This document shows, piece after piece, positions 1 to 64,000 of a stretch of 64,000 nucleotides of DNA. Position numbers and translations under genes: made by a program. The notes beneath the pieces were generated by a model, which searched no databases, was not told where the DNA came from, and was given only the letters and a program-made list of their open reading frames with translations. How positions within the stretch are numbered: the first letter of the stretch is position 1; each line of letters starts with the position of its first letter. The DNA is from Pengzhenrongella frigida (GTDB lineage Bacteria > Actinomycetota > Actinomycetes > Actinomycetales > Cellulomonadaceae), in assembly GCF_004168625.1 (NCBI RefSeq), contig NZ_SDWW01000012.1:1-64000 (forward strand), in the 5' to 3' direction.

Positions 1-238
1 GCGCCCTATCGCGAGCTGCAGCCCACGACCCCGGTCAGGGCGTCGAGCCCCAGGTCATCGGTGGATCGAGGCTTAGCGATGACGGCGGGGGACAAGGATG
101 GGTCGGCAAGTGGCGGTCTGGCGAGCATCGTCGCAGGGTACGCAGGGCCTAGCGGACGATCATGGGCGCCAGCTACGTCGGCGTTGTGGTCTAGGACTCC
201 TGACCGTCCACCACAACTGATAGGTCTCCGAGTGATGA

Positions 239-577
239 TCAGGCGTAGACGTCGACCTCGCCCTTGCGGCGTTGGTCCGGGGTGCGCCCAGGATCCAGGG
301 CAGCTGCTGGGGGCGCCGCGGGACTATGACTCTGGTCCTGCTCGCGCGCGAGTGCTGCGGCGGCCGCTGCGACGGCCATTGTCGCCATCTCGACCATCGC
401 CTGGTCGACTTTGAGTGTGTCGTCAGGGGCGTGGTTCACGGCGTCCTGGGCCAGCTTCTTCTGTGCCTCGGTCAGGTGTTTCACGGCTTTGTCGTACGCC
501 TGCTGCGCTGCGGATCCCGAAGCTACGGGCCCCGCCACGATGCGCGACAGGTTTGTCGACGCCGCATTGATCCTCAT
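239..577 (-). CDS. Small Ala-rich protein of unknown function
   Basis: I do not recognise a specific function. The frame is open upstream to 724, but I chose the internal ATG at 575-577 because a purine-rich AAGGGGG lies about 11 nt before it and because the protein from there (112 aa, MRINAASTNL...) looks natural: a short polar N-terminus, a helical Gln/Lys/Ala stretch (residues ~25-45), an Ala-rich helix ([16 protein letters not shown]) and a disordered Pro/Arg-rich tail. There is no signal peptide and no clear membrane segment. The general form recalls short YjfB-like 'putative motility' proteins, but that is only an impression. It lies next to an integrase and could be element cargo or host DNA. 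Confidence 0.5.
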   Translation of the reverse strand: MRINAASTNLSRIVAGPVASGSAAQQAYDKAVKHLTEAQKKLAQDAVNHAPDDTLKVDQAMVEMATMAVAAAAAALAREQDQSHSPAAPPAAALDPGRTPDQRRKGEVDVYA

Positions 578-749
578 CTCGGACGTGGCCCCCTTCGTGA
601 TCCTGGGATCCCGATCGACCGACGCCGAGCGCCGTGAAGGGGAACCGACGCGATTCACCCGATCAGGGCCTCGCCCGAGGGCGGCCATGCCTCGTCCCCG
701 CAGAGATGGCACGCGAAAGCGCACACCTGTCGTTAGGTGGTGTCCGTGT

Positions 750-767
750 CCGCGCTTGCCAGCGCGG
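750..767. terminator. Hairpin between integrase and small protein gene
   Basis: CCGCGCT-tgcc-AGCGCGG is a perfect 7-bp stem with a 4-nt loop, about 20 nt past the integrase stop in the direction of transcription. There is no T-run, so termination is inferred from position only. Confidence 0.4.
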
Positions 768-787
768 CCACCGCCGGTCTTCTCGTG

Positions 788-2146
788 TCACGCCGTCCGC
801 GGCCGTTCGATGAGCACCTCATCCAGCTGCGCCGCGATCCGGCGCTGGGAGTCGTCGACGGCGTGCTGGTAGTGGAGGGCGGCGCGCGGGCTCGCGTGGC
901 CCGCGCGTTCCATCAGCTCGGGCAGGGTCGCGCCCGTGGACGCCACGAGCGTGAGCGCCGAGTGGCGCTGGTCGTGCCACGTCAGGTCGTCGCGCCCGAT
1001 CGCGCTGCGCGCCTTGGCGAACATCGTCGATCGCGACCCGCTGGCGAGCGGCGTCCCGTTCTGCGTGCCGAAGACCAACGAATCACGGCCCGGGGGAGTG
1101 AACTCGGTCATGTGCTCCCGCAGCACGGCGACCGCGATCTTGGGCAGCACCACGGCCCGCTTGCCGGCCCGGGTCTTCGGCGCGCTGAACCAGCTCTGGC
1201 CTTGCCGGCTGCGCGCCAGGGACTGCTCGACCCGCACCACGCCGCCCGCGAGGTCGAGGTGCTTGCGCTGCAGCGCGAACAGCTCTCCGGCGCGAAGACC
1301 GCTGCAGACCGCGAGGATCACGGACGCCCGGTACCGCTCGGGCATGCCGTCCGCCAGCGCCCACATCTCCTCGAGGCTGACCGTGCGCCGGTCCGCGCGG
1401 TCATGAGCGTCACGCTGCCCGGCACCCTTGATCGCGCACGGGTTCGTCGCGATCAGCTCGTCCGCCACGGCCTGCGCCATCCCGGCGTGCAGCAGCCGGT
1501 AGGCCTGCGTCGCGGCCGTCTGGCCGGCGTTGCGCCGCATCGGGCGCTCGGGCACCGAGGCATCGGTCGCGGCGGCCCATCCGTCCCGCGCCCACCCGGG
1601 GATCCGGCCGGTGGGCGCCAGCGGCGCACCCGAGGCGGCCGCCCACGCCCGGATCGCCGCGTTCACGCGGGTGTCGTGCTTGCTGCTGCGTTCCCACCGC
1701 TCGGTCACCCGTCGCGTCGACTCGGTGGTCACCGCGTGGTTCCACTCCCGCACCACGGCGGGCGTGAGCGAGGCCAGCGTCCGGATCCCCAGATGGATGG
1801 CTCGCGGCCGCCCGGAGGTCGTGGCCACGGGGATGGGCGCGTCGATCCAGGTGGCCAGGACCTGCTCGTACAGCGCATGGGTCGACTCGGCGATGTCGGT
1901 GCGGGTCGCGATCCAGCCGCGGAACCACTCACCCAGCGGTTGCTCGCCCAGCCGTGGGTCGCGCCACCCGCCGCGGGCCATCGTGGAGACCTCGTGGGCG
2001 AGCGCCTGGTCGGCCTCGGCCTTGGCCGCGAAGGTGCCGATGGTGCGCATCGCGCCGTCCGGTCCGGTGTACCTGGCCTGCCACCTCCCGGACGGCAGTC
2101 GGCGGATGGCGCCGCTCGAGCGGCGGTGCGAGGTACGAGCAGTCAT
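788..2146 (-). CDS. Tyrosine recombinase / phage-type integrase
   Basis: Complete 452-aa site-specific recombinase. Residues ~10-60 look like the N-terminal arm-type DNA-binding domain (basic, with a G-x-W-x-A-R-Y core), ~70-250 like the SAM-like core-binding domain, and the catalytic domain follows. All catalytic residues are visible: R285 (GLRAGE), K324, H391-x-x-R394 (HDQRH), H417 (AGHAS) and nucleophile Y426. Start is the ATG at 2144-2146, with GGAGG a few bases upstream. The gene starts about 106 bp from the 3' end of tRNA-Gly and reads away from it, the usual arrangement for an element integrated at a tRNA. No excisionase or phage structural gene is visible; the element, if still present, extends left of the window. 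Confidence 0.9.
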   Translation of the reverse strand: MTARTSHRRSSGAIRRLPSGRWQARYTGPDGAMRTIGTFAAKAEADQALAHEVSTMARGGWRDPRLGEQPLGEWFRGWIATRTDIAESTHALYEQVLATWIDAPIPVATTSGRPRAIHLGIRTLASLTPAVVREWNHAVTTESTRRVTERWERSSKHDTRVNAAIRAWAAASGAPLAPTGRIPGWARDGWAAATDASVPERPMRRNAGQTAATQAYRLLHAGMAQAVADELIATNPCAIKGAGQRDAHDRADRRTVSLEEMWALADGMPERYRASVILAVCSGLRAGELFALQRKHLDLAGGVVRVEQSLARSRQGQSWFSAPKTRAGKRAVVLPKIAVAVLREHMTEFTPPGRDSLVFGTQNGTPLASGSRSTMFAKARSAIGRDDLTWHDQRHSALTLVASTGATLPELMERAGHASPRAALHYQHAVDDSQRRIAAQLDEVLIERPRTA

Positions 2147-2164
2147 GGCGGGACCTCCGGTCGC

Positions 2165-2184
2165 TTATGGCACGTTATGGCACG
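2165..2184. repeat. Tandem 10-bp direct repeat upstream of integrase
   Basis: TTATGGCACG occurs twice back to back just upstream of the integrase start. Position and spacing suit arm-type integrase or regulator binding sites, but this is inference. Confidence 0.6.
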
Positions 2185-2225
2185 ACGGCCTGCGACAAGG
2201 GTCCAACGGGGGTCTGACATGGTCG

Positions 2226-2246
2226 CCGCAGGTCGCTGACCTGCGG
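2226..2246. repeat. Perfect inverted repeat beside tRNA-Gly 3' end
   Basis: CCGCAGGTC-gct-GACCTGCGG is a perfect 9-bp inverted repeat with a 3-nt centre, 7 bp from the tRNA CCA end. It may be the terminator of the tRNA transcript (no T-run), or part of the attachment or crossover region used by the neighbouring integrase. Confidence 0.6.
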
Positions 2247-2252
2247 AAATAC

Positions 2253-2326
2253 TGGAGCGGGTGAGGAGAATCGAACTCCCGTAGCCAGTTTGGAAGACTG
2301 GTGCTCTACCATTGAGCTACACCCGC
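2253..2326 (-). tRNA. tRNA-Gly (anticodon UCC)
   Basis: Read on the minus strand, GCGGGTG pairs with CACCCGC as a 7-bp acceptor stem. The D arm (AGCTCAATGGTAGAGC), the anticodon arm CCAGT-CTTCCAA-ACTGG with anticodon TCC, and the T arm with GTTCGATTC are all present. The 3' CCA is encoded (2253-2255) after discriminator U. It reads Gly GGA/GGG codons. Its 3' half is the likely attachment site for the adjacent tyrosine recombinase. Confidence 0.96.
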
Positions 2327-2482
2327 GGAGCCCGGTTCGCACACCGGACGGCCCCAAGATTAGCCGCTCCACGACCGGTCCAGGACCGGTCACGCATCCC
2401 GCTCCCTCTGGTCGGTCCCGCGTCGCCCCGGCACGAGTGGTCCAGCACGAGCGGCCCCGCACGTCGACCGCGAGTCACGCAC

Positions 2483-2488
2483 TAGACT
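2483..2488 (+). promoter_or_regulatory. Candidate -10 box of tRNA-Pro
   Basis: TAGACT lies 12 nt upstream of the tRNA-Pro 5' end, the right distance for a housekeeping-sigma -10 element. The same hexamer precedes the ileS leader at 36018. No good -35 was found. Confidence 0.4.
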
Positions 2489-2499
2489 CGCCGCCGTCA

Positions 2500-2573
2500 C
2501 GGGATGTGGCGCAGGTTGGTAGCGCGTCCGCTTTGGGAGCGGAAGGTCGTGGGTTCGAATCCCGCCATCCCGA
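2500..2573 (+). tRNA. tRNA-Pro (anticodon UGG)
   Basis: CGGGATG/CATCCCG form the acceptor stem and TCCGC-TTTGGGA-GCGGA is the anticodon arm with anticodon TGG. The T arm contains GGTTCGAATCC. Discriminator A at 2573; CCA is not encoded. A CGCGGAC/GTCCGCG stem at 2583-2606 may end the transcript. Confidence 0.96.
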
Positions 2574-2786
2574 CTCACCGCACGCGGACAGCACTCTTCG
2601 TCCGCGGGTGGCCCGTGGGCTCGGTGAAGTACCATCGTCGGGTTGCGCGCGCGGTCTTCCATGCCCGCTCGCGCCGCTGCGGGCCGCGGAGGCGGGGTAT
2701 CACCCCTGAACTGTTGCGCCCGCGCCAACGAGACCGCCGGCCGGCATATTCGGCCGATCACACCCGAGCACTGGGAGACCACCGAA

Positions 2787-4196
2787 GTGAAGAGCGCCGT
2801 CGAAACCCTGGACGCCACCAAGGTCAAGCTGACCGTCGAGGTGCCGTACGAGGAGCTCAAGCCGAGCATCGACCACGCCTACGCGCATCTCGCGGGGCAG
2901 GTCTCGGTTCCCGGCTTCCGCAAGGGCAAGGTCCCGCCGCGCATCATCGACCAGCGGGTCGGACGCGCGGCCGTGCTCGAGCACGCCATCAACGACGGGA
3001 TGGCGTCCTTCTACAGCGCCGCCGTGCGCGAGAACAAGCTGCGCCCGCTCGGTCAGCCCGAGATCGAGGTCACCCAGGTGCCCGACATCGCGGACACGAC
3101 CAGCGAGCTGCACTTCGTCGCGCAGGTCGAGGTGCGTCCCGAGATCGAGATCCCGGAGCTCGACACCCTCACGGTCGTCGTCGACGACCTCGAGGTCTCC
3201 GACGAGGACGTCGCCACCCGCCTCGAGGCGCTCCGTGAGCGCTTCGGCACACTCGTCGGCGTCGACCGCCCGGCCGGCGAGGGCGACTTCGTCGTGCTCG
3301 ACCTGGTCGCGACCGCGGCCGGCGAGCAGGTCGACAACGTCTCCGGCGTCAGCTACCAGATCGGCTCGGGCAACATGCTCGAGGGCCTCGACGAGGCGCT
3401 CCTGGGTCTGTCTGCCGGCGAGACCACCACGTTCTCCGCGCCGCTCGCCGGTGGCGAGCTCGAGGGTCAGCAGGCCGACATCACCGTGACGGCGACCACC
3501 GTCAAGCAGCGCGACCTGCCCGCGGCCGACGACGACTTCGCCCAGCTCGCGAGCGAGTTCGACACCCTGGCCGAGCTCGAGGCCGACCTGCGCGAGCAGG
3601 CCGCCCAGGGCAAGGCCTCCGGCCAGGCCATCCAGGCCCGCGACCTGCTCGTCGAGCAGCTGCTCGCCGCCGCGGCGATCCCGGCCCCGGCCGGCGTCGT
3701 CGAGGCCGAGGTCGTCCGCCACCTCGAGTCCGAGGGGCGCTCGGAGGACACCGAGCACCGCGCCGAGGTCGTCGTGCAGGCGACCACCGCGCTGCAGAAC
3801 CAGATCCTCCTGGACACGCTGGCCGAGAAGCTCGAGGTGAAGGTCAGCCAGAACGAGCTGCTCGAGTACCTCGTGAGCGCGTCGCGTCAGTACGGCATGG
3901 ACCCGAACACCTTCATCAAGACGGTGGACGAGCAGGGCCAGGTCCCGGCCATGGTCGCTGAGGTCGCACGGTCCAAGGCGATCGCCGTGGCCCTGCGCAA
4001 GGTGACCGTCACGGACGCCGCGGGCAACGCGGTCGACCTGTCCGAGTTCATCGGGTCTGACGCCGACGACCAGGCGGCCGAGTCGATCTTCGCTGCGGCC
4101 CAGGCCGCGGGGATCGCCGAGGCGGACTCCGACATCGTCTTCGACGACGAGGTCACCGAGGTCGCCGCGGACGACGAGACGACCGACAAGGCCTGA
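2787..4196 (+). CDS. tig: Trigger factor
   Basis: Ribosome-associated chaperone and peptidyl-prolyl isomerase that meets nascent chains at the exit tunnel (L23). The frame is open upstream, but the GTG at 2787 (GGAGACC about 8 nt before it) gives the conserved start M-K-S-A-V-E-T-L. The ribosome-binding signature V-P-G-F-R-K-G-K lies at residues ~46-53, the FKBP-type domain at ~150-240 and the helical C-terminal arms after that. Length is 469 aa, with an acidic, disordered tail (DDEVTEVAADDE). It precedes clpP1-clpP2-clpX, the usual actinobacterial order, but a hairpin separates it from clpP1, so it is probably transcribed on its own. Confidence 0.95.
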   Translation: MKSAVETLDATKVKLTVEVPYEELKPSIDHAYAHLAGQVSVPGFRKGKVPPRIIDQRVGRAAVLEHAINDGMASFYSAAVRENKLRPLGQPEIEVTQVPDIADTTSELHFVAQVEVRPEIEIPELDTLTVVVDDLEVSDEDVATRLEALRERFGTLVGVDRPAGEGDFVVLDLVATAAGEQVDNVSGVSYQIGSGNMLEGLDEALLGLSAGETTTFSAPLAGGELEGQQADITVTATTVKQRDLPAADDDFAQLASEFDTLAELEADLREQAAQGKASGQAIQARDLLVEQLLAAAAIPAPAGVVEAEVVRHLESEGRSEDTEHRAEVVVQATTALQNQILLDTLAEKLEVKVSQNELLEYLVSASRQYGMDPNTFIKTVDEQGQVPAMVAEVARSKAIAVALRKVTVTDAAGNAVDLSEFIGSDADDQAAESIFAAAQAAGIAEADSDIVFDDEVTEVAADDETTDKA

Positions 4197-4239
4197 TCCG
4201 ACCGGGGCTCAACACCCCACCGACCGCGCTGCGCCGTCA

Positions 4240-4270
4240 GCGAAAAGGCCCGTTTCCGGGGCCTTCTCGC
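4240..4270 (+). terminator. Terminator after tig
   Basis: GCGAAAAGGCCC and GGGCCTTCTCGC form a 12-bp stem with one mismatch and a 7-nt loop, 44 nt after the tig stop. There is no T-run, as is common in high-GC actinobacteria. Confidence 0.7.
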
Positions 4271-4366
4271 GGGCGGCGCAGCGTTATGGTCTGGAGCACA
4301 CGCACGGGTTTGGCCTCCGTCACACGGTGGTCGGCCCGGCACGAACGTCAGAATTAGGGAGCCTTG

Positions 4367-4990
4367 GTGAACGAGCAGATGCCGATGATCGCGCGGGCCG
4401 AAGGCGCAGGTCTGGGACTCAACGACCACATCTTCAACCGACTTCTCAAGGAACGAATCATCTGGCTCGGGTCCGAGGTGCGCGACGAGAACGCGAACGC
4501 GATCTGTGCCCAGATGCTGCTGCTGGCAGCGGAGGATCCCGACAAGGACATCTTCCTGTACATCAACTCGCCCGGCGGCTCGATCACGGCCGGCATGGCG
4601 ATCTACGACACCATGAAGTTCATCCAGCCCGACGTCGCGACCGTGGCGATGGGCATGGCGGCCTCGATGGGTCAGTTCCTGCTCTCCTCGGGCACCAAGG
4701 GCAAGCGCTACGCGACCCCGCACGCCCGCGTCATGATGCACCAGCCGTCCGGCGGCATCGGCGGTACCGCGACCGACGTGCGCATCAACGCCCAGCTGAT
4801 CCTGCACATGAAGAACGTGCTCGCCGAGCTGATCGCGGGGCAGACCGGCAAGTCGGTCGAGCAGATCCACGCCGACTCCGATCGTGACCGCTGGTTCACC
4901 GCCCCCGAGGCGCTGGAGTACGGCTTCGTCGACCACGTCGTCACCCACGCCGGGGCCGTCGCCGGTGGTGGCGGCACGACCAGCTCCTGA
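4367..4990 (+). CDS. clpP1: ATP-dependent Clp protease proteolytic subunit ClpP1
   Basis: Serine peptidase subunit of the ClpP1P2 barrel that works with ClpX or ClpC. The catalytic triad S100 (GMAASMG), H125 (MMHQPSGG) and D174 has the 25- and 49-residue spacing of the family. There are two possible starts, TTG 4364 and GTG 4367; AGGGAG at 4356-4361 fits GTG 4367 better (207 aa). ClpP2 starts 60 nt downstream with its own AGGAGAA. Two different ClpP subunits that assemble together are typical of actinobacteria. In related genera the pair is activated by ClgR; I could not find a convincing ClgR site upstream. Confidence 0.95.
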
Positions 4991-5050
4991 CGTAGACCTG
5001 CGCCCAGCGGTCCGTCGACGCCCGTTCCACCAGAAGTTCGAGGAGAACCC

Positions 5051-5743
5051 GTGAGCATCGAGTCGCAGTACATCTCCAGCGCCGCCCGCCTCGCCGGCGG
5101 CCGGGCGCTGCCCTTCGGCGCCCCGTCGGGCCGTTACGTCCTGCCCCAGTTCGAGGAGCGGACGGCGTACGGCTTCAAGCGCCAGGACCCGTACACCAAG
5201 CTGTTCGAAGACCGCATCATCTTCCTGGGCGTCCAGGTCGACGACGCGTCGGCGGACGACGTCATGGCCCAGCTGCTGGTGCTCGAGAGCACCGACCCTG
5301 ACCGCGACATCATCCTGTACATCAACTCGCCCGGCGGCTCGTTCACGGCCATGACGGCCATCTACGACACGATGCAGTACATCAAGCCGCAGATCCAGAC
5401 CGTCTGCCTCGGCCAGGCGGCGTCGGCCGCGGCCGTGCTGCTCGGAGCGGGGAGCCCCGGCAAGCGGCTCGCCCTGCCGAACGCGCGCGTGCTGATCCAC
5501 CAGCCGGCGATGGAGGGTGGCGGGTACGCGCAGGCGTCCGACATCGAGATCCACGCGAACGAGCTCATCCGCATGCGGGAGTGGCTCGAGGAGACGCTCG
5601 CCATGCACTCGGGTCGGACCGTGGACCAGGTGCGCAACGACATCGAGCGGGACAAGATCCTCACGGCTGCCGAGGCCAAGGAGTACGGCCTCGTCGACCA
5701 GGTGCTCGAGAGCCGCAAGGCGCCGGCTGTCGTCTCCGCCTGA
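5051..5743 (+). CDS. clpP2: ATP-dependent Clp protease proteolytic subunit ClpP2
   Basis: Second, paralogous peptidase subunit, 230 aa, GTG start 4 nt after AGGAGAA. The nucleophile S125 (GQAASAA) and H150 (VLIHQPA) are visible; the acidic partner is an Asp at ~197-201 (NDIERD). The N-terminal extension of about 35 residues before the ClpP core ([16 protein letters not shown]) is probably a processed propeptide, as in mycobacterial ClpP2. It forms the operon clpP1-clpP2; clpX follows after 227 bp. Confidence 0.95.
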
Positions 5744-5782
5744 CGGCGCCGCCCACCGCGACGGCCGTCGCCCGGCTGACGG

Positions 5783-5834
5783 CGGCTCGTTGTCTTCACG
5801 TCCGGTTCGCACCGGCGATGACGACAACGAGCCG
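5783..5834. repeat. 12-bp inverted repeat between clpP2 and clpX
   Basis: CGGCTCGTTGTC (5783-5794) and GACAACGAGCCG (5823-5834) are perfect complements around a 28-nt interior that holds a small CCGG-ttcgca-CCGG hairpin. It could end the clpP1P2 message or be a regulator site for clpX. No T-run follows. Confidence 0.5.
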
Positions 5835-5970
5835 GCGTCGGGCGGGTGTTGAATGCGACATTGGGCCGTCGGTGGTGTGCAATGGGAAAGGCGCGGACCG
5901 CTCGGTCCCGATCGCACGCGTGGTACCTCGTCCGCTGCAAGGGCAGACGACCCGGAGAGAGGGGACGGCC

Positions 5971-7254
5971 TTGGCTCGCATCGGAGACGGCGCCGACCTT
6001 CTCAAGTGTTCGTTCTGCGGCAAGTCCCAGAAGCAGGTCAAGAAGCTCATCGCCGGGCCTGGCGTGTACATCTGTGACGAGTGCATCGACCTGTGCAACG
6101 AGATCATCGAGGAGGAGCTCGCCGAGGCGACCGAGGTCGCCATGGTCGAGCTTCCCAAGCCGCGGGAGATCTTCGACTTCCTCGAGCAGTACGTCATCGG
6201 TCAGGAGCCCGCGAAGCGGTCCCTCGCCGTGGCCGTGTACAACCACTACAAGCGGATCCAGGTCGGCGAGGCCGCGCGCGGCCCCGGCTCGGACGCCGAC
6301 GCCGTCGAGATCGCGAAGTCGAACATCCTGCTGATCGGCCCCACCGGCTGCGGCAAGACCTACCTCGCGCAGACGCTGGCCAAGATGCTGAACGTGCCGT
6401 TCGCGATCGCGGACGCCACCGCGCTCACCGAGGCGGGCTACGTCGGCGAGGACGTCGAGAACATCCTCCTCAAGCTCATCCAGGCCGCTGACTACGACGT
6501 CAAGAAGGCCGAGACCGGCATCATCTACATCGACGAGATCGACAAGATCGCCCGCAAGAGCGAGAACCCGTCGATCACCCGCGACGTCTCCGGGGAGGGC
6601 GTGCAGCAGGCGCTCCTGAAGATCCTCGAGGGCACGACGGCGTCGGTCCCGCCCCAGGGTGGGCGCAAGCACCCGCACCAGGAGTTCATCCAGATCGACA
6701 CGACGAACGTGCTGTTCATCGTGGCCGGTGCCTTTGCGGGTCTCGACGAGATCATCACCTCGCGCGCCGGCCGGCGCGGCATCGGCTTCGGCGCGTCCCT
6801 GCACTCCATCGACGATGTGGACGTGTTCGGCGAGGTGATGCCGGAGGACCTGCTGAAGTTCGGGCTCATCCCCGAGTTCATCGGCCGGGTCCCGGTGATC
6901 ACCACGGTGTCGCCGCTCGACCGGGAGGCGCTGGTCCGGATCCTCACCGAACCCCGCAACGCCCTGGTCAAGCAGTACCAGCGGATGTTCGAGATCGACG
7001 GCGTCGAGCTGGACTTCACCGACGACGCGGTCAACGCGATCGCCGACCAGGCCCTGCTGCGCGGCACGGGGGCGCGCGGACTGCGCGCCATCATGGAGGA
7101 GGTCCTCCAGCAGGTCATGTTCGACGTCCCCAGCCGCGACGACGTCGCCCGCGTGGTGATCTCGCGCGAGGTCGTGCTGGAGAACGTCAACCCCACGCTC
7201 GTGCCCCGCGAGATCCCCGCCGCCACGAAACGGCCGCGCGAGAAGAGCGCGTGA
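5971..7254 (+). CDS. clpX: ATP-dependent Clp protease ATP-binding subunit ClpX
   Basis: AAA+ unfoldase that recognises tagged substrates and feeds them to ClpP1P2. I chose the TTG at 5971 (GGAGAGAGGGGA just upstream) since it gives [11 protein letters not shown] followed at once by the zinc-binding domain (C13, C16, C35, C38). Then come Walker A GPTGCGKT at 123-130, Walker B (IIYIDEID) at ~184-191, the pore loop GYVGE and the D2 small domain. Length is 427 aa, normal for the family. Its last 4 bp overlap the start of the chorismate mutase gene (GTGA), so the two are translationally coupled. Confidence 0.95.
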
Positions 7255-7559
7255 CGCGGATGGTCGGCGCTGCCCTACCGCCCGAGCTCGCGTCGCTGCG
7301 GCAGAGCATCGACAACATCGACGCCGCGCTCGTGCACCTGCTCGCGGAGCGTTTCAAGGCCACCCAGCAGGTCGGTCACCTCAAGGCGCGGGAAGGCCTG
7401 CCGCCGTCGGACCTGGGTCGCGAGGCCCAGCAGATCGAGCGGCTGCGCCGGCTCGCCCAGGACTCGGGGCTCGATCCGGTGTTCGCCGAGAAGTTCCTCG
7501 GGTTCATCGTCGAAGAGGTCATCCGGCACCACGAAGAGATCGCGAACGCGCGTCCTTGA
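7251..7559 (+). CDS. Chorismate mutase, AroQ class
   Basis: Small all-helical enzyme (102 aa) converting chorismate to prephenate for Phe/Tyr synthesis in the cytoplasm. The AroQ pattern is visible: L-R-x-x-I-D-x-I-D-x-x-L-V-x-L-L-A-E-R near residues 16-35, a basic K-A-R-E segment and the closing helix [11 protein letters not shown]. Monofunctional, with no signal peptide. The GTG start overlaps the clpX stop; the recognisable start signal is weak, so translation probably depends on coupling. The 3' end lies in a short degenerate tandem repeat (7557-7610). Confidence 0.88.
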
Positions 7560-7612
7560 TCTGCGCGACCGTGACCTGCGTCCGTGATCCGCGCCCCTGA
7601 TCCGCGCGCTGG
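7557..7612 (+). repeat. Degenerate stop-codon tandem repeat
   Basis: Units beginning TGAtc/cTGCG or TGATCCGCG start at 7557, 7572, 7585 and 7598 (periods 15, 13, 13). The first TGA is the chorismate mutase stop; the later ones fall in the same, +1 and +2 frames. Confidence 0.7.
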
Positions 7613-7621
7613 AGCGGCGCC

Positions 7622-9439
7622 TCAGACGGTGGTGGTGACCGGACCGCCGTAGATCGCGTCGACCTGACCGGCGAAGTCACGCAGGACGGCGCTGCGCTTG
7701 ACCTTCATCGACGGGGTGAGGTAGCCGTTCGCCTCGGTGAAGTCGAGGTTCAGCACGGACAGCTTGCGGATGGACTCCGCCCGCGAGACGGCCGTGTTGG
7801 CCCGGATCGAGGCGCGGTCGAGGGCGGCGATCACGTCCGGGTGGGCGGCCGCCGTGGGCACGTCCATCGGCGGCAGGTTGTGGGCCGCCAGCCAGCCCGG
7901 CAGCATCTCGGCGTCGATGGTCACCAGGGCGGCGATGAAGGGCCGCTGGTCGCCGACGACGACGACCTGGCTCACCAGCGGGTGGCCCCGCAGGCGGTCC
8001 TCGAGCACGGCCGGCGCGACGTTCTTGCCGCCCGCGGTGACGATGATCTCCTTCTTGCGCCCGGTGATCCGGAGGTACCCGTCGTCGTCGAGCGTGCCGA
8101 GGTCGCCGGTGCGGAACCAGCCGTCGACGAGCGCCTCGGCCGTCGCCTCGGGGTTCTTGTGGTAGCGGGGGAAGACGTGGCTGCCGGACACCCAGATCTC
8201 GCCGTCGTCGGCGATCCGGAGAGAGGCGCCCGGGAACGGCGGGCCGACGGTGCCGATCTTGATCGCGTCGGTCCGGTTGACGGCGGTGGCCGAGGTGGTC
8301 TCGGTCAGGCCGTAGCCCTCGAGCACCTGCAGGCCGAGGCCGCGGTAGAAGTGACCCAGGCGTTCGCCGAGCGGCGCCCCGCCCGAGATGGCGTACTCGA
8401 CGTGGCCGCCGAGGGTCGTGCGCAGCTTGGAGTAGACCAGCCGGTCCGCCACCGCGTGCTGGGCGCGCAGGACGGTGGAGACGCCCTCAGCGGTCTCCGT
8501 CGCGCGCGAGTAGGTGATCGAGACCTTCGCTGCCCACCGGAACAGCCGTAGCTTGACGCCGGAGCCGGCCTTCTGCTCGGCGGAGTTGTAGACCTTCTCG
8601 AAGACCCGCGGCACGGCGAGCAGGAAGCTCGGCCGGAACGACTGCAGGTCGGGGAGCAGGTTCTTCGTGTCGGGCGTGTGCCCGAGCACGGTCCCGGACG
8701 CGATGCACATCACCTCGATGTAGCGCGCGAAGACGTGCGCCAGCGGCATGAACAGCAGGGTGCGGGAGTGCGGCTGCGCGCAGACCTCGCCGAGCCCCCC
8801 GACACCGTTCAGCGCCAGGCTCACGAAGTTGCCGTGGGTCAGCTCGACGCCCTTGGGGCGACCGGTGGTACCCGACGTGTAGATGATCGTGGCGAGGTCG
8901 TCCATGCCGGCCAGGGCGCTGCGGCGCTCGATCTCGGCGTCGGCCACCCCGGTGCCGGCGGCCACGAGGGTCGCCACGGCCTCGGCATCGATGATCAGCA
9001 CGTCGTCCAGCTGGGGGAGCCGGGTGCGGGCCTCGGCCACGAGGGCGGCGTGCGCGGGGGTCTCGACGATCGCGAGGCGGACGTCGGCGTCGGCCATGAT
9101 CCAGCGGACCTGATCCATCGAGCTCGTCTCGTACACCGGCACGCTGACGGCCCCGGCGGCCCAGATGGCGAAGTCGAGGATGGTCCACTCGTAGCGGGTG
9201 TGCGACATGAGGGCCACGCGCTCGCCGGGAGCGATGCCGTATGCCACGAGCCCCTTGGCGACCGCGGCGACCTCGGCGGCGAAGGCCCGCGCGGACACCG
9301 GGAGCCAGGCGCCGCCGAGGCCGGACTTCCGCTCGGCGAGGGTGCCGTGGGGTGCCCGGGCCACGCGTTGCGCGAGCACCGTAGGGATGCTCGTCGTGGC
9401 CGGGACGTCGACCAGGCTCGGTGAAACGGACTCGCGCAT
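7622..9439 (-). CDS. Long-chain acyl-CoA synthetase (AMP-binding)
   Basis: ATP-dependent fatty acid-CoA ligase of the FadD15-like class, 605 aa, adenylating fatty acids before thioesterification to CoA. The P-loop motif IIYTSGTTGRPKG lies near residue 190, the G-Y-G-L-T-E-T motif near 365, the W-x-x-T-G-D motif (DGWFRTGDLG) and the C-terminal G-R-K-K-E-I hinge with its lysine follow. ATG start. Convergent with chorismate mutase and divergent from the eRF1-like gene, so probably monocistronic. Exact chain-length preference cannot be read from sequence. Confidence 0.9.
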   Translation of the reverse strand: MRESVSPSLVDVPATTSIPTVLAQRVARAPHGTLAERKSGLGGAWLPVSARAFAAEVAAVAKGLVAYGIAPGERVALMSHTRYEWTILDFAIWAAGAVSVPVYETSSMDQVRWIMADADVRLAIVETPAHAALVAEARTRLPQLDDVLIIDAEAVATLVAAGTGVADAEIERRSALAGMDDLATIIYTSGTTGRPKGVELTHGNFVSLALNGVGGLGEVCAQPHSRTLLFMPLAHVFARYIEVMCIASGTVLGHTPDTKNLLPDLQSFRPSFLLAVPRVFEKVYNSAEQKAGSGVKLRLFRWAAKVSITYSRATETAEGVSTVLRAQHAVADRLVYSKLRTTLGGHVEYAISGGAPLGERLGHFYRGLGLQVLEGYGLTETTSATAVNRTDAIKIGTVGPPFPGASLRIADDGEIWVSGSHVFPRYHKNPEATAEALVDGWFRTGDLGTLDDDGYLRITGRKKEIIVTAGGKNVAPAVLEDRLRGHPLVSQVVVVGDQRPFIAALVTIDAEMLPGWLAAHNLPPMDVPTAAAHPDVIAALDRASIRANTAVSRAESIRKLSVLNLDFTEANGYLTPSMKVKRSAVLRDFAGQVDAIYGGPVTTTV

Positions 9440-9585
9440 GGCAATGGCTCCAGAGGAAGGGGGACTAGGAAGACCCTAACCGGTCCAGGGGTAGCGCCGA
9501 CCGGGCCTTTGGCGCGAGGGTGGGGAGGTCAGCCCCGGCTACGCCGAGCCGTGTGCCGGGATCCTCAGACCCGAAGGCGATGCCC

Positions 9586-10785
9586 ATGAAACTCCAGTGG
9601 CTGAAGCCCCTGCTCGGACGTACCGGCCCGTTCACCACCGTCTACCTCGACGCCACCCGCGCGGCCTCCGCCGGCGAGACCGAGGCCATGGACCGGTGGA
9701 GGGGGCTGCGACGCGACCTGGAGTCCGCCGGGGCGCCTGCGCGCATCCTGGACGGGCTCGGCGACCAGATCGCGCGCCCGACCTGGGTGGCAGGGCCGCA
9801 CGGGCGGGTGCTGATCGCTGACGTCGACGGCGTGTGCGTGGATCGCGTGCTCGCCGAACCGCCGGCCCGGTCGGTGGCGGTGTACGGCGACGTGCCGGCG
9901 CTGCTCCCGGCCGTCCGTGCCGCGGACCAGGCCGTCGAGTACCTGCTGGTCGAGGTCGACCGGCAGGGTGCCGACCTGTCCTGGCCCGGTCCGTCCGGAC
10001 AGGCGGCGGGCGGGGGCCACGAGGCGGTCGAGGGTGGCCACGACGTCGTGCACAAGATGCGCGAGGGCGGGATGTCCCACCGGCGCATGCAGACCCGGGC
10101 CGAGGACTCCTGGGAGCGCAATGCCGAGGCCGTCGCCGCCGAGATCGACCGGGTGGTCGCGGCACGCGAGCCCGAGGTCGTCCTGGTCACCGGTGACGTG
10201 CGGGCGATCTCGCTGGTGCGGGACGCCGTCGGGCAGCGGGCGGCGGAGCTGCTGGTGGAGGTCCCCGGCGGGTCCCGGGCGCAGGGGGTCAAGGCGGACG
10301 TCTTCGCCCACAAGATGCATGAGTCGCTCGAGCAGTTCCGGATCCGGCGCCGCGAGCAGGTGCTGAGCGTCTTCCGGCAGGAGCAGGGGCGTGACGAGGG
10401 CGCCGTCACCGAGCTCGGCGATGTCGTGGAGGTCCTGCGTCGGGGACAGGTGCGCGACCTCGTGCTGGCCGAGCCGGTGCCGGGGCAGGAGTCGTCGCTC
10501 GCGAACCGCACGGTCTGGGTCGGCCCGGAGCCGCTCCAGATCGGCCTCGACCGAGCAGCCCTCGAGGCCATCGGGGTGACCGACGACGCGCGCGAGCTGC
10601 CCGCCGAGATCGCTCTGGTGCGGGCCGCGCTCGGTCAGGACGCCGGGGTGACGTTCGCCGGCGACGGGCTGGTCGAGCTCATCGACGGCGTCGGGGCCGT
10701 GCTGCGGTGGTCCGACCCGGGCACCCCGAGCGAGCGGCTGGTGAGCCAGTCGGGTGACCAAGCCCGGCTCCGCGAGGTCGGCTGA
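9586..10785 (+). CDS. Rv2629/Vms1-like bacterial eRF1-family (baeRF) protein
   Basis: 399-aa protein resembling mycobacterial Rv2629 and the baeRF/Vms1-type peptidyl-tRNA hydrolase families, which share the eRF1 fold; a role in rescuing stalled ribosomes or in dormancy is suggested for relatives. Recognisable parts are the N-terminal L-G-R-T-G-P-F-T-T-V-Y-L-D strand, a Gly/His-rich middle linker (residues ~140-165), the conserved D-S-W-E-R-N-A segment, and a C-terminal eRF1-3-like lobe with D-G-L-V-E-L-I-D-G-V-G-A-V-L-R. Two nearby ATGs (9580, 9586); GAAGG spacing favours 9586. The stop lies inside a 14-bp terminator stem shared with convergent valS. Confidence 0.75.
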   Translation: MKLQWLKPLLGRTGPFTTVYLDATRAASAGETEAMDRWRGLRRDLESAGAPARILDGLGDQIARPTWVAGPHGRVLIADVDGVCVDRVLAEPPARSVAVYGDVPALLPAVRAADQAVEYLLVEVDRQGADLSWPGPSGQAAGGGHEAVEGGHDVVHKMREGGMSHRRMQTRAEDSWERNAEAVAAEIDRVVAAREPEVVLVTGDVRAISLVRDAVGQRAAELLVEVPGGSRAQGVKADVFAHKMHESLEQFRIRRREQVLSVFRQEQGRDEGAVTELGDVVEVLRRGQVRDLVLAEPVPGQESSLANRTVWVGPEPLQIGLDRAALEAIGVTDDARELPAEIALVRAALGQDAGVTFAGDGLVELIDGVGAVLRWSDPGTPSERLVSQSGDQARLREVG

Positions 10786-10797
10786 CCTCGCGGAGCC
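10766..10797. terminator. Bidirectional terminator between eRF1-like gene and valS
   Basis: GGCTCCGCGAGGTC-ggct-GACCTCGCGGAGCC is a perfect 14-bp stem with a tetraloop. The TGA stop of the eRF1-like gene falls at the loop/stem border. It lies 16 nt from the valS stop and can serve both convergent genes. Confidence 0.85.
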
Positions 10798-10812
10798 CGC
10801 GTCGTTCTGGGC

Positions 10813-13530
10813 CTACTCCTGCGACTTCGGGGGCTTCGGCGGGGTCGGCAGCAGCTCGGCCACGCGGACCTCGACGCCCTCGCCGCCGTCGGGCCCCGGC
10901 ACCAGCACGAGGTCGCCGACCACGCGGCCCGCGGCCCGGAGGTCACCGGCGACGGTCTCGAGGGCGGTGGCGCTGCCGTTCGGGACGACGAGCTCGGCGC
11001 GGGCGATCTCGGTGCGCATCGACACCTTCGCCTCCGACTTCACCTTGCGCAGCGCGGCGAGCGCGGCGCCGGCCGACCCCAGCAGGGCCGGGTCGGCGCC
11101 GTCGGCCACCGCGCGCAGCGGCGCGGCCACGGGCCACGGGGCCCGGTGCACGGACCCGGTCTGCCACCACGACCAGACCTCTTCGGTCGCGAACGGCAGG
11201 ACGGGGGCGAACAGGCGCAGCAAGGTGTCCAGCGCCAGGCCGAGGGCGGCGCGGGCCGACGCGGTGGCCGCGGAGATCTCGATCGCCCCGCCGCCGTAGG
11301 CGCGGTCCTTGACGAGCTCGAGGTAGTCGTCGCAGAACGCCCAGAAGAACGTCTCGGTGACCTCGAGCGCCCGGGTGTGGTCGTAGGCGGTCAGGGCGGC
11401 GGTGGCGCGGTCGGTGACGTCGGCGAGGCCCGCGAGCATCGCGCGGTCGAGCGGGTCGGTGACGAGCGCCGGGTCGATCGCGAGCCCGCGGTCACCGCCG
11501 AAGGTCAGCGCGAACTTGCTCGCGTTGAGCACCTTGATCGCGAGCCGGCGGCCGATCTTCATCTGCCCGATCTCGAAGGCCGCGTCGGTCCCGAGGCGGG
11601 CCGAGGCGGCCCAGTAGCGCACGGCGTCCGACCCGTGCTCCTCGAGCAGGCCGCGCGGGGTGACCACGTTGCCCTTCGACTTCGACATCTTCTTGCGGTC
11701 GGGGTCGAGGATCCAGCCGCTGATCGCGGCGTTCGCCCAGGGGAGCGAGCCGTGCTCGAGGTGCGAGCGCACGACGGTCGAGAACAGCCATGTGCGGATG
11801 ATGTCCTGGCCCTGCGGGCGCAGGTCCATCGGGAACACGCGCGCGAACAGGTCGGGGTCGGTGCGCCAGCCACCGGCGATCTGCGGCGTGAGCGAGCTCG
11901 TCGCCCAGGTGTCCATGACGTCCGGGTCGCTCACGAAGCCGCCGGGCACGCCGCGCTGGTCGGCTGAGTACCCGGCCGGCAGGTCGCTCGACGGGTCGAT
12001 CGGCAGCTGGTCCTCGCGCGGCACGATCGGCGCGTCGTAGAGCACCTCGCCGTCGGTGTCGAGCGCGTACCAGACCGGGATGGGCACGCCGAAGAACCGC
12101 TGCCGGGAGACCAGCCAGTCGCCGTTGAGGCCGCCGACCCAGTTCTCGTAGCGCACGCGCATGAAGTCGGGGTGGAACGCCAGCTCGGTGCCGCGGGCGA
12201 GCATCTGCTCGCGCAGCGCCTCGTCCCGACCACCGTTGCCGATGTACCACTGGCGGGAGGTGACGATCTCGAGCGGCTTGTCGCCCTTCTCGAAGAAGTT
12301 CGCCTTGCGCTGGGTCGGCACCGGCTCACCGTCGAGGTCGCCGCTCGCGCGCAGCGCGTCGACCACGGCCGTCCGGGCGGAGAACGTCGTCTTGCCACCA
12401 ATCTCGGCCCACAGCGCGACCGCGCCGGGGTCGGCGCCCGCCTCGACGGTCAGCCAGGCGGGCGTCTCGCGCAGCAGGCGGCCGTCGCGGCTGATCACCG
12501 AGCGCGCGGGCAGCTGCAGCTCACGCCACCACACCACGTCGGTCAGGTCGCCGAAGGTGCAGCACATCGCGATGCCCGACCCCTTGTCGGGCTCGGCGCC
12601 GCGGTGCGCGAGCACCGGGATCTCGACGCCGAACAGCGGCGAGCGGACCGTGGTGCCGAACAGGTGCTGGTAGCGCTCGTCGTCCGGGTGGGCGATGAGC
12701 GCGACCGCGGCGGGCAGCAGCTCGGGCCGGGTGGTCTCGATGTACAGCGGCGCGGCGGGTGCGCCGGACGCGTCGGGGGCCGGGTGGAACGCGACCCGGT
12801 GGAACGCGCCCGGGTAGTCGCGTGCCTCGAGCTCCGCCTGCGCGACGGCGGTCTGGAAGGTTACGTCCCACATGCCGGGGGCCTCGGCCTGGTAGGCCTC
12901 GCCGCGGGCGAGGTTGCGCAGGAAGGCCTGCTGCGCGACGGCGCGGGACTCGCCCGAGATCGTCTGGTAGTGGTGCTCCCAGTCGACCGACAGGCCGAGG
13001 TAGCGCCACAGGGACTCGAACTCGCGCTCGTCCGAGACGGTGAGCTGCTCGCACAGGTCGATGAAGTTGCGGCGCGAGATCGGCACCTGGTCGGCGGCCC
13101 GGGTGCTCTTGCCCTCGCCGCCCACCTGGGGCGGGGTGAAGTCGGCGTCGAACGGCAGGGACGGGTCGCAGCGCACCCCGAAGTAGTTCTGCACGCGGCG
13201 CTCGGTCGGCAGGCCGTTGTCGTCCCAGCCCATCGGGTAGAAGACCTCGCGGCCGCTCATCCGCCGGAACCGGGCCACGATGTCGGTGTGCGTGTAGGAG
13301 AAGACGTGCCCCACGTGCAGCGAGCCGGAGACGGTCGGCGGCGGGGTGTCGATCGAGTAGACCTGCTCGCGCGTGGCCGTCCGGTCGAACGCGTAGGTCC
13401 GCTGCGCGTCCCAGCTCGCCGCCCAGCGGTCCTCGAGCCCGGCGAGGGACACCTTGTCCGGTACCTGCGGACCGGCGGCTCGCGGGGCTGGGGTGGCGGA
13501 CGTGGGCTCGATCGGCTGGGTGTTGCTCAT
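10813..13530 (-). CDS. valS: Valyl-tRNA synthetase
   Basis: Class I aminoacyl-tRNA synthetase charging tRNA-Val, 905 aa, within the usual range. The HIGH-type motif appears as HVGH at 72-75 and KMSKS (KKMSKSKGN) near residue 610; between them sits the CP1 editing domain that hydrolyses Thr-tRNA-Val, and the anticodon-binding domain follows. The C-terminus is Pro/Lys-rich (LLPTPPKPPKSQE). ATG start with AGGAT upstream. An extension of about 25 residues precedes the conserved core. Divergent from the F420-dependent oxidoreductase gene; the 104-bp gap carries both promoters. No T-box was seen here, unlike at ileS. Confidence 0.95.
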   Translation of the reverse strand: MSNTQPIEPTSATPAPRAAGPQVPDKVSLAGLEDRWAASWDAQRTYAFDRTATREQVYSIDTPPPTVSGSLHVGHVFSYTHTDIVARFRRMSGREVFYPMGWDDNGLPTERRVQNYFGVRCDPSLPFDADFTPPQVGGEGKSTRAADQVPISRRNFIDLCEQLTVSDEREFESLWRYLGLSVDWEHHYQTISGESRAVAQQAFLRNLARGEAYQAEAPGMWDVTFQTAVAQAELEARDYPGAFHRVAFHPAPDASGAPAAPLYIETTRPELLPAAVALIAHPDDERYQHLFGTTVRSPLFGVEIPVLAHRGAEPDKGSGIAMCCTFGDLTDVVWWRELQLPARSVISRDGRLLRETPAWLTVEAGADPGAVALWAEIGGKTTFSARTAVVDALRASGDLDGEPVPTQRKANFFEKGDKPLEIVTSRQWYIGNGGRDEALREQMLARGTELAFHPDFMRVRYENWVGGLNGDWLVSRQRFFGVPIPVWYALDTDGEVLYDAPIVPREDQLPIDPSSDLPAGYSADQRGVPGGFVSDPDVMDTWATSSLTPQIAGGWRTDPDLFARVFPMDLRPQGQDIIRTWLFSTVVRSHLEHGSLPWANAAISGWILDPDRKKMSKSKGNVVTPRGLLEEHGSDAVRYWAASARLGTDAAFEIGQMKIGRRLAIKVLNASKFALTFGGDRGLAIDPALVTDPLDRAMLAGLADVTDRATAALTAYDHTRALEVTETFFWAFCDDYLELVKDRAYGGGAIEISAATASARAALGLALDTLLRLFAPVLPFATEEVWSWWQTGSVHRAPWPVAAPLRAVADGADPALLGSAGAALAALRKVKSEAKVSMRTEIARAELVVPNGSATALETVAGDLRAAGRVVGDLVLVPGPDGGEGVEVRVAELLPTPPKPPKSQE

Positions 13531-13634
13531 GGTCAGACATCCTCCCAGACCCGCCGTGCGGTCACGGCTACCTCCCGCGCCACCCCAGATACGCTCGGCC
13601 CGGACAGTTCATCGCACATGAGGGAGACACTCCG

Positions 13635-14639
13635 GTGGCGCAGGGTCTGACGGTCGGCTACGCAGCGATGCTCGAGCAGTTCCACCCGACGGAAGCGATC
13701 GAGCTGTCCGCCTTCGCCGAGGCGAACGGCTTCTCGGGAGTGATGGCGGCCGACCACTTCCAGCCCTGGGTCCCGGCCCAGGGGCAGTCCGCGTTCGTGT
13801 GGAACGTGCTCGCCGCGCTGGGGGAGCGGACCCGCGGGGACATCGGACCGGGCGTGACCGCCCCGACGTTCCGGTGGCACCCGGCGATGGTGGCCCAGGC
13901 GTCCGCGACGCTCGCGGCGATGTACCCGGGCCGGCACTGGCTCGGTCTGGGCTCCGGCGAGGCGCTCAACGAGCACGTCGTGGCCGGGTACTGGCCCGAG
14001 GCCCCCGAGCGCATCAATCGCATGTTCGAGGCCATCGAGATCATCAAGAAGCTGTTCACGGGCTCGCTCGCCGGCAAGGACGTCAAGCACTCGGGCCCGT
14101 TCTACAAGCTCGAGTCGACCCGGTTGTGGACCATGCCTGAGGTCGCCCCCGAGATCCTGGTCGCCACGGCGGGACCGGTCACCGCCAAGCGGGCGGGCCG
14201 GATGGCGGACGGGCTGATCACGGTCGGTGCACCGCTGGAGAAGATCGCCGGGCTGTTCGGCAAGTTCGACGACGGCGCGCGCGAGGCGGGCAAGGACCCC
14301 TCGACCATGCCGCGGGTGCTCCAGCTGCACCTGTCGTGGGCCGAGACGGACGAGGTGGCGCTCGCGAACGCCATGACCGAGTGGCCGAACGGCGGGATGA
14401 AGTTCCCCAAGGCCGACATCCGCTCGCCGTTCGACTTCGAGCAGATGGCCAAGCTGGTCCGCCCCGAGGACTTCGCCGGACGCATGATCATCTCGGCCGA
14501 CCCCGACCGGCACCGTGCCGAGATCCAGAAGTACGTCGACCTCGGCTTCGACCGGATCTACCTGCACAACGTCGGGCGCAACCAGCGCGAGTGGATCGAG
14601 ACCTTCGGCCGGGACGTGCTCCCCGCCCTGGTCCGGTGA
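13635..14639 (+). CDS. F420-dependent oxidoreductase, G6PDH (Fgd) family
   Basis: Luciferase-like (LLM) TIM-barrel enzyme, 334 aa, related to F420-dependent glucose-6-phosphate dehydrogenase. The catalytic region matches Fgd: S/A-D-H-F-Q-P-W with the active-site His and Trp (residues ~39-45) and G-S-G-E-A-L-N-E with the Glu (residues ~108-115). GTG start, GAGGGAG upstream. Its stop overlaps the cofE start (GTGA), placing it in one operon with F420 side-chain genes. It could generate F420H2 from glucose 6-phosphate, but family members act on other substrates, so the exact substrate is uncertain. Confidence 0.85.
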
Positions 14640-15424
14640 CCGCGGCGATGACCGGTCAGGGGCTCGGGCCGCTCACCGTCTGGGCCCCGGACGGGCTGCC
14701 GGAGGTCGGCGGCGGCGACGACCTCGTCGCGCTGCTCGCCGAGGTGCTGGGCGACGTGCGCGACGGCGACGTCGTGGTCATCACCTCGAAGATCGTGTCC
14801 AAGGCCGAGGGGCGAGTGGTGGCCGCGCGCGACCGCGAGCAGGCGATCACCGACGAGACCGTCCGCGTCGTGGCCACCCGCGAGCACCCGGGCGGCGTGA
14901 CCCGGATCGTGGAGAACCGGCTCGGGCTGGTGATGGCAGCCGCGGGCGTCGATGCGAGCAACACCCCCGAGGGCACCATCCTGCTGCTCCCGCTCGACCC
15001 CGACGCGACCGCGCGGGCCGTGCGGGCCGGGCTGCGGGACCGGCTCGGCGTCACGGTCGGGGTGCTGATCACGGACACGGCGGGACGGCCGTGGCGACAG
15101 GGCGTCACCGACCTGGCCATCGGGGCCGCCGGCCTCACCGTGCTCGACGACCTGCGCGGCGGCCACGACAGCCACGGGCGGGTGCTCACCGCCACCCTGA
15201 CGGCGGTCGGCGACGAGATCGCCGCGGCGGCCGAGCTCGTCAAGGGCAAGTCCGCCGGGCGCCCGGTGGCGGTCGTGCGGGGCCTCGCGCACCTGCTGAC
15301 CGACGGCGACGGTCCCGGTGCGCGCTCGCTCGTGCGGCTGGGCGAGCAGGACATGTTCGCCCAGGGCACCGCCGAGGCGTACGCCCGAGGGTGGAAGGAC
15401 GCCGCCAGCGGCGAGCGTCCCTGA
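14636..15424 (+). CDS. cofE: Coenzyme F420-0:L-glutamate ligase (CofE), stand-alone
   Basis: GTP-dependent ligase that adds the L-glutamate tail to F420-0. The CofE core is clear: [17 protein letters not shown] near residue 38-54, [17 protein letters not shown] and the [11 protein letters not shown] segment. Length 262 aa. Mycobacterial FbiB carries an extra nitroreductase-like C-terminal domain of about 200 residues; it is absent here, as in archaeal CofE. Start GTG 14636 overlaps the previous stop; ATG 14648 is an alternative. cofC follows 9 nt later. Confidence 0.92.
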
Positions 15425-15433
15425 GGTGGACGC

Positions 15434-16123
15434 GTGACCGAGCTGCGCTGGACGCTCGTCGTCCCGATCAAGGCCGCGAGCGAGGGCAAGACGCGGCTGG
15501 CGGACTGGCTCGAGCCCGGCCCGCGGGCGGCCCTCGCCCGCGCGATGGTGGGGGACACCCTCGCCGCGGGCGCCGCGGTCCACGTGGTCGACCGGATCAT
15601 CGTGGTCACCGCCGACCGGCGGACCGCGGACGCCGCGCGCCGCGCCGTGCGTGGGGCGAGCGCCCCGGTGGTGCTCGACGTCGTCGGCGAGCCGGATCCG
15701 GCGGGGCTGAACCCCGCCGTGCGGGCCGGCCTCGACCGGGCCCGCCTGGTCGCACCGGCGCACGGGGTCGCGGTGCTGCTGGGCGACCTGCCGGCCCTGC
15801 GCGCTGCCGATCTCGAGGCGGCGCTCGTGCAGGCCGCGTCGCACCCGCTCGCGCTCGTGGCCGACGCCGCCGGCACGGGCACCACGCTGCTGACGGCGCT
15901 GCCGGGGCAACCGGTGGACCCGGCGTTCGGGCCGGGTTCGGCCGGCGCCCATGAAGCCCGGGGGCACGTGCGTCTGGTCGTCCCGCCGGGGTCGGGCCTC
16001 GCGAACGACGTCGACGTCCGGGCGGACCTCGAGGTCGCCCTCACCCTCGGCGTCGGCACCCGCACGCGTCGGGCGCTGCACGGCACCAGCGGGCCACCGG
16101 CCCGCGACGAACCACTGCCGTAG
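15434..16123 (+). CDS. cofC: Phosphoenolpyruvate/2-phospholactate guanylyltransferase (CofC/FbiD)
   Basis: Nucleotidyltransferase making the activated GMP-linked three-carbon unit that CofD attaches to FO. The Rossmann-type NTP-transferase start V-V-P-I-K-x-x-x-x-G-K-T-R-L (residues 9-22), the G-D-L-P-A-L metal/nucleotide motif (~116-121) and the late F-G-P-G-S-A-x-x-H motif (~165-173) are visible. 229 aa, GTG start after GAGGTGG. Third gene of the Fgd-like/cofE/cofC operon. Actinobacterial FbiD prefers PEP (giving dehydro-F420-0); the substrate here is inferred. Convergent with the cofD operon, with 10 bp between the stops. Confidence 0.9.
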   Translation: MTELRWTLVVPIKAASEGKTRLADWLEPGPRAALARAMVGDTLAAGAAVHVVDRIIVVTADRRTADAARRAVRGASAPVVLDVVGEPDPAGLNPAVRAGLDRARLVAPAHGVAVLLGDLPALRAADLEAALVQAASHPLALVADAAGTGTTLLTALPGQPVDPAFGPGSAGAHEARGHVRLVVPPGSGLANDVDVRADLEVALTLGVGTRTRRALHGTSGPPARDEPLP

Positions 16124-16133
16124 CGCTCTGCAG

Positions 16134-17116
16134 TCAGCCGAGCACGAGCGCGAGGGCCGCGGCCGCGATCCGGGCGGTGGCCGGCACGTCCGTCATCAGC
16201 GTCGGCGCCACCCCGACGCGCCAGCCGTCCGCCGCGAGCTCGGCGGCGGCACCGGCGTCGACGGTGTCGACCAGCCAGGCGTCGAGCACCCCGCCCTCGG
16301 CGCGTCGGCCGTAGTGGCGGGCGACCGCGGCGGCCGACGTCTCGACGCCGATCGCCCGCAGGCACTGGTCCGCCATCCCGCGCACCGCGGCCCCGCCCAC
16401 GATCGGGGAGATGCCCACCACCGGCGCCGTCGTCGCCTCGAGCGCGGCGCGGACGCCGGGCACGGCGAGGATCGTGCCGACGGACACGACCGGGTTCGAC
16501 GGCGGCAGGATCACGACGTCGGCGTCGAGCACCGCGGCCAGGACGCCGGGTCCGGCGCTCGCCGTGTCGAGGCCGACCTGGACGAACCGGCGTGCGGCCG
16601 GCGCCGCGCGATGGCGCACCCACCACTCCTCGAAGTGCATCAGCTGCTCGCCCCCGTCCGGTCCGTCGACCACGACGTGCGTCTCGACCTCCTGGTCGGA
16701 CATCGGCAGCAGGTGGGCACCGGGCTGCCAGCGGCGGCACAGCCGCTCGGTGACCTGCGAGAGCGGCAGCCCCTCGCGCAGCAGCTGGGTGCGGGCCAGG
16801 TGCGTGGCGAGGTCGAGGTCGCCGAGGGTGAACCAGTCACCGCCGACGTCGTAGCCCGCCAGGTCCGCGGCCATGTGCGAGCTCTCACCCCGGCGGCCCC
16901 AGCCCTGCTCCTCGTGCACGACGCCGCCCAGGGTGTACATCAGCGTGTCGAGGTCCGGGCACACCCGCACGCCGTGCAGCCATAGGTCGTCCCCGGTGTT
17001 GGCGATGACCGTCACCTCGGACGGGCGGCCGCGGCCGACGTCCGGCATGCGCAGGTGGGCGAGCAGGCCCCGGGTGAAGCGCGCCCCGCCGACGCCGCCC
17101 GAGAGCACAGTGACCT

Positions 17117-17120
<4 letters not shown>
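16134..17120 (-). CDS. cofD: 2-phospho-L-lactate transferase (CofD/FbiA)
   Basis: Transfers the phospholactate/PEP unit from the GDP-activated donor to FO, giving (dehydro-)F420-0. 328 aa beginning M-K-V-T-V-L-S-G-G-V-G-G-A-R-F with the N-terminal nucleotide-binding glycines, then V-I-A-N-T-G-D-D (residues ~38-45), P-D-L-D-T-L-M-Y-T-L-G and I-L-P-P-S-N-P-V-V-S-V-G-T-I. ATG at 17118-17120 overlaps the TGA of the upstream ABC ATPase gene by 4 bp, so it is the last gene of the binding protein-permease-ATPase-cofD operon. The frame is open upstream but the overlap fixes the start. Confidence 0.92.
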
Positions 17121-17946
<826 letters not shown>

Positions 17947-17956
<10 letters not shown>

Positions 17957-18975
17957 GCGGCACCCCGACCCCGGCGCAGCAGCACCGCGAAGACCGGCAC
18001 GCCGACGAGTGCGGTGATGATGCCGACGGGGAGCTCCCGCGGGTCGAACACGGTGCGCGCCGCGGTGTCCGCCCAGATGAGGAACACCGCGCCGGCGAGC
18101 GCCGCGACCGGCAGCAGCCGCCGGTGGGCGGGGCCGGTGACCACCGAGACCGCGTGCGGGAGCACCAGGCCGATGAACCCGATCGCGCCGCTCACGGCGA
18201 CCATCGCGCCGGTGAGGAGCGCGACGAGGGTCATCAGCGTCCACCGGGTGCGCTCGACGTCGATGCCGAGCGCCGCGGCGGACGTGTCGCCGAACGCGAA
18301 CGCGTCCAGCCGCACCGCGCTGGCGAGCAGGACCGCGCCGACCAGGAGCAGGGCGACCCCCGAGATCGCCACCGACGACCAGGTCGTGCCGGCCAGGGAG
18401 CCCATCAACCAGCTGATGATCTCGCGGTAGGAGTCGCCGGTGGCGGTCCAGAAGATGACAAACGAGGTGCCCGCCGCGCACAGCTGGGAGACGGCCAGCC
18501 CCGCCAGGACGGCCCGCCCGGGGGTGAGGACGCCGTGGGTGCGGGCCAGGGCGAGGGTGGCGACCAGGGCCACGAGCGCGCCCGCGAACGCCGCGACCGG
18601 CAGCAGCAGGCCGACCCCGAGGATGAGCACCGCCACCGCGCCGAGCGAGGCTCCGGAGGACAGCCCCAGCAGGTACGGGTCGGCCAGCGCGTTGCGGGTC
18701 AGGCTCTGCATGACGGCGCCGGCGAGAGCCAGACCCGCGCCGACCGCCGCGGCGGTGAGCACCCGGGGCAGCCGCAGGTCCCACACGATCGCGTCCACGA
18801 GCCGCGGGACGCCCGCGTCGCCGAGCCCGAGGTGGCCGGCGATGCTGCGCGCGACGTCCGGGACGGCGATCTCGGCCGGCCCGATCGTCACCGTGACGAG
18901 CACGGTGACGACGAGCAGGACGAGCCCCACCATGACCAGGACGGCCAACGGGGGGCGCCACCCGGACCGGTCCAC
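17947..18975 (-). CDS. FecCD-type ABC permease, proposed F420-0 importer
   Basis: 342-aa BtuC/FecCD permease with about ten hydrophobic segments, starting with one at residues ~10-32. Family landmarks are L-R-L-P-R-V-L-T-A-A-A-V-G-A-G-L-A-L-A-G, the N-P-L/N-A-L-A-D-P-Y-L-L-G-L-S-S-G-A region and I-G-F-I-G-L-V-L-P-H in the coupling part. GTG start 7 nt after the stop of the binding-protein gene. A single permease gene implies a homodimer. Same operon as the ATPase and cofD. Confidence 0.88.
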
Positions 18976-18982
18976 CGGGGTC

Positions 18983-20023
18983 TCAGCCGACCGGGTCGAG
19001 CGCGGCGAGCTGCGTGGACAGGCTCACCACGGCCTCGGCGTTGCGCACCCCGGCCTCGGCGGCCGGGAACGGGACCGTCAGGTACCGGTGCTCCCGCACG
19101 GCGGTGAGCTGGCTGGTGGCGGGGTTGGCCTCGAGGAGCTCGATCTTCTTCGCGGCGGTGTTCCAGGTCGCGTCGACCAGCACGATGACGTCGGGGTCGG
19201 CGGCCACGACCTCTTCCCAGCCGGCCGAGGTCCAGGTGTCGTGGACGTCGGCGAAGATGTTCGTCAGACCGGCGGCGTCCAGCATCATCTGGGGTGCACC
19301 GATCCCGGCGCCCACATACGGCGTGTCGGTGCCGGAGCTGTACCACAGGGCCGTCGTCGGCGTGGCGGGCTTCTCGACCGTGGCGAGCAGGTCCTGCTGC
19401 CCGGCGACGAGCGCCTCGGCCCGGTCCGGGACGCCGAACAGCGCGGCGACCTCGCGGATCTCGTCGAAGACCTCGTCGAACGTGAGCGGGTCCGGCTTGT
19501 ACTCGGGGGCCTTGCACGCGGCAGGCGACACGTAGGTCCCGATGCCGAGGTCGGCGAGGTCGCCGCGGTCGCCGGCGGCATCGGCCGAGAAGTTCGACTC
19601 CCAGCCGCCGTAGACGAAGTCGGGATCGGCGCCGAGCACGGCCTCCTGGCCGGGCACGTTGTCGGACAGCACCGGGATCGCGTCGTACGCGGCGGCGTAG
19701 GGCGCCGGGACCGGGCCGTCGGCGAACGCCGTCCCGATGACCGCACCCTGCAGGCCGAGGGCCAGGAGCATCTCGGTCGCGGTCGACTTGACCGTGATCA
19801 CCCGCGTCGGCGGGGACTCGACCGTGACCTCGGTGCCGCAGTTGTCCAGGGTGACGGGGTCGAACGCCTCCGCCACGGCCGCGGCGGTCGTCTCCGGCTC
19901 CGCGGCGGCGTCGGGCGTCGAGGTCCCGCAGCCCGTCAGAGCGAGCAGCAGGGCGCCACCCGCGGTGGCGGCGAGCACGGGTCGCCGTCGGGCGCGGAGG
20001 GAGGCGGAAGTCGAGGACGGCAT
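18983..20023 (-). CDS. ABC substrate-binding lipoprotein, proposed F420-0 importer
   Basis: 346-aa solute-binding lipoprotein: basic N-terminus, hydrophobic stretch and lipobox L-T-G-C near residue 31, then a short Ala/Glu linker and a two-lobed FecB/BtuF-type domain (L-D-N-C-G-T-E-V-T-V, V-I-T-V-K-S-T-A-T-E-M-L-L-A-L-G-L). The ATG at 20021-20023 has AAGGAG 8 nt upstream; the longer ORF start lacks one. First gene of the four-gene operon ending in cofD. The upstream 174 bp contain an imperfect stem-loop region. Ligand assignment to F420-0 follows the published cassette proposal and is not shown by sequence. Confidence 0.85.
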   Translation of the reverse strand: MPSSTSASLRARRRPVLAATAGGALLLALTGCGTSTPDAAAEPETTAAAVAEAFDPVTLDNCGTEVTVESPPTRVITVKSTATEMLLALGLQGAVIGTAFADGPVPAPYAAAYDAIPVLSDNVPGQEAVLGADPDFVYGGWESNFSADAAGDRGDLADLGIGTYVSPAACKAPEYKPDPLTFDEVFDEIREVAALFGVPDRAEALVAGQQDLLATVEKPATPTTALWYSSGTDTPYVGAGIGAPQMMLDAAGLTNIFADVHDTWTSAGWEEVVAADPDVIVLVDATWNTAAKKIELLEANPATSQLTAVREHRYLTVPFPAAEAGVRNAEAVVSLSTQLAALDPVG

Positions 20024-20144
20024 GAGATGAGCTCCTTGGCATGGGACGACGTGCGTCACCGACGAGGTTCGCGGAGGCGGGGAGGCGTCGACGGCGACGG
20101 GTGGGGGCGCACGTCGCGCCCGACGGACCAGCCACCCAAGTCGA

Positions 20145-20188
20145 GGTGGCGTTCCGGGCCAAGGACGGGCCGGGTTCCGGGAGCCACC
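20145..20188 (-). promoter_or_regulatory. Possible structured leader of the importer-cofD operon
   Basis: Outer arms GGTGGC (20145-20150) and GCCACC (20183-20188) enclose further GC-rich complementary segments, about 120 nt upstream of the binding-protein start. I looked for the cobalamin (GCCACTG) and FMN riboswitch cores and did not see them. Confidence 0.25.
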
Positions 20189-20197
20189 CTAGGCCGG

Positions 20198-21541
20198 TCA
20201 GCCGAGTGCTGCGAGCGCCAGCACGTGGGCGACCGCGTCGACGTCCCCACGGAGCATCCCGACCGTCACCCGGACATGACCGCCGGAACCCTCGGCCCGC
20301 GGCCCGGCGAAGAACGGTGCACCGCGGGCCACCCGGATGCCGGCGGCGTCGAGGCGGACCAGGGCGACCGCCTCGTCCCGCACCGGCAGCCACAGGTTGA
20401 TCCCGTCGCCCGGCGGGACGTGCAGCCCGTGCAGCGCGAGCGCGACGCACAGCGCCCGCTGGCGGGCGAAGTACGCACGCCGCGCGTCGGCGACCGCCTC
20501 CAGCGCCGCGCCGTCGGTCAGCAGGTCGACCAGGACGCGCTGGAGCAACCGGCTCGTCCATCCCGGCCCGAGCATGCGGCGGGCCACGAGGCGGTCCAGC
20601 ACCGCGGCGGGGCCGCCGACCGCGGCGATCCGCAGGTCGGGTCCGTGCGACTTCGAGAACGACCGCACGTGCACCACGCGATCGGGCAGGAAGGTCCCGA
20701 GGCTGACGGTCCGCGCCGTGGCGATCTCGCTGGAGTGGTCGTCCTCGATGACCAGCGCCGGCGGGTCCGCGCCCCACTGCCGCACGACCACCGCGAGCTC
20801 ACGCGCCCGCGTCGCGGTGAGACTGGCCCCGGTCGGGTTCTGCGCGCGCGGCTGCAGGACGACCACGCGCGCACCGGCCCGGAGCGCGTCCGCGAGCCCC
20901 GCCGGGTCCATGCCGTGCCGGTCGACGGGCACCGGGACGCGCTCGAGCCCGAGCTGCTCGACGAGATCGAAGACGGGCGGGAAGCCGGGGTCCTCGAGGG
21001 CGACCCGGGCCCCGAACCCGGCCACCTGCTCGAGCGTGCGCCCGATCGCGTCCAGCGCGCCGTCGACGACCGTGACCCGTTGGGGAGGGAACGGCCACGT
21101 CGACCTCAGGAGCCGCTCGAGGGTCTCGATGGTCGGGGGTGCGAGGTAGGTGCCGGTCTCGGCGGCGGTGGTCCGCGCCGAGACCCGGGCCAGGGCGGGT
21201 GCCAACGCGGGGAGCAGCTCGGGGTCCGGGGTGCCGCTCGACAGGTCCAGGCGTGCCGGCGGCCCGTCCGTGGCCAGGTCCCGGTAGCGCGGCGGCAGCC
21301 ACCCGGCGGGTTCGGGCAGCACGAACGTCCCGGCGCGGCCGCGCGAGACGACCAGCCCCACGGCGGACAGCGCCTGCCACGCCCCGCTCACGGTGGCGGG
21401 ACTGACCGCCAGGTCCACGGCGAGCTCGCGCACCGTCGGCAACCGGTCGCCGGCGCGCAGCTCACCCGAGCGCACCAGGCGCGCGACGGTCGCAGCGATC
21501 CCCCGCGGGCTCCGGTCCTCGATGTGCGCTGCGAGCTTCAT
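20198..21541 (-). CDS. MocR/PdxR-type PLP-dependent transcriptional regulator
   Basis: 447-aa fusion of a GntR-type winged helix (residues ~8-75: G-E-L-R-A-G-D-R-L-P-T-V-R-E-L-A, then S-P-A-T-V-S-G-A-W) and a class I aminotransferase-like domain. The PLP lysine is K297 in R-S-F-S-K-S-H; N-P-T-G is also present. I chose the ATG at 21539-21541 because M-K-L-A-A-H-I begins the helix before the winged helix. It is divergent from the hydantoin/pyrimidine operon with 194 bp between starts, which is the usual place for a MocR target promoter. It is also upstream of, and in the same direction as, the F420 importer operon. Confidence 0.9.
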   Translation of the reverse strand: MKLAAHIEDRSPRGIAATVARLVRSGELRAGDRLPTVRELAVDLAVSPATVSGAWQALSAVGLVVSRGRAGTFVLPEPAGWLPPRYRDLATDGPPARLDLSSGTPDPELLPALAPALARVSARTTAAETGTYLAPPTIETLERLLRSTWPFPPQRVTVVDGALDAIGRTLEQVAGFGARVALEDPGFPPVFDLVEQLGLERVPVPVDRHGMDPAGLADALRAGARVVVLQPRAQNPTGASLTATRARELAVVVRQWGADPPALVIEDDHSSEIATARTVSLGTFLPDRVVHVRSFSKSHGPDLRIAAVGGPAAVLDRLVARRMLGPGWTSRLLQRVLVDLLTDGAALEAVADARRAYFARQRALCVALALHGLHVPPGDGINLWLPVRDEAVALVRLDAAGIRVARGAPFFAGPRAEGSGGHVRVTVGMLRGDVDAVAHVLALAALG

Positions 21542-21615
21542 GGGGTCATCGTGGGGTGAATCGGGGCCGCCGCAGGCACCGGGACACCGGCGCAACGGCG
21601 CGTCGGCGCAGATGT

Positions 21616-21650
21616 TTACCTCGCCGACACGGGCGCCGCACCAGAGGTAA
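21616..21650. promoter_or_regulatory. Inverted repeat in the mocR-amidohydrolase intergenic region
   Basis: TTACCTC (21616-21622) and GAGGTAA (21644-21650) form a 7-bp inverted repeat with centres 28 bp apart. It is a candidate operator for the divergent MocR regulator. Confidence 0.4.
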
Positions 21651-21662
21651 CACCACAGAAAT
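21647..21662 (+). promoter_or_regulatory. Single GlnR-like box upstream of the catabolic operon
   Basis: GTAAC-accaca-GAAAT matches the GTnAC-N6-GaAA pattern of actinobacterial GlnR half-sites with 11-bp spacing. Only one pair is present, compared with four phased half-sites at amtB, so this is tentative. Confidence 0.3.
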
Positions 21663-21735
21663 GTTCAACACCCAGAGTCACATTCTCACCGAGGACGCTC
21701 CGCACCACCCCATCCGACCAGCTCCGGAGGATCCC

Positions 21736-22584
21736 ATGACCGTCGTTCGCGTCGCGCTCACCCAGGCCACCTGGACCGGTGACCGGGAGTCGATGACCGT
21801 GCTGCACGAGGGCTTCGCCCGGTCGGCCGCGGACGCCGGGGCGCAGGTGATCTGCTTCCAGGAGCTGTTCTACGGCCCGTACTTCGGGATCACCCAGGAT
21901 CCGCAGTACTACGCCTACGCCGAGCCGGTCCCCGGACCGACCACCGCGCGGTTCGCGGCCCTGGCCAAGGAGCTCGGGATCGTCATCATCCTGCCGGTCT
22001 ACGAGGAGGACCAGCCGGGGGTGCTCTACAACACCGTCGCCGTGATCGACGCCGACGGCTCGTACCTCGGCAAGTACCGCAAGCACCACATCCCGCACCT
22101 GCCGAAGTTCTGGGAGAAGTTCTACTTCCGCCCGGGCAACCTCGGCTATCCGGTGTTCGACACCGCCGTCGGCAAGGTCGGGATCAACATCTGCTACGAC
22201 CGGCACTTCCCGGAGGGGTGGCGGGTGCTCGCGCTCAACGGCGCCGAGATCGTGTTCAACCCCAACGCCACCGCCCCCGGCCTCTCCAACCGGCTCTGGG
22301 AGCTCGAGCAGCCGGCCGCCGCCGTCGCGAACGGCTACTTCGTGGTGGCGACCAACCGGGTCGGGCTCGAGGACAACGAGTACGGCGACCAGGCGGCCAA
22401 CTTCTACGGCAGCTCCTACGTGGTGGGGCCCGACGGCAACTTCGTCGGCGAGAAGGGCTCGGCCACCGAGCCGGAGCTGCTGATCCGGGAGATCGACCTC
22501 GACCAGATCCGCGAGGTGCGCGAGCGCTGGCAGTTCTTCCGCGACCGCCGCCCCGAGGCGTACGGCCCGATCGTGGCGCCATGA
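21736..22584 (+). CDS. Nitrilase-superfamily amidohydrolase (beta-ureidopropionase / N-carbamoyl amino acid hydrolase-like)
   Basis: Cytoplasmic C-N hydrolase, 282 aa, expected to remove the carbamoyl group from N-carbamoyl-beta-alanine or a related N-carbamoyl amino acid, releasing CO2 and NH3. The catalytic triad is E43 (CFQELF), K116 (KYRKHHIP) and C153 (NICYDRHFP). ATG after CCGGAGG. Its stop overlaps the next start (ATGA), coupling it to the dihydropyrimidinase that would supply its substrate. First gene of the operon divergent from mocR. Substrate choice (uracil, thymine or hydantoin series) is not fixed by sequence. Confidence 0.88.
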   Translation: MTVVRVALTQATWTGDRESMTVLHEGFARSAADAGAQVICFQELFYGPYFGITQDPQYYAYAEPVPGPTTARFAALAKELGIVIILPVYEEDQPGVLYNTVAVIDADGSYLGKYRKHHIPHLPKFWEKFYFRPGNLGYPVFDTAVGKVGINICYDRHFPEGWRVLALNGAEIVFNPNATAPGLSNRLWELEQPAAAVANGYFVVATNRVGLEDNEYGDQAANFYGSSYVVGPDGNFVGEKGSATEPELLIREIDLDQIREVRERWQFFRDRRPEAYGPIVAP

Positions 22585-23996
22585 AGACACTCATCACGGG
22601 CGGCACGGTCGTCAGCTCGACCGGGCGCAGCGCCGCCGACGTGCTCATCGACGGCGAGACGATCGCCGCCCTGGTCGCCCCGGGGTCGACGGCGCTCGGC
22701 GTCGACCTCGCGAGCCACGTCGACCGCGTCATCGACGCGCGCGGCAAGTACGTCATCCCCGGCGGCATCGACGCGCACACGCACATGGAGATGCCGTTCG
22801 GCGGCACCTCGGCCTCGGACACCTTCGAGACGGGCACGCGGGCGGCCGCCTGGGGCGGGACGACGTCGATCGTCGACTTCGTGGTCCAGTACGCCGGGGA
22901 GAACCCGCTCGAGCAGTACGCCCGCTGGCACGACAAGGCGGCCGGGAACTGCGCGATCGACTACGGGTTCCACCAGATCCTGTCCGACGTCCAGGACTCC
23001 TCGCTGCACGCGATGGACGAGCTCGTGGCCGAGGGGGTGACGAGCTTCAAGCTGTTCATGGCCTACAAGGGCGTCTTCCTGTCCGACGACGGCCAGATCG
23101 TCCGGGCCATGCAGAAGGCGGCCTCCAACGGCTCGATGATCATGATGCACGCAGAGAACGGCAGCGTGATCGACCTGCTCGTGCAGCAGTCGCTCGCCCG
23201 CGGCGAGACCGACCCGATCTACCACGGGCTCACCCGCCCGTGGCAGGCCGAGGCGGAGGCCACCCATCGCGCGATCATGCTGGCGAACCTGACCGGCGCG
23301 CCGCTGTACGTGGTGCACGTCTCGGCCAAGCAGGCCGCCGAGCAGATCGCCCAGGCACGTGACACCGGGCAGAACGTGTTCGGTGAGACGTGCCCCCAGT
23401 ACCTGTACCTCTCGCTCGAGGAGCAGCTCGGCGCCCCGGGGTTCGAGGGCGCCAAGTGGGTGTGCTCGACGCCGCTGCGCTCGCGGGCAGAGGGGCACCA
23501 GGACCACATGTGGCGCGCGCTGCGGACCAACGACCTGCAGCTGGTCTCCACCGACCACTGCCCGTTCTGCATGACGCAGAAGCAGCTCGGGCTCGGGGAC
23601 TTCTCCAAGATCCCCAACGGCATCGGCTCCGTCGAGCACCGGATGGACCTGCTGTACCAGGGGGTCGTGTCCGGTCAGATCAGCCTCGAGCGGTGGGTCG
23701 AGATCTGTTCGACCACCCCGGCGCGGATGTTCGGGATGTACGGCCGCAAGGGCGTGCTCGCGCCCGGGGCCGATGCCGACGTCGTCGTCTACGACCCCGC
23801 CGGCCACACCTCGATCGGGCTGGGCAAGACCCATCACATGAACATGGACTACTCGGCGTGGGAGGGCTACGAGATCGACGGCCACGTCGACACGGTGCTG
23901 TCCCGCGGGGAGGTCGTGGTCGACGGGGGCCAGTTCCACGGCCGGGCCGGGCACGGGCGCTACATCCGGCGCGAGCTGTCGCAGTACCTGATCTGA
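22581..23996 (+). CDS. hydA: Dihydropyrimidinase / D-hydantoinase
   Basis: Binuclear-zinc cyclic amidohydrolase, 471 aa, opening dihydrouracil, dihydrothymine or 5-substituted hydantoins to N-carbamoyl amino acids. Metal ligands are visible: H66 and H68 (DAHTHMEMPF), the carboxylated lysine K157 (TSFKLFMAYKG), later His residues (MMHAENG, YVVHVSA) and the Asp in S-T-D-H-C-P-F. ATG overlaps the preceding stop. The stop codon lies in a four-copy 16-bp tandem repeat. Downstream is an F420-type oxidoreductase rather than a recognisable dihydropyrimidine dehydrogenase. Confidence 0.93.
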   Translation: MKTLITGGTVVSSTGRSAADVLIDGETIAALVAPGSTALGVDLASHVDRVIDARGKYVIPGGIDAHTHMEMPFGGTSASDTFETGTRAAAWGGTTSIVDFVVQYAGENPLEQYARWHDKAAGNCAIDYGFHQILSDVQDSSLHAMDELVAEGVTSFKLFMAYKGVFLSDDGQIVRAMQKAASNGSMIMMHAENGSVIDLLVQQSLARGETDPIYHGLTRPWQAEAEATHRAIMLANLTGAPLYVVHVSAKQAAEQIAQARDTGQNVFGETCPQYLYLSLEEQLGAPGFEGAKWVCSTPLRSRAEGHQDHMWRALRTNDLQLVSTDHCPFCMTQKQLGLGDFSKIPNGIGSVEHRMDLLYQGVVSGQISLERWVEICSTTPARMFGMYGRKGVLAPGADADVVVYDPAGHTSIGLGKTHHMNMDYSAWEGYEIDGHVDTVLSRGEVVVDGGQFHGRAGHGRYIRRELSQYLI

Positions 23997-24053
23997 CGTA
24001 GTCGCGATCTGACGTAGCCGTGATCTGACCGAGCCGTGATCTGACTCAGCGAG
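23990..24053 (+). repeat. 16-bp tandem repeat over the hydA stop codon
   Basis: Four units begin with GATCTGAC at 23990, 24006, 24022 and 24038. Each carries a TGA; because the period is 16, successive TGAs fall in frames 0, +1, +2 and 0. The first is the true stop. The last unit degenerates before the RBS of the next gene. Confidence 0.85.
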
Positions 24054-24062
24054 GAGCCCCGC

Positions 24063-25094
24063 ATGGAATTCGGCGTCGTTCTCCAGACCAACCCACCCGC
24101 GTCCCGCACGATCGAGCTCGCGCGCCAGGCCGAGACGCACGGGTTCGACTACGTGTGGACGTTCGACTCGCACCTGCTGTGGCAGGAGCCGTTCGTGATC
24201 TACTCGGCGATCCTCGCGGCCACCCGCAAGGTCATGGTCGGTCCGATGGTCACCAACCCCGCGACCCGGGACTGGACCGTGATCGCCTCGCTGTTCGCGA
24301 CCCTGAACGAGATGTACGGCAACCGGACCGTGTGCGGCATCGGTCGCGGTGACTCCGCGGTGCGCACGCTCAACGGCCGCCCGGCCAACCTCGCCACGCT
24401 GCGCGACGCGATCCACGTGATCCGCGAGCTCGCCAACGACCGCCCGGTCGAGCTGAACGACCGCACCCTGCACTTCCCCTGGAGCAAGGGCTCCGCGCTC
24501 GAGGTGTGGGTCGCGGCGTACGGCCCGCTCGCGCTCAAGCTCGCCGGCGAGGTGGGCGACGGGTTCATCCTGCAGCTCGCCGACCCGGACATCGCCGAGT
24601 GGACCATCAAGGTGGTCCGGGACGCCGCCGAGAAAGCCGGCCGCGACCCGGCGGCCGTCAAGTTCTGCGTCGCGGCACCCATGTACGTCGGCGACGGCGA
24701 CTCCCCGGCGGCGCGGGCGCACATGCGCGAGCAGTGCCGGTGGTTCGGCGGCATGGTCGGCAACCACGTCGCGGACATCGTCGCGAAGTACGGCGCCGGA
24801 TCGGCGGTACCCAAAGCCCTCACCGACTACATCGCCGGGCGCGAGGGGTACGACTACAACCAGCACGGCAAGGCGGGCAACGCGCACGCCTCGTTCGTCC
24901 CGGACGAGATCGTCGAGCGGTTCTGCCTGCTCGGCAGCCCGAAGGAGCACGTCGCCAAGCTCGAGGCCCTGCGCGACCTGGGGGTGCACCAGTTCGCCGG
25001 CTACCTCCAGCACGACAACAAGGAAGAGACCCTGCGCCAGTACGGCGAGTGGGTCATCCCGGCACTGGCCGAGACCACAGTGGCCTCTTGGTGA
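24063..25094 (+). CDS. LLM-class F420-dependent oxidoreductase
   Basis: Luciferase-like TIM-barrel flavin/F420 enzyme, 343 aa. Typical features are the start M-E-F-G-V-V-L-Q-T-N, D-Y-V-W-T-F-D-S-H (residues ~30-38), V-G-P-M-V-T-N-P and R-T-V-C-G-I-G-R-G-D (~90-99). ATG after GAGGAG. Its stop overlaps the ABC permease start (GTGA). It sits between dihydropyrimidinase and transporter genes, so it very likely acts in the same pathway. I propose F420-dependent redox at the pyrimidine or hydantoin ring; an FMN-dependent monooxygenase activity (as in RutA, same fold) is the main alternative. Confidence 0.85.
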   Translation: MEFGVVLQTNPPASRTIELARQAETHGFDYVWTFDSHLLWQEPFVIYSAILAATRKVMVGPMVTNPATRDWTVIASLFATLNEMYGNRTVCGIGRGDSAVRTLNGRPANLATLRDAIHVIRELANDRPVELNDRTLHFPWSKGSALEVWVAAYGPLALKLAGEVGDGFILQLADPDIAEWTIKVVRDAAEKAGRDPAAVKFCVAAPMYVGDGDSPAARAHMREQCRWFGGMVGNHVADIVAKYGAGSAVPKALTDYIAGREGYDYNQHGKAGNAHASFVPDEIVERFCLLGSPKEHVAKLEALRDLGVHQFAGYLQHDNKEETLRQYGEWVIPALAETTVASW

Positions 25095-25993
25095 CGCCTG
25101 CCCCTGAGCGGGTGCGCCGCGGGTGGGTGCGCCCGCTGCGCCGGTTGGCGGTCGGGGTGCTTGCCGGCCTCGCCGCCGCCGCGATCTGGGAGCTGTACAC
25201 GCTTCTCGGGCCCGACGCCGGCGGGCACCTGTTCGGCGCGAGCCTGCTGCCGCGCGCGGAGGCGCGCTCGATGCCGCACGTGTGGGACGTGGTGGCCCGG
25301 ATGCTCGCCCCGGAGAGCTCGGCCACGGGCGCTCCGAGCGTTGCCGTCGCGATGCTGCAGGCCTGCTGGTTCACGCTCCGGGTCGCCCTGGCGGGCTGGC
25401 TCGCCGGGGTCGTGGCGGGCTTCGGCCTGGCCATCGGGATGCAACGCTTCCGCCTCGCCGAGTCGGCGGTCTTCCCGTGGGTCGTGCTGAGCCAGACCGT
25501 GCCGCTCATCGCCCTCGCGCCGCTGGTGGTCGGGTGGGGCGGCAAGATCCAGGTCGGGGACCTCGTCTGGGAGCGCTGGATGTCCGTGGCGCTGATCGCG
25601 TCCTACCTGGCGTTCTTCCCGGTCGCCGTCGGCGCGCTGCGCGGGCTCCAGTCGCCGGAGCAGGCCCACGTCGAGCTGTTCCGCGCCCAGGCGGCGAGCC
25701 CCTGGCGGACGTTCCGGTCGCTGCGGCTGCCCGCGAGCGTGCCCTACGTGATCCCGGCCCTGCGGCTCGCTGCGGCCACGGCCGTCGTCGGGGCGATCGT
25801 GGCGGAGGTGTCGACCGGGACCAAGGGCGGGATCGGGCGGCTGATCATCGCCTACGCCCAGGCGGCGAGCGGCGACCCCGCCAAGCCCTGGGCGGCGATC
25901 GTCGGCGCCGCGCTGCTCGGCCTGGTCGCGGCCGGGCTCGTGTCCCTGCTCTCGCTCGGCCTAGGTCGCTACCGTCACTCGGAGGTGTCATGA
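25091..25993 (+). CDS. ABC transporter permease (SsuC/ThiX type)
   Basis: 300-aa inner-membrane permease with about six hydrophobic segments; the EAA coupling loop reads E-L-F-R-A-Q-A-A-S-P-W-R-T-F-R-S-L-R-L-P-A-S-V-P near residues ~195-218. It differs from the second permease (26847), so the importer is probably a heterodimer. GTG 25091 overlaps the LLM gene stop; the next gene overlaps it by ATGA. Confidence 0.88.
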   Translation: MTPAPERVRRGWVRPLRRLAVGVLAGLAAAAIWELYTLLGPDAGGHLFGASLLPRAEARSMPHVWDVVARMLAPESSATGAPSVAVAMLQACWFTLRVALAGWLAGVVAGFGLAIGMQRFRLAESAVFPWVVLSQTVPLIALAPLVVGWGGKIQVGDLVWERWMSVALIASYLAFFPVAVGALRGLQSPEQAHVELFRAQAASPWRTFRSLRLPASVPYVIPALRLAAATAVVGAIVAEVSTGTKGGIGRLIIAYAQAASGDPAKPWAAIVGAALLGLVAAGLVSLLSLGLGRYRHSEVS

Positions 25994-26850
25994 GCACGCC
26001 CGTCTCCACCACCGGCCTCCCGCCCGCGGCGTTCGCCCTGGCCGCGCACGCGGTCGAGGCGACCGGCGTCGGGAAGGTGTTCACCACCCGGGCCGGCGCG
26101 GTCACCGCGCTCGAGGACGTCCACCTGACCATCGGCGCCGGGGAGTTCGTCGCGCTCATCGGGCCCTCGGGCTGCGGCAAGTCGACGCTGCTGCGACTGA
26201 TCGCCGACCTCGACACCCCCACCTCCGGCGAGCTCACGGTCTTCGGCAGGTCGCCCCGCGCAGCGCGGGAGGCCCAGGACTACGGCATCGCGTTCCAGCA
26301 GGCCGGGCTCCTGCCCTGGCGGTCGGTGCGGGCCAACATCGAGCTGCCGCTGGAGCTGCACGGCGTCGGCCGGTCCGGCCGCACGGTGCGCTCGACCGAG
26401 CTCCTCGAGCTGGTCGGGCTGACGGAGTTCGCCGGGCACTTCCCGCACCAGCTGTCGGGCGGCATGCAGCAGCGCGTCGCGATCGCACGCTCGCTCGCGG
26501 AGCAGCCGAGCCTGCTGCTCATGGACGAGCCGTTCGGCGCGCTCGACGAGATGACCCGGGAGCGCATGCAGACCGAGCTGGTGCGGATCTGCGCCGAGAG
26601 CCGGGCCGCGGTCGTGTTCGTCACCCACTCGATCCCGGAGGCCGTCTTCCTGGCGGACCGGGTGGTGGTGATGTCGCCGCGGCCGGGTCGGATCGCCGAG
26701 GTCGTCCCGATCACGCTGACCCGGGACGCCGCCGGGCGCGACGAGGACCTCCGGGAGGACGCGACGTTCTTCGCCGCCGTCACCCGGGTGCGCGAGGCGC
26801 TGCACGGGGACGGGCACGTCCGCGCCGCCCGCGGAGTGGACGTGCGATGA
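25990..26850 (+). CDS. ABC transporter ATPase (SsuB/TauB type)
   Basis: 286-aa nitrate/sulfonate/pyrimidine-precursor family ATPase. Walker A G-P-S-G-C-G-K-S near residue 57-64, Q-loop (A-F-Q-Q-A-G-L-L-P-W), signature L-S-G-G-M-Q-Q-R-V, Walker B L-L-L-M-D-E-P-F-G-A-L-D and the switch His (V-T-H-S-I-P-E-A) are complete. Overlaps both neighbouring permease genes by 4 bp (ATGA on each side). Confidence 0.9.
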   Translation: MSTPVSTTGLPPAAFALAAHAVEATGVGKVFTTRAGAVTALEDVHLTIGAGEFVALIGPSGCGKSTLLRLIADLDTPTSGELTVFGRSPRAAREAQDYGIAFQQAGLLPWRSVRANIELPLELHGVGRSGRTVRSTELLELVGLTEFAGHFPHQLSGGMQQRVAIARSLAEQPSLLLMDEPFGALDEMTRERMQTELVRICAESRAAVVFVTHSIPEAVFLADRVVVMSPRPGRIAEVVPITLTRDAAGRDEDLREDATFFAAVTRVREALHGDGHVRAARGVDVR

Positions 26851-27614
26851 GGGCCGTCACCGTGGCTCTGCGCCAGTGGGCGCCGCCGCTCGTGCTCGGC
26901 CTGGCCTTCCTGCTCGCCTGGCAGGCGCTGGTCGTCGGTGCGGAGATCAAGCCGTACCTGCTGCCCAGCCCGACGGCGATCGGCACGCAGCTCGCCCTGG
27001 TCGCGCCGCTGGTCTGGACCTCGGCTCTCGCGACGGGTGCGAACGTGCTCGTCGGGATCGTCCTCGGCACCGCGGTCGCGATCGTGGCCGCCGTGGCGGC
27101 AGCCCGCAGCGGCGTCGTGGACGAGCTCATGTCGCCGACGGCGGCCGCGGTGTCGGTCATGCCGATCGTCGCGCTCGCGCCCGTGCTGAACACCATGTTC
27201 GGCACGACGTCGACCACCCCGCGCCGGTTGATCGTCGCGATCGTGGTGTTCGCGCCGGTCTTCGTCACGACCCTGCGGGGGCTGCGCCAGGTCCAACCGG
27301 TCCACCGGGACCTCATGCGCGCCTACGCGGCGAGCCCGCGGCAGCTGAGCCGGCTGGTCACGATCCCCGGTGCGCTGCCGTACCTGTTCACGGGCCTGCG
27401 CATCGCGTCCTCGACGGCCGTGATCTCCGCGGTGGTGGCGGAGTACTTCGGCGGGCTGCAGAACGGGCTCGGCTCACGCATCACCTCGGCGGCGGCCAAC
27501 AGCGCGTACGCACGCGCCTGGGCGTTCGTGCTGGGGGCCATCGCGCTCGGGCTGGTGTTCTACCTCGCGACCCTCGCGCTGGAACGCGCGGCCGCTCGTC
27601 GGACCGGCGGCTGA
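26847..27614 (+). CDS. Second ABC transporter permease
   Basis: 255-aa permease of the same family, with 5-6 hydrophobic segments and the EAA-type loop D-L-M-R-A-Y-A-A-S-P-R-Q-L-S-R-L-V-T-I-P-G-A near residues ~154-175. ATG overlaps the ATPase stop. The TGA stop is inside the first copy of a perfect 24-bp direct repeat (27605-27628). Confidence 0.88.
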   Translation: MRAVTVALRQWAPPLVLGLAFLLAWQALVVGAEIKPYLLPSPTAIGTQLALVAPLVWTSALATGANVLVGIVLGTAVAIVAAVAAARSGVVDELMSPTAAAVSVMPIVALAPVLNTMFGTTSTTPRRLIVAIVVFAPVFVTTLRGLRQVQPVHRDLMRAYAASPRQLSRLVTIPGALPYLFTGLRIASSTAVISAVVAEYFGGLQNGLGSRITSAAANSAYARAWAFVLGAIALGLVFYLATLALERAAARRTGG

Positions 27615-27660
27615 CGGAGTCGCCGCCCATCGGACACGGCGGCTGACGGAGTCGCCGCCC
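27605..27660 (+). repeat. Perfect 24-bp direct repeat over the permease stop codon
   Basis: The same 24 bases (CGGCGGCTGACG...CGCCGCCC) occur at 27605-27628 and 27637-27660, period 32. The first copy holds the permease stop; the second TGA is in another frame. Each copy can fold through GGCGGC/GCCGCC. Confidence 0.9.
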
Positions 27661-27752
27661 CCAACCCCCTTCGCCTGCCAGTGCTGCCAGGTGAGTCGTC
27701 CGCCGCCCGCACCTGCGAGCAGCGAAGCACTGGCAACGAGAAGAGGAACACG

Positions 27753-28916
27753 ATGAGACTCACCAGGCGTACCAGCGGGTGCATGGCAGCCGTCGCGGTC
27801 ACCGCGGCGCTCGCGCTCACCGGGTGCAGCGGGAGCGACGCCGCCGAACCGGCGGCCTCGGGCGGCTCGGCGGCGGCGGACGAGCTCACCCCCGTCACCC
27901 TGCAGCTGCAGTGGTTCACCCAGGCGCAGTTCGCGGGCTACTACGCGGCCCTCGACCAGGGCTACTACGAGGAGGAGGGGCTGGCCGTCGAGATCGTCGA
28001 GGGCGGCGTCGACATCGTCCCGCAGACCGTGCTCGCCGACGGCTCGGTCGACTTCGCCATCGCCTGGGTGCCCAAGGCGCTCGCCTCGCGCGAGCAGGGG
28101 GCCGGGATCACCGACGTCGCCCAGATCTTCGCCCGGTCGGGCACGCTCCAGGTCTCGCTCAAGGAGGCCGGCATCACCACGGCGGCGGACCTCCAGGGCA
28201 AGAAGGTCGGCAACTGGGGCTACGGCAACGAGTTCGAGCTCTTCGCCGGCATCACCGCGGCCGGGCTCGACCCGGCGGCCGACGTCACGCTCGTGCAGCA
28301 GCAGTTCGACATGAACGCGCTGCTCTCCGGCGAGATCGACGCCGCGCAGGCCATGACCTACAACGAGTACGCCCAGGTGCTCGAGGCCGAGAACCCCGCC
28401 ACCGGCGAGCTGTACACCGCGGAGGACTTCAACGTCATCGACTGGAACGACGAGGGCACCGCGATGCTCCAGGACGCCATCTGGGCGAACACCGACAAGC
28501 TGGCCTCGGACGCCGACTACGAGGCGACCACGGTCAAGTTCATCAAGGCCAGCCTCAAGGGGTGGATCTACGCGCGCGACAACGCCGAGGCCGCGCGGGA
28601 CGCCGTCGTCGCGGCCGGAGCGCAGCTCGGCAACAGCCACCAGCTGTGGCAGACCAACGAGGTCAACAAGCTGATCTGGCCGTCGGTCGCGGGCATCGGC
28701 ATGATCGACGAGGCCGCGTGGGCGCAGACGGTCGACGTGGCGATGAACACCAAGAACGACCAGGGTGCCAGCGTGATCTCGGCGGCTCCGTCCGACGACG
28801 CGTACACCAACGAGTACGTCACCCAGGCCCTCGACGAGCTCCTCGCCGAGGGCGTGGACGTCACCGGCGAGGGCTTCGAGCCGATCGACGTGACCCTCGA
28901 GGCGGGCGGCAACTGA
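27753..28916 (+). CDS. NMT1/THI5-like ABC substrate-binding lipoprotein
   Basis: 387-aa lipoprotein with lipobox L-T-G-C near residues 22-25 and a Ser/Ala/Gly linker. The mature part starts with the family motif V-T-L-Q-L-Q-W-F-T-Q-A-Q-F-A-G-Y-Y-A-A (residues ~48-66), typical of binding proteins for hydroxymethylpyrimidine, riboflavin-like or related ring compounds. ATG after AGAGGA. Next to hydantoinase genes it probably binds a pyrimidine, hydantoin or ureido substrate. A strong hairpin follows the gene, probably allowing higher expression of the binding protein than of the downstream enzymes. Confidence 0.87.
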   Translation: MRLTRRTSGCMAAVAVTAALALTGCSGSDAAEPAASGGSAAADELTPVTLQLQWFTQAQFAGYYAALDQGYYEEEGLAVEIVEGGVDIVPQTVLADGSVDFAIAWVPKALASREQGAGITDVAQIFARSGTLQVSLKEAGITTAADLQGKKVGNWGYGNEFELFAGITAAGLDPAADVTLVQQQFDMNALLSGEIDAAQAMTYNEYAQVLEAENPATGELYTAEDFNVIDWNDEGTAMLQDAIWANTDKLASDADYEATTVKFIKASLKGWIYARDNAEAARDAVVAAGAQLGNSHQLWQTNEVNKLIWPSVAGIGMIDEAAWAQTVDVAMNTKNDQGASVISAAPSDDAYTNEYVTQALDELLAEGVDVTGEGFEPIDVTLEAGGN

Positions 28917-28937
28917 CCGACCGCCCCTCGCTCGAGG

Positions 28938-28975
28938 GGGTGGGTGCCGCTGCAATCGTGCCGCGGCACCCACCC
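28938..28975 (+). terminator. 13-bp hairpin after the binding-protein gene
   Basis: GGGTGGGTGCCGC (28938-28950) and GCGGCACCCACCC (28963-28975) are perfect complements with a 12-nt loop, 22 nt after the stop. Probably a partial terminator or mRNA-stabilising hairpin inside the operon. Confidence 0.7.
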
Positions 28976-29042
28976 GCGGCGACTCGCTGCACGCTGCACG
29001 AAAGACTCCTACTTCACGAGAGGTTCTGGAAGGGTGACGACC

Positions 29043-30365
29043 ATGACTCCTGACACCCACGCCGACGGTGAGCTCACCCGCCAGCTGGACCGCACGCACG
29101 TGTTCCACTCCTGGTCGGCCCAGGCGGGCCTCGATCCCTTCGTGATCGCCGGCGGGCTCGGGAGCGAGGTCTGGGACTTCGACGGCCAGACCTTCCTCGA
29201 CTTCGCCAGCCAGCTGGTCAACGTCAACATCGGTCACGGGCACCCGACAGTGGTCGCCGCGATCCAGGAGCAGGCGGCGCTGCTCGCGACCGTCGCGCCG
29301 GCCAACGGCAACCTCGCCCGCGGCCGCGCAGCCCAGGCGATCGTGGCCCACGCCCCGGCCGGGATGAACAAGGTCTTCTTCACCAACGGCGGCGCGGACG
29401 CCAACGAGAACGCCATCCGGCTGGCCCGTCTGCACACCGGCCGGGACAAGATCCTGTCGACCTACCGCTCGTACCACGGCAACACCGGGTCGGCCATCGT
29501 CGCGACCGGTGACTGGCGCCGCGTGCCCAACGAGTACGCGCGCGGTCACGTGCACTTCTTCGGCCCGTACCTGTACCGCTCGGAGTTCTGGGCGACCAGC
29601 CCGGAGCAGGAGACCGAGCGTGCCCTGCGCCACCTCGAACGGATCCTCCAGTCCGAGGGCCCCGAGTCGGTCGCGGCGATCCTGCTCGAGACGGTCGTCG
29701 GCACCGCCGGCGTCCTGGTCCCGCCGCCGGGCTACCTGCCGGGCGTGCGCGCGCTCGCGGACCGCTACGGCATCATGCTCATCCTCGATGAGGTGATGGC
29801 CGGGTTCGGCCGCACCGGCGCGTGGTTCGCGTTCGACCACTTCGACGTACGCCCCGACCTGATCACCTTCGCGAAGGGGGTCAACTCCGGGTACGTGCCG
29901 GTCGGTGGCGTCGTGCTGTCCGACGAGATCGCGGCCACCTTCGACCACCGGGTGTTCCCCGGCGGGCTCACGTACTCCGGTCACCCGCTCGCCATGGCGT
30001 CGATCGTGGCGGCGCTCGGGGCGATGGAGTCCGAGGGCATCGTGGCCAACGCGGCGCGCATCGGCACCGAGGTCCTGGCGCCGGGTCTAGCCGCGCTCGC
30101 GGACCGACACCCGTTGATCGGCGAGGTGCGTGGGCTGGGTGTCTTCTGGGCCCTCGAGCTGGTCGTCGACCGCGGCACCCGGGAGCCGGTGCCGGCCGCC
30201 GTCATGGGCCGGCTCAAGGGTGAGCTGATGGCCCGCCACCTGCTCCCGTTCCTCGCGGAGAACCGGATCCACGTGGTCCCGCCGTGCGTGGTGACCGACG
30301 ACGAGGTCGCGCGGGCGCTCGCCATCTACGACGAGGCGCTCACCGTCGTCGAGGCGTCGCTGTGA
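29043..30365 (+). CDS. Class III omega-aminotransferase (beta-alanine/omega-amino acid type)
   Basis: PLP enzyme, 440 aa, with Schiff-base lysine K278 (I-T-F-A-K-G-V-N-S-G-Y) and the pyridine-binding Asp D249 (L-I-L-D-E-V). The region T-N-G-G-A-D-A-N-E-N-A-I binds the phosphate. ATG 29043 has GGAAGG 9 nt upstream; an upstream GTG at 29034 has none. In this operon it would convert beta-alanine or beta-aminoisobutyrate to (methyl)malonate semialdehyde. Its stop overlaps the SDR start (GTGA). Confidence 0.9.
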   Translation: MTPDTHADGELTRQLDRTHVFHSWSAQAGLDPFVIAGGLGSEVWDFDGQTFLDFASQLVNVNIGHGHPTVVAAIQEQAALLATVAPANGNLARGRAAQAIVAHAPAGMNKVFFTNGGADANENAIRLARLHTGRDKILSTYRSYHGNTGSAIVATGDWRRVPNEYARGHVHFFGPYLYRSEFWATSPEQETERALRHLERILQSEGPESVAAILLETVVGTAGVLVPPPGYLPGVRALADRYGIMLILDEVMAGFGRTGAWFAFDHFDVRPDLITFAKGVNSGYVPVGGVVLSDEIAATFDHRVFPGGLTYSGHPLAMASIVAALGAMESEGIVANAARIGTEVLAPGLAALADRHPLIGEVRGLGVFWALELVVDRGTREPVPAAVMGRLKGELMARHLLPFLAENRIHVVPPCVVTDDEVARALAIYDEALTVVEASL

Positions 30366-31123
30366 CGGCGATGGACACCGGGACGCTGCGGGCCGTCGTG
30401 ACGGGGGCGTCGTCGGGCATCGGCGCCGCCACCGTGCGCCAGCTGCGCGCGCGGGGATGGGACGTGGTCGCCGTCGCGCGCCGTGCCGATCGGCTCGCCG
30501 AGCTCGCAGCCCAGACCGGGGCGGTCGCCGTGGTGGCCGACGTCACCGTGGACGACGACGTCGCGCGCCTCGCCGCCGTCGTGGTGGCGGGCGGCCCGGT
30601 GCACGCGCTGGTGAACGTCGCCGGCGGCGCCCTCGGCGGCGCGAGCGTCGAGACGGGTTCGGTCGACGACTGGCGCGCGATGTTCGAGGTCAACGTGCTG
30701 GGCACGCTGCGGGTCACCCAGGCGCTGCTCCCGGCCCTGCGCGCGACGGGCCGCGGGGACGTCGTCGTGCTCACGTCGACAGCCGCGCTCGACACCTACC
30801 CCGGCGGCGGCGGGTACGTCGCGGCCAAGCACGCCGAACGCCAGATCGCCACGACGCTGCGGCTCGAGCTCGTGGGCCAGCCGGTGCGGGTGATCGAGAT
30901 CGCGCCGGGGATGGTCCGCACCGAGGAGTTCTCGCTGAACCGCTTCGGCGGCGACGCGGCCCGGGCCGACGCCGTCTACGCCGGGGTGGACGCCCCGCTC
31001 ACCGCCGACGACGTCGCCGACGCCATCGCGTGGACGCTCACCCGGCCGCACCACGTGAACATCGACCAGCTCGTGATCCGCCCGCGCGCCCAGGCCTCCA
31101 ACACGCTGGTGGCCCGGGCGTAG
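30362..31123 (+). CDS. Short-chain dehydrogenase/reductase
   Basis: 253-aa classical SDR: cofactor motif T-G-A-S-S-G-I-G (residues ~16-23), N-V-A-G-G, and the active-site Y-x-x-x-K (Y-V-A-A-K-H). It resembles YdfG-like enzymes that handle 3-hydroxy acids and malonate semialdehyde, which fits its place between the aminotransferase and the semialdehyde dehydrogenase; it could reduce semialdehyde to the 3-hydroxy acid or run in reverse. GTG 30362 overlaps the previous stop; ATG 30371 is possible. Confidence 0.82.
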   Translation: MTAMDTGTLRAVVTGASSGIGAATVRQLRARGWDVVAVARRADRLAELAAQTGAVAVVADVTVDDDVARLAAVVVAGGPVHALVNVAGGALGGASVETGSVDDWRAMFEVNVLGTLRVTQALLPALRATGRGDVVVLTSTAALDTYPGGGGYVAAKHAERQIATTLRLELVGQPVRVIEIAPGMVRTEEFSLNRFGGDAARADAVYAGVDAPLTADDVADAIAWTLTRPHHVNIDQLVIRPRAQASNTLVARA

Positions 31124-31165
31124 TCGCCCTCGTCCCCCTTGAGCCCTTTGAGAAAGGCAGCTTCC

Positions 31166-32719
31166 ATGAGCCACCCGATCGACGCCACCACCCCGCCGAC
31201 CGCGCCCGTCGTCGTGGACATCCCGCACTGGATCGGCGGCCGGGCCGTGCCCGCCGCCACCGGTGCGCCGACCGCGCCGGTGACCAATCCCGCCACGGGG
31301 CTGGTCACGGGGGCCGTCCCGCTCGGGGGAACCGTCGAGGTCGACGCCGCGGTGGCAGCGGCGAGCGCCGCGTTCCCCGGGTGGCGCGACACCGCCCTGG
31401 GCCGCCGGGCGCAGGTGCTGTTCGCGTTCCGCGAGCTGCTCAACGCGCGCAAGGAGGAGGTCGCGGCGATCCTCACGGCCGAGCACGGCAAGGTGCTCGC
31501 CGACGCGCTGGGTGAGGTCAGCCGAGGGCTCGAGATCGTCGAGTTCGCGTGCGGCATCCCGCACCTGCTCAAGGGCGGGTACACGGAGAACGCCTCGACC
31601 CGGGTGGACGTGTACTCGATCCGGCAGCCGCTCGGTGTCGTCGGGGTGATCAGCCCGTTCAACTTCCCGGTCATGGTGCCGCTGTGGTTCGTGCCGCTGG
31701 CGATCGCGGCGGGCAACACGGTCGTGCTCAAGCCCAGCGAGAAGGACCCGTCGGCCTCCGTCTGGCTGGGGGAGCTGTGGCGCGAGGCCGGCCTGCCCGA
31801 CGGCGTCTTCAACGTCGTCCACGGCGCCAAGCCCGCCGTCGACGCCCTGCTCGAGCACCCCGACGTGGCCTCGATCTCGTTCGTGGGCTCCACTCCGATC
31901 GCGAAGTACGTCTATGAGACCGGGACCGCGCACGGCAAGCGCGTGCAGGCCCTGGGCGGCGCGAAGAACCACATGCTCGTGCTGCCCGACGCCGACCTCG
32001 ACCTCGCCGCGGACGCCGCGGTCAACGCCGGCTTCGGTTCGGCGGGGGAGCGCTGCATGGCGATCTCGGCACTGGTCGTGGTCGAGCCGGTCGCCGACGC
32101 GCTGATCGCGAGGATCACCGCGCGGATCGCCGGGCTCCGCACCGGCGACGGCGCCCTGCTTCGCGACGGGGTCGGGGCCGACATGGGCCCGCTCGTCACG
32201 CGCGCGCACCGCGACAAGGTGGCCGGGTTCGTGGCCGCGGGCGAGGCCGAAGGTGCCGAGCTCGTCGTCGATGGCCGCGGGATCGAGGCGGACGGCGCCC
32301 CGGACGGCTTCTGGCTCGGCCCGACGCTGTTCGACCGGGTGACGCCGGGGATGAGCGTGTACACCGAGGAGATCTTCGGACCGGTGCTGTCGGTCGTGCG
32401 GGTCGAGACCTACGACGAGGGCCTTGCCCTGATCAACGCGAACCGCTACGGCAACGGCACCGCGATCTTCACGAACGACGGCGGGGCCGCGCGGCGGTTC
32501 CAGAACGAGGTGCAGGTCGGCATGGTCGGGATCAACGTGCCGATCCCCGTGCCCATGGCGTACTACTCGTTCGGGGGCTGGAAGGCGTCACTGTTCGGGG
32601 ACTCGCACGCGCACGGTCTGGAGGGTGTGCACTTCTTCACCCGCGGCAAGGTCGTGACCTCCCGCTGGCTCGACCCGAGCCACGGCGGGATCAACCTGGG
32701 CTTCCCCCGCAACGACTGA
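31166..32719 (+). CDS. mmsA: Methylmalonate-semialdehyde dehydrogenase (CoA-acylating)
   Basis: Aldehyde dehydrogenase of the MmsA/IolA family, 517 aa, oxidising malonate or methylmalonate semialdehyde with NAD and CoA to acetyl- or propionyl-CoA. The nucleophile is C297 in G-S-A-G-E-R-C-M-A-I, the family signature; P-F-N-F-P, the E-E-I-F-G-P motif and the C-terminal F-F-T-R-G-K-V-V-T-S-R-W are also typical. ATG after AAAGGCAG. Last gene of the catabolic operon; its stop lies in a three-copy 14-bp tandem repeat. Confidence 0.92.
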   Translation: MSHPIDATTPPTAPVVVDIPHWIGGRAVPAATGAPTAPVTNPATGLVTGAVPLGGTVEVDAAVAAASAAFPGWRDTALGRRAQVLFAFRELLNARKEEVAAILTAEHGKVLADALGEVSRGLEIVEFACGIPHLLKGGYTENASTRVDVYSIRQPLGVVGVISPFNFPVMVPLWFVPLAIAAGNTVVLKPSEKDPSASVWLGELWREAGLPDGVFNVVHGAKPAVDALLEHPDVASISFVGSTPIAKYVYETGTAHGKRVQALGGAKNHMLVLPDADLDLAADAAVNAGFGSAGERCMAISALVVVEPVADALIARITARIAGLRTGDGALLRDGVGADMGPLVTRAHRDKVAGFVAAGEAEGAELVVDGRGIEADGAPDGFWLGPTLFDRVTPGMSVYTEEIFGPVLSVVRVETYDEGLALINANRYGNGTAIFTNDGGAARRFQNEVQVGMVGINVPIPVPMAYYSFGGWKASLFGDSHAHGLEGVHFFTRGKVVTSRWLDPSHGGINLGFPRND

Positions 32720-32754
32720 GCCGTATCGACTGAGCCGTATCGACTGAGCCGAAC
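32713..32754 (+). repeat. 14-bp tandem repeat over the mmsA stop codon
   Basis: CGACTGAGCCGTAT occurs at 32713 and 32727, and a third copy ending in AAC at 32741. Each includes TGA; the period of 14 puts the three TGAs in all three frames. The first is the mmsA stop. Confidence 0.88.
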
Positions 32755-32774
32755 GGGTCGACTTCGCCGTCGCC

Positions 32775-32811
32775 ACCCACTTCCGTTGACAGTGTGTCAA
32801 CGGAAGTGGGT
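32775..32811. promoter_or_regulatory. 17-bp perfect palindrome, likely TetR operator/promoter
   Basis: ACCCACTTCCGTTGACA (32775-32791), gtg, then its exact complement (32795-32811). It contains TTGACA (a consensus -35) and lies 62 bp upstream of the TetR start, as expected for an autorepressed regulator. A role as the mmsA terminator is the alternative, since such a long arm also folds as RNA. Confidence 0.6.
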
Positions 32812-32872
32812 AGCGTGATCGTCGACGCACTGAACGACGTCCTGGTGCGCTCGGAATCGACGAAGGCTGGCA

Positions 32873-33538
32873 ATGACACGGACCGGTGAGCCTGCTCGAC
32901 AGCGTGCTCGGTCGATCAAGGCGCCCGTCGAGCGCCGGGAGGAGATCCGCGCCGCCGCCCGCGAGCTGTTCTCCGAGCACGGGATCGCCAAGACCTCCAT
33001 CACCGACGTCGCCGAACGCGTGGGGGTCACGCGCGGGCTCGTCTACCACTACTTCGTCGACAAGGACGTCCTGGTCCAGGCCGTGCTCGAGGCCGATATC
33101 GCGGAGTTCGTCGAGAGCATCCGGGTCTGGGACGCGGCGCGCGAGGTCGGCAACATCGAGCGCGCGCTCACGGACTGCATCGCGATCTTCCGGCACCACC
33201 AGCGCGATGCCGGTCCGCTGCGCGCGGATCTGCACCGGGCCGAGAACGCGGGGCTGTACAACCAGTTCGTCGATCGGGCGGTCGTCGCCATCGTCGACTG
33301 CTTCAGCACGACCACGGTCGAGGCCTACGCCCGGCTACACCAGATGGAGATCGCGCACGTCCACGAGACGTTCTCCGTGCTGGTCTACGGACTCATCGGT
33401 CTGACCCGGTCCAAGCCCGACCTCGACGACCGCATCCTGATCGCCATCGTGCGGCAGACCCTGCACCTCGGGCCGAGCCCGCGGGCCGGCGAGCGCGACC
33501 TCGACTTTTCCCCACCCGCCCACGTCGAAGGAGACTGA
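32873..33538 (+). CDS. TetR-family transcriptional regulator
   Basis: 221 aa. The N-terminal helix-turn-helix is clear: R-R-E-E-I-R-A-A-A-R-E-L-F-S-E-H-G then T-S-I-T-D-V-A-E-R-V-G-V-T-R-G-L-V-Y-H-Y-F (residues ~22-61). The C-terminal ligand domain is unassigned. ATG start; a long palindrome lies just upstream. Four bases separate its stop from the DUF5692 gene start, and AAGGAG at its 3' end serves that gene, so the two form an operon. Targets are probably itself with DUF5692, and possibly the catabolic operon before it. Confidence 0.88.
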   Translation: MTRTGEPARQRARSIKAPVERREEIRAAARELFSEHGIAKTSITDVAERVGVTRGLVYHYFVDKDVLVQAVLEADIAEFVESIRVWDAAREVGNIERALTDCIAIFRHHQRDAGPLRADLHRAENAGLYNQFVDRAVVAIVDCFSTTTVEAYARLHQMEIAHVHETFSVLVYGLIGLTRSKPDLDDRILIAIVRQTLHLGPSPRAGERDLDFSPPAHVEGD

Positions 33539-33542
33539 CGCT

Positions 33543-34499
33543 GTGTTCCTGTTCGAATCGATCCCGTGGTCCTCGGTACTCATGTGGATCGCGGTGGTCG
33601 CGGCGCTGATGCTCGCCAACGAGGCCGCGCGAGCCAACAAGTGGGTCGGACTCTCGCTCTTCCTGGTGCTGCCCGTCGTGCTGACGATCTTCGTGTGGCC
33701 CACAACCGCCGGCGAGGGGTCCAGCACCGGGACGTGGTTCCACTGGGTCAAGGTGTACTCCGCGCTGGCGGGGTGTCTCGGCTTCATGGCGCTGCGGTTC
33801 ATCCCGGGCCTGATCAAGAACAAGTTCGCCCTGATGTTCCCGGCCGCGATCCTGGCCCTGAACATCTTCGAGGCGGTCATCCGCGACTTCCAGGTCTACG
33901 GACTCGACGGCCGGATCGACGGCGTCATGATGGTCGGCGGCCCGTGGAACATCATGAACGGGGTGGCCGGCCTGCTGAACCTCCTCACCATCTGCGGCTG
34001 GATGGGGATCTTCATCAGCCGGGGCAAGCAGAAGGACATGATCTGGCCGGACATGCTCTGGTTCTGGATCATCGCCTATGACCTGTGGAACTTCGCGTAC
34101 GTCTACAACTGCGTGGGCGACCACGCGTTCTACGCGGGTGCGGCGCTGCTCGTGTCGTGCACGATTCCGGCATTCTTCATCAAACGCGGCGCGTGGCTGC
34201 AGCACCGGGCCCAGACGCTCGCGTTCTGGATGATGTTCACGATGGCGTTCCCGGCCTTTGTCGGCGAGTCCATGTTTGCGGTGAAGTCCTCGAACGATCC
34301 CCAGGCCCTCTTCGTCGTCAGCGCTATCGCCCTGGCCGCGAACATCGCCGTCGTGATCTACCAGGTGGTCAAGATCGTCAAGGGTCGCCGCAACCCGCTC
34401 ACGGACGAGATCTACCGCGACCTGCCCGCCTACCAGAAGGTGGTCGAGGCCAACCGGCCCCTCGCTGCGGAGCCGCTCGAACAGGCCCTGGCGGTCTGA
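33543..34499 (+). CDS. DUF5692-type multi-pass membrane protein
   Basis: 318-aa integral membrane protein with about eight hydrophobic segments and several Trp-rich motifs (W-F-H-W-V-K, I-W-P-D-M-L-W-F-W-I-I-A-Y-D-L-W-N-F-A-Y-V-Y-N). I recognise it as DUF5692-like. No enzymatic motif is evident. GTG start with AAGGAG upstream. It is coupled to the TetR gene, which argues for ligand-controlled expression; a transport or signalling role is possible but unproven. Confidence 0.75.
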   Translation: MFLFESIPWSSVLMWIAVVAALMLANEAARANKWVGLSLFLVLPVVLTIFVWPTTAGEGSSTGTWFHWVKVYSALAGCLGFMALRFIPGLIKNKFALMFPAAILALNIFEAVIRDFQVYGLDGRIDGVMMVGGPWNIMNGVAGLLNLLTICGWMGIFISRGKQKDMIWPDMLWFWIIAYDLWNFAYVYNCVGDHAFYAGAALLVSCTIPAFFIKRGAWLQHRAQTLAFWMMFTMAFPAFVGESMFAVKSSNDPQALFVVSAIALAANIAVVIYQVVKIVKGRRNPLTDEIYRDLPAYQKVVEANRPLAAEPLEQALAV

Positions 34500-34510
34500 C
34501 CCCGTACGAA

Positions 34511-34552
34511 CTGCGCCCGGTGCCCTGCGAATCGCAGGCGCACCGGGCGCAG
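34511..34552. terminator. Bidirectional terminator
   Basis: CTGCGCCCGGTGC (34511-34523) and GCACCGGGCGCAG (34540-34552) are perfect 13-bp complements, with an inner CCTGCG-aat-CGCAGG stem. It lies between the convergent DUF5692 gene and the four-TM protein gene. Confidence 0.85.
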
Positions 34553-34580
34553 CTCGTCGCCCGAGCGGGCCGAGGTGGAG

Positions 34581-35093
34581 TCAGCTTCGCGGCGCGCTGA
34601 AGTACGGCTTCGCTGCGGGGCGGAACATGAAGACGACAGCGCCGACGGTGGCCACCAGCGAGATGAGGTTGGTGGCCGTACCGATGGAGAAGCCCTGCGT
34701 CAACGAGATCAGGGTCATGAGGGCGGACAGGCCGGCCAGGACGGTGAGCACGATCCGGGCCCAGTTGCGGCCGGCCTTCATCTTGAACACGAACAGGAGC
34801 TGGAGCCCGATGAGGACCAGCGAGAACACCAGGGCGACGACGAGGCCGACATTGACGGCGGTCTGGATCTGCGCCTCGGTGAGGCCGCTCGTGTCGGCGT
34901 CCGCCATCTCCTTGACGGCGGCGGTCTGGTCGGTCATCAGGTAGGACGCGATGCCGCCCACCAGAGCGACGGCGATGCTCGCGAACCAGAGCTTGACGGA
35001 CATGAGCACGTCGGCGGGCGGTGCGAGCCGAGGCTGGCCCATCTCGTTCGCGGTCGGCCCCGAACCGGTCGGATAGGTCGGCATGCTGGTCAT
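34581..35093 (-). CDS. Small four-TM membrane protein of unknown function
   Basis: 170 aa from the ATG at 35091-35093 (GGGGG upstream); the frame is open further but without a start signal. About 30 polar N-terminal residues (Pro/Thr-rich) precede four hydrophobic segments at ~32-52, ~75-98, ~108-127 and ~135-155, ending in P-Y-F-S-A-P. No functional motif. Common actinobacterial architecture for a hypothetical membrane protein. Confidence 0.7.
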   Translation of the reverse strand: MTSMPTYPTGSGPTANEMGQPRLAPPADVLMSVKLWFASIAVALVGGIASYLMTDQTAAVKEMADADTSGLTEAQIQTAVNVGLVVALVFSLVLIGLQLLFVFKMKAGRNWARIVLTVLAGLSALMTLISLTQGFSIGTATNLISLVATVGAVVFMFRPAAKPYFSAPRS

Positions 35094-35181
35094 GAATCCC
35101 CCAGGGGTGTCGGTAGCAGGAAAGCAAACACCCGTAACGTAGCGGGAATCCGTCAGCCCCGGCGGCGTCGACAGATTTGCG

Positions 35182-35856
35182 TCAGCCGACGGCGACCCGC
35201 ACGTTCCGGAGGTAGCCCCTGGTCTGGTCGCCACCGTCGGGCTTCGAACCGATCGTCAGCGGGCTGGAATTGCCGATTGTCCCGATCGCGATCGAACGGC
35301 TCGTGGTCGCCCCGTCCACGGTGATGGACAGGGTGCTGCCAGACCGTCGGCAGGTGATCGAGTGAAAGGCTCCGTCGAGCACGTTCCGGGAGCTCGCCAC
35401 GTATTTCTCCGTGGCCCCGGCGCCCTTGAAGAAGCACGTCGGCTGGGGTTTGAGCTCCATCTTGTACGAGCCGCCCGAGGTGGACGCGAGGCCCTTGCGC
35501 ATCAGGTCGACGTCCCGCGCGGCGGAGGTCGGGACCCGGGTGTCCCAGGCGACGTCCAGGCTGAACGAGAAGGGCTTGGTCCCGGGGTTGAGGCTGCTCG
35601 CGGTCTTCACCGTGATGTGGCCGGTCGTGAACAGGTACGAGGACCCCTTCTGGCCGACCGTCACGCCGGAGCCGAACGTGCCGTGGTTCTTCAGTCCGCT
35701 GCTGTCGTAGGCGGTCCGGCCCGAGGTCTCGTCGAGGCGGAGGCTGAGCACGGTCTGGGATGCAGCCTGCGCCGAGGTCGCGAGACCGAGGGCGCACAGG
35801 ATTGCGACGAGGAGGACGGCGGGGGAGCGGCGCGTGTTGCGCAGGGTGCGAGACAT
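35182..35856 (-). CDS. Secreted LamG/concanavalin-like domain protein
   Basis: 224-aa exported protein: Sec signal with basic N-terminus and hydrophobic core, likely cleaved after S-A-Q-A at residue ~31. The mature part has the LamG-like jelly-roll pattern: L-R-L-D-E-T-S-G-R-T-A-Y-D-S-S-G-L-K-N-H-G-T, F-S-F-S-L-D-V, and a closing R-G-Y-L-R-N-V-R-V strand. Two Cys (C-F-F-K and I-T-C-R) may form a disulfide. There is no catalytic domain; probably binds carbohydrate or an extracellular ligand. ATG start, monocistronic. Confidence 0.75.
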   Translation of the reverse strand: MSRTLRNTRRSPAVLLVAILCALGLATSAQAASQTVLSLRLDETSGRTAYDSSGLKNHGTFGSGVTVGQKGSSYLFTTGHITVKTASSLNPGTKPFSFSLDVAWDTRVPTSAARDVDLMRKGLASTSGGSYKMELKPQPTCFFKGAGATEKYVASSRNVLDGAFHSITCRRSGSTLSITVDGATTSRSIAIGTIGNSSPLTIGSKPDGGDQTRGYLRNVRVAVG

Positions 35857-36017
35857 GGCTTCGCCCTTCGTTTGACGGATGTGGAGTTGACTCCGGTCGC
35901 CGCCCTGGGGTGATCACGCCCGGCGCGACCTGCGTTCCTCGCGAGCTGTAACCAAGGTTCCACCGCCGGGCGAGACGTGCATCTTGGCCGCCGGGGCAGG
36001 CGGTGACCGGGGCGCAG

Positions 36018-36023
36018 TAGACT
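36018..36023 (+). promoter_or_regulatory. Candidate -10 box of the ileS leader
   Basis: TAGACT sits just before the predicted T-box 5' end, giving a transcript start near 36030. No convincing -35 hexamer. Confidence 0.4.
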
Positions 36024-36024
36024 C

Positions 36025-36245
36025 GTCGCACAGGCGTCGACCCGGCCATCACCGGTGAGCCTCCGGAAGAACGGGACCCGTGCACGGTCCCCGGTAGAAC
36101 CGGACGGGTGGCCCGTCATAGCCGGCTCAAGTGGTCGTCGGAGGTTGCGGCGGCAAGCGGGGTGGTACCGCGGCACGTGGCTCAGGAGCCGGGTGTCGTC
36201 CTCGTGGCAAGCATTCTCGACGCCACCGACCCAGGAGCCTTCGCA
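36025..36245 (+). promoter_or_regulatory. T-box leader of ileS (Ile specifier)
   Basis: The 392-bp gap before ileS holds an actinobacterial T-box. The specifier codon ATC (Ile) is at 36048-36050 in the stem I loop (CCGGCC-ATC-ACCGG). The stem I tail contains AGAAC segments. The T-box proper (GGGGTGGTACCGCGG) is at 36158-36172, with UGGU at 36163-36166 matching the ACCA end of uncharged tRNA-Ile. There is no U-rich terminator before the gene; the ribosome-binding AGGAG at 36233-36237 lies beyond a GC-rich segment, so translational (RBS-sequestering) control is likely, as described for actinobacterial ileS leaders. Confidence 0.9.
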
Positions 36246-36248
36246 GCC

Positions 36249-39562
<3,314 letters not shown>

Positions 39563-39566
<4 letters not shown>

Positions 39567-40936
39567 CCCGCGCCGACCGGTCCCGCCGGGACGCCGAGCG
39601 CGCCGCCGACGAGGCCGCCAAGGAGGTCTACCAGGCCATCTTGTCCCGCAACCCCGAGCACGACTTCGAGCCCACGCTCGACCGCGTGCGCGCGGTGTGC
39701 GACCTGCTGGGCGACCCGCAGAAGGCGTTTCGCACGGTGCACGTCACCGGCACCAACGGCAAGACGTCGACCGCACGGATGATCGACCGCCTGGTGCGCG
39801 AGCACGGCCTGCGGACCGGACGGTTCACGAGCCCGCACCTGACCAGCCCGCGCGAGCGCATCGCGATCGACGGGGAGCCGATCAGTGCCGAGCGGTTCGT
39901 CGACATCTGGCAGGACGTCGCGCCGTACGTGCACATGGTCGACACCCGGTCCGCGGCCGAGGGCGGTCCGCGGATGAGCTTCTTCGAGGTGCTCACCGTG
40001 ATGGCGTTCGCGGCGTTCGCCGACGCGCCCATCGACGTGGCGATCATCGAGGTCGGCATGGGCGGCGGGTGGGACGCGACCAACGTCGTCGACGGTGAGG
40101 TCGCGGTCGTCGCGCCGATCTCGCTCGACCATGAACGCTGGCTCGGGCACGACCTGATCTCGATCGCGGGGGAGAAGGCCGGGATCATCAAGGACGGCGC
40201 ATCGGTCGTCCTGGCGCGGCAGACCGAGGACGTCGAGGGGGTGCTGCTCGCGGCCGCGGCGGCCCGGGGTGCGCGCGTGGTGCGGGAGGGCGTCGACATC
40301 GACGTCACCGAGCGCACGGTCGCGGTCGGTGGCCAGCTCATCTCGCTGCGCGGGCTCGGCGGCATCTACACCGAGGTGTTCCTGCCGCTGTACGGCGCGC
40401 ACCAGGCACACAACGCGCTGCTCGCGCTCGTGGCGACCGAGGCGCTGCTCACCGGTGGGGCGGCCCTCGACGGCGACGTGGTCGGGGCGGCGTTCGCCGA
40501 CGTCGACTCGCCCGGCCGGCTCGAGGTGCTGCGCTCCAGCCCGACCATCATCGTCGACGCCGCACACAACCCGGCGGGGATCGAGGCGCTCGTGTCGGGC
40601 GTCGAGGAGGCGTTCGAGTTCACGCGCCTGGTCGGCGTCGTCGGGGTCCTGCAGGACAAGGACGCCGAGTCGGTGCTCGCCGGCCTCGAGCCGCTGCTCG
40701 CCGAGGTCGTCGTCACGCGCTCGTCGTCGCCGCGCTCGTTCGAGGTGGCCGACCTCGAGGACATCGCCAACGAGGTGTTCGGGGAGGATCGCGTGCACGC
40801 GGTCGAGCGGCTCGACGACGCGCTCGACCTCGCGGTGGCGCTGGCCGAGGGTGAGGAGCAGTACGGCGCGGGCGTGCTCGTGACCGGCTCGATCACCATG
40901 GTCGCGGACCTCCGGATCCTGCTCGGCCGGGGCTGA
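39563..40936 (+). CDS. folC: Folylpolyglutamate synthase / dihydrofolate synthase
   Basis: Mur-ligase-family enzyme, 457 aa, adding glutamate to dihydropteroate and folates. P-loop V-T-G-T-N-G-K-T-S (residues ~62-70), the F-T-S-P-H-L motif, the metal/carbamate region around [20 protein letters not shown] and the D-A-A-H-N-P motif near residue 333 are all present. ATG overlaps the ileS stop. In many actinobacteria folC is followed by DUF4233 and ndk; here about 5 kb of dhaKLM-tetR-mfs lies between. Confidence 0.94.
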
Positions 40937-40976
40937 CGGGTCGCGCACGGCGGGTCGTGCACCCGGGTGAACAAAC

Positions 40977-40994
40977 GTGCATCTCTGGTGCACG
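40977..40994. promoter_or_regulatory. Inverted repeat upstream of dhaK
   Basis: CGTGCA-tctctgg-TGCACG lies just before a TTGACG (41003-41008) that could be a -35 box. It is a possible operator for the dha operon; the matching -10 is weak. Confidence 0.3.
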
Positions 40995-41040
40995 AGTTCC
41001 CCTTGACGCCGGTTCGGCGCCCCGAAAAGGTGAACAGACA

Positions 41041-41069
41041 GGTGAGAGGCGCGCAGGCGCCCTCTCACC
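41041..41069 (+). terminator. Hairpin in the folC-dhaK gap
   Basis: GGTGAGAG-GCGC pairs with GCGC-(C)-CTCTCACC around a GCAG loop, with one bulge. It may end folC transcription or lie in the dhaK 5' UTR. Confidence 0.45.
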
Positions 41070-41156
41070 GCTGTCTCACCGGGCGGGTCACCGACGACAC
41101 GCCCTGCTCTGGCTCGGACCCGCGCGCGACGCGCCGGTGAAGAAGGGATGTGCAGC

Positions 41157-42152
41157 GTGAAGAAGCTGATCAACGACCCGCAGAACGTCGTCGCCGAGTC
41201 CGTCGAGGGGTTCGGCTGGGCCCATGCGGACATCGTCGCGGTGAGCTTTGACCCCGACTTCGTCTCCCGCGCTGGCGGTGCGGTGGCCGGCAAGGTCGGC
41301 CTCGTCTCCGGCGGCGGCAGCGGGCACGAGCCGCTGCACGCGGGCTTCGTCGGGGTCGGCATGCTCGACGCCGCAGTTCCCGGCGCGGTGTTCACCTCGC
41401 CCACCCCCGATCAGATCGCCCCGGCGATCGCCGCCGCGAACGGTGGCGCAGGCGTGCTGGCCATCGTGAAGAACTACACCGGCGACGTGCTCAACTTCGA
41501 GACGGCCGTCGAGCTCGCGGAGGCTGACGACATCGAGGTCAGCACCGTGATCGTCAACGACGACGTCGCGGTCCTGGACTCGCTGTACACGGCAGGTCGA
41601 CGCGGGGTCGCGGGCACGGTCTGCGTCGAGAAGATCGCCGGCGCAGCAGCCGAGCGCGGCGACAACCTCGCGGCGGTCACGGCCGTCGCCGAGCACGTGA
41701 TTGCGAACGTCCGCACGATGGGCGTCGCGCTCGCCGCGTGCACCGTCCCGCACGCCGGCCAGCCGAGCTTCGACCTCACCGACGACGAGATCGAGATCGG
41801 CATCGGGATCCACGGTGAGCCCGGGCGTCGGCGCATCCCGCTCGCCCCCGCGGACGACATCACGGAGATGCTGCTCACGCCCGTCGCCGACGACCTCGCC
41901 CTGGCCGCGGGCGACGACGTGCTGCTGTTCGTCAACGGGATGGGGGGGACCCCCGCGTCGGAGCTCTACATCGTCTATCGTCAGGCGCGCAAGCTGCTCG
42001 AGGCCCGGGGGGTTCGTGTCACCCGGTCGTTGGTCGGCAACTACGTGACCTCGCTCGAGATGCAGGGTGCGTCGGTGACCGTCCTTCGGCTGGACTCGGA
42101 GCTCACGGCGCTGTGGGACGCCCCCGTGAACACGGCGGCGATGCACTGGTAG
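41157..42152 (+). CDS. dhaK: PEP-dependent dihydroxyacetone kinase, DhaK subunit
   Basis: Substrate-binding subunit, 331 aa. It begins V/M-K-K-L-I-N-D-P-Q-N-V-V, the canonical DhaK start. H57 lies in G-G-G-S-G-H-E-P-L and H219 in G-I-G-I-H-G-E-P-G; the latter corresponds to the histidine that covalently binds dihydroxyacetone in E. coli DhaK. GTG 41157 is preferred to ATG 41148 because AAGGG at 41143-41147 leaves no spacing for the ATG. First gene of dhaKLM; phosphate comes from PEP through the PTS. Confidence 0.93.
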   Translation: MKKLINDPQNVVAESVEGFGWAHADIVAVSFDPDFVSRAGGAVAGKVGLVSGGGSGHEPLHAGFVGVGMLDAAVPGAVFTSPTPDQIAPAIAAANGGAGVLAIVKNYTGDVLNFETAVELAEADDIEVSTVIVNDDVAVLDSLYTAGRRGVAGTVCVEKIAGAAAERGDNLAAVTAVAEHVIANVRTMGVALAACTVPHAGQPSFDLTDDEIEIGIGIHGEPGRRRIPLAPADDITEMLLTPVADDLALAAGDDVLLFVNGMGGTPASELYIVYRQARKLLEARGVRVTRSLVGNYVTSLEMQGASVTVLRLDSELTALWDAPVNTAAMHW

Positions 42153-42174
42153 TCGACGAATCGGAAGGTTGAGC

Positions 42175-42819
42175 ATGACCCTGGATGTGGCGTGGGCGGT
42201 CGACTGGACCCGACGGACGGCGGACGAGGTGTTCGCTCGACGGTCTGAGCTGAACGAGCTCGATCGACAGATCGGTGACGGCGACCACGGGGAGAACATG
42301 GCGCGCGGGTTCACCGCCGTCATCGCTCGGCTCGACGCGCTCGAGGAGCCTCTGGGCACGGTCGGCGACGTGCTCAAGCTGATCGCCACCACGCTCATGT
42401 CCAAGGTCGGTGGGGCGGCCGGACCCTTGTACGGCACCGCGTATCTGCGTGCCGCCAAGGTTTCGGCCACCCCCGCGCTCGACGCCCCGGGCGTGGTCGC
42501 GATGCTCGAAGCGGCTCTCGAAGGGATCGTCGCGCGGGGCAAGGCCACGACGGGCGAGAAGACCATGGTGGATGCCTGGTCCCCCGCGGTCGAGGCCGCC
42601 GTCGCGGGTTCGACCGGCGGTGCGGACGCCGCGGCCGTGCTGGTCTCGGCCGCCTCGGCCGCCGAGCTCGGTGCCGTCGCGACGATTCCGCTGGTCGCGA
42701 CGAAGGGCCGCGCCAGCTACCTGGGCGAGCGCAGTGCCGGGCACCAGGACCCGGGGGCGACCTCGACCGCGATCGTCCTGCGGGCCGCGTCCGACGCGGC
42801 TGCCGCGCACGGCGCATGA
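42175..42819 (+). CDS. dhaL: Dihydroxyacetone kinase, DhaL (ADP-binding) subunit
   Basis: 214-aa helical subunit that holds ADP as a phosphorelay cofactor. The Mg/ADP-binding motif L-D-R-Q-I-G-D-G-D-H-G-E-N-M (residues ~30-43) supplies the Asp ligands; T-L-M-S-K-V-G-G-A-A-G-P-L-Y-G-T and the late G-A-T-S-T-A motif are typical. ATG 42175 sits 6 nt after GGAAGG. The stop overlaps dhaM by ATGA. Confidence 0.93.
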   Translation: MTLDVAWAVDWTRRTADEVFARRSELNELDRQIGDGDHGENMARGFTAVIARLDALEEPLGTVGDVLKLIATTLMSKVGGAAGPLYGTAYLRAAKVSATPALDAPGVVAMLEAALEGIVARGKATTGEKTMVDAWSPAVEAAVAGSTGGADAAAVLVSAASAAELGAVATIPLVATKGRASYLGERSAGHQDPGATSTAIVLRAASDAAAAHGA

Positions 42820-43553
42820 CCGCTCCCGTCGAGGCTGCGTCGACCGGCGGCGACGCAGGCCGTGCCCCGGTGGCGCTCCTGCTCGTCTCGCACTCGCGGG
42901 ACCTCGCCGCCGGGACCCTTGAGCTTGCGGCACAGATGGCCCCGAGCGTCCTGCTGGTCGCCGCGGGCGGGCTCGAGGACGGCGGGATCGGCACGAGCTA
43001 CGACCTGATCGAGGCGGGCCTGGGCCGCGCCGCCGACGGCGGGCGTTCGGTCGTCATCCTGACCGATCTGGGCTCGGCGGTCCTCACCGCGGAGTCGGTC
43101 CTCGAGTTCCTGGACGACGAGGTTCGCGCCCGGGTCCGCCTGGCCGACGCACCTTTCGTGGAGGGCTCGATCGCGGCGGCCGTCGCGGCCGACGGCGGCC
43201 AGGACGTCGAGGCCGTGCTCGGTGCCGCTGAGCTGGCGGGCGCGACCTTCGCCCGTTCGGGTGGCGCGGCACCCTCGGAGCACGGACCCGTCCCGGCCTC
43301 GATGCGGGCCACGGCCGTGCTGCGCAACCCGCTCGGCCTGCATGCCCGGCCGGCCGCGCAGCTCGCGCGAACCGCCGCAAGCTTCGAGGCGGTCGTCACG
43401 GTGAACGGCGTCGACGCCGCGAGCGTGCTCGCCCTGATCGGGCTGGGGGCGGTGGGTGGCCAGCAGGTCGTCGTGACCGCGGCCGGACCGCAGGCGCGTG
43501 CGGCTCTCGTGGCCGTGATCGACGAGATCGAGGCCGGGTTCGGCGAGGCGTAG
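42816..43553 (+). CDS. dhaM: Dihydroxyacetone kinase phosphotransfer subunit DhaM (EIIA-HPr)
   Basis: 245-aa two-domain phosphocarrier that rephosphorylates DhaL-ADP. The N-terminal EIIA(Man)-like domain has phospho-His H26 (L-L-L-V-S-H-S-R); a linker (residues ~145-163) leads to an HPr-like domain with H176 in N-P-L-G-L-H-A-R-P-A. The partial EI domain found in E. coli DhaM is absent, so general EI must phosphorylate it. ATG overlaps the dhaL stop. Confidence 0.92.
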   Translation: MTAPVEAASTGGDAGRAPVALLLVSHSRDLAAGTLELAAQMAPSVLLVAAGGLEDGGIGTSYDLIEAGLGRAADGGRSVVILTDLGSAVLTAESVLEFLDDEVRARVRLADAPFVEGSIAAAVAADGGQDVEAVLGAAELAGATFARSGGAAPSEHGPVPASMRATAVLRNPLGLHARPAAQLARTAASFEAVVTVNGVDAASVLALIGLGAVGGQQVVVTAAGPQARAALVAVIDEIEAGFGEA

Positions 43554-43609
43554 CGACAGCGACCGTTGTGAGACGGCGTCGTCGGTGAGACGTGAATCAC
43601 TCGAAACTT

Positions 43610-43641
43610 TACTGACTGCATATTTGCACTCGGTGTAGAGT
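43610..43641 (+). promoter_or_regulatory. Promoter/operator of the tetR-mfs pair
   Basis: CTGACT (43612-43617) and TAGAGT (43636-43641) are separated by 18 bp, and the ATG follows 7 nt after the -10, implying a leaderless transcript. An imperfect palindrome (ACTGCA-tatt-TGCACT) lies between the two boxes, a fitting place for autorepression by the TetR protein. Confidence 0.5.
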
Positions 43642-43648
43642 TCCGGTC

Positions 43649-44269
43649 ATGTCCTCCGTCTCCGAGTCGTCCGCGCCGCCCGCTGGCCTGCGCTCACGCA
43701 AGAAGGCGGCGCGCCGTGAGGCCCTCATCGACGCCACCCACCTGCTCGTCGAGCGCGAGGGGCTGGACGGCGCCACCGTCGAGGCGATCTGCGCCGAGGC
43801 GGGCGTCTCCACCCGGACCTTCTTCAACTACTTCGCCTCCAAGGACGACGCCGTGCTCGGCATCGAGCCGTGGGCGATGGACCCCGCCGTGGCGGACGCG
43901 TTCGCGGCCGGCGGTCCGACCGGGCACCTGATGACCGACCTCGAGGTGCTCGTCACCTGGCTGCTCGACAAGCCGATGATCGGCAAGGACCGGATCGCGC
44001 GCGTCATGGCGCTCGCGCAGCACGAACCTCGCTTGCTGCTGGCCCAGGTGGCATGGATGGAGAAGTCCCGCGGCGAGGTCGAGGCGCTCATCCGGCGCCG
44101 GCTCGGCCCCGACGTGCCCGCCGACCGGGTCGAGCTGATCGGCATCCTCGTGATGGTCCTCACCCGGTCCGCCTTCGTGCGCTGGGAGGCCACCGGGGGT
44201 GAGGGCGGTGCCCAGGACCAGCTGGCCGGCGTCGTGCACGACCTGCGCGGGCTCCTGGCCGAGACCTGA
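43649..44269 (+). CDS. TetR-family repressor, likely of the adjacent MFS pump
   Basis: 206 aa. Helix-turn-helix at residues ~12-60: K-K-A-A-R-R-E-A-L-I-D-A-T-H-L-L-V, then V-E-A-I-C-A-E-A-G-V-S-T-R-T-F-F-N-Y-F. The C-terminal domain is of the type common in regulators of drug efflux (long helices, L-M-T-D-L-E-V-L). It lies 84 bp upstream of, and co-directional with, an EmrB/QacA transporter gene, the classic local-regulator arrangement. Translation is probably leaderless. Confidence 0.88.
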   Translation: MSSVSESSAPPAGLRSRKKAARREALIDATHLLVEREGLDGATVEAICAEAGVSTRTFFNYFASKDDAVLGIEPWAMDPAVADAFAAGGPTGHLMTDLEVLVTWLLDKPMIGKDRIARVMALAQHEPRLLLAQVAWMEKSRGEVEALIRRRLGPDVPADRVELIGILVMVLTRSAFVRWEATGGEGGAQDQLAGVVHDLRGLLAET

Positions 44270-46057
<1,788 letters not shown>

Positions 46058-46061
46058 CGCG

Positions 46062-46580
46062 ATGACCTCCCCGTCCAGCGACCTCCCGACCGGGGCCCCC
46101 GGCACGAGCCGCCCGCCCTCGCCACAAACCGGGGGTCGGCGGTCGGTGCGCCGCACGTTCGCGGCGACGGTGCTCGTGCTCGAGGCCTTCGTGGTGTTCT
46201 TCGCCGCGCTGGTCGCGTTCGGGCTCCGGGCCGCCCCGACCGGGGTCGTCTGGGCGGTGGGCGGCACGTTGAGCCTGGTGCTCGTGGTCCTGTCCGGCAT
46301 GCTGCGTCGGCCGGGTGCCTACCTGGCCGGCAGCGTGGTGCAGGGGCTGATCCTCGCGAGCGGGTTCGTGCTGCTCTTCGCGCCGGTGCGGGCCGCCTCG
46401 TTCGTCGGGGGGACCGCGCTCGGGGTCGGGATCGTCTTCGTCGCCCTGTGGGTGGTCGCGCTCCGACTCGGTGGGCGGATCGATCGCGAGAAGGCGGAGT
46501 GGGACGCGGCGCAGGGCGAGACAGCGCAGCGGGAGAAGGCGCAGCAGGACGGGGACGACGCAGGCCCGCTCGGCCGTTAG
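46062..46580 (+). CDS. DUF4233 membrane protein
   Basis: 172 aa with a disordered Pro/Ser-rich N-terminus (~35 residues), four hydrophobic segments between residues ~33 and 135 (V-L-E-A-F-V-V-F-F-A-A-L at the first) and a charged Lys/Glu/Gln C-terminal tail. This matches the DUF4233 family, which in many actinobacteria is encoded between folC and ndk. Function unknown. A TAGCCT at 46050-46055 is 6 nt before the ATG and may give a leaderless transcript. Confidence 0.85.
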   Translation: MTSPSSDLPTGAPGTSRPPSPQTGGRRSVRRTFAATVLVLEAFVVFFAALVAFGLRAAPTGVVWAVGGTLSLVLVVLSGMLRRPGAYLAGSVVQGLILASGFVLLFAPVRAASFVGGTALGVGIVFVALWVVALRLGGRIDREKAEWDAAQGETAQREKAQQDGDDAGPLGR

Positions 46581-46589
46581 GGTCCTCGC

Positions 46590-47054
46590 ATGACCGCATC
46601 CGCAGTGCCGACCGCTTCCACCGCTCCCGCTGTCGCGACCGAGCGCACCCTCATCCTCGTCAAGCCCGACGGGGTCCGCCGCGGCCTGGCGGGCGAGATC
46701 CTTCGCCGGGTCGAGGCCAAGGGCTACCGCCTGGTCGCGGTGGACCTGCGCACCGCCGGGTCGGACCTGCTCCAGGAGCACTACGCCGAGCACGCGGGCA
46801 AGGGGTTCTTCGCCCCGCTGGTCGACTTCATGGCGTCCGGACCGGTGCTCGCGGTGGTCGCCGAGGGCGAGCGCGTGATCGAGGGGTTCCGTGCCCTGGC
46901 CGGTACGACCGACCCCACGGGTGCCGCACCGGGCACCATCCGCGGGGACCTCGGCCGTGACTGGGGGAGCGCCGTGCAGCAGAACCTCGTGCACGGTTCG
47001 GACTCCCCGGAGTCGGCCGCGCGCGAGATCGCGCTCTGGTTCCCGACCCTCTGA
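46590..47054 (+). CDS. ndk: Nucleoside-diphosphate kinase
   Basis: Transfers gamma-phosphate between nucleoside triphosphates and diphosphates through phospho-H135 (N-L-V-H-G-S-D-S). The core starts at E-R-T-L-I-L-V-K-P-D-G-V-R (residue ~18), so the ATG gives about 16 extra Ala/Thr-rich residues compared with the usual ~137 aa; total 154 aa. TAGGGT at 46578-46583, 6 nt upstream of the ATG, suggests a leaderless mRNA. No better internal start is visible before the core. Confidence 0.95.
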   Translation: MTASAVPTASTAPAVATERTLILVKPDGVRRGLAGEILRRVEAKGYRLVAVDLRTAGSDLLQEHYAEHAGKGFFAPLVDFMASGPVLAVVAEGERVIEGFRALAGTTDPTGAAPGTIRGDLGRDWGSAVQQNLVHGSDSPESAAREIALWFPTL

Positions 47055-47065
47055 CCAGGACCTTC

Positions 47066-47071
47066 TAGGCT
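47066..47071 (+). promoter_or_regulatory. -10 box for leaderless smc transcript
   Basis: TAGGCT lies 6 nt upstream of the smc GTG, and no Shine-Dalgarno is present. The same TAnnnT-N6-start layout occurs at DUF4233 (46050) and ndk (46578). Confidence 0.45.
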
Positions 47072-47077
47072 GCCCTC

Positions 47078-50000
47078 GTGCACCTCAAGACCCTCACCCT
47101 GCGCGGGTTCAAATCGTTCGCCTCGGCGACGACCCTGAACTTCGAGCCTGGGGTGACGTGCGTCGTCGGGCCGAACGGCTCGGGCAAGTCGAACGTCGTC
47201 GACGCGCTCGCGTGGGTGATGGGTGAGCAGGGGGCCAAGTCGCTGCGCGGCGGCAAGATGGAGGACGTCATCTTCGCCGGGACGGCCGGGCGGCCGCCGC
47301 TCGGCCGGGCCGAGGTCTCGCTCACCATCGACAACGCCGACGGCGCCCTGCCGATCGAGTACAGCGAGGTCACGATCTCGCGGACGCTGTTCCGCAACGG
47401 CGGGTCGGAGTACGCGATCAACGGCTCGTCGTGCCGGCTGCTCGACATCCAGGACCTGCTCTCCGACTCCGGGCTCGGACGCGAGATGCACGTCATCGTC
47501 GGGCAGGGGCAGCTCGACGCCGTCCTGCGCGCCACCCCCGAGGAGCGTCGCGGCTTCATCGAGGAGGCCGCCGGGGTCCTCAAGCACCGCAAGCGCAAGG
47601 AGAAGGCGCTCCGCAAGCTCGAGGCGATGCAGGCCAACCTCACCCGGCTCGGTGACCTGACCGGTGAGATCCGTCGCCAGCTCGGGCCGCTCGGCAAGCA
47701 GGCCGAGGTCGCCCGTCGTGCCCAGGTCGTCCAGGCCGACTTCCGGGACGCCCGGGCCCGCCTGCTGGCGGACGACCTCGCCCAGCTCAGCTCGACCCTC
47801 GAGCAGGAGATCGCGGACGAGTCGGCCCTGGCCTCTCGGCGCGGCGAGGTCGGGCAGGCGCTCGACACCGCGCGCGGCCGGCTCACCGCGCTCGAGCAGC
47901 TCGCCGCCGAGGCCAGCCCGCAGCTCTCCGCCGCGAGCGAGGTCTGGTACCGGCTGTCGTCGCTGCGCGAGCGACTGCGCGGCACCGCGACCCTCGCCTC
48001 CGAACGGCTCCGGCTCCTCGGCTCGGCGGCCGGCGAGGTGGAGCATCGCGGTGACCCGAACGACCTGGACGCGCAGGCCGCGCGCGTGCGTGCCGCGGAG
48101 GCGGAGCTCGTCGCGGAGGTGGAGCTCGCCCGGACCGCGCTCGCCGAGGCCGTCGCCGCCCGCGCGGATGCCGAGGCCGCGTCGTCGGCCGCTGAGAAGG
48201 CGCTCGCCACCTCGCTGCGCGGTGCGGCCGACCGGCGCGAGGGGCTGGCGCGGCTCGCGGGGCACGTCGCCGCCCGGCGCAGCCGGGTCGAGGCCACCGA
48301 GAGCGAGCTGGGACGCCTGCGGAACACGCTGGCGGAGGCGGAGCAGCGGGGGAGTCGCGCCACGACCGACTTCGCCGCGCTGGAGACGCAGGTCGCCGGG
48401 GTCGAGGAGGGCGAGGAGGGCCTGGACAGCGACCACGAGGCCGCCGCCGACGCCGTCGAGGAGTCCGCCGCCCGCGTGGCCGCGCTCCGCGAGCAGCTCG
48501 CCGTGGCGGAGCGCGACCGCACCTCGCAGGTGGCCCGGATCGAGACGCTCGAGCTCAGCCTGACGCGCAAGGACGGTGCGGGCGCGTTGCTCGCGGCCGA
48601 CGGCCTGGGCGGCACGCTCGGGTCGCTCGCCGCGCTGCTGAGCATCACCGCCGGGAACGAGAACGCCATCGCCGCGGCGCTCGGGTCGGCGGCCGATGCC
48701 GTGGCGGTCGAGTCGGTCGACGCGGCCGTGGACGCGATCCGGTGGTTGCGCACCGACGACGCGGGGCGGGCGAGCCTGCTCATCGGTGCAGCCGGTGCAG
48801 CCGGCACCGCCGGTGCGGGTGGGGCTGCGGAGCCCGAGCCGCCGGTCGGCGCCGATCGCGCGATCGATCTGGTGCGTGCCCCCGAGTCCGTGCGCGGCGC
48901 CGTGCAGGTCTTGCTCGCCGGGGTCGTCGTCGTCGACGATCTCGCGACGGCTCGGGCGATCGTCGCCAGCCGGCCCGACCTGACCGTGGTCACTCGCGGC
49001 GGTGACCTGCTCTCGCGCACGACCGCGTCGGGTGGGTCGGCCACGGCGCCGAGCGTCCTGCACCTGCAGGCCGCCCTGGAGGAGGCCCGCCGCGTTCTCG
49101 CCGAGGCCGCCGGACGCGGTGAGCGGGCGAGGTTTGAGCTCGTCGCGGCGGTCGAGGGCCAGACCGCGGCGCGTGCCGCCTACGAGGACACCCTCGACCG
49201 CCTGAACCAGTCCGATGCAGCCCTGGCCGCGGTGGCCGAACAGCTCGGGCACCTCGGCGCGACGGCCCGCGCCGCCCGCGCGGAGGCCGAGCGGGTACGC
49301 GGCTCGCTCGCGGTGGCCGCCGCGTCGCTCGCTGCCGATCAGGCCGAGCTCGCCGAGCTCACCGCACGGCTGGGCGCCGCCCAGACCGAGCCGGCCGAGT
49401 CCGAGGCAGCCATCGAGGAGGGCACGCAGGAGCGGGACCGGCTCGCGGGCCTGGCCACGGCGGCCCGCGGAGCGGAGACCGATGCGCGCCTGACGCTGCG
49501 CACGAGCGAGGAACGCGCCCGGGCCCTGTCGGGCCGGGCCCAGTCGCTCGAACGGGCGGCCCAGACCGAACGCGCCGCGCGGGTGCGGGCAGCCGCCCGG
49601 GAACGCGTCCGCGCCCACCAGGCCCATCTCGCCCAGGCCGTGCGCAGCGGCGCGCAGCGGGCGCTCGCCGAGCTCGAGGTCTCCCTGCACCGGGCGGGGC
49701 TCGAACGCGAGGCGGCGGAGGCGGCTCGGCAGGAGCGCGACGGCGCGCTCGTGGTGCTGCGCGCCGAGGTCGACGAGCTCACCCGCCAGCTGGCCGAGCT
49801 CACCGACGTGGCGCACCGGGACGAGGTGGCCCGCGCCCAGCAGCGTCTGCGGATCGTACAGCTCGAGATGCGCGCCGTCGACGACCTCGGCCTCGATCCG
49901 CAGATGCTGCTCGAGAGCTTCGGGCCCCACCTGCCGGTTCCCGTGCTCGCCGGCGCGGACGACGCGCCGCGGGAGGTCCCGTACGTGCGCGAGCAGCAGG

Positions 50001-50647
50001 AGAAGCGCCTGCGGGCCGCCGAGCGCGCGCTCGCGCTGCTCGGCCGGGTCAACCCGCTCGCGCTGGAGGAGTTCGCCGCGCTCGAGGAGCGGCACAAGTT
50101 CCTCACCGATCAGCTCGCGGACCTGAAACGGTCCCGCGCGGACCTGCTCGAGATCGTGCGCGAGATCGACGAGCGCGTGGAGCAGGTCTTCGCCGACGCC
50201 TATCGGGACACCGCCGCGCAGTTCGAGATCGTCTTCCCCCGGCTCTTCCCGGGTGGCGAGGGGCACCTGGTGCTGACCGAACCGGGTCAGATGCTCACCA
50301 CGGGGATCGAGGTCGAGGCGCGGCCGGCGGGCAAGAAGGTCAAGCGCCTGTCGCTGCTGTCGGGTGGGGAACGGTCCCTGACCGCCGTCGCGCTCCTCGT
50401 GGCGATCTTCAAGGCCCGCCCCAGCCCGTTCTACGTGATGGACGAGGTGGAGGCCGCGCTCGACGACGCGAACCTGGGTCGACTCCTCGAGCTGTTCGTC
50501 GAGCTCCAGGAAGACAGCCAGCTCATCGTCGTCACGCACCAGAAGCGCACGATGGAGATCGCCGACGCGCTGTACGGCGTCACGATGCGCGGCGACGGCG
50601 TCACCACGGTCGTCAGCCAGCGGATGCGCGAGAGCACCCGGACCTGA
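47078..50647 (+). CDS. smc: Chromosome segregation ATPase SMC
   Basis: 1189-aa condensin subunit that loops and segregates chromosomal DNA with ScpA/ScpB. Walker A G-P-N-G-S-G-K-S at 31-38 and the Q-loop region; two long coiled coils (~170-500 and ~680-1000) rich in Ala/Glu/Arg; a hinge at ~505-660 beginning G-L-G-G-T-L-G-S-L-A; and the C-terminal head with L-S-G-G-E-R-S-L and Walker B (Y-V-M-D-E-V-E-A-A-L-D-D). The hinge carries an Ala/Gly-rich insertion near residues 569-584. GTG start, probably leaderless. Confidence 0.95.
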   Translation: MHLKTLTLRGFKSFASATTLNFEPGVTCVVGPNGSGKSNVVDALAWVMGEQGAKSLRGGKMEDVIFAGTAGRPPLGRAEVSLTIDNADGALPIEYSEVTISRTLFRNGGSEYAINGSSCRLLDIQDLLSDSGLGREMHVIVGQGQLDAVLRATPEERRGFIEEAAGVLKHRKRKEKALRKLEAMQANLTRLGDLTGEIRRQLGPLGKQAEVARRAQVVQADFRDARARLLADDLAQLSSTLEQEIADESALASRRGEVGQALDTARGRLTALEQLAAEASPQLSAASEVWYRLSSLRERLRGTATLASERLRLLGSAAGEVEHRGDPNDLDAQAARVRAAEAELVAEVELARTALAEAVAARADAEAASSAAEKALATSLRGAADRREGLARLAGHVAARRSRVEATESELGRLRNTLAEAEQRGSRATTDFAALETQVAGVEEGEEGLDSDHEAAADAVEESAARVAALREQLAVAERDRTSQVARIETLELSLTRKDGAGALLAADGLGGTLGSLAALLSITAGNENAIAAALGSAADAVAVESVDAAVDAIRWLRTDDAGRASLLIGAAGAAGTAGAGGAAEPEPPVGADRAIDLVRAPESVRGAVQVLLAGVVVVDDLATARAIVASRPDLTVVTRGGDLLSRTTASGGSATAPSVLHLQAALEEARRVLAEAAGRGERARFELVAAVEGQTAARAAYEDTLDRLNQSDAALAAVAEQLGHLGATARAARAEAERVRGSLAVAAASLAADQAELAELTARLGAAQTEPAESEAAIEEGTQERDRLAGLATAARGAETDARLTLRTSEERARALSGRAQSLERAAQTERAARVRAAARERVRAHQAHLAQAVRSGAQRALAELEVSLHRAGLEREAAEAARQERDGALVVLRAEVDELTRQLAELTDVAHRDEVARAQQRLRIVQLEMRAVDDLGLDPQMLLESFGPHLPVPVLAGADDAPREVPYVREQQEKRLRAAERALALLGRVNPLALEEFAALEERHKFLTDQLADLKRSRADLLEIVREIDERVEQVFADAYRDTAAQFEIVFPRLFPGGEGHLVLTEPGQMLTTGIEVEARPAGKKVKRLSLLSGGERSLTAVALLVAIFKARPSPFYVMDEVEAALDDANLGRLLELFVELQEDSQLIVVTHQKRTMEIADALYGVTMRGDGVTTVVSQRMRESTRT

Positions 50648-50756
50648 TCCGGACGCGTGGCGGTCGGGCTGGCGGGCGAGTGGTTGTCGAGTGAGTTCGG
50701 TCACCGCACGGCCCTGCCGGCGGGTGAGCGGACGTCGGACGGGAGATACTGGAGCC

Positions 50757-51092
50757 ATGGTCTCTCTTGTCGTCTGGACTCTCGTCGCCCTCGCTGCTGC
50801 TGTGGTGGTGCTGGTCGTCGCGAGCCGCGGCAACGACGGCAGCCGGTCCGGCGGTCCGCGCGAGGTCCTGACCGACGTGCGAGCCGGCCTGGCGTCGTGG
50901 CGCTCGCGCAAGACCACTCCCGAGGCCACGGCCAGGGTTCTCGAGCCCGAGCCGGTGGATGCGACGTTCGACGAGTTCTTCGCCGCCGCCGAGGTGGACG
51001 ACGACGCCTATCTGCAGCTCGACGACCTGGCCGACACGCTCCTGCGTGCGCGCGACCTGGCGTCCCGCGGGGTCGGCCTCGTCCGGCGCTGA
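50757..51092 (+). CDS. Small single-TM protein of unknown function
   Basis: 111 aa. The first ~22 residues form one hydrophobic helix (M-V-S-L-V-V-W-T-L-V-A-L-A-A-A-V-V-V-L-V-V), followed by a cytoplasmic, charged part with an acidic motif (D-A-T-F-D-E-F-F-A-A-A-E-V-D-D-D-A-Y). The ATG at 50757 is preceded by GGGAG and GGAG. It lies between smc and ftsY; a role near the membrane or division site is possible only by association. Confidence 0.7.
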   Translation: MVSLVVWTLVALAAAVVVLVVASRGNDGSRSGGPREVLTDVRAGLASWRSRKTTPEATARVLEPEPVDATFDEFFAAAEVDDDAYLQLDDLADTLLRARDLASRGVGLVRR

Positions 51093-51172
51093 GCCGCCCC
51101 GCCGACAGCCCCGCAGGCGTTGCTCGCGAATCTCCGCGGCGCCCACGGCGAAGGTCCTGACAGACTGACCCG

Positions 51173-52384
51173 GTGAACGACACCCTCGATCTGCTCCTCG
51201 CCATCGGCCTGCCGACCCTCGCTGTCCTGGGTACGGCCGTCGCCCTCGTCGCCCGACGCCGGAGCTCCGGCCCGACGTTGCCGAGCGCGCCGGCTGACAC
51301 GGCGCCTGCGCCCACGGGCACGGCGCCCGCGCCCACGGGCACGACGCCTGGGTCCACGGCGACCCTGCCCGAGGACGTCCTGGCGCCTGACGCCGGCGTC
51401 GCCGAGGCGCCCCCGACGCCTGCCCCCACGCTCGAGGTGCCCGAACCCGTCGTCGGGCGCATGGCCCGGCTGCGGGGCCGGCTGGCCCGATCGGGCTCAC
51501 CCCTCGGTGCTCGTCTGCTCGCGGTCCTCTCGCGCGACCACCTCTCCGAGGACGACTGGGACGAGCTCGAGGAGACCTTGCTGCTCGCGGACGTCGGTGC
51601 GGGGCCGACCGGCGAGCTGATCGACGCGCTGCGCCGTCAGGTGCGGGTCGACGGCGTGCGGGAGCCGGCCGCCGTGCGCGCCCTGCTGCGCGAACAGCTC
51701 ATCACCCTCGTCGACCCGGCACTCGATCGGACCCTCGCCACCGCGCCGGGCCTCGGCGAGGACGGCCTGCACCGCCCCGCCGTCGTGCTCGTCGTGGGGG
51801 TCAACGGCACGGGCAAGACCACGACCGTCGGCAAGCTCGCGCGGGTCCTGGTGGCCGACGGGCGCACCGTCGTGCTCGGCGCGGCCGACACGTTCCGCGC
51901 CGCCGCCGCCGACCAGCTCGAGACCTGGGGGGCCCGGGTGGGGGTGCCCACCGTGCGCTCCGACCGCGACGGCGCCGACCCGGCCGCGGTCGCGTTCGAC
52001 GCCGTGCGCAGCGGCCGCGAGACCGGGGCCGACGTCGTGCTCGTCGACACCGCCGGTCGGCTCCAGAACAAGGCCGGCCTGATGGACGAGCTCGGCAAGA
52101 TCACGCGGGTCATCACGCGGGAGGCGCCGCTGACCGAGGTGCTGCTCGTGCTCGACGCCACCACGGGCCAGAACGGTCTGAACCAGGCGCGCGTGTTCGC
52201 CGAGGTCGCGGGGGTCACCGGGATCGTCCTGACCAAGCTCGACGGCACCGCCAAGGGCGGGATCGTCATCGCGGTCCAGCGCGAGCTGGGGGTCCCGGTC
52301 AAGCTCATCGGGCTCGGCGAGGGCCCCGACGACCTGGCCCCGTTCGACGCGGCCGACTTCGTCGACGGGCTGCTCGGGGACTGA
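51173..52384 (+). CDS. ftsY: Signal recognition particle receptor FtsY
   Basis: SRP receptor GTPase, 403 aa. N-terminal hydrophobic helix (residues ~5-27) for membrane anchoring, then an Ala/Pro/Thr-rich linker with a duplicated A-P-A-P-T-G-T unit, the NG domain with G1 G-V-N-G-T-G-K-T-T (~208-216), D-T-F-R-A-A-A (G2), D-T-A-G-R (G3) and T-K-L-D-G-T (G4). GTG start; CAGACT 6 nt upstream may be a leaderless -10. Partner of Ffh, encoded 3.7 kb downstream. Confidence 0.95.
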   Translation: MNDTLDLLLAIGLPTLAVLGTAVALVARRRSSGPTLPSAPADTAPAPTGTAPAPTGTTPGSTATLPEDVLAPDAGVAEAPPTPAPTLEVPEPVVGRMARLRGRLARSGSPLGARLLAVLSRDHLSEDDWDELEETLLLADVGAGPTGELIDALRRQVRVDGVREPAAVRALLREQLITLVDPALDRTLATAPGLGEDGLHRPAVVLVVGVNGTGKTTTVGKLARVLVADGRTVVLGAADTFRAAAADQLETWGARVGVPTVRSDRDGADPAAVAFDAVRSGRETGADVVLVDTAGRLQNKAGLMDELGKITRVITREAPLTEVLLVLDATTGQNGLNQARVFAEVAGVTGIVLTKLDGTAKGGIVIAVQRELGVPVKLIGLGEGPDDLAPFDAADFVDGLLGD

Positions 52385-52420
52385 CGCCTCACCCGGCAGA
52401 TTGCCCCGTACGGGTGCCGC

Positions 52421-52489
52421 GAAACGCAACGTTTACCTGGCTGCACTCCTTGTCACGCCCCGGTAACACCACGGGCACTGTCGGGTAAC
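52421..52489 (+). promoter_or_regulatory. GlnR-type operator array upstream of amtB
   Basis: Four half-sites GTCAC (52452), GTAAC (52463), GGCAC (52474) and GTAAC (52485) begin exactly 11 bp apart. A further pair GAAAC (52421) and TTTAC (52432), also 11 bp apart, lies upstream. This is the GTnAC/GaAAC-N6 pattern bound by GlnR in actinobacteria to activate ammonium uptake genes under nitrogen limitation. The amtB start is 62 bp downstream of the last half-site. Confidence 0.8.
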
Positions 52490-52550
52490 TCCTCTCCCAG
52501 AGAGTAATGACCGTCCGGCCGAGCGGCCGGCGAAGGGAGAGGCGATCCTC

Positions 52551-54199
<1,649 letters not shown>

Positions 54200-54201
54200 G
54201 C

Positions 54202-56034
54202 ATGACCGCATCGCGGGCGCCGGAAGGCGACACAGAGGGCCCCGCGGCGCCCGAGGTCCCGCACCCCCGCACGGGGGTGCGGGACCTTCGGGTCCAGCGC
54301 ATGGAGCTCGCCACCCGGCTGAGCGGGCCCGGGTCCGACGGCGTCGCTCGTCGCGCCGCCGTCGCCGAGCTCGTCACGACCCGGCTGACCGAGCTGTGGG
54401 AGACCGCGGTGGCGGACTTCCCGGCGGACGACGGCGGTACCTCGGGTGCCCCGATCACGGGGATCGCCCTGAGCGCCGTCGGGAGCATCGGGCGGGGCGA
54501 CCCAAGCCCGGCGAGCGACCTCGACCTGGTGCTCGTGCACGACGGCCGGGGTCACAGCCCGGCCCAGCTCGCGGCCCTGGCCGAGCGGCTCTGGTACCCG
54601 ATCTGGGACGCCGGGCTCGACCTCGACCACTCCGTGCGCTCGCTCGCCCAGTGCCGCCAGGTCGCCTCCAAGGACCTGCCTGCCGCCGTCGGACTGCTCG
54701 ATCTGCGGCCCGTGGCGGGCGACGCCGTCGTCGCGCACCGGGCGAAGTCGGCCCTGCTCAGCGACTGGCGCGGGGCGGCCCGCCGCCGGCTGCCCGAGCT
54801 GCTCGGGTCGACCCGCGAGCGCGCCGACCGGCACGGCGAGCTGGCCTACCTCATCGAGCCCGACCTGAAGGAGGCGCGCGGCGGGATTCGCGACGCCGTC
54901 GTCCTGTCCGCCCTGGCTGCGACCTGGCTCACCGACCGCCCGCACGGCGCGGTGGACGAGGCCCACGCCCACCTGCTCGACGTGCGCGACGCCGTCCAGG
55001 TCGTCACCCGCCGCCGCACGAACCGGCTGCTGCTCGCCGACCAGGACGAGGTCGCCGCGATGTGCGACTTCGACGATGCCGATGACCTGCTCGCGAGCCT
55101 CGCGGAGGCGGGCCGCATCGTCTCGTACGCGCTCGACACCACCGTGCGGCACGCCCGCCAGGCCCTGCAGCGCCCGACCGTGTCGCGCCGGCCCGTGCTC
55201 GTGCGCGGGCGCCGTCCGGCACCGAGCCTGCGCTCGGTCGGCCTCGGCCTGGTCGAGCACGACGGCGAGCTCGTGCTCGGCGTGGATGCGCGGCCCGCGA
55301 CCGACCCGCTGCTCTCGTTGCGCGCGGCGGCGACGGCGGCCCGCACCGGCCTCAACCTCTCTCCGGTCACGGTCGCGAGCCTGACCCTGACCCCGGCGAT
55401 CCCGGTGCCGTGGCCGCGGCCGGCCCGGGAGTCGTTGCTCCAGCTGCTGGGCACCGGCTCGGCCCAGATCCCGGTCTGGGAGGCGCTCGACCTCGCCGGC
55501 GTCGTGACGACCTGGATCCCCGAGTGGGCCGCCGTGCGGAACCGGCCCCAGCGGTCGGCGATCCACCGGCACACCGTGGACCGGCACCTGATCGAGACCG
55601 TCTCGCGGGTCACCCGGACGTACCAGAGCCACGAGGGCGCGGACGTGATGCTCGTGGCCGCGCTGCTGCATGACATCGGCAAACGGCCCGGCTCCCGGGA
55701 CCACTCCGTGGAGGGGGCCCGACTGGTCGAGCCGATCATGACGCGGATGGGCTTCGCTGCCGACCAGATCGCCGACGTCACCCGGCTGGTGCGTCACCAC
55801 CTCACGCTCGCCGACCTCGCCACGACCCGCGATCCGGAAGCCCCGGAGACGGTCGAGGCGTTGCTCGACGCCGTCGACCACCGGCCCGGGATGCTGCGGA
55901 TGCTGCGCGCCCTGACGGAGGCGGACGCCTCGGCCGCGGGGCCGACCGCCTGGACCGCGTGGCGGGCCCGGCTGATCGACGACCTGACCGGCAGAGCCGC
56001 GGCGACGCTGGCGGGTACGCTGAACCGTCCGTGA
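54202..56034 (+). CDS. glnD: PII nucleotidylyltransferase GlnD lacking ACT domains
   Basis: Modifies and demodifies GlnK. The nucleotidyltransferase motif [16 protein letters not shown] is at residues ~94-109 (Asp106, Asp108); the linker with [11 protein letters not shown] is typical of GlnD; the HD phosphohydrolase motif L-L-H-D-I-G-K lies near residue 490. At 610 aa it stops after the HD domain: the two C-terminal ACT domains that sense glutamine (family usually ~750-890 aa) are missing, and only 27 bp separate it from ffh. ATG 54202 lacks an RBS; ATG 54301, past a 15-bp hairpin, is an alternative start. Confidence 0.88.
54254..54287 (+). terminator. 15-bp hairpin in the glnD 5' end
   Basis: AGGTCCCGCACCCCC (54254-54268)-gcac-GGGGGTGCGGGACCT (54273-54287) is a perfect 15-bp stem. 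It lies 52 nt inside the annotated glnD frame, 55 nt after the glnK stop. It could attenuate transcription from amtB-glnK into glnD, or mark a later glnD start. Confidence 0.6.
56017..56022 (+). promoter_or_regulatory. Candidate -10 box for ffh
   Basis: TACGCT near the end of glnD, 39 nt before the ffh start, matches the TAnnnT form. No -35 was identified. Confidence 0.25.
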
Positions 56035-56061
56035 TCTCGAACGAACGGTGAGGATGTAGCG

Positions 56062-57666
56062 GTGTTCGCCACGCTGTCCGATCGACTGACGTCGACCTTC
56101 AAGAACCTGCGTACCAAGGGCCGGCTGTCGGAAGCCGACATCGACGCCACGGTGCGGGAGATTCGACGCGCCCTGCTCGACGCCGACGTCGCGGTGAGCG
56201 TGGTGCGCGAGTTCACCGGCAAGGTGCGCGAGCGCGCGCTCTCGGTCGAGGTGTCCGGCGCGCTCAACCCTGCCCAGCAGGTCGTCAAGATCGTCAACGA
56301 CGAGCTCGTCGCGATCCTCGGCGGCGCGAACCGCCCGTTGGTCTTCGCGAAGACCCCGCCCACGGTCATCCTGCTCGCGGGCCTGCAGGGTGCCGGCAAG
56401 ACGACCCTGGCCGGCAAGCTCGCGCTGCACCTGCGCAACCAGGGCCACACGCCGCTGCTCGTCGCGGCCGACCTGCAGCGCCCCAACGCCGTCACCCAGC
56501 TGAAGATCGTCGGGGAGCGGGCCGGCGTCCCCGTCTTCGCGCCGCACCCCGGCACCCAGGGGCACGCCGACGAGAGCCAGGCGGTGGCGGGCGACCCGGT
56601 CGCCGTCGCGCGCGAGGGCCTGGCGACCGCGGTCTCCCGCCAGCACGACATCCTCATCGTCGACACCGCCGGCCGGCTCGGCGTCGACGCCGAGCTGATG
56701 CAGCAGGCCGGCGACATCCGCGACGCCCTCGACCCGGACGAGATCCTGTTCGTGATCGACGCGATGATCGGGCAGGACGCGGTCGCCACGGCCCAGGCCT
56801 TCGCCGACGGCGTCGGCTTCACGGGCGTGGTGCTCACCAAGCTCGACGGCGACGCCCGCGGTGGCGCGGCACTCTCGGTCGCCTCGGTGACCGGGCGCCC
56901 GATCCTGTTCGCGTCGACCGGCGAGAAGCTCACCGACTTCGAGGTGTTCCACCCGGACCGGATGGCCTCGCGCATCCTCGACATGGGCGACGTGCTCACC
57001 CTGATCGAGCAGGCGGAGAAGGCGTTCGACGCCGATCAGGCCGAAGAGCTCGCGGCCAAGCTCGCCTCCGGCACCGGATTCACGCTCGAGGACTTCCTCG
57101 TGCAGATGCAGCAGCTCAAGCAGATGGGGTCGATGAAGAAGATGCTGGGGATGCTCCCCGGCATGGGCCAGATGCGTGAGGCGATCGACAACTTCGACGA
57201 GCGCGAGGTCGACCGGGTCGAGGCGATCGTCCGCTCGATGACCCCGGGGGAGCGCCGCAGCCCGAAGATCATCAACGGCTCCCGCCGCGCCCGCATCGCG
57301 AAGGGTTCGGGCACGACGGCGACCGACGTCAACCAGCTGCTCGAACGGTTCGAGGGTGCGCGCAAGATGATGGCGCAGATGGCCAAGGGTGGCGGCATGG
57401 GCCTGCCCGGGATGGGCAACCTCCCGGGGATGGGCGGCAAGAAGGGCCGAGGGCGCAGCGCGCCGCCGGCCAAGGGCAAGAAGGGCAAGTCCGGGAACCC
57501 CGCCAAGCGCGCCGAGCAGGAGCGTCTGGCGGCGGCCGGTCCAGCGCCGGCGGCGCCGAAGGGGTCCGCGTTTGGCCTGGGATCCAAGCCCGCGTCGACC
57601 GACACCGACGGCCCCGCGGCTCCGCTCGAGCTGCCCGCCGGCCTGGAGAAGTTCCTCGGTCGCTGA
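56062..57666 (+). CDS. ffh: Signal recognition particle protein Ffh
   Basis: 534-aa SRP54 GTPase that binds 4.5S RNA and signal sequences. N domain, then G1 G-L-Q-G-A-G-K-T-T (residues ~110-118), A-D-L-Q-R-P-N-A (G2), D-T-A-G-R-L (G3) and T-K-L-D-G-D (G4). The Met-rich M domain begins near 330 (F-L-V-Q-M-Q-Q-L-K-Q-M-G-S-M-K-K-M) and includes the RNA-binding S-x-R-R-x-R-I-A-x-G-S-G. The tail beyond residue ~440 is Gly/Lys/Pro-rich and longer than usual. GTG start. No 4.5S RNA gene was seen in the window. Confidence 0.95.
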   Translation: MFATLSDRLTSTFKNLRTKGRLSEADIDATVREIRRALLDADVAVSVVREFTGKVRERALSVEVSGALNPAQQVVKIVNDELVAILGGANRPLVFAKTPPTVILLAGLQGAGKTTLAGKLALHLRNQGHTPLLVAADLQRPNAVTQLKIVGERAGVPVFAPHPGTQGHADESQAVAGDPVAVAREGLATAVSRQHDILIVDTAGRLGVDAELMQQAGDIRDALDPDEILFVIDAMIGQDAVATAQAFADGVGFTGVVLTKLDGDARGGAALSVASVTGRPILFASTGEKLTDFEVFHPDRMASRILDMGDVLTLIEQAEKAFDADQAEELAAKLASGTGFTLEDFLVQMQQLKQMGSMKKMLGMLPGMGQMREAIDNFDEREVDRVEAIVRSMTPGERRSPKIINGSRRARIAKGSGTTATDVNQLLERFEGARKMMAQMAKGGGMGLPGMGNLPGMGGKKGRGRSAPPAKGKKGKSGNPAKRAEQERLAAAGPAPAAPKGSAFGLGSKPASTDTDGPAAPLELPAGLEKFLGR

Positions 57667-57681
57667 CCTGACCGCACGCAG

Positions 57682-57710
57682 TTGGGTCCGGGCCGCCGAT
57701 CTGGCACAAT
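57682..57710 (+). promoter_or_regulatory. Candidate rpsP-operon promoter
   Basis: TTGGGT (57682-57687), a 17-bp spacer and CACAAT (57705-57710) resemble a housekeeping promoter. The implied leader of about 120 nt contains GCGGCGG/CCGCCGC arms that may fold. Confidence 0.5.
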
Positions 57711-57836
57711 GACCCGCTGTACCCGGTGCGGCGGACCCTCTAGCCGCCGCGACCGTGTCCTTAGGCCTGACGGCCCCCCTGCCCCCACGGGACGGGACGC
57801 CGGGTCATCCCAGCAGAAACCGGAGAGACCACCACC

Positions 57837-58268
57837 GTGGCCACCAAGATTCGTTTGAAGCGCTTTGGCAAGATCCGTCAGCCGTACTACCGCATCGTCG
57901 TCGCGGACTCGCGCAAGAAGCGCGATGGCCGAGTGATCGAGGAGATCGGCAAGTACCACCCCACCGAGGAGCCCTCGCTCATCGAGATCGATGGCGAGCG
58001 CGCGCAGTACTGGCTCGGGGTCGGCGCACAGCCGACCGAGCAGGTCGCCGTCCTCCTCAAGATCACGGGTGACTGGCAGAAGTTCAAGAACCTCCCGGGC
58101 GCCGAAGGCACCCTGAAGGTCAAGGAGCCGAAGCTCGACCCGAAGGCCGCCATCGAGGCCAACGCGGTCGCCGCCGAGAAGTCCAAGGCCAAGGCCTCGG
58201 AGAAGCGGGCCAACGCGGCCGCTGCTGCGGCCAAGGCTGCCGAGTCCGACGCGGACAAGCAGGCCTGA
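57837..58268 (+). CDS. rpsP: Ribosomal protein S16
   Basis: 30S subunit protein, 143 aa. The S16 core ([25 protein letters not shown]) occupies residues 2 to ~85; the rest is an Ala/Lys/Glu-rich extension frequent in actinobacteria. GTG start after CGGAGAGACC. Its TGA shares the A with the next ATG (TGATG), coupling it to the KH protein gene. Confidence 0.96.
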
Positions 58269-58507
58269 TGCTCGCGGACGCGCTCGAGCACCTGGTGCGC
58301 GGCATCGTTGATCACCCGGACGACGTCCAGGTGTCCGCGAAGCCGCTCCGCCGGGGCGAGCTGCTCGAGGTCCGGGTCAACCCCGAAGACCTCGGGCGCG
58401 TGATCGGTCGAGGCGGCCGGACGGCGCGTGCACTGCGCACCGTCGTCGGCGCACTCGCCTCGGACGGACCGGTTCGGATCGACGTCGTGGATGTCGACCG
58501 ACGCTGA
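58268..58507 (+). CDS. khpA: KH-domain RNA-binding protein (KhpA)
   Basis: 79-aa single KH domain with the G-R-V-I-G-R-G-G (GxxG) RNA-binding loop at residues ~43-50. Relatives bind RNA, often with KhpB/EloR, and affect growth and cell wall synthesis; the position between rpsP and rimM is conserved in Gram-positives. Starts on the last base of the rpsP stop. A strong hairpin follows. Confidence 0.93.
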   Translation: MLADALEHLVRGIVDHPDDVQVSAKPLRRGELLEVRVNPEDLGRVIGRGGRTARALRTVVGALASDGPVRIDVVDVDRR

Positions 58508-58563
58508 TCGCGTCCGCACGCACCTGCAGTACCGAAGTACAGCGAGCACCAGCACGAACCGAG

Positions 58564-58595
58564 AGGCCCGGTCCCGGAACATCGGGACCGGGCCT
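58564..58595 (+). terminator. Intra-operon terminator between khpA and rimM
   Basis: AGGCCCGGTCCCG-gaacat-CGGGACCGGGCCT is a perfect 13-bp stem followed by TTTCGT, the most terminator-like structure in the window. It splits rpsP-khpA from rimM-trmD-rplS. Confidence 0.88.
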
Positions 58596-58634
58596 TTCGT
58601 GCAGACCACCTGTCGCGCAAGTCGGAGGAAACCC

Positions 58635-59186
58635 ATGCAGCTCACGGTCGCCCGGATCGGCCGCGCCCACGGGCTGCGCGGCGAGGTAGCGCTGGACCTG
58701 CGCACCGACGTGCCGCAGGAGCGACTCGTCGTCGGCGCCGTCCTGGCGACGGCACCGGCCACCGCCGGGCCGCTGACGATCGCGCACGTCCGCTCGCTGC
58801 ACGACAAGTGGTTCCTCACCTTCGAGGAGGTGACGGACCGCACCGGCTCCGAGGCGCTGCGCGGCGTCGAGCTGCTGGTCGAGTCGACCGCGAGCGACGA
58901 GGACGACGCCTGGTACCCGCACGAGCTCGCCGGGCTGCGCGCCGAGCACGTCGACGGCCGCACCCTGGGGACCATCGCGGGGCTCGAGCACCTGCCGGCG
59001 CACGACATGCTCGTGCTCGTCGAGGAGTCCGGCGCCCGCACGCTCATACCGTTCGTCCGGGCGATCGTGCCGGTCGTCGACGTCGCCGGTGGCCGTGTCG
59101 TGCTCGACCCGCCCGGCGGGCTGCTCGCCTCCGACGTGGCCAACCTCGTCATCTCCGATGAGACGTCCGGCCCCGGCGAGGCCTGA
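58635..59186 (+). CDS. rimM: 16S rRNA processing protein RimM
   Basis: 183-aa 30S maturation factor that binds S19. N-terminal barrel with [14 protein letters not shown] (residues ~5-18) and a C-terminal PRC-barrel region containing [11 protein letters not shown] and the final [15 protein letters not shown] after GGAGGAA. trmD starts one base after its stop. Confidence 0.94.
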
Positions 59187-59187
59187 C

Positions 59188-59973
59188 GTGCGCATCGACA
59201 TCGTCTCGATCTTCCCGGAGTACCTCGCGCCGCTCGAGCTGTCGCTCGTGGGCAAGGCGCGCACGTCCGGGCTGTTGGACGTGCACGTGCACGATCTGCG
59301 CGACTCGACCACCGACCGGCATCACACGGTGGACGACACGCCCTTCGGGGGCGGGGCCGGCATGGTGATGCGGCCCGACGTGTGGGGGGTGGCGCTCGAC
59401 GGCCTGCTCGGCGAGGCCTCCCACCTGCTCATCCCGACGCCGTCGGGCACCACCTTCACGCAGCGGACCGCCGAGGCGCTCGCGACGCAGGAGCACCTCG
59501 TGATCGCGTGCGGCCGGTACGAGGGGATCGACGCCCGCGTCGCCGAGCACTACCGCGAGCGGGGCATCCGGGTCAGCGAGGTCTCGATCGGCGACTACGT
59601 GCTCAACGGCGGCGAGGTCGCGGCGCTGGTGCTGGTCGAGGCCGTGGCCCGCCTGCTGCCCGGCGTCGTCGGCAACCCGCAGTCGCTGGTCGAGGAGTCG
59701 CACGGCCTGGCCGGGCTGCTCGAGTACCCCGTGTACACCAAGCCACCGTCCTGGGCCGGGCTCGAGGCGCCCGACGTCCTGCTGTCCGGTCACCACGGGC
59801 GCGTCGAGCGCTGGCGCCGCGACCAGGCGCTGACCCGGACGGCCGAGCTGCGCCCGGACCTCATCGCCGCGCTCGACGTGGCGATGCTCGACCGCGCCGA
59901 CCTGGCGCGGCTCTCCGAGCTGGGCTGGGCCGCCTCTGGCGGCGCGCTCCACCCGACGACTGTGGCAGAATGA
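59188..59973 (+). CDS. trmD: tRNA (guanine37-N1)-methyltransferase
   Basis: SPOUT-class SAM-dependent enzyme, 261 aa, methylating G37 next to the anticodon, which prevents frameshifting, for instance at Pro codons. Typical segments: [25 protein letters not shown], and the trefoil-knot SAM site [11 protein letters not shown] with [14 protein letters not shown] start. Confidence 0.95.
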
Positions 59974-59999
59974 CCGGTCGGTGTGTTCCGGTCGCGTCT

Positions 60000-60103
60000 C
60001 TGCCACAGGGGTGACGATCACGATCTCTGGTCCACCCGCGTAATCCACGCCATCGGGACGCCCTTTCGCGGGTGTCCCTGACAACGCGCCTGACCTGTGG
60101 CAG
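60000..60103 (+). promoter_or_regulatory. Structured leader of rplS
   Basis: CTGCCACAGG (60000-60009) and CCTGTGGCAG (60094-60103) are perfect 10-bp complements closing an ~84-nt loop. Inside is a second stem (GGGAC-gCCC / GGGtGTCCC at ~60056-60079). The outer helix ends just before GAGGAAG, the rplS ribosome-binding site. This could be an autoregulatory L19-binding leader; it does not match any leader I can name. Confidence 0.55.
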
Positions 60104-60121
60104 CGCGAGGAAGCGAATGAC

Positions 60122-60481
60122 ATGCATACGCTTGATTCCGTCGACGCAGCATCGCTGCGGACCGACATCCCGGCCTTCCGTGCCGGTGACACCCTCAAGG
60201 TCAACGTCAAGATCGTCGAGGGAACTCGTTCCCGCGTCCAGATCTTCCAGGGCATCGTGATCTCGCGCGCCGGTGGCGGCGTGCGGGAGACCTTCACCGT
60301 GCGCAAGATCAGCTTCGGCTGCGGCGTCGAGCGCACCTTCCCGGTGCACTCCCCGGCGCTCGAGTCGGTCGAGGTCATCACCCGTGGTGACGTCCGCCGC
60401 GCGAAGCTGTACTACCTGCGCGCACTGCGCGGCAAGAAGGCGAAGATCAAGGAGAAGCGGGAGACCGTCCCGGCCAAGTAA
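60122..60481 (+). CDS. rplS: Ribosomal protein L19
   Basis: 119-aa 50S protein at the 30S-50S interface. Conserved [24 protein letters not shown] and [15 protein letters not shown]. The ATG follows GAGGAAG. The 148-bp gap after trmD holds the structured leader; a hairpin follows the gene. Confidence 0.96.
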
Positions 60482-60510
60482 GACCGCCGGACGCTCGACC
60501 AGTTCGCCCC

Positions 60511-60544
60511 GACGGGCGGTCACCGATCCTGGTGGCCGCCCGTC
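60511..60544 (+). terminator. Terminator after rplS
   Basis: GACGGGCGGTCACC (60511-60524) pairs with GGTGGCCGCCCGTC (60531-60544), 14 bp with one G-U, loop GATCCT. No T-run. Confidence 0.75.
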
Positions 60545-60591
60545 GTCGCGTCGGATGTGCCCCGTGCGGCGAGCAGTGGCACAGTAAGCGC

Positions 60592-61344
60592 GTGATCGAG
60601 CATCCCGAGTCCGAGACCCCGCGCGATCGCACCGCATCCCACGAGGCTCGGCACGCTCCACCGCAGCGGCAGCGCGCCAGCTCGTGGCTGCGCGAGACCG
60701 TCATCATCCTGGTCGGCGCCCTCGTGCTGTCGCTGATCATCAAGACCTTCCTGGTCCAGGCGTTCTTCATCCCGAGCTCGTCGATGGAAGACACGCTGCA
60801 GGTCGGCGACCGGGTGCTGGTGAGCAAGCTCGCACCCGGGCCGTTCGACGTCCGGCGTGGCGACATCGTGGTGTTCAAGGACCCCGGCGGATGGCTCCCG
60901 GCGACGCAGGCCGCGGAGCGCACGGCCCTGCAGGACGCCCTCAACTCGGGGCTGACCTTCATCGGGCTGCTCCCGCAGGACTCCGGGGAGCACCTCATCA
61001 AGCGCGTGATCGGGCTGCCCGGCGACCAGGTGGTGTGCTGTGACGCCGACGGACAGCTCACCGTGAATGGTGTCTCGATCGAGGAGCCGCAGCTCAAGCC
61101 CGGGTCGGTGCCGAGCGAGGTCCCCTTCGACATCGTCGTCCCCACCGACAGCTTCTGGGTCATGGGCGACAACCGGCAGAACTCGCGCGACTCGCGTGCA
61201 CACCTCGGCGATCCGGGCGGTGGCAGCATCCCGCAGGCCAACGTCGTGGGCGTCTCGTTCGCGCGGGTGTGGCCGGCCAACCGCATGAGCCTGCTGCGGA
61301 ACCCGACGGCCAACTTCGCGGGGGTCCCGGAGCCGTCCTCGTGA
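60592..61344 (+). CDS. lepB: Signal peptidase I
   Basis: Membrane-bound Ser/Lys protease that cleaves Sec and Tat signal peptides; 250 aa. Cytoplasmic polar N-terminus (~30 residues), one TM helix (~36-58), then nucleophile S64 (P-S-S-S-M), general base K137 ([11 protein letters not shown]) and the [11 protein letters not shown] box near residue 193. GTG 60592 is favoured over the longer ORF; CACAGT 7 nt upstream could be a leaderless -10. Confidence 0.93.
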
Positions 61345-61369
61345 TCGCAGCGATCCGCAGGCACCTCCC

Positions 61370-62152
61370 ATGGTGAGCCCGGCCGTCGTCGTCCGCCCGC
61401 AGGCCGTTCGCCCCCCGGCGCCGTCCCTGCGGCACGAGCGGGCCCTGCTCGGCGCTGGGGCGCTGGTGGTGGTGGGGATGGACGAGGTGGGCCGCGGCGC
61501 GCTCGCCGGGCCCGTCAGCGTCGGCGTCGTGGCCGTGGCGGCCACGACGCGGACCTGCCCGCGCGGGGTGGCGGACTCGAAGCTGCTCACGGCCGCGGCC
61601 CGGACCGCGCTGCTGCCGGCGCTGTCCCGGTGGGGACTGGCTCGCGCCGTCGGGCACGCCTCGGCGGCCGAGATCGACGCGTTCGGCCTCATCGTCGCGC
61701 TGCGACTGGCCGGGCAGCGCGCGCTCGCGCAGGTGGCCGACCTGATCGGCCCGGCCGCGGTCGTCCTGCTCGACGGTTCGCACGACTGGCTGTCCACCCC
61801 GGCCCAGGGTGAGCTGTTCGCACCGCCGACGGTTTCGGGCCCGGAGACGCCCAGCCCCGTCGTGCACATGCTCGTCAAGGCCGACCGGACGTGCGCGTCG
61901 GTGGCCGCGGCGAGCGTGCTCGCCAAGTGCGAGCGCGATGCGCTCATGACCGAGCTCGCCGCACGGCATCCCTCCTACGGGTGGGAGAACAACAAGGGTT
62001 ACGGCTCACCCGAGCACCTCGCGGCGCTGCGGACGCACGGCGCGAGCCCGCTGCACCGGGTCAGCTGGCGGCTCCCGCTCGAGGACGAGCTGGAGCCCGC
62101 CGGGCGTCGCTCGGGCCCCACCGGCACCATCCACCCCATCGATGGGCCATGA
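61370..62152 (+). CDS. rnhB: Ribonuclease HII
   Basis: 260-aa endonuclease cutting RNA in RNA/DNA hybrids, including single misincorporated ribonucleotides. Active-site residues D38 and E39 lie in [13 protein letters not shown]; the third Asp is in V-L-L-D-G-S-H-D-W and the fourth near [12 protein letters not shown] is conserved. An N-terminal extension of ~30 residues and a short disordered tail flank the core. ATG start. Confidence 0.93.
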
Positions 62153-62159
62153 TGGGGTC

Positions 62160-62483
62160 GTGAGCGCGGAGGACCTGGAGAACTACGAGACCGACATGGA
62201 GCTGGCCCTCTACCGCGAGTATCGCGATGTGGTGGGCTTGTTCTCGTATGTCGTGGAGACCGAGCGACGGTTCTACCTGGCGAACCAGGTGGACCTGCAG
62301 GTCCGCTCTGCCGCGGGCGAGGTCTACTTCGAGCTCAGCCTCGGCGATGCCTGGGTGTGGGACGTGTACCGCTCGGCCCGGTTCGTGAAGTCGGTCCGCG
62401 TCGTGACCTTCCGGGACGTGAACGTCGAGGAGCTCGCCAAGGCCGAGCTCGACCTCGGCGAGAGCGGTCCGTTCCCCAGCTGA
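62160..62483 (+). CDS. DUF2469 family protein
   Basis: 107-aa, highly conserved actinobacterial protein: S-A-E-D-L-E-N-Y-E-T-D-M-E-L-A-L-Y-R-E-Y-R-D-V-V, F-Y-L-A-N-Q-V-D-L, and D-V-N-V-E-E-L near the end. Function unknown; it is almost always found between rnhB and yraN. The GTG at 62160 gives the conserved start; CATGAT 6 nt upstream may be a -10 for leaderless initiation. An in-frame ATG at 62142 would overlap rnhB. Confidence 0.9.
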   Translation: MSAEDLENYETDMELALYREYRDVVGLFSYVVETERRFYLANQVDLQVRSAAGEVYFELSLGDAWVWDVYRSARFVKSVRVVTFRDVNVEELAKAELDLGESGPFPS

Positions 62484-62598
62484 CCGGCCCTCGCCGCCCG
62501 ACCCCAGGGCGCGCCCTCGCGCGGTGTTCCACCCCCGCGCTCGTGCACCGCCCGGTCGCGAACCGCCGCCCGGCACGGTGGGGCGCGGAGGTGGTCGC

Positions 62599-62955
62599 GT
62601 GCGAGCCAAGGACGCGGTGGGACGGTACGGCGAGAAGGTCGCTGCCGGGTACCTGGCCGATGCCGGCTGGGAGGTGCTGGACCGCAACTGGCGCGGCCGG
62701 GACGGGGAGCTCGACATCGTCGCCCGCCGCGCCGGTGCGCTGATCGTCGTCGAGGTCAAGACCCGGCGCGGGCTCGGCTACGGGCACCCGGCCGAGGCCG
62801 TCACCCCGCGCAAGCTCGCCCGGCTGCGCCGCCTGACGGCGCAGTGGCTCGCCGCCCACGACGTGCGTCCGGCGTTCATCCGCATCGATGTCATCGCGGT
62901 GCTCGTGCCGCGCCGCGGGGCCGTGCAGCTCGAGCACCTGGTCGGGGTCGTCTGA
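62599..62955 (+). CDS. YraN/UPF0102 family nuclease-like protein
   Basis: 118-aa protein with a restriction-endonuclease-like fold, proposed to act on Holliday junctions or in transformation-related processing. Core: G-R-Y-G-E-K-V-A-A-x-Y-L, then the catalytic-type motif G-E-L-D-I-V-A-R-R-A-G-A-L-I-V-V-E-V-K-T-R (D and E-x-K). The GTG at 62599 follows GGAGGTGG; the ORF is open further upstream. The stop shares a base with the comM start (TGATG). Confidence 0.88.
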   Translation: MRAKDAVGRYGEKVAAGYLADAGWEVLDRNWRGRDGELDIVARRAGALIVVEVKTRRGLGYGHPAEAVTPRKLARLRRLTAQWLAAHDVRPAFIRIDVIAVLVPRRGAVQLEHLVGVV

Positions 62956-64000
62956 TGGGGCTCGGCCGCACGCTCGGGGTCTCGCTGCTGGGGCTCGCCG
63001 GGCACGTGATCGAGGTCGAGGCGCACCTGGCCGCGTCCGTCCCGGGCTTCTCGCTCGTGGGGCTGCCCGATGCCGCCCTGGCCGAGTCCCGCGACCGGGT
63101 GCGCGCCGCGGTGACGTCGTCCGCCATCCGATGGCCGCAGCGCAAGATCACGGTCAACCTCTCGCCGGCCTCCCTGCCCAAGTCCGGGTCGGGGTTCGAC
63201 CTCGCGATCGCGGTGGCGATGCTCGCGGGCGCCGAGGTGTTCGATGCGGCCCGCGTCGTCGACATCGTCCATCTCGGCGAGCTCGGGCTCGACGGTCGTC
63301 TGCGGCCGGTCCGCGGCGTGCTGCCGGCCGTGGCGGCGGCGGTGGCGGCCGGTCACCCGACGGTGGTGGTGCCGCTGGCGAACGCGGCCGAGGCGGCCCT
63401 CGTGCCCGGGGCGATCGTCCAGGCGGCCTCGAACCTGGCCGAGGTGGCCTGGCGGTACGGCGCCGAGATCGCCGAGCCCGTCGCTGCGGGCACCCCCGTG
63501 GCGGTCGTGCTGGCCGGACGGCGTGCGCAGCCCGACGTCGATCTCGCGGAGGTGCTCGGTCAGCACCAGGCGAGGGCGGCGCTCGAGGTCGCGGCGGCGG
63601 GCGGGCACCACCTGCTGATGGTCGGGCCGCCGGGGGCCGGCAAGACGATGCTCGCCGCCCGCCTGCCGGGCCTGCTGCCCGATCTCACCGAGTCCGAGGC
63701 CGTCGAGGTCACCGCCGTGCACTCGGTCGCCGGGACGTTCGACCCGGGCGAGGGGCTGCTGCGCCGACCGCCGTTCGAGGACCCGCACCACACCGCGACC
63801 CCGGCGGCGATCGTGGGCGGCGGCTCGGGGATCCCCCGCCCGGGGGCGGCCTCCCGGGCTCATCGTGGGGTGCTGTTCATGGACGAGGCCCCGGAGTTCT
63901 CCCCCCGGGTGCTCGAGACGCTGCGTCAGCCGCTCGAGCACGGCGAGCTGGTGATCCACCGGGCGGGCGGCACGGCGCGCTACCCCGCCCGGTTCCAGCT
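62955..64000 (+). CDS. ComM / YifB-type Mg chelatase-like AAA+ ATPase (cut by window end)
   Basis: First 348 residues of a ComM-like hexameric helicase, which promotes branch migration during natural transformation in gamma-proteobacteria; elsewhere its role is unclear. The N-terminal Lon-protease-like fold domain (V-E-V-E-A-H-L-A-A-S-V-P-G-F-S-L-V-G-L-P-D and S-G-S-G-F-D-L-A-I-A) is followed by Walker A G-P-P-G-A-G-K-T near residue 226 and Walker B L-F-M-D-E-A-P-E-F near 309. Runs off the window without a stop. Confidence 0.93.
   Translation, partial: MGLGRTLGVSLLGLAGHVIEVEAHLAASVPGFSLVGLPDAALAESRDRVRAAVTSSAIRWPQRKITVNLSPASLPKSGSGFDLAIAVAMLAGAEVFDAARVVDIVHLGELGLDGRLRPVRGVLPAVAAAVAAGHPTVVVPLANAAEAALVPGAIVQAASNLAEVAWRYGAEIAEPVAAGTPVAVVLAGRRAQPDVDLAEVLGQHQARAALEVAAAGGHHLLMVGPPGAGKTMLAARLPGLLPDLTESEAVEVTAVHSVAGTFDPGEGLLRRPPFEDPHHTATPAAIVGGGSGIPRPGAASRAHRGVLFMDEAPEFSPRVLETLRQPLEHGELVIHRAGGTARYPARFQ

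Follow-up and report, generated by a model that had tools for sequence, protein, structure and literature searches.

The closest described counterpart of the locus analyzed here is the amtB operator of Streptomyces coelicolor. The available part of a review on GlnR, which also describes a GlnR-RNA polymerase complex, gives the consensus of the GlnR box as gTnAC-n6-GaAAC, repeated in the order a-b-a-b with 6-base spacers and a box length of 22 bp (PMC10704036). At S. coelicolor amtB, according to the sections available of the report that presents footprint and mutation data, the operator has three boxes, a3-b3, a1-b1, and a2-b2; across Streptomyces, half-sites a3, b3, a1, b1, and b2 are conserved and a2 is atypical (PMC5826061). 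In S. coelicolor, a2 is dispensable for binding and activation, a3-b3 is essential and is a site for which GlnR and PhoP compete, and the extra box speeds induction, with 300-fold versus 45-fold induction at 60 min (PMC5826061). For the Cellulomonas family, a literature search combining Cellulomonas, GlnR, and nitrogen returned no direct study, judged by title.

In the window, meaning the whole 64,000-nucleotide stretch of Pengzhenrongella frigida DNA analyzed here, six 5-base words occupy the gap between an ftsY-like gene and amtB (Table 1). The preliminary description of this DNA had named the downstream operon amtB-glnK-glnD; Pfam domains agree, which places nitrogen-assimilation genes behind the operator. 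The closest named match of the AmtB protein is from Cellulomonas telluris, with 75% identity. The genome has one match to the GlnR_1st domain (153 bits), in a 244-amino-acid protein that also carries a Trans_reg_C domain; 3 of 14 control genomes had GlnR_1st matches, none above the cut-off. The best PDB match of this protein is 8hih (E 8e-84), which we take to be a GlnR-RNA polymerase complex, and both 8hih and 8hig align over nearly its full length. With a GlnR gene in the genome, the operon downstream, and a layout that is kept in relatives, the earlier assignment of these words to GlnR is very probably correct.

Table 1. Features at the amtB locus (coordinates count from the first base of the window)
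Feature	Position	Strand	Remark
ftsY-like gene	ends 52384		SRP54 domains
Half-site a3, GAAAC	52421..52425	+	half-site at this offset in 40/40 anchored loci
Half-site b3, TTTAC	52432..52436	+	half-site at this offset in 40/40 anchored loci
Half-site a1, GTCAC	52452..52456	+	anchor, offset 0
Half-site b1, GTAAC	52463..52467	+	anchor, offset +11
Degenerate a2 position, GGCAC	52474..52478	+	half-site in 0/40 near loci and 0/17 Streptomyces loci
Half-site b2, GTAAC	52485..52489	+	half-site at this offset in 39/40 anchored loci
Predicted -10, GAGAGT (NANNNT)	52500..52505	+	10 bp after b2
Predicted transcription start	52512..52513	+	inferred from -10
5'-UTR hairpin, CCGGCC-GAGC-GGCCGG	52515..52530	+	covarying stem, 52-sequence alignment
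Shine-Dalgarno-like AGGGAGAGG	52534..52542	+	read from sequence
amtB, ammonium transporter	52551..53861	+	PF00909, E 3.7e-127
glnK, PII protein	53858..54199	+	PF00543, E 2.1e-29
glnD-like PII nucleotidyltransferase	54202..56034	+	PF08335, PF01966, PF03445

Spacing and conservation of the operator words

The words in front of amtB are direct 5-bp half-sites of the GTnAC/GAAAC type separated by 6-bp spacers, as in GlnR operators. Four GTnAC half-sites had been described at 52452, 52463, 52474, and 52485. All four positions are right, and they lie exactly 11 bp apart, as does the pair at 52421 and 52432, but the word at 52474 is GGCAC, which leaves three of four with the GTnAC form. The further suggestion of a longer phased array fails at the upstream pair, which reads GAAAC/TTTAC: b3 and a1 are 20 bp apart, no multiple of 11, and the six words therefore do not share one 11-bp lattice. 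The operator consists of two blocks whose first sites, a3 and a1, are 31 bp apart.

The four-site array is not a product of chance. The pattern GTNAC-n6-GTNAC-n6-GNNAC-n6-GTNAC, composed after viewing the sequence, matched once in the 64-kb window and in none of 100 dinucleotide shuffles, and a 69-bp pattern, likewise composed afterwards and searched within the window, gave the same result. A lone exact pair is at chance level in the window, with 1 found versus 0.82 expected and at least one in 57 of 100 shuffles. Across the whole genome, the amtB operator is the only mismatch-free match to GTNAC-n6-GNAAC-n17-GNAAC; allowing up to one mismatch gave 10 matches, versus 5 with a reversed-pattern control.

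Exact GTNAC pairs at 11-bp steps occur at 48 places in the genome, compared to 5 for the reversed-pattern control, with gene content listed for those on contigs C38 and C101 only; one place (C110:555), which we take to resemble a piece of 16S rRNA, was set aside. Ahead of an SBP_bac_5 transporter gene on C38 (G000:C38:55319-55356, or L152:2320-2357), all four words of an array at 11-bp steps are exact GTNAC. It is the more regular of the two, so the amtB array is not "exceptionally regular" as first described. By eye, and at this single place, the C38 array reads GTGAC-n6-GTGAC-n6-GTTAC-n6-GTAAC, followed after 10 bp by the NANNNT hexamer CAGACT; it is likely a further GlnR or MtrA target, going by its sequence. 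Three exact GTNAC words at 11-bp steps also lie between GNAT acetyltransferase and DUF1989 genes (L153:1510-1536, or G000:C101:4909-4935). In front of the organism's own glnA (G000:C57), the order read by eye at this single place is TTAAC-n6-GAAAC-n6-TACAC-n6-TTAAC, then 10 bp and TAGCGT. At a second glutamine-synthetase-family gene (C71), GTCAC-n6-GAAAC stands directly before the likely start codon, unlike the placement at amtB.

Conservation was assessed in 130 amtB upstream regions, window included and one doubled genome dropped, drawn from 80 loci of named records (metagenome-assembled genomes included) and from genomes related to that of the window; what is counted throughout is loci rather than independent events, and some loci are near-identical (L007 and L125 share leaders). 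A near set of 55 loci, 50 from the window's family and its order and 5 named, was anchored on a1-b1 only (GTCAC-n6-GWAAC), with a half-site defined as [GT][TA]NA[CT]. This anchored 40 of the 55, window included, and left out 15. In the anchored loci, half-sites recur at -31 and -20 in every case and at +33 in all but one, so the pair at 52421/52432 belongs to the core. The +22 position, the third site of the window, is a half-site in 0/40, the window itself included under the strict definition. Other offsets carry half-sites in a mean of 0.58 of 40 loci, the highest being -18 (13/40, overlapping b3) and +53 (9/40). Thus, relatives keep the words at -31, -20, and +33 of the array first described, but not the one at +22, and four conserved half-sites across 52452-52489 were not found. 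In these alignments, the conserved unit is a3-b3, 15 bp, a1-b1, 17 bp, and b2, and the position that gives the array its continuous look, a2, is the one that lacks conservation; it is probably non-functional as a half-site.

At a permissive threshold of 8 bits, 105 of the 130 regions, all 55 near loci among them, matched an iterated matrix and 25 did not; the matrix was trained on the same amtB data, so its matches indicate spread and not proof. Other groups were compared with a looser a1-b1 anchor. All 17 Streptomyces loci, a set from which S. coelicolor is absent, were anchored and carried half-sites at -31, -20, and +33, with none at +22. Among Micrococcaceae-type loci, 11 of 12 were anchored, with -20 and +33 occupied in 11, -31 in 7, and +22 in none; the upstream half-site of these loci lies mostly at -42 (10 of 11 anchored), and four of them (L028, L035, L053, and L060) have just a loose match, GATAT, at -31. 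Microbacterium/Cryobacterium-type loci had half-sites at -31, -20, and +33 in 3/3 cases and at +22 in none, and none of four Streptosporangiales-type loci was anchored.

The locus thus shares with S. coelicolor the operon, the five conserved half-sites, a3-b3 at a fixed distance upstream of a1-b1, and an atypical a2 (PMC5826061). The upstream box reads TTCAY/GTAAC in the Streptomyces loci and mostly GAAAC/TTTAC in the near loci. With the general a-b-a-b box described in the review, the window has in common the 5-bp half-sites, 6-bp spacers, and 22-bp box, and differs by a further box upstream and an a2 position that is almost empty (PMC10704036). A contrast had been drawn between this array and known GlnR sites; four half-sites at 11-bp steps are, however, the two pairs already given in the accessible part of that review (PMC10704036), and the upstream pair is no novelty either, as an extra a3-b3 box at amtB has been published (PMC5826061, available sections). 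On sequence grounds, the window very probably holds the known three-box amtB GlnR operator, now seen in a further family of actinobacteria; it is genuine and highly conserved, yet unexceptional.

Predicted activation of amtB and competing readings

Under the a1-b1-only anchor, columns +49 (A) and +53 (T) of the predicted -10 element hold 1.8 bits each. On the matrix alignment, which itself takes in the -10 columns, 53 of the 55 near loci have both letters, whereas none of 23 other offsets exceeds 9 of 55; all 17 Streptomyces loci have both as well. A purine is found at +61 (52513), within the predicted transcription start, in 48 of 55 near loci. In PhoB-type pho promoters, a direct-repeat box replaces the -35 element, with 10 bp between the end of the last repeat and the -10, as after b2 here; the regulator and the sequence differ.

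The most probable reading, to which we assign a probability of roughly 0.87, is a three-box operator through which GlnR activates amtB under nitrogen limitation, with b2 replacing the -35 element. What was observed here is the sequence, its conserved geometry, the GlnR gene, and the like geometry at glnA. By analogy with S. coelicolor and the GlnR literature, which supply binding, loading order, activation, and nitrogen dependence, nitrogen limitation would bring GlnR, an OmpR-type regulator, to a3-b3 and a1-b1. These two boxes would most likely be filled first and then help a further GlnR onto b2, past the nearly empty a2 position. Because b2 ends 10 bp before the conserved -10, GlnR at b2 could substitute for a -35 element and keep RNA polymerase at the -10, and a3-b3 would add affinity and induction speed. 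Because 31 bp, or roughly three helical turns, separate a3-b3 from a1-b1 downstream, the two boxes should face about the same side of the DNA: with a helix of 10.5 bp per turn, simple arithmetic puts offsets -31, -20, 0, +11, and +33 within about 0.15 turn of one face.

The same repeats could also, or even mainly, serve MtrA, which, either by itself or as a competitor of GlnR, would keep amtB-glnK-glnD repressed when the medium is rich. The genome codes for an MtrA-like protein of the OmpR family (best PDB match 2gwr, E 4.5e-104), and Streptomyces MtrA has sites at nitrogen genes, amtB among them, where it competes with GlnR and represses; the role described in the available part of that report is an overlap with GlnR control and no replacement of it (PMC9045223). 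The constant distance from b2 to the -10 also suits an activator site and speaks against repression by MtrA. We regard this reading as unlikely.

A similar degree of doubt attaches to sharing of a3-b3 with a phosphate regulator of the PhoP/RegX3 type, which would block GlnR there under phosphate limitation. In its favor, many loci show GTTTAC or GTTCAC when the G just before b3 is included, close to the PhoP unit, GTTCACC; the genome codes for a RegX3-like regulator of the OmpR family (2oqr, E 6.4e-99); and the competitive GlnR/PhoP binding described for S. coelicolor concerns this same box. The spacer within a3-b3 (52426-52431 in the window) is conserved too, at 0.9 to 1.2 bits from -24 to -21, although mere shared ancestry may account for this. 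With its flanks, the spacer reads AAACG-CAA-CGTTT in the window, perhaps a second regulator's mark.

Very improbable is a continuous cooperative array of four working half-sites at 52452-52489 that is particular to the window's organism: the spacing of exactly 11 bp speaks for it, as does GGCAC, which departs from GTnAC in just one of four fixed letters, but the third position is a half-site in none of the anchored near loci, and a2 is dispensable in S. coelicolor (PMC5826061, available sections).

A candidate leader hairpin in the amtB mRNA

Downstream of the GlnR operator, the predicted transcript begins just before a short hairpin, which is followed by the Shine-Dalgarno-like sequence (Table 1). 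In an alignment of 52 distinct leaders, from which two duplicates and L129 were left out, the six stem pairs form in 97.8% of cells, compared to 93.5% when the 3' letters are shuffled (0 of 500 shuffles as high), and three of the pairs show changes in both partners (3 of 500 as high); these shuffles ignore relatedness, which alone can exceed them. One of five measures, the number of further pair types, was not above shuffles (7 versus 6.7; 308 of 500 as high). Slid versions of the stem pair in 24.5 to 42.0% of cells. At one stem pair, the 52 leaders have G-C in 21, A-U in 16, G-U in 13, and A-A in 2, with A-C never seen, which points to RNA.

A DNA operator in the 5'-UTR was disfavored as an explanation of the stem, with G-U departures in 24 cells against 2 of the A-C type (C-A, columns 9/28); a cruder count in free register gave 15 GT/TG versus 5 CA/AC. 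In the same free-register count, leaders averaged 5.38 of 6 Watson-Crick pairs, compared to 4.57 after shuffling and 4.13 to 4.49 across five further stretches of 28 bases, the shuffle control being weak alone because shuffles of this G+C-rich stretch reach at least 5 of 6 pairs in 54%. Some folds join an outer stem to the Shine-Dalgarno region; it is not claimed here, its upstream side lying partly before the predicted start. The window's leader folds with an unremarkable energy (z -0.62).

No known family was assigned to the hairpin in an Rfam 15 search of 52380-52620 (no match at E up to 1), and in a literature search, the titles and abstract beginnings of the papers listed showed no amtB leader hairpin. 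A model of the leader found amtB as the best place in its own genome (E 4.8e-6; next, 0.005); three weaker matches there resemble coding sequence by eye. The model matched at the start of amtB in 47 of 79 genomes, made up of 42 of the 49 from the window's family and 5 of the 30 remaining genomes. Just three of these 47 (G029, G034, and G077) are independent matches, since the others are in the training set or identical to its members. Under the stricter filters, at E up to 0.05, the leader was not recovered at amtB in training genomes G007, G009, G032, G033, and G048. Some match at E up to 0.05 occurs in 67 of the 79 genomes, so weak matches elsewhere mean little. Three Streptomyces leaders that were inspected do not have a hairpin of the window's type.

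A covarying amtB leader hairpin is possibly new. We hold, tentatively and at somewhat less than even odds, that a conserved six-pair hairpin, at most about three bases from the predicted 5' end and immediately ahead of the ribosome-binding site, is maintained as RNA and forms a second layer of control, an undescribed amtB-specific leader element of the Cellulomonadaceae and a few neighboring families.

Meaning for nitrogen control in the family

The leader hairpin is a small addition to a known operator. If it is real, its simplest role may be to cap the 5' end and so protect a quickly induced mRNA from decay, or to switch ribosome access. For the operator itself, the window's family and three Microbacterium/Cryobacterium-type loci repeat the three-box spacing footprinted in Streptomyces, always with nothing at a2, and the empty a2 across groups supports its published dispensability. 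The fixed geometry, in which 10 bp separate b2 from the -10, may aid in finding GlnR-activated promoters by sequence.
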